This document shows positions 1-11,509 of a stretch of DNA of 11,509 nucleotides, piece by piece (within the stretch, counting starts at the first letter, position 1; the number at the start of each line of letters is the position of its first letter). The stretch spans positions 1-11,509 of the forward strand of contig JAUIDL010000018.1 of NCBI GenBank assembly GCA_030428585.1, given 5' to 3'. Under the pieces are notes generated by a model, which worked only from the letters and a program-made list of their open reading frames with translations, ran no database searches and was not told where the DNA came from. A program made the translations under genes and the position numbers. The DNA is from a bacterium (GTDB taxonomy: Bacteria > Patescibacteriota > Saccharimonadia > Saccharimonadales > Saccharimonadaceae).

Positions 1-1
1 G

Positions 2-223
2 ATTGCCTCTACCTCGGCCGATACGATTTATAAAAATAATACCAGTAATACGACTGCTTGGTCACTCCAAACGGTGCAGCTACCGGTGATTTTTGCTGGA
101 GTAAAAGTCTATGACGGTGCCTTGTGGGATTATAAACCAATCAAAGTATGGAGTGGGAGCCAATGGGTGGCAAAACCTACTCTAAAAATTTGGGACGGTT
201 CAACCTGGGAAATAAAGGGTTAA
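2..223 (+). CDS. C-terminal fragment of a repeat-bearing surface or tail-fibre-like protein (5' partial)
   Basis: The reading frame is open from base 2 to a TAA at 221-223 and gives 73 residues; the start lies outside the window. The last ~40 residues are three tandem copies of a ~13-residue unit with pattern [VIL]-K-[VI]-[YW]-[DS]-G-x-x-W-x-x-K-[PG]: VKVYDGALWDYKP, IKVWSGSQWVAKP and LKIWDGSTWEIKG. Such Trp/Gly beta repeats occur at the ends of large secreted or phage-tail-like proteins (family knowledge), but the function here is unknown. No signal or membrane segment is visible in the fragment. The next gene on the same strand is a small Tat-signal protein about 60 bases downstream, so the two may belong to one locus. 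That the frame is coding is supported by its internal repeats; the product name is inference. Confidence 0.7.
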   Translation: MASTSADTIYKNNTSNTTAWSLQTVQLPVIFAGVKVYDGALWDYKPIKVWSGSQWVAKPTLKIWDGSTWEIKG

Positions 224-228
224 TCTGG

Positions 229-258
229 CAATCAAACCAGGCAATAATTGCTTGATTG
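229..258 (+). other. Inverted repeat after the partial surface gene (weak terminator candidate)
   Basis: CAATCAA at 229-235 pairs with TTGATTG at 252-258, and inside it GCAAT (241-245) pairs with ATTGC (247-251) around one A, leaving a 5-base bulge on one side. It lies just after the TAA at 221-223. There is no clear T-run after it and the inner loop would be only one base, so it may be a DNA palindrome or a poor terminator. Confidence 0.3.
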
Positions 259-285
259 AACCGCTTCTGTTTAAATAGGTTTAGT

Positions 286-489
286 ATGGGGAGCATAAAA
301 ACACAAATCGATACCCTGATGAAACAAGAGATGGACCGCCGTGATTTCTTAAAGTATAGCGGCAGTGTCCTTTTGGCTTTCTTGGGTATATCAGGAATTA
401 TTAAAGTGTTGCTCTCATCTGCGGGGACGCCAAAAGATATGTCCTCATCAGCTAATAACCGATACGGAACTTCTCGGTACGGTAAATAA
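286..489 (+). CDS. Small protein with twin-arginine signal / single membrane segment
   Basis: From the ATG at 286 this is a 67-residue protein. A short helical N-region is followed by MDRRDFLKYSG, a good match to the twin-arginine motif (S/T-R-R-x-F-L-K), then a hydrophobic stretch of about 20 residues (VLLAFLGISGIIKVLL), then a ~25-residue polar tail ending NNRYGTSRYGK. No folded domain follows the signal, so the protein is either an N-terminally anchored small membrane protein or a short exported peptide. Small proteins with an RR-FLK motif and YG-rich tails are, from memory, common hypotheticals in Saccharibacteria. The start is uncertain: 286 has only a weak AGG upstream, and internal ATGs at 319 and 331 would shorten the N-region while keeping RR. 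It converges on tatC, whose stop codon is one base away. Its use of the neighbouring Tat system is inference. Confidence 0.7.
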   Translation: MGSIKTQIDTLMKQEMDRRDFLKYSGSVLLAFLGISGIIKVLLSSAGTPKDMSSSANNRYGTSRYGK

Positions 490-490
490 G

Positions 491-1480
491 TTACAATATT
501 TCTGAAATAACTCGAACTGGCTTGTTATTATGAGCCGCAACTTTTTGTGCGATTCGTATTTGGCGTTCAGCTTCAATCCGTTTCCGGAGATCGCTAATTG
601 ACTCAAGGTGAGATTCTCGAAATTCCATTGCAAAACCTCTCGTCTGAGCAGGTTGGTTCTCGACAGTTTGAGTAGCGGTTGCCTGTTGGACGTATTCAGC
701 CACAAGCTCGTCACTAATTTGGATGTCTTGATAGACTGTGGCTGCCTGCTTTGATTTCGCTGTCAGCTTGTGTCGGATAATCACCGCCAGGATAGCGATG
801 TTGTAGAGCACAATGATTGGCAGAGAAATAAACAAGCTCGTAGTAATATCAAGCGCAAACGGCATCAACAAGCTAACGACCAACGCACCAAGAATCACCC
901 ATCGCTCTGCTTTGAAGAGTGAGAGGGGCTTGAGAGGTGAGATGTGATCAACAACCAGCAATAGAAGTGGTAACTGGAAGGTGACCATAAAGATAACGAT
1001 AACGTTGGTGACCAATCCTAAATAGCTGTCAGCGCTAATGAGTGCTGACAATCCTTCTACTTGAAAGCCATTGAAAAAGTGAAGTGCACTCGGGAGGATA
1101 AGGTAAAATCCAAATGCCGCACCAGCCAGCGCAAGCAATGTCGAACAGACCGTAATAATAAATATTTTTGATGAACGGAAAGACTCTTTGACAGCTGGGC
1201 GGATGAATGATGCCAGATGGTAGACGAATACAGGCAAGGCAAAGCCGATCGCCATCATGGCCGAAACTTTAATAATAAATTCAAAACTACCCGCTGGTGA
1301 ACTGTAGTAAAGCGACGCACCGAGTGGTTTGGTCAACCACTGGACGATGGTGGTGAACATCAGGTAGCCAATCGTACCACCGATAATAAATGCCCCAAGA
1401 ATAAACAAAGACCGATACTTAAGTTCATTGATGTGCGTCATCAATGTTGGTTGAGTCGTCGCTATGCTTTTACTGCCCAC
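491..1480 (-). CDS. tatC: Sec-independent protein translocase TatC
   Basis: TatC is the multi-pass inner-membrane subunit that binds twin-arginine signal peptides and, with TatA, moves folded proteins out of the cell. The 329-residue product has the N-terminal THINELKYR (family H-x-x-E-L-R-x-R), the first-loop SPAGSFEFIIKVS (family sPxexFxxxlK), FIRPAVKE in the cytoplasmic loop, and FQLP in the fourth membrane segment, where many homologues carry FELP with a key Glu; here it is Gln. Six hydrophobic segments fall near residues 24-45, 70-92, 105-127, 150-178, 193-211 and 212-236. About 93 residues follow the last segment, a polar, helix-prone tail longer than in classical TatC. The start is GTG at 1480, four bases after GAGG. 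tatA lies 19 bases upstream, so they form an operon. The convergent neighbour encodes an RR-signal protein, a natural substrate candidate. Confidence 0.95.
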   Translation of the reverse strand: MGSKSIATTQPTLMTHINELKYRSLFILGAFIIGGTIGYLMFTTIVQWLTKPLGASLYYSSPAGSFEFIIKVSAMMAIGFALPVFVYHLASFIRPAVKESFRSSKIFIITVCSTLLALAGAAFGFYLILPSALHFFNGFQVEGLSALISADSYLGLVTNVIVIFMVTFQLPLLLLVVDHISPLKPLSLFKAERWVILGALVVSLLMPFALDITTSLFISLPIIVLYNIAILAVIIRHKLTAKSKQAATVYQDIQISDELVAEYVQQATATQTVENQPAQTRGFAMEFRESHLESISDLRKRIEAERQIRIAQKVAAHNNKPVRVISEIL

Positions 1481-1499
1481 GATACCTCACGCGTAATTG

Positions 1500-1685
1500 T
1501 TACGATTTCTTTTTTTCGTCTTTGTCGTCAGTTTTCTTGTCATCGTCATCTTTAAAGCCTTTTTTTAGCTCTTTTGCAGACTGACCGATGCCACGTGCAA
1601 GTTCAGGCAACTTCTTTGCGCCAACGAATAACAACACAATAACCAGGACGATGAGCAGAATAATTTCTATTTTTCCGAGTGACAT
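1500..1685 (-). CDS. tatA: Twin-arginine translocase subunit TatA
   Basis: This 61-residue protein forms the pore-like oligomer of the Tat pathway. It has a short N-terminal membrane helix (residues 5-21, IEIILLIVLVIVLLFVG), the hinge and amphipathic helix FVGAKKLPELARGIGQSAKE (family FGxxKLPELarxlGxxxxxFK), and a highly charged tail rich in Asp and Lys. The N-terminus is MSLGKIE rather than the Glu-bearing TatB type, so a single TatA probably serves both roles, as in minimal TatA-TatC systems of Gram-positives (family knowledge). The ATG at 1685 has a strong Shine-Dalgarno (AAGGAGAGG) just upstream. The stop at 1500 is followed 19 bases later by tatC on the same strand. Confidence 0.95.
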   Translation of the reverse strand: MSLGKIEIILLIVLVIVLLFVGAKKLPELARGIGQSAKELKKGFKDDDDKKTDDKDEKKKS

Positions 1686-1784
1686 ACACCTCTCCTTTTA
1701 TCTACACCATAAGTGTATTGCAAAAGGGAGTATTATGCAATTGTTCAAAGGGAAGTTTCATTAAAGTCAACTACAGTAATGAGG

Positions 1785-1790
1785 TATACT
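1785..1790 (+). promoter_or_regulatory. -10 box (TATACT) just upstream of the ATG at 1800
   Basis: TATACT ends nine bases before the ATG at 1800 (a second ATG follows at 1803), with TTAAAG at 1761-1766 as a possible -35 box, 18 bases away. Transcription starting about seven bases after the box would leave a leader of 0-6 bases. No Shine-Dalgarno is visible. Confidence 0.5.
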
Positions 1791-1799
1791 AACGGCGGT

Positions 1800-2623
1800 A
1801 TGATGTTCAAGATAGTGAGTACAGGATTGGTGATGGCGGTGCTGAGTCTAGCGATAGGCCCTGCGACGACAGTTGCGGCAGTAGAGAAAACTATTAGCAT
1901 ATCGCCCTTACGCAATGAGATAATCGTTGATCCTGGACAAGTAAGGAGTGGGGTTTTAACACTCACAAACAGTAGTGAAGAAGAAATTAGTCTGACGCTC
2001 CGTGCCGAATCATTTTCGGTAATTAATCAGCAGTACGACTATGAATTTAATAGCGTTAAGCCAGAGGTAGCTTGGGTGTCATTTGATGATCCGATACTCA
2101 AGATACCGTACCGTTGACGGCTGAGCCTGGTGGGTACTATATATCCCTTTTTGCAACTGTTGTACCGAGTAATTCTCAAGATTCGATTGTGCCAGTTGAA
2201 AGCATCGGCTCGCTGGTGTACATAGCAGTTTCTGGAGAATTAACGAAGTACGGAGAAGTTTTAAACCTTAGCAGTCCTGCACTTGTCTTTAATGATACAA
2301 CCTGGAGTGCATCAGTGAATAACTTAGGTAATGTGCATTTTCGATCACAATTTTCAGCAACGGTCCAAAATATTCTAGGGGAGGATATTCTCGAGCAAGA
2401 TGACACTGCATTGATTTTGCCTAATTCAGTCCGTTTGTTACAGCCCGCTTTGCCAGTCCCTGAACTTTCAGGGCTGTATAAGGTACGGTACAACATTAGC
2501 CTTGGTGATGGTCAGCCATACTCCACTGAACGGTGGTTTCTCGTGGCACATCCTGTGCAAGTGCTATTGGTGATCGTTATCTTTTGGCTACTCGTCTTGT
2601 TGCTACCTAAAAGAAAACGCTAA
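1800..2623 (+). pseudogene. DUF916-like membrane-anchored surface protein, frameshifted by a 5-bp tandem duplication
   Basis: Two overlapping frames together make a protein like the intact gene at 5314-6309. The first (1800-2117) has a signal peptide (residues 1-27), the opening ISISPLRNEIIVDPGQ matching MQISPVIAELNVDPGK, and stops at TGA 2115-2117. The second continues with AEPGGYYISLF (PGGHYGVIRF in the homologue), NLGNVHFRSQF (NEGNVHVKPVG), a C-terminal membrane helix and KRKR. The break sits in TACCG TACCG (2104-2113); dropping one copy joins the frames as ...DDPILKIPLTAEPGGYY..., giving 272 residues. Even so, the stretch before PGG is about 13 residues shorter than in the homologue. It could be a pseudogene, a phase-variable gene or an assembly error. 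DUF916-type proteins in Firmicutes hold WxL surface proteins at the wall; the role here is inference. Confidence 0.75.
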
Positions 2624-3162
2624 TTCGTATGGGGCACTGCAGTATAGACGATATTAGAAGTATAAAAACCAGCGGCGGTCGCATTGTCGACATTTGCTCC
2701 ATAAGTTACCGTCGTCACGTCACCAGTTGTATCTGGCGCTGTGGTCGAACGAATTAGGACGTCATCTGTCGTCAGGCCGGCATAGTCTGAACTGGCGTCA
2801 AGGTTATAACCCCAAGTGTTCACTACGAGGCTGCCTGGAATGACGTGTGCTGAAGCGGGCAGTGTGTTTGATCCGTTCACCATATCTGAACTGGTCAAGC
2901 CACGAATGTATAGTCTATAGCCGTTGACGTCAGATGTTGTCACAGTGACCGTTCCTGACGCACTAGTTGAAGTAGGGCCGCCGGTTGGAGTAAGGTTCAT
3001 TGATACATCACCGCTAGTCGAAATCGATAATTGCGTTTCTCCTCCGTAGGGAACATTTGCATCGTAGACTCCAGCCCCGTAAGGAGCAGCTTCTGCAGGC
3101 GTGAAAATCATAAATGTGGTTGCAACGATAAATAATAATGCTAGAATAAGCTTAAACGTCAT
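2620..3162 (-). CDS. Small secreted WGY-type surface protein
   Basis: From the ATG at 3162 this is a 180-residue protein with a clear signal peptide (residues 1-26, cleavage after AEA). The mature part is rich in Thr, Ser and Gly, predicted all-beta, with no membrane anchor. It contains NTWGYNLD near residue 115 and ends YGANVDNATAAGFYTSNIVY followed by TAVPHTN, the same closing beta-strand pattern as the two larger paralogues downstream. Such proteins are common, uncharacterised surface proteins in Saccharibacteria (recalled, not searched). An upstream in-frame GTG at 3177 would add five residues, but it lies within a -10-like box, so ATG is preferred. Its stop codon overlaps the stop of the frameshifted DUF916-like gene on the other strand, and it is divergent from the gene at 3214. 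It is probably part of the surface complex encoded around it, or an adhesin or pilin-like subunit. Confidence 0.75.
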   Translation of the reverse strand: MTFKLILALLFIVATTFMIFTPAEAAPYGAGVYDANVPYGGETQLSISTSGDVSMNLTPTGGPTSTSASGTVTVTTSDVNGYRLYIRGLTSSDMVNGSNTLPASAHVIPGSLVVNTWGYNLDASSDYAGLTTDDVLIRSTTAPDTTGDVTTVTYGANVDNATAAGFYTSNIVYTAVPHTN

Positions 3163-3168
3163 ATAAAC

Positions 3169-3174
3169 ACTGTA
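3169..3174 (-). promoter_or_regulatory. -10 box (TACAGT) six bases before the ATG at 3162
   Basis: Read on the minus strand, TACAGT (3174-3169) is followed by six bases and the ATG at 3162. The spacing equals that of the boxes before the genes at 7467, 8505 and 9312. No good -35 box is seen. The match to TATAAT is four of six, so the spacing is the main support. Confidence 0.4.
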
Positions 3175-3213
3175 CACAAGTTGACAGAAATAATACAGAC
3201 AAGAGGGAACTCA

Positions 3214-4233
3214 ATGATAAAAAAACTACTAGAAAAAATAACCGCTGCCACAGCGATTTTTGCATTTGTCGTCAGTAGCTATAGCGTGCCTGTTTCTGCT
3301 GCCCAAATTACTGACAGGTCTGTCACGATTGGCAGTTCGGTAGCAAGCGCCGAGACTGATTATAGCTTTACCTTTACGGTGCCAACGACAGGTACCGCCA
3401 TTCAATCAGTCGAGTTCGAAGCTTGTACGACCGCATCTGGCGCCTGTACAACACCAACTGGATTTAATACAGGTACACCAACCCTTGCTTCACAGCCAAC
3501 TGGCTTAGGTGCAGCTTCAGGATGGACGATCAATACAGCAGCAGCTGGATCTTTGCGTATAACTCACTTAACTAACACGACGAACCCATCTGGTAGCCAG
3601 ACGGTCGTTTTTGATAACGTGATTAACCCGAGTGCAACCAACGCAACCTACTTCTTCCGAACTACGACCTACTCTGATGCTGCATGGACAACTGCTATTG
3701 ATACAGGGACCAACGCGACATCGACAGCTGGTGAAGCCACAGTGACAGCGTCAGTCGATGAAACACTGACCTTTACAATGGCGGCAACCACCGTGCCACT
3801 TGGCGTTCTCTCAACCAGTTCAACTGGGACAGGTACTTCAAACATGACGGCGGCAACCAATGCTCAGTCAGGCTATGCCATTACCGTGAACGGTTCAACC
3901 CTCCAATCAACTGGGGGCGGAACAATTGATGCTATTACTGCGGGTAGCGGTAGTGCATCGACAACAGACTCTTCTCAGTTCGGTATTAACTTGATGTCTA
4001 ACAGCACACCGACAGTCGGAACTGCCACCTCTGGTAGTGGTTCGGGCGCCCCGCAGACAGGCTATGATACCGCTGATACATTCAAATATGTTACTGGAGA
4101 TATTGTCGCGGCCGCATCGAATGCAACCAACTCAAACACGTACACTGTCAGTTATATCGCAAACATTAATGGTACAACACCAGCAGGTTCATATACAACA
4201 ATATTAAACTATATAGCAACGGCGAACTTCTAA
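3214..4233 (+). CDS. Secreted Thr/Ser-rich beta surface protein (paralogue 1)
   Basis: The product has 339 residues. It begins MIKKLLEKITAATAIFAFVV, a signal peptide probably cut after VSA/AQ, then a long Thr/Ser/Gly/Ala-rich region of likely stacked beta domains. Recognisable blocks are QITDRSVTIGSS at the mature N-terminus, a Cys pair in ACTTASGAC, SQPTGLGAASGW, TTTYSDAAWTTAIDTG, SVDETLTFTM, SGYAITVNGSTL, QFGINLMSNSTPTVG, YDTADTFKY and the C-terminal NTYTVSYIANINGTTPAGSY. All recur in the next gene, so the two are tandem duplicates. There is no sortase motif, membrane anchor or WxL motif. The ATG at 3214 is preceded by AGAGGGA; an in-frame TTG at 3181 is unlikely because it would spoil the signal peptide. 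Its role as a structural surface subunit is inferred. Confidence 0.8.
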   Translation: MIKKLLEKITAATAIFAFVVSSYSVPVSAAQITDRSVTIGSSVASAETDYSFTFTVPTTGTAIQSVEFEACTTASGACTTPTGFNTGTPTLASQPTGLGAASGWTINTAAAGSLRITHLTNTTNPSGSQTVVFDNVINPSATNATYFFRTTTYSDAAWTTAIDTGTNATSTAGEATVTASVDETLTFTMAATTVPLGVLSTSSTGTGTSNMTAATNAQSGYAITVNGSTLQSTGGGTIDAITAGSGSASTTDSSQFGINLMSNSTPTVGTATSGSGSGAPQTGYDTADTFKYVTGDIVAAASNATNSNTYTVSYIANINGTTPAGSYTTILNYIATANF

Positions 4234-4234
4234 T

Positions 4235-5299
4235 ATGAAAAAAATATCACACATCAAATCATCAAAAATTATTGCAGCAGCATTGTTTATCGTAGGCGCA
4301 GTCATCGCTCCGTTATCCTTTGCTGAACCAACCCACGCAGCTCAGATTACTGGTCGTGACGTGACATTAAGCTCATCGGTGGGCGGAGATACTGGGGTAA
4401 CCTATACACTTTCAACCGATGCATTACCTACTTCGACAGCTGTTCAGTCACTCAAGATTCAATTCTGTGTCTCGATTGATAGCTGTGGATCATTATCAGG
4501 GTTCTCTAGCTCAAGCTCAACCCTCTCGAGCCAACCGACTGGTCTTGGAGCAGGGGCTGGTTGGACAGTTGATACGACAGTGGCCAATGAACTCCGAATC
4601 GCCAATGCTGCTAACGTCACTGCGCCTTCAGGTGCTGTATCGGTGACCTGGGACGGAGTCGATAACCCAACTGCCACCAATACAACCTTCTACGGCATCA
4701 TTACGACTTACTCTGACTCAGCTTGGACGACTGCTATTGACAGCGGGTCTGTGGCATTGAGTACTTCTGAGTCAATCCAGGTTGCGCTAACCATCGATGA
4801 AACTCTGACATTCTGTACTGGCACAAGCATTACTGGTGAGAACTGTGGAACAGTCTCAGGGACGACGGTCGACTTAGGGTCAGGTTCACCTTCAGGGACG
4901 TCTACTGGAACTTCGGTCTTTGCCGTATCTACAAACGCTAACACTGGCTATAATGTCACCGTCAATGGGACAACCCTAACCTCAGGATCTGATACGATTG
5001 ATGCACTTACGTCTAACGCTGGATCATCAGTCGGAACCGAGCAATTTGGTATCAACCTTGTATCGAACAGCACTCCGTCTGTCGGATCAGCAGCAACCGG
5101 ATCTGGTACTGGTGCGGCCGAGACCAACTACGACACCGCTGATAGCTTTAGATTCACAGATGGCGAGCAAGTAGCATCTGCTGCCGCCGCTACAAATGCA
5201 AACGCCTTTACGGTCAGCTATATCGCTAACGTTGCTGGTGTGACTGAACCTGGCTCATACACCACTAACCTGAACTACATTGCTACAGCTAACTTTTAA
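4235..5299 (+). CDS. Secreted Thr/Ser-rich beta surface protein (paralogue 2)
   Basis: This 354-residue secreted protein aligns along its length with the preceding gene: signal peptide (1-36, cleavage near THA/AQ), QITGRDVTLSSS, a Cys pair in FCVSIDSCG, SQPTGLGAGAGW, ITTYSDSAWTTAIDSG, TIDETLTFCTG, TGYNVTVNGTTL, EQFGINLVSNSTPSVG, YDTADSFRF and the ending SYIANVAGVTEPGSY, both closing on NYIATANF. It differs by an insert after ETLTF that carries a second Cys pair (FCTGTSITGENCG), absent from paralogue 1. The ATG lies one base after the previous stop (TAA-T-ATG) with no Shine-Dalgarno of its own, which suggests translational coupling in an operon. The two genes differ widely at the DNA level, so the duplication is not recent. 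It probably works in the same surface structure as its neighbour; the biochemical role is unknown. Confidence 0.8.
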   Translation: MKKISHIKSSKIIAAALFIVGAVIAPLSFAEPTHAAQITGRDVTLSSSVGGDTGVTYTLSTDALPTSTAVQSLKIQFCVSIDSCGSLSGFSSSSSTLSSQPTGLGAGAGWTVDTTVANELRIANAANVTAPSGAVSVTWDGVDNPTATNTTFYGIITTYSDSAWTTAIDSGSVALSTSESIQVALTIDETLTFCTGTSITGENCGTVSGTTVDLGSGSPSGTSTGTSVFAVSTNANTGYNVTVNGTTLTSGSDTIDALTSNAGSSVGTEQFGINLVSNSTPSVGSAATGSGTGAAETNYDTADSFRFTDGEQVASAAAATNANAFTVSYIANVAGVTEPGSYTTNLNYIATANF

Positions 5300-5313
5300 C
5301 GGTATTGTCTAGT

Positions 5314-6309
5314 ATGAAGAGAGCTAGCACGCTTGTTGCACTGATTGCATTGGGAATTGGCGCGATCATAAGCATTCAGCCTACGACAGTTCATGCCCAA
5401 TCAGCAAATGCTGCAGATGGGATGCAGATTAGTCCTGTGATAGCAGAACTCAATGTTGACCCAGGCAAGACCTATATTATTCCGATTACGATTACTAATG
5501 TGACCGGTAGTGACCTTACCTTTAATGTCATCGTCAACGATTTTGCCTCAAAAGACGAGACGGGGACACCAAGTATTGACCTTGATTCCCTCATGCCAAG
5601 CACCGCCTCTATCCAGTCATGGGTGACGCCGATTAGTCCGTTTAACATTTTGGCACGTCAGCCACAGACGATTGAGGCTGAGCTGGTTGTGCCATCTAAT
5701 GCTAAACCAGGCGGACACTATGGAGTGATTCGCTTTAGTGGTCGACCGACAGGTATCGATACGACGGGAGTGAGCTTGTCGGCGAGTGCCGGGACTCTCG
5801 TGTTGGTACGTGTGTCAGGGGACGTTCAAGAGTCCCTCGATCTTTTAGAGTTCTATACTTCGCAGGATGACACCCAGTCTAGTTTATTTGCACGCGGCCC
5901 AATAAAATTCGTGACTCGTTTTCAGAATGAAGGCAATGTACACGTCAAACCAGTTGGACAAATTGAAGTGCGAGATATGTTCAACAACACTGTTGATACC
6001 TTGGCTATCAACGAGACAAAGGGCAACATTCTGCCTGATAGCATTCGTCGATTTGACACTGTCTTAGAAAAAGAATGGATGTTTGGTAGGTATACAGCAG
6101 ACATTGCCGTTTCCTACGGGACAGCAGGCCAGGCAATTGTGCGCACTATCGCATTTTGGGTGATTCCATGGCGTCTGATCATCGGTATCGTTATTGCCAT
6201 CGCAACAATCGTATTTATACTGATTACCGTCATGAAGCGCTATAATAAGTACATAGTTAATAAGGCGCTCCATGGTAAAGATGGCACAAAAAAGAAGTCG
6301 AAAAAATAG
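5314..6309 (+). CDS. DUF916-like, membrane-anchored surface protein
   Basis: The 331-residue product has a signal peptide (1-29, cleavage VHA/Q), an extracytoplasmic region of two Ig-like beta domains, and a membrane helix near residues 276-297 followed by a Lys-rich cytoplasmic tail (KKKSKK). The first domain has MQISPVIAELNVDPGK (residues 37-52) and AKPGGHYGVIRFSG, the pattern of the DUF916 'WxL protein peptidoglycan' family. The second has FQNEGNVHVKPVGQ, a common feature of the family's second half. In Firmicutes such proteins anchor WxL surface proteins; here the probable partners are the two secreted proteins just upstream. The ATG at 5314 is preferred over an in-frame TTG at 5305; no Shine-Dalgarno is seen. 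A TATTGT five bases upstream may be a weak internal promoter. The gene overlaps the next by 38 bases. The partner assignment is inference. Confidence 0.75.
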   Translation: MKRASTLVALIALGIGAIISIQPTTVHAQSANAADGMQISPVIAELNVDPGKTYIIPITITNVTGSDLTFNVIVNDFASKDETGTPSIDLDSLMPSTASIQSWVTPISPFNILARQPQTIEAELVVPSNAKPGGHYGVIRFSGRPTGIDTTGVSLSASAGTLVLVRVSGDVQESLDLLEFYTSQDDTQSSLFARGPIKFVTRFQNEGNVHVKPVGQIEVRDMFNNTVDTLAINETKGNILPDSIRRFDTVLEKEWMFGRYTADIAVSYGTAGQAIVRTIAFWVIPWRLIIGIVIAIATIVFILITVMKRYNKYIVNKALHGKDGTKKKSKK

Positions 6310-7426
6310 TCGTAAGAAGACGAAGAAAACTCCTGTTCACGGGCATATCGTTAATAGTTTGTTGCAGGTAGCTGCGCACAAGCATACCGGAAAGAAACTT
6401 CATCATTCACATACCTCATACGGTGGTCTCGTGCTGTTTATGCTACTTGCCGGTGCGGTACTCTTGTTGAGTATGGGGAGCCTCAATGCCTTGGGTGTGA
6501 CGTCAAGTGGCAACGTCAATGTTTCTTTAACGGTACCATCTGAACCACCAAGTGTTGGCGCACAGATCGTCAATCCTCAAAATGGGGATACAGTCACTAA
6601 CGACACAATTAATGTGAGCGGGACTTGCCCAGAGGGTACGACTGTTGTTATCTATCGCAATGGTATTTTTGCTGCCTCGTCCATGTGTAGTACTGAAGGC
6701 CAATTCTTAGCAACAGTACAACTGCGAGCCGGCGACAATCTCTTACAGGCACAAAATTATGACTCACTTGATCAGGCTGGACCTGCCACCCCTACAGTTC
6801 TGGTGCGATTCGATGCAGTACTTGTTGACGGTATACCCGATTCGCAATCACAAGAAAGTATTGTCGTTGTTGATATACCAGAACCAGTACCGACGAGTGA
6901 ACTAGATTTATCTGAGCTGACATGTAATACCATTGGGCTTGGACACCAATCGGTTGACGCTCTTTTACTAGAGGTCGGATGTGTCACTCGACAAGTCTAT
7001 ACCGGAGAAGTGTTTAATTTACCGGTATATATTAGTGGCGGTGAACCACCCTATGCCTTGTCTATATCGTGGGATGATACGAATCAAAATAGTCTTTACA
7101 CGGTCACTGAACAGGGTCGTATGTCCTTTAGCAATATCTATGATCGATGGAAGACCTACACGCTTAGGCTGAACATTGCGGATAGTAAGGGACGCACGTA
7201 TGCAACACAAGTTGTTGTTCAGGTTATTGATGCTACTGCGGCTGCTGCAGGCAATGGCAACAGCTTGACGCCATACGTACCTGTAACCTTGCAGAAGCTT
7301 TGGCTCGAGGCCTCCGTTCCAACCTATATTGCTGTTTCGACGCTCGTCCTTGGTTTTTGGGTAGGAGACATCTTCCAGAGAGTATTTGGTATCAAAAAGA
7401 TGATTCATCCTCGAAAAACGAAATAA
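6272..7426 (+). CDS. Two-TM protein with large extracytoplasmic Ig-like domains
   Basis: The 384-residue product starts with a strongly basic cytoplasmic region (KRSRKNSRKKTKK) and a His-rich stretch, followed by a membrane helix at about 50-73. Next comes an Ig-like fold (residues ~93-170, IVNPQNGDTVTNDTINVSG then AGDNLLQAQNYDS), typical of bacterial Ig-like surface domains, with C119 and C139 as a possible disulfide. A second beta domain at ~205-310 (C208 and C227; SGGEPPYALSISWDD, PKD/cadherin-like) precedes a second membrane helix near 348-368 and a basic tail. The protein would span the membrane twice with about 270 residues outside. The ATG at 6272 overlaps the upstream gene, consistent with co-translation; ATG 6281 is an alternative. 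It probably supports or anchors the surface assembly encoded upstream. No enzymatic motif is seen. Confidence 0.7.
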   Translation: MVKMAQKRSRKNSRKKTKKTPVHGHIVNSLLQVAAHKHTGKKLHHSHTSYGGLVLFMLLAGAVLLLSMGSLNALGVTSSGNVNVSLTVPSEPPSVGAQIVNPQNGDTVTNDTINVSGTCPEGTTVVIYRNGIFAASSMCSTEGQFLATVQLRAGDNLLQAQNYDSLDQAGPATPTVLVRFDAVLVDGIPDSQSQESIVVVDIPEPVPTSELDLSELTCNTIGLGHQSVDALLLEVGCVTRQVYTGEVFNLPVYISGGEPPYALSISWDDTNQNSLYTVTEQGRMSFSNIYDRWKTYTLRLNIADSKGRTYATQVVVQVIDATAAAAGNGNSLTPYVPVTLQKLWLEASVPTYIAVSTLVLGFWVGDIFQRVFGIKKMIHPRKTK

Positions 7427-7454
7427 GCGTACGGCTTCATGAGTCGCCAAGTTG

Positions 7455-7460
7455 TATAAT
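7455..7460 (+). promoter_or_regulatory. Consensus -10 box (TATAAT) six bases before the ATG at 7467
   Basis: A perfect TATAAT is followed by AAAACT and then ATG. Initiation seven bases after the box would place the first mRNA base on or next to the A of ATG, so the transcript is probably leaderless. There is no clear -35 box and no Shine-Dalgarno. Confidence 0.65.
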
Positions 7461-7466
7461 AAAACT

Positions 7467-8015
7467 ATGACAAAACCCGAAAACACGTCCTCAATTGAAC
7501 AAGCCACTAACAGAACTTGGGATGATTGGGTAAATGAACTGGACGACAGCGGAGCTCGAGAGATGACGCACAAACAACTCGCCAGCAAGCTATACGATCA
7601 ACTGGAAGGTAAAATAGACAAGCATACCTGGTGGGCACAGAGTATAACGGTTGCCTATGAGCAACATATCGGAAAGCGCATCCCTGGGCAGCTCGTCAAT
7701 GGATTGTTCGAGATTGCCGTTTCAAAAATTATCACTACCACCAGGGGTGATTTATTTGCAAAAGTTATAAAATGGTTCGAATCGAAGCCGACGTTACACG
7801 ATCAGGAGCCGCTCAAACCTCGTACCTCTGAAACACCAAAGCGGAGTACCTGGCGAGCAGACTTTGCTGATGGTAGTAAATTTTCTGCAACCGTGGAAGG
7901 TGTGGGCGAAAAGTCCAAGTTGGTGCTTGCCCACACGGCAATTCCTACAAAATCTGAAGCTGATGCATGGAAGTTATTCTGGGCCAGTGTTGCCGAGGAA
8001 TTATCAGAAACTTAA
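7467..8015 (+). CDS. DUF4287-like protein with AHSA1/SRPBCC-like C-terminal region
   Basis: The 182-residue protein is cytoplasmic, with no signal or membrane segment. Residues ~16-75 (WDDWVNELDDSGAREMTHKQ then WWAQSITVAYEQHIGKRIPG) resemble the DUF4287 pattern, in which W-D-x-W, G-A-R-x-x-x-H-K and WWxQxVTVxYEQxxGxR are typical. The end (GEKSKLVLAHTAIPTKSEAD then WKLFWASVAEEL) resembles the last strand and helix of SRPBCC/AHSA1-like START-fold proteins, which often accompany that domain. The biochemical function is unknown. The in-frame TTG at 7452 falls inside the promoter, so the ATG at 7467 is chosen. It is transcribed alone: the surface cluster ends 40 bases upstream and the VOC gene converges on it nine bases after its stop, with no obvious terminator between. 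Domain names rest on recognition by eye. Confidence 0.65.
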   Translation: MTKPENTSSIEQATNRTWDDWVNELDDSGAREMTHKQLASKLYDQLEGKIDKHTWWAQSITVAYEQHIGKRIPGQLVNGLFEIAVSKIITTTRGDLFAKVIKWFESKPTLHDQEPLKPRTSETPKRSTWRADFADGSKFSATVEGVGEKSKLVLAHTAIPTKSEADAWKLFWASVAEELSET

Positions 8016-8024
8016 ACCAGCAGG

Positions 8025-8417
8025 TTATTCTTGGGAGTGTAGACCAAAGATATTTCCTTCGGTGTCTTTACACAAACTAATGAAGCCAAACTCGCCGATT
8101 GATTGTTTTGGTCGGATAACCTGACCACCAGCGCCGGCGACGCGTGACTCTTCAACCGCGCAGTCTTTGACGGCAAAGTAGACGATTGTGCCACCAGAGC
8201 TAGGACCAAATCCATCCATCTTGACGAGCGCGCCTGGTGCCCCGTACTTTTGCATAGGATCCTCGTCCATTGGGAAACTCATCATTTGCATGCCACTTTC
8301 AGCTGGGTCACTCATGCTTTCGAGTTTGTATTCGAGAACTGTTTGATAGAACGCAACCGCTCGTTCCATATTATCGACGTAAATTTCGAACCACCCTACT
8401 ACGTTGTATTCTGGCAT
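8025..8417 (-). CDS. VOC-superfamily (glyoxalase/bleomycin-resistance/dioxygenase fold) protein
   Basis: This 130-residue cytoplasmic protein has the two beta-alpha-beta-beta-beta halves of the vicinal-oxygen-chelate fold. The first half opens VGWFEIYVDNMERAVAFYQ (family F-x-x-x-V-x-D-x-x-x-A-x-x-F-Y). The second has GGTIVYFAVKDC, the RVAGAGGQVIRPK helix-turn and the closing FGFISLCKDTEGNIFGLHS (family D-P-x-G-N-x-x-G-L). VOC proteins include glyoxalase I, antibiotic-binding proteins and dioxygenases; the substrate cannot be told from sequence. The usual metal His at the first strand is not obvious, so a metal-independent or binding role is possible. The ATG at 8417 is preceded by GAGG and AGG within 15 bases. 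A TATAAAT stretch on the same strand at about 8441-8447 may be its -10 box. The gene is divergent from the SpoU gene. Confidence 0.85.
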   Translation of the reverse strand: MPEYNVVGWFEIYVDNMERAVAFYQTVLEYKLESMSDPAESGMQMMSFPMDEDPMQKYGAPGALVKMDGFGPSSGGTIVYFAVKDCAVEESRVAGAGGQVIRPKQSIGEFGFISLCKDTEGNIFGLHSQE

Positions 8418-8492
8418 ATACCTATCCTCGTAATCTAGTTATTTATACTTCTTTTTATACTCCTATAGAAAAGTCTTCACCTGCTCGTACGG

Positions 8493-8498
8493 TATACT
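8493..8498 (+). promoter_or_regulatory. -10 box (TATACT) six bases before the ATG at 8505
   Basis: TATACT is followed by ACAGAC and ATG, the same 6-base spacing as the genes at 7467 and 9312. No Shine-Dalgarno is present, so the SpoU mRNA is probably leaderless. Confidence 0.6.
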
Positions 8499-8504
8499 AC
8501 AGAC

Positions 8505-9299
8505 ATGTATCCTATTATCACTTCCACCGCCAACGAAACCGTCAAATATCTTCGTCGCCTCGCCACCAGTGCAAAAGCTCGCCGTGAAACCGGGCGATAC
8601 TTCGCCGAAGGCGTGCATGTGGTGCGCAGTTTCCTTTCGACCGGTGCAGTTCCTGACTTGTTTGTGACGGCCGAGTCGGCGCAGGCAAATGATGAAGTGG
8701 CACAGTTGGTTGCCGAGCTTACTGAACACGAGGTGCGGCAGGCAAGCGTGTCTGACGATATCTTTACGTCACTGACGACGATCCATGCGTCGGTCGGTAT
8801 CGCGATGGTCTTTACACGGCCAACAGTGCCGTTGACGCAACCACTAACGAATGACGCCGTGTTACTCGAGGACGTGCAAGATCCGGGTAATCTGGGAACA
8901 ATGCTCCGGACGATTGCCGCAGTGGGTATTTCGACGGTAATCTTGTCATCCTCTTCAGCCTCACCATGGTCGCCGAAGGCGCTTCGAGCCGGTATGGGTG
9001 CGCAGTTTAGCTTAGAAATATACGAGGACCAGGATTTGGCGCACTTGGTGGAGACGGCGACAGTGCCGAGTTTTGTGACGACGTTAGTCGGCGAGAGCGT
9101 TTCGCTATATGAGGCAGATCTACGCCAACCAGCCGTATGGATTTTTGGCAACGAAGGGCAGGGCGTGAGCCAGGAGTTGGTCGAGCGGGCAACGACACGG
9201 GTTATCATCCCCCAGGCTCAGACGGCGGTTGAATCGTTGAATGTCTCGGCGGCCACGGCTGTGTGTTTGTACGAGCAGCTGCGACAACGCCGGACATAG
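8505..9299 (+). CDS. SpoU/TrmH-family RNA 2'-O-methyltransferase
   Basis: The 264-residue cytoplasmic enzyme would transfer a methyl group from S-adenosylmethionine to a ribose 2'-OH of rRNA or tRNA. All three SPOUT trefoil-knot motifs are present: motif 1 EDVQDPGNLGTMLRTIAAVG (residues 122-141, with N129 and catalytic-type R135), motif 2 IFGNEGQGVS (N216, E217, G218), and motif 3 IIPQAQTAVESLNVSAATA (E243, S244, N246). The N-terminal ~110 residues (NETVKYLRRLATSAKARRET then GRYFAEGVHVV) match the substrate-binding domain of RlmB/TsnR-like members. The length is normal for this subgroup. The exact target (23S rRNA or tRNA) cannot be assigned. The stop TAG (9297-9299) touches the -10 box of the next gene. 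GC content is visibly higher than in the surface cluster. Confidence 0.93.
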   Translation: MYPIITSTANETVKYLRRLATSAKARRETGRYFAEGVHVVRSFLSTGAVPDLFVTAESAQANDEVAQLVAELTEHEVRQASVSDDIFTSLTTIHASVGIAMVFTRPTVPLTQPLTNDAVLLEDVQDPGNLGTMLRTIAAVGISTVILSSSSASPWSPKALRAGMGAQFSLEIYEDQDLAHLVETATVPSFVTTLVGESVSLYEADLRQPAVWIFGNEGQGVSQELVERATTRVIIPQAQTAVESLNVSAATAVCLYEQLRQRRT

Positions 9300-9305
9300 T
9301 ATACT
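9300..9305 (+). promoter_or_regulatory. -10 box (TATACT) six bases before the ATG at 9312
   Basis: TATACT starts immediately after the TAG of the SpoU gene and is followed by AAAAAC and ATG. The -35 region would lie within the SpoU coding sequence. Spacing and box sequence match those at 8493-8498. Confidence 0.6.
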
Positions 9306-9311
9306 AAAAAC

Positions 9312-9747
9312 ATGAGCGATACTCAGCCAGAAGTCTTTCCGACTCCAGAGCATGTGACTGAAAAGAGTCAACTTCGGGCTGAAGACTATGTGGGCGCACC
9401 AGAGAAATTATTAGAAGACCTGCGTGAAAAAGGTGCGATGACATTTGATGCTTTTGCGAGCGGGATGTTTCCGGCTAGCGAACTGACGCCTGAAATGGCG
9501 GAGCAAACGGGGATGGATTTGGCGTGGTTTCGCGACAATGCGCATGTCGCCAATGCCTTGTACGAATCGGACGAACCGGCGGAACACGCCATGGGGGTTC
9601 TTCTTTTTCTTGGCCTATATTGGTGCTGCGATTTATTTCATTTCAACGTCAAGCGGTAGCTTTTGGGAGGTGATTCTTGGTTTGTTGCAGGCGGCTGTCT
9701 GGCCAGTTTACGTGATTTATCACGTACTTGTGTTACTTGGCGCGTAG
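9312..9747 (+). pseudogene. Small membrane protein split by a +1 frameshift in a G5 run
   Basis: The frame from ATG 9312 reads a soluble N-terminal region (~95 residues, with EDYVGAPEKLLEDLREKGAM and MDLAWFRDNAHVANALYESD), then runs out of sense at 9659 with a Trp/Cys/Phe-rich end. A second frame ending at TAG 9745-9747 begins just where the first loses sense and encodes two hydrophobic segments (FFFFLAYIGAAIYFI and FWEVILGLLQAAVWPVYVIY). The switch point is GGGGG at 9593-9597. With four G the frames join as EHAMGFFFFLAYIG and give a 144-residue protein. The likely intact product is a cytoplasmic helical domain tethered by two C-terminal membrane helices; the function is unknown. The cause may be a homopolymer sequencing error, phase variation or true inactivation. 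The SET gene follows seven bases later. Confidence 0.7.
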
Positions 9748-9754
9748 CGTATTT

Positions 9755-10153
9755 ATGCAACAGATAGACCCCCTGTTCATGCTTCAGCCATCGATGATTA
9801 CCGAGGCTGGTATCGGGTGTTTCGCCGTGCATCCTATTGCTGCTGGCGCGCGGGTGATCGCACCAAATCCAACCGGACCGAACCGGCATCTAGAGCTTGA
9901 TGAGATACCACTTTCGCATCTCAAATATTGTCCGTTGATGGAGTCGGGCAAATATCTCGCGCCAGCAGATTTTAATCACATGTCGCCATTTTGGTACATC
10001 AATCACGACCGCGACCCCAATATTCGCGCCGAAGCGTGGCGGCTCTTTGCTGCGCGAGATATTGCCGCTGGGGAAGAGCTAACCCTTTACTACCCGGACC
10101 TGTTGACCCACCCGATGAACGCTCGCTGGGTCGTGCCCGAGTTGCACGTTTAG
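9755..10153 (+). CDS. Small SET-domain protein
   Basis: The 132-residue protein is essentially a bare SET domain, the lysine-methyltransferase fold that uses S-adenosylmethionine. Seen are the N-terminal GIGCFAVHPIAAGARVI (residues 19-35, family GxGhFAxxxIxxGxxI), the pseudoknot NHDRDPNI (N83, H84, N89; family NHxxxPN), and GEELTLYYPDL (106-116; family GEELxxxY). Bacterial stand-alone SET proteins exist and may methylate ribosomal or other proteins, but no substrate can be named. A Cys-rich post-SET segment is absent. The ATG at 9755 is chosen over a TTG at 9728 that lies inside the preceding gene; ATG 9779 is a shorter alternative. No Shine-Dalgarno is seen. The gene ends two bases from the stop of the oxygenase on the other strand. 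Confidence 0.85.
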   Translation: MQQIDPLFMLQPSMITEAGIGCFAVHPIAAGARVIAPNPTGPNRHLELDEIPLSHLKYCPLMESGKYLAPADFNHMSPFWYINHDRDPNIRAEAWRLFAARDIAAGEELTLYYPDLLTHPMNARWVVPELHV

Positions 10154-10155
10154 GC

Positions 10156-10794
10156 TCAGTCCCATCCGAGGCGCATTTGTCGGAGAGATACGGCGAGTCT
10201 TTTCTCTTGAGCTGGTGCTGCCCAGTGGCGTGGTCGTAGTTTGCCGCTAGGGTGACCATAGCCGCGCATAACAGCGAGACTTCCGGGTCGAAGGGGGATT
10301 TCATACGTTTCACCATCGTCCGACTCGACGATGAAGTTTTGGCGACCGGCAACAGTGACGACAGCGACAAAGCCGACCGCAGAGCTGTAGTCACGGTGTG
10401 GACCAATGTGATCACCAAATTCATACCGGATACCGGCAATTTCATTGGGGCGCCAGCTATGTTGTGTACCATCCTCCAGGTAGTTGTCGATGGCATGGGC
10501 GGCGGCATTGACCCCCGTAGGGGCACTCGGTATACCCGGTAGTGTCGGAGAGCCATTTGGCCGATGATAGGTGAAATAGGCCAGAGCGTGATGCCGTTCG
10601 ACTTTTGCGTTCGGTGTGCCGGCGTCGGTGACGTAATTGACGGTTGGTGATGAGAGATCGCGGGCTGCACGAGTGATGACTTCAGGTGCTAAAAAGTCGT
10701 GCACGATACAGGCGCCGTGTTCCGAGATGGTCGAAAGGACTTCAGGTGATGTTGTGGTCGAACGACCAAATTCGATTGACGAAAGAGTATTCAT
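10156..10794 (-). CDS. 2-oxoglutarate/Fe(II)-dependent oxygenase-like protein
   Basis: The 212-residue cytoplasmic protein has the iron-binding facial triad of the family: H133-R-D135 in HIGPHRDYSSAVG, a distal H190 in RPRHWAAP, and R199 in KRLAVSLRQ as the likely 2-oxoglutarate carboxylate ligand. Hydrophobic strands between them fit the double-stranded beta-helix (GFVAVVTVAGRQNFIVES, then LRPGSLAVMRGYG). Residues ~25-45 (SEHGACIVHDFLAPEVIT) match the usual 'oG-hhhh-dfl' start of such enzymes. The substrate is unknown: a small molecule, nucleic acid or protein is possible. The ATG at 10794 is preceded nine bases upstream by GGAG. That GGAG sits in the 3' arm of an inverted repeat, and a 19-codon open frame with a strong Shine-Dalgarno lies 60 bases upstream on the same strand, suggesting translational control. 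A TTG at 10809 would add five residues and overlap the Shine-Dalgarno. Confidence 0.85.
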   Translation of the reverse strand: MNTLSSIEFGRSTTTSPEVLSTISEHGACIVHDFLAPEVITRAARDLSSPTVNYVTDAGTPNAKVERHHALAYFTYHRPNGSPTLPGIPSAPTGVNAAAHAIDNYLEDGTQHSWRPNEIAGIRYEFGDHIGPHRDYSSAVGFVAVVTVAGRQNFIVESDDGETYEIPLRPGSLAVMRGYGHPSGKLRPRHWAAPAQEKRLAVSLRQMRLGWD

Positions 10795-10802
10795 ACTAAA
10801 AA

Positions 10803-10865
10803 GCTCCAAAATTATATAGTTGGAGCGACGGCATCGAAAGAGGGTAAAGCGTCGCTAAGAGACGC
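10803..10865 (-). promoter_or_regulatory. Chain of three mutually exclusive hairpins in the oxygenase leader (attenuator candidate)
   Basis: Read on the minus strand. Hairpin A pairs GCGTC (10865-10861) with GACGC (10853-10849). Hairpin B pairs AGCGACG (10856-10850) with CGTCGCT (10830-10824). Hairpin C pairs GCTCCAA (10826-10820) with TTGGAGC (10809-10803). A and B share 10850-10853; B and C share 10824-10826, so only A plus C, or B alone, can form. C contains the GGAG of the oxygenase. The end of the 19-codon frame and its stop overlap A and B. This is the layout of translational attenuators; the regulatory role is inferred. Confidence 0.5.
10811..10816 (-). promoter_or_regulatory. TATAAT inside the palindrome upstream of the oxygenase
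   Basis: On the minus strand a perfect TATAAT (10816-10811) lies in the 10-base loop between GCTCCAA and TTGGAGC. If used as a -10 box, transcription would begin within or beside the GGAG, leaving a leader of about ten bases. The palindrome would then act as an operator. This competes with the RNA-hairpin reading. Confidence 0.35.
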
Positions 10866-10914
10866 GACAACAGGCGAAGCCAGACCAGGTACAGATATGT
10901 TTGTTGTGTAGCAT
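10855..10914 (-). CDS. 19-codon leader peptide candidate upstream of the oxygenase
   Basis: The minus-strand ATG at 10914 is preceded by AAGGAGGA (10930-10923) with eight bases of spacing, the strongest Shine-Dalgarno in this part of the window. The frame encodes MLHNKHICTWSGFACCRVS and stops at TAG 10857-10855. Three of 19 residues are Cys, with a Cys-Cys pair four codons before the stop, plus one Trp and one Phe. A promoter-like pair lies just upstream: TAGTCA (10969-10964), 17 bases, TACACT (10946-10941). The oxygenase starts 60 bases downstream. Its size, strong ribosome site and overlap with alternative hairpins fit a regulatory leader peptide, perhaps one that senses cysteine or ribosome stalling. 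It could instead be a small functional peptide or chance. Conservation is unknown. Confidence 0.5.
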   Translation of the reverse strand: MLHNKHICTWSGFACCRVS

Positions 10915-10940
10915 TGTCAGACTCCTCCTTTTCTATTCGT

Positions 10941-10969
10941 AGTGTAGCCTAGTTGCAGGCGGCTGACTA
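10941..10969 (-). promoter_or_regulatory. Candidate sigma70-type promoter for the leader peptide
   Basis: On the minus strand TAGTCA (10969-10964; four of six to TTGACA) and TACACT (10946-10941; four of six to TATAAT) are exactly 17 bases apart. A start about seven bases on would give a ~20-base leader before the ATG at 10914. A short inverted repeat, CTAGT (10949-10953) with ACTAG (10966-10970), spans the -35 region and might be an operator. Confidence 0.4.
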
Positions 10970-11010
10970 GACGTATTGATGACGATTGTGCTGGATTTAT
11001 TCTCTGTTTG

Positions 11011-11019
11011 TGGTATGCT
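11011..11019 (+). promoter_or_regulatory. Extended -10 promoter (TGGTATGCT) for the RRM gene
   Basis: TG, one base, then TATGCT (11014-11019) matches the extended -10 form, which needs little -35 contact. Transcription from about 11026 would give a leader of ~117 bases before the ATG at 11143, long compared with the leaderless genes in this window. Confidence 0.45.
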
Positions 11020-11070
11020 AGTAGGAAGCAAGTGGTTACTCTTACCTCTCCGTTGCCAGTTTAGTCCTTT

Positions 11071-11122
11071 GTGCTAATCTTCACCGCGAGCAGAATGAAT
11101 GAAAACGCGAGCGAAGAAGCAC
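11071..11122 (+). promoter_or_regulatory. Nested hairpin in the RRM gene 5' UTR
   Basis: GTGC (11071-11074) can pair with GCAC (11119-11122), CTTC (11079-11082) with GAAG (11113-11116), and CGCG (11085-11088) with CGCG (11106-11109), stacking into one imperfect stem that ends seven bases before the Shine-Dalgarno AAAGGA (11129-11134). A 7-base direct repeat CGCGAGC at 11085-11091 and 11106-11112 is also present. Structured long leaders are typical of cold-shock RNA-binding protein genes; the regulatory role here is inferred. Confidence 0.4.
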
Positions 11123-11142
11123 ATAATGAAAGGATAACAATT

Positions 11143-11466
11143 ATGGCAATCAAACTATTTGTTGGAAGTCTCGCATACAGCGTTAACGACCAAGAACTAA
11201 ACGACTTTTTCTCAACAGTGGGAACAGTCGAAAGCGCAGTGGTCATCATGGACCGCGAAACTAACCGCTCAAAGGGCTTTGGCTTTGTTGAGATGTCTAG
11301 CGACGAAGAAGCGAAACAAGCAATTGAAAGCTTGAACGGTAAGGACCTTGGTGGTCGTACTGTTATCGTCAACGAAGCTCGTCCACGCGAAGAGCGATCT
11401 GACCGCCGACCAAGCAACGGTGGTGGCCGTTCATCTTTCGGTGGTAGCAGCTTCCGCCAACGCTAA
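11143..11466 (+). CDS. RRM-domain RNA-binding protein with Gly/Ser/Arg tail
   Basis: The 107-residue cytoplasmic protein has one RNA recognition motif at residues 1-80. RNP2 is LFVGSL near the start and RNP1 is KGFGFVEM near residue 44, both with the aromatic residues that stack on RNA bases. The domain ends GRTVIVNEARPRE. The last ~25 residues are Arg/Gly/Ser-rich (NGGGRSSFGGSSF). Short RRM proteins of this kind in cyanobacteria and other bacteria are often cold-induced and act as RNA chaperones (family knowledge). The ATG at 11143 has AAAGGA eight bases upstream; the frame is open further upstream from GTG 11071, but that stretch is the structured leader. A terminator-like hairpin follows 26 bases after the stop. 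The gene stands alone, so it is probably autoregulated or temperature-regulated through its leader. Confidence 0.93.
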   Translation: MAIKLFVGSLAYSVNDQELNDFFSTVGTVESAVVIMDRETNRSKGFGFVEMSSDEEAKQAIESLNGKDLGGRTVIVNEARPREERSDRRPSNGGGRSSFGGSSFRQR

Positions 11467-11492
11467 AGCGCTCTACTGAATAAGCAAAATAG

Positions 11493-11509
11493 CCTCCGAG
11501 TCTCGGAGG
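11493..11509 (+). terminator. Terminator-like hairpin after the RRM gene (cut by window end)
   Basis: CCTCCGA (11493-11499) pairs perfectly with TCGGAGG (11503-11509) around a 3-base loop, preceded by an A-rich stretch (AAGCAAAATAG). The window stops at the end of the stem, so the expected T-run cannot be seen. Confidence 0.65.

Follow-up and report, generated by a model that had tools for sequence, protein, structure and literature searches.

A conserved 19-codon leader frame and three competing RNA stems lie upstream of an oxygenase gene in two Saccharibacteria genomes, namely, that of the 11,509-nt stretch analyzed here as a whole (the window) and a second genome of the same genus (G182); all comparisons of the device are between these two loci. 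We propose that it is a ribosome-controlled translational attenuator upstream of the oxygenase that depends on a stall induced by the nascent leader peptide, a reading to which we give a probability of roughly 0.6. In broader terms, the conserved attenuator is probably real and belongs to a known kind of translational switch.

In the proposed mechanism, when no ribosome is on the leader, or when ribosomes reach its stop codon, the third stem (C) would form and hide the ribosome-binding site of the oxygenase, keeping the gene off. A ribosome that halts with roughly codons 12 to 16 in the P site would cover the 5' arm of the first stem (A) and leave the 5' arm of the second stem (B) mostly or entirely free. 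B could then form as the RNA emerges and would capture the 5' arm that C needs, allowing translation of the oxygenase. The cause of the stall would be the M-L-H-N-K-x-I-x-T-W-S-G-F sequence of the nascent peptide, possibly assisted by a co-signal (a small molecule or translation stress). If correct, this would extend regulation by ribosome-arrest leaders to Patescibacteria, i.e., to a candidate-phylum host with a reduced genome, and to an uncharacterised oxygenase family; it would also offer a new peptide-tunnel interaction for study, and its inducer would provide a handle on the purpose of the oxygenase.

Organization of the leader and its competing stems

On the minus strand, a weak promoter-like pair is followed by a strong Shine-Dalgarno sequence, the 19-codon frame, stems A, B, and C, and the start of the oxygenase, as listed here.

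10941..10969, minus strand: possible promoter, TAGTCA-17-TACACT, with 8/12 consensus matches
10923..10930, minus strand: leader Shine-Dalgarno sequence, AAGGAGGA; AAAGGAGG is at the corresponding place in G182
10855..10914, minus strand: leader frame of 19 codons, MLHNKHICTWSGFACCRVS*, with the ATG starting at 10914 and the TAG at 10857-10855
10869-10864/10855-10850, minus strand: stem A, 6 pairs with one G-U; 7 pairs in G182
10856-10850/10830-10824, minus strand: stem B, alternative to A and C, 7 pairs; 6 in G182
10826-10820/10809-10803, minus strand: stem C, which buries the GGAG, 7 pairs; 8 pairs with one mismatch in G182
10804..10807, minus strand: oxygenase Shine-Dalgarno sequence GGAG, beginning 13 nt before the ATG (12 nt in G182)
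10798..10802, minus strand: TTTTT behind stem C, terminator-like, with no counterpart in G182
10156..10794, minus strand: putative Fe(II)/2-oxoglutarate-type oxygenase of 212 aa with its ATG at 10794, the gene presumed to be controlled

The leader Shine-Dalgarno sequence, the short frame, and the three hairpins of the original prediction all lie where it had placed them on the minus strand. The stem coordinates likewise bear out its claims that A excludes B, that B excludes C, and that C sequesters the oxygenase GGAG: positions 10855-10850 are common to A and B, and 10826-10824 are common to B and C. Stem C of the window is GCTCCAA/TTGGAGC with a 10-nt loop. When the region from leader codon 12 to the oxygenase start was searched for gapless stems of at least 6 pairs with at most one G-U and loops of 4 to 40, the output was exactly three stems, A, B, and C. 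In the window, a mutually exclusive triple of this kind recurred in 1/3000 cases when the spacer was dinucleotide-shuffled and the leader left intact, and an equivalent triple was seen in 0/3000 when codons 14 to 19 were shuffled together with the spacer. With one mismatch permitted in C, the window itself was again positive, as was 1 of 2000 spacer shuffles. Over its entire 146 nt, the leader shows no unusual stability (z -0.99, with 33/200 shuffles equal or better). The part that spans A to C is more stable than its shuffles, both in the window (z -2.43, 4/200) and in G182 (z -2.64, 2/200).

The leader is presumed to be cotranscribed with the gene. The promoter-like pair at 10969-10941 that had been proposed for it is present but no better than what shuffled sequence provides (295/1000 as good), and the best pair of G182 behaves in the same way (293/1000). 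These best pairs stand 27 nt (window) and 24 nt (G182) from the leader ATG. A consensus promoter scan of 10100-11509 reported none on the minus strand.

Several neighboring genes of the window deserve mention in their own right. A gene for an RRM RNA-binding protein (PF00076; 11143-11463, plus strand) is divergent from the leader, with the intergenic region common to both, and one for a small SET-domain protein (PF00856; 9755-10150, plus strand) is convergent with the oxygenase. Two further plus-strand genes show apparent frame changes: a secreted-type gene (1713-2623), which appears split into two overlapping frames near 2110, and a small gene (9312-9747), in which the change falls near 9590-9600.

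Conservation of the device in a second locus

The oxygenases of the window and G182 are 46% identical, with their third codon positions identical at 26%, about the chance level, and the genes flanking the oxygenase in G182 differ from those in the window. Upstream of the G182 oxygenase, we found a leader, MLHNKRIRTWSGFVDRRSL*, equal in length to that of the window, preceded by a strong Shine-Dalgarno sequence, and with its stop equally placed relative to the stems; hence, the short frame is kept in a relative, as had been anticipated for a functional leader. Across leader codons 1 to 13, the two loci agree in 33/39 bases and 11/13 residues, and none of the 195 thirteen-codon segments of the oxygenase exceeds 28/39 bases or 10/13 residues. 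The resulting consensus, M-L-H-N-K-x-I-x-T-W-S-G-F, ends at F13; past it, in codons 14 to 19, a single residue of six is identical.

The stems are also maintained, with hand-marked arm blocks conserved in 8/8, 9/10, and 7/7 positions. Stems A and B are perfect in G182, where a U-G pair of stem A in the window becomes C-G. The loop of B has diverged in both length and sequence (19 nt in the window, 22 nt in G182), and both B arms are conserved. Stem C has been rebuilt in G182 with an A.A mismatch and extra outer pairs, such that the GGAG is buried again; thus, the expectation that A, B, and C would recur in relatives holds for the first two and requires one mismatch for the third. Under the strict stem rule, G182 yields 0 triples, whereas 3/3000 of its shuffles pass; with one mismatch permitted in C the triple is present in G182, as it is in 10/2000 of its spacer shuffles. 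Of the compensatory changes in relatives that the original prediction had called for, none is two-sided, the sole pairing-preserving change being the one-sided U-G to C-G replacement in A. Given that no pair is altered on both sides with the pairing kept, the stems display conservation rather than covariation.

Part of the constraint may act on the RNA, as third positions are conserved in leader codons 1 to 13 (identical in 9/13). One might thus consider a conserved RNA element, such as a riboswitch or a protein site, in which the open frame is incidental and its peptide irrelevant. Such an element would account for the degenerate codons for identical residues being unchanged in 6/9 cases in leader codons 1 to 13 versus 25/89 in the oxygenase, and for the leader Shine-Dalgarno region being able to pair with codons 10 to 14 in both folds; further, the leader part of G182 folds better than its shuffles (z -2.27, 3/200), and a SAM riboswitch precedes the genes of two distant oxygenase relatives. 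However, the corresponding part of the window folds no better than shuffled sequence (z -0.44, 57/200), Rfam models give no match up to an E value of 5 in 10770-11020 and none at gathering in the whole window, and the features conserved are those of a translated frame: start-to-stop frame, Shine-Dalgarno sequence, length, and stop, with 4 of the 6 base changes in codons 1 to 13 at third positions. We therefore regard a purely RNA-based element as unlikely.

Predicted effect of a ribosome on the leader

The footprint of a ribosome extends 15 nt beyond the first base of the P site. With this edge, and also with one of 12 nt, a ribosome was placed on each leader codon in turn and the RNA on its 3' side was folded. 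On a short transcript that ends before the 3' arm of C, the modeled formation of B without a ribosome is 0.52 in the window and 0.12 in G182. Given the 15-nt edge and a P site anywhere from codon 12 to codon 16, it increases to 0.87-0.92 in the window and 0.98-1.00 in G182; the 12-nt edge moves the B-freeing range to codons 13 to 17. At P-site codon 16, only 4 B pairs remain free, and codons 7 and 8 also raise B on the short transcript of the window (0.77-0.83). A ribosome on the leader stop codon, with the whole leader folded, leaves C at 0.96 (window) and 0.98 (G182). In this model, the RNA geometry appears to suit a ribosome halted with one of codons 12 to 16 in the P site, although the effect is not confined to these codons.

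When the full-length RNA is folded with codon 13 in the P site, C retains 0.81 in the window and 0.93 in G182, so that B does not prevail; the GGAG is still largely paired, its unpaired probability being 0.06 and 0.26, respectively, compared with 0.00 and 0.25 for RNA free of ribosomes. For G182, B on the full RNA further amounts to 0.42-0.57 at codons 6 to 8 versus 0.05 at codons 13 and 14. As C mostly survives a stall on the full RNA, the switch must be kinetic, working during transcription, or else the model is incomplete.

The original prediction placed the stall at Cys15-Cys16, a position that fits the modeled P-site geometry; however, these codons specify Asp-Arg in G182. Accordingly, the second locus supports the attenuator in its architecture, i.e., the leader, the three stems, and the buried GGAG, but not in its cysteine trigger. 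Amino-acid leader attenuators (Cys, Trp, and His) possess a leader frame with competing hairpins, and the device described here is alike in this regard but differs from them in having no conserved regulatory amino-acid run. An attenuator of that type would have the ribosome wait at hungry codons 15 to 17 (Cys-Cys-Arg in the window, Asp-Arg-Arg in G182), with charged tRNA-Arg as the shared signal and cysteine contributing in the window only. Arg17 is encoded by CGC in both loci, and a P site at codons 14 to 16 frees B on the short transcript, both of which would suit such a wait; but the CGC of codon 17 is required by stem A anyway, and the strongest conservation, that of codons 1 to 13, would be left unexplained. 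Moreover, the Cys codons are not conserved, being TGT TGT in the window and GAT CGT in G182, which rules out cysteine starvation as the shared trigger. Starvation is hence an improbable explanation; a nascent-peptide stall is preferred over it because the last codon of the conserved peptide, codon 13, falls within the modeled stall range, and because Cys-Cys is lost in G182.

A transcription attenuator, with C plus the TTTTT as intrinsic terminator and B acting against it as antiterminator, is more doubtful still: in the window the 7-pair stem C is directly followed by the T run, but this run is absent behind C in G182, which discards an intrinsic terminator as the shared mode and favors translational over transcriptional control, and a terminator scan does not report C, although that scan accepts loops no longer than 8 and C has one of 10 nt. 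Termination could nevertheless supplement the translational control in the window, as reported for vmlR (PMC9226507).

Relationship to known leader systems

Known examples of ribosome-arrest leaders come mostly from model bacteria and from resistance genes, and the conserved peptide is not known to resemble the erm leader peptides. Control of a ribosome-drug resistance gene, the hallmark of the erm and cat systems, is not what is seen here, as the gene is of an oxygenase type; erm leaders control a 23S rRNA methyltransferase, whereas this one would control an oxygenase in a candidate-phylum host. In the erm attenuators (e.g., ermCL-ermC and ermBL-ermB), an upstream leader frame is coupled to stall-dependent refolding of a hairpin that hides the downstream Shine-Dalgarno sequence (PMC5118997), and our device is like them in the upstream frame, the refolding logic, and the hidden Shine-Dalgarno sequence.

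Another parallel is toiL-topAI of Escherichia coli, in which an upstream open reading frame (uORF) responsive to translation stress makes the ribosome-binding site accessible in a gene unrelated to drug resistance (PMC12121999). The gene and the organism are different here, and conservation of the peptide points to a single, specific site of stalling. The vmlR leader couples a uORF stall to anti-antiterminator, antiterminator, and terminator conformations, a logic paralleled by A, B, and C (PMC9226507), and the uORF stall is also common to the msrD leader (PMC10314930). Both of these leaders use an intrinsic terminator, which distinguishes them from the present device with its nonconserved T run. 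Among the matches listed from the open PMC literature, the titles and abstract openings mention no such leader for Saccharibacteria, Patescibacteria, the candidate phyla radiation, or this kind of enzyme.

The downstream oxygenase

By fold and a weak Pfam match, the product of the downstream gene appears to be a 2OG-Fe(II)-type oxygenase. The match is to the AlkB-type family PF13532 and lies below the Pfam gathering threshold (E value of 0.00041; 21.1 bits versus 31.2); this family is matched by 15/23 members of the oxygenase family at E values of ≤0.01. The 50 entries listed in the VIA-align structure table are all titled prolyl hydroxylases, with no AlkB among them, and the nearest folds include the Pseudomonas putida prolyl hydroxylase, which has also been solved with EF-Tu. 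A PDB sequence search with the oxygenase returned nothing at 0.01, and its matches up to an E value of 10 are a mixture that includes okaE, ausE, PrhA, Schizosaccharomyces pombe P8A3.02c, and ALKBH7. NCBIfam models gave no match to the protein. A far more speculative proposal, which we consider decidedly improbable, is that MLHNKxIxTWSGF is a new Saccharibacteria arrest peptide sensing either ribosome state or a small molecule within the exit tunnel, with the oxygenase acting on the translation apparatus and thereby forming a feedback loop on translation.

Phyletic distribution of the leader and the oxygenase

A search for the leader pattern that tolerated 2 mismatches at most recovered it from 2/198 genomes of the family, those of the window and G182, both of which carry the oxygenase. 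A pattern running from WSGF to the A/B arm was found in the same two of 17 genomes of the genus; the leader pattern and the oxygenase occur together in these 2/17, and neither was found in the other 15. As the leader is present in these two genomes despite different flanking genes, the device goes with the oxygenase and not with the place.

Protein searches recovered at least 25 oxygenase relatives besides the protein of the window (22, then 3 from 8000 scored candidates), one of which, P0002, is nearly identical to the G182 oxygenase; a further protein search returned only the oxygenase of the window. With the genome of the window included, the oxygenase was found in 4/198 family genomes and 7/392 class genomes, at an E value of 1e-6 in 4/394 family genomes, and at 1e-15 in 1/379 phylum and 2/392 order genomes; these samples overlap, and the matches other than G000 and G182 are distant. 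Of two scans of genome contigs for the oxygenase, the first gave none and the second gave one locus, L013, which is that of G182. Protein scans of viral contigs for the oxygenase gave none, and pattern scans of them for the leader gave 0 and, in another case, 1 chance match (L017, at the start of a longer frame); the phages and plasmids searched yielded no matches.

Among the distant relatives, the 5' sides of L003 and L016 were read and contain no such leader, nor does the ORF table of L004, where 28 bases separate the gene from a divergent frame; those of L007 to L010 and L012 were covered by the Rfam scan. A gap-free match between the N-terminal extension of another relative, P0022, and the region preceding the oxygenase of G182 was rejected, with 2/19 residues identical and 5362/20000 shuffles as good.

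Upstream of the oxygenase relatives in L003 and L016, which derive from genomes of the same order, we observed SAM riboswitches (RF00162) at L003:2126-2236 (minus strand) and L016:1340-1449 (plus strand), with scores of 47.6 and 48.7 bits, respectively, against a gathering threshold of 44.4. Their presence before these genes raises the possibility that RNA-level control of such oxygenases has more than one origin. Each of the two relatives also adjoins a folE-like gene, so named by eye.
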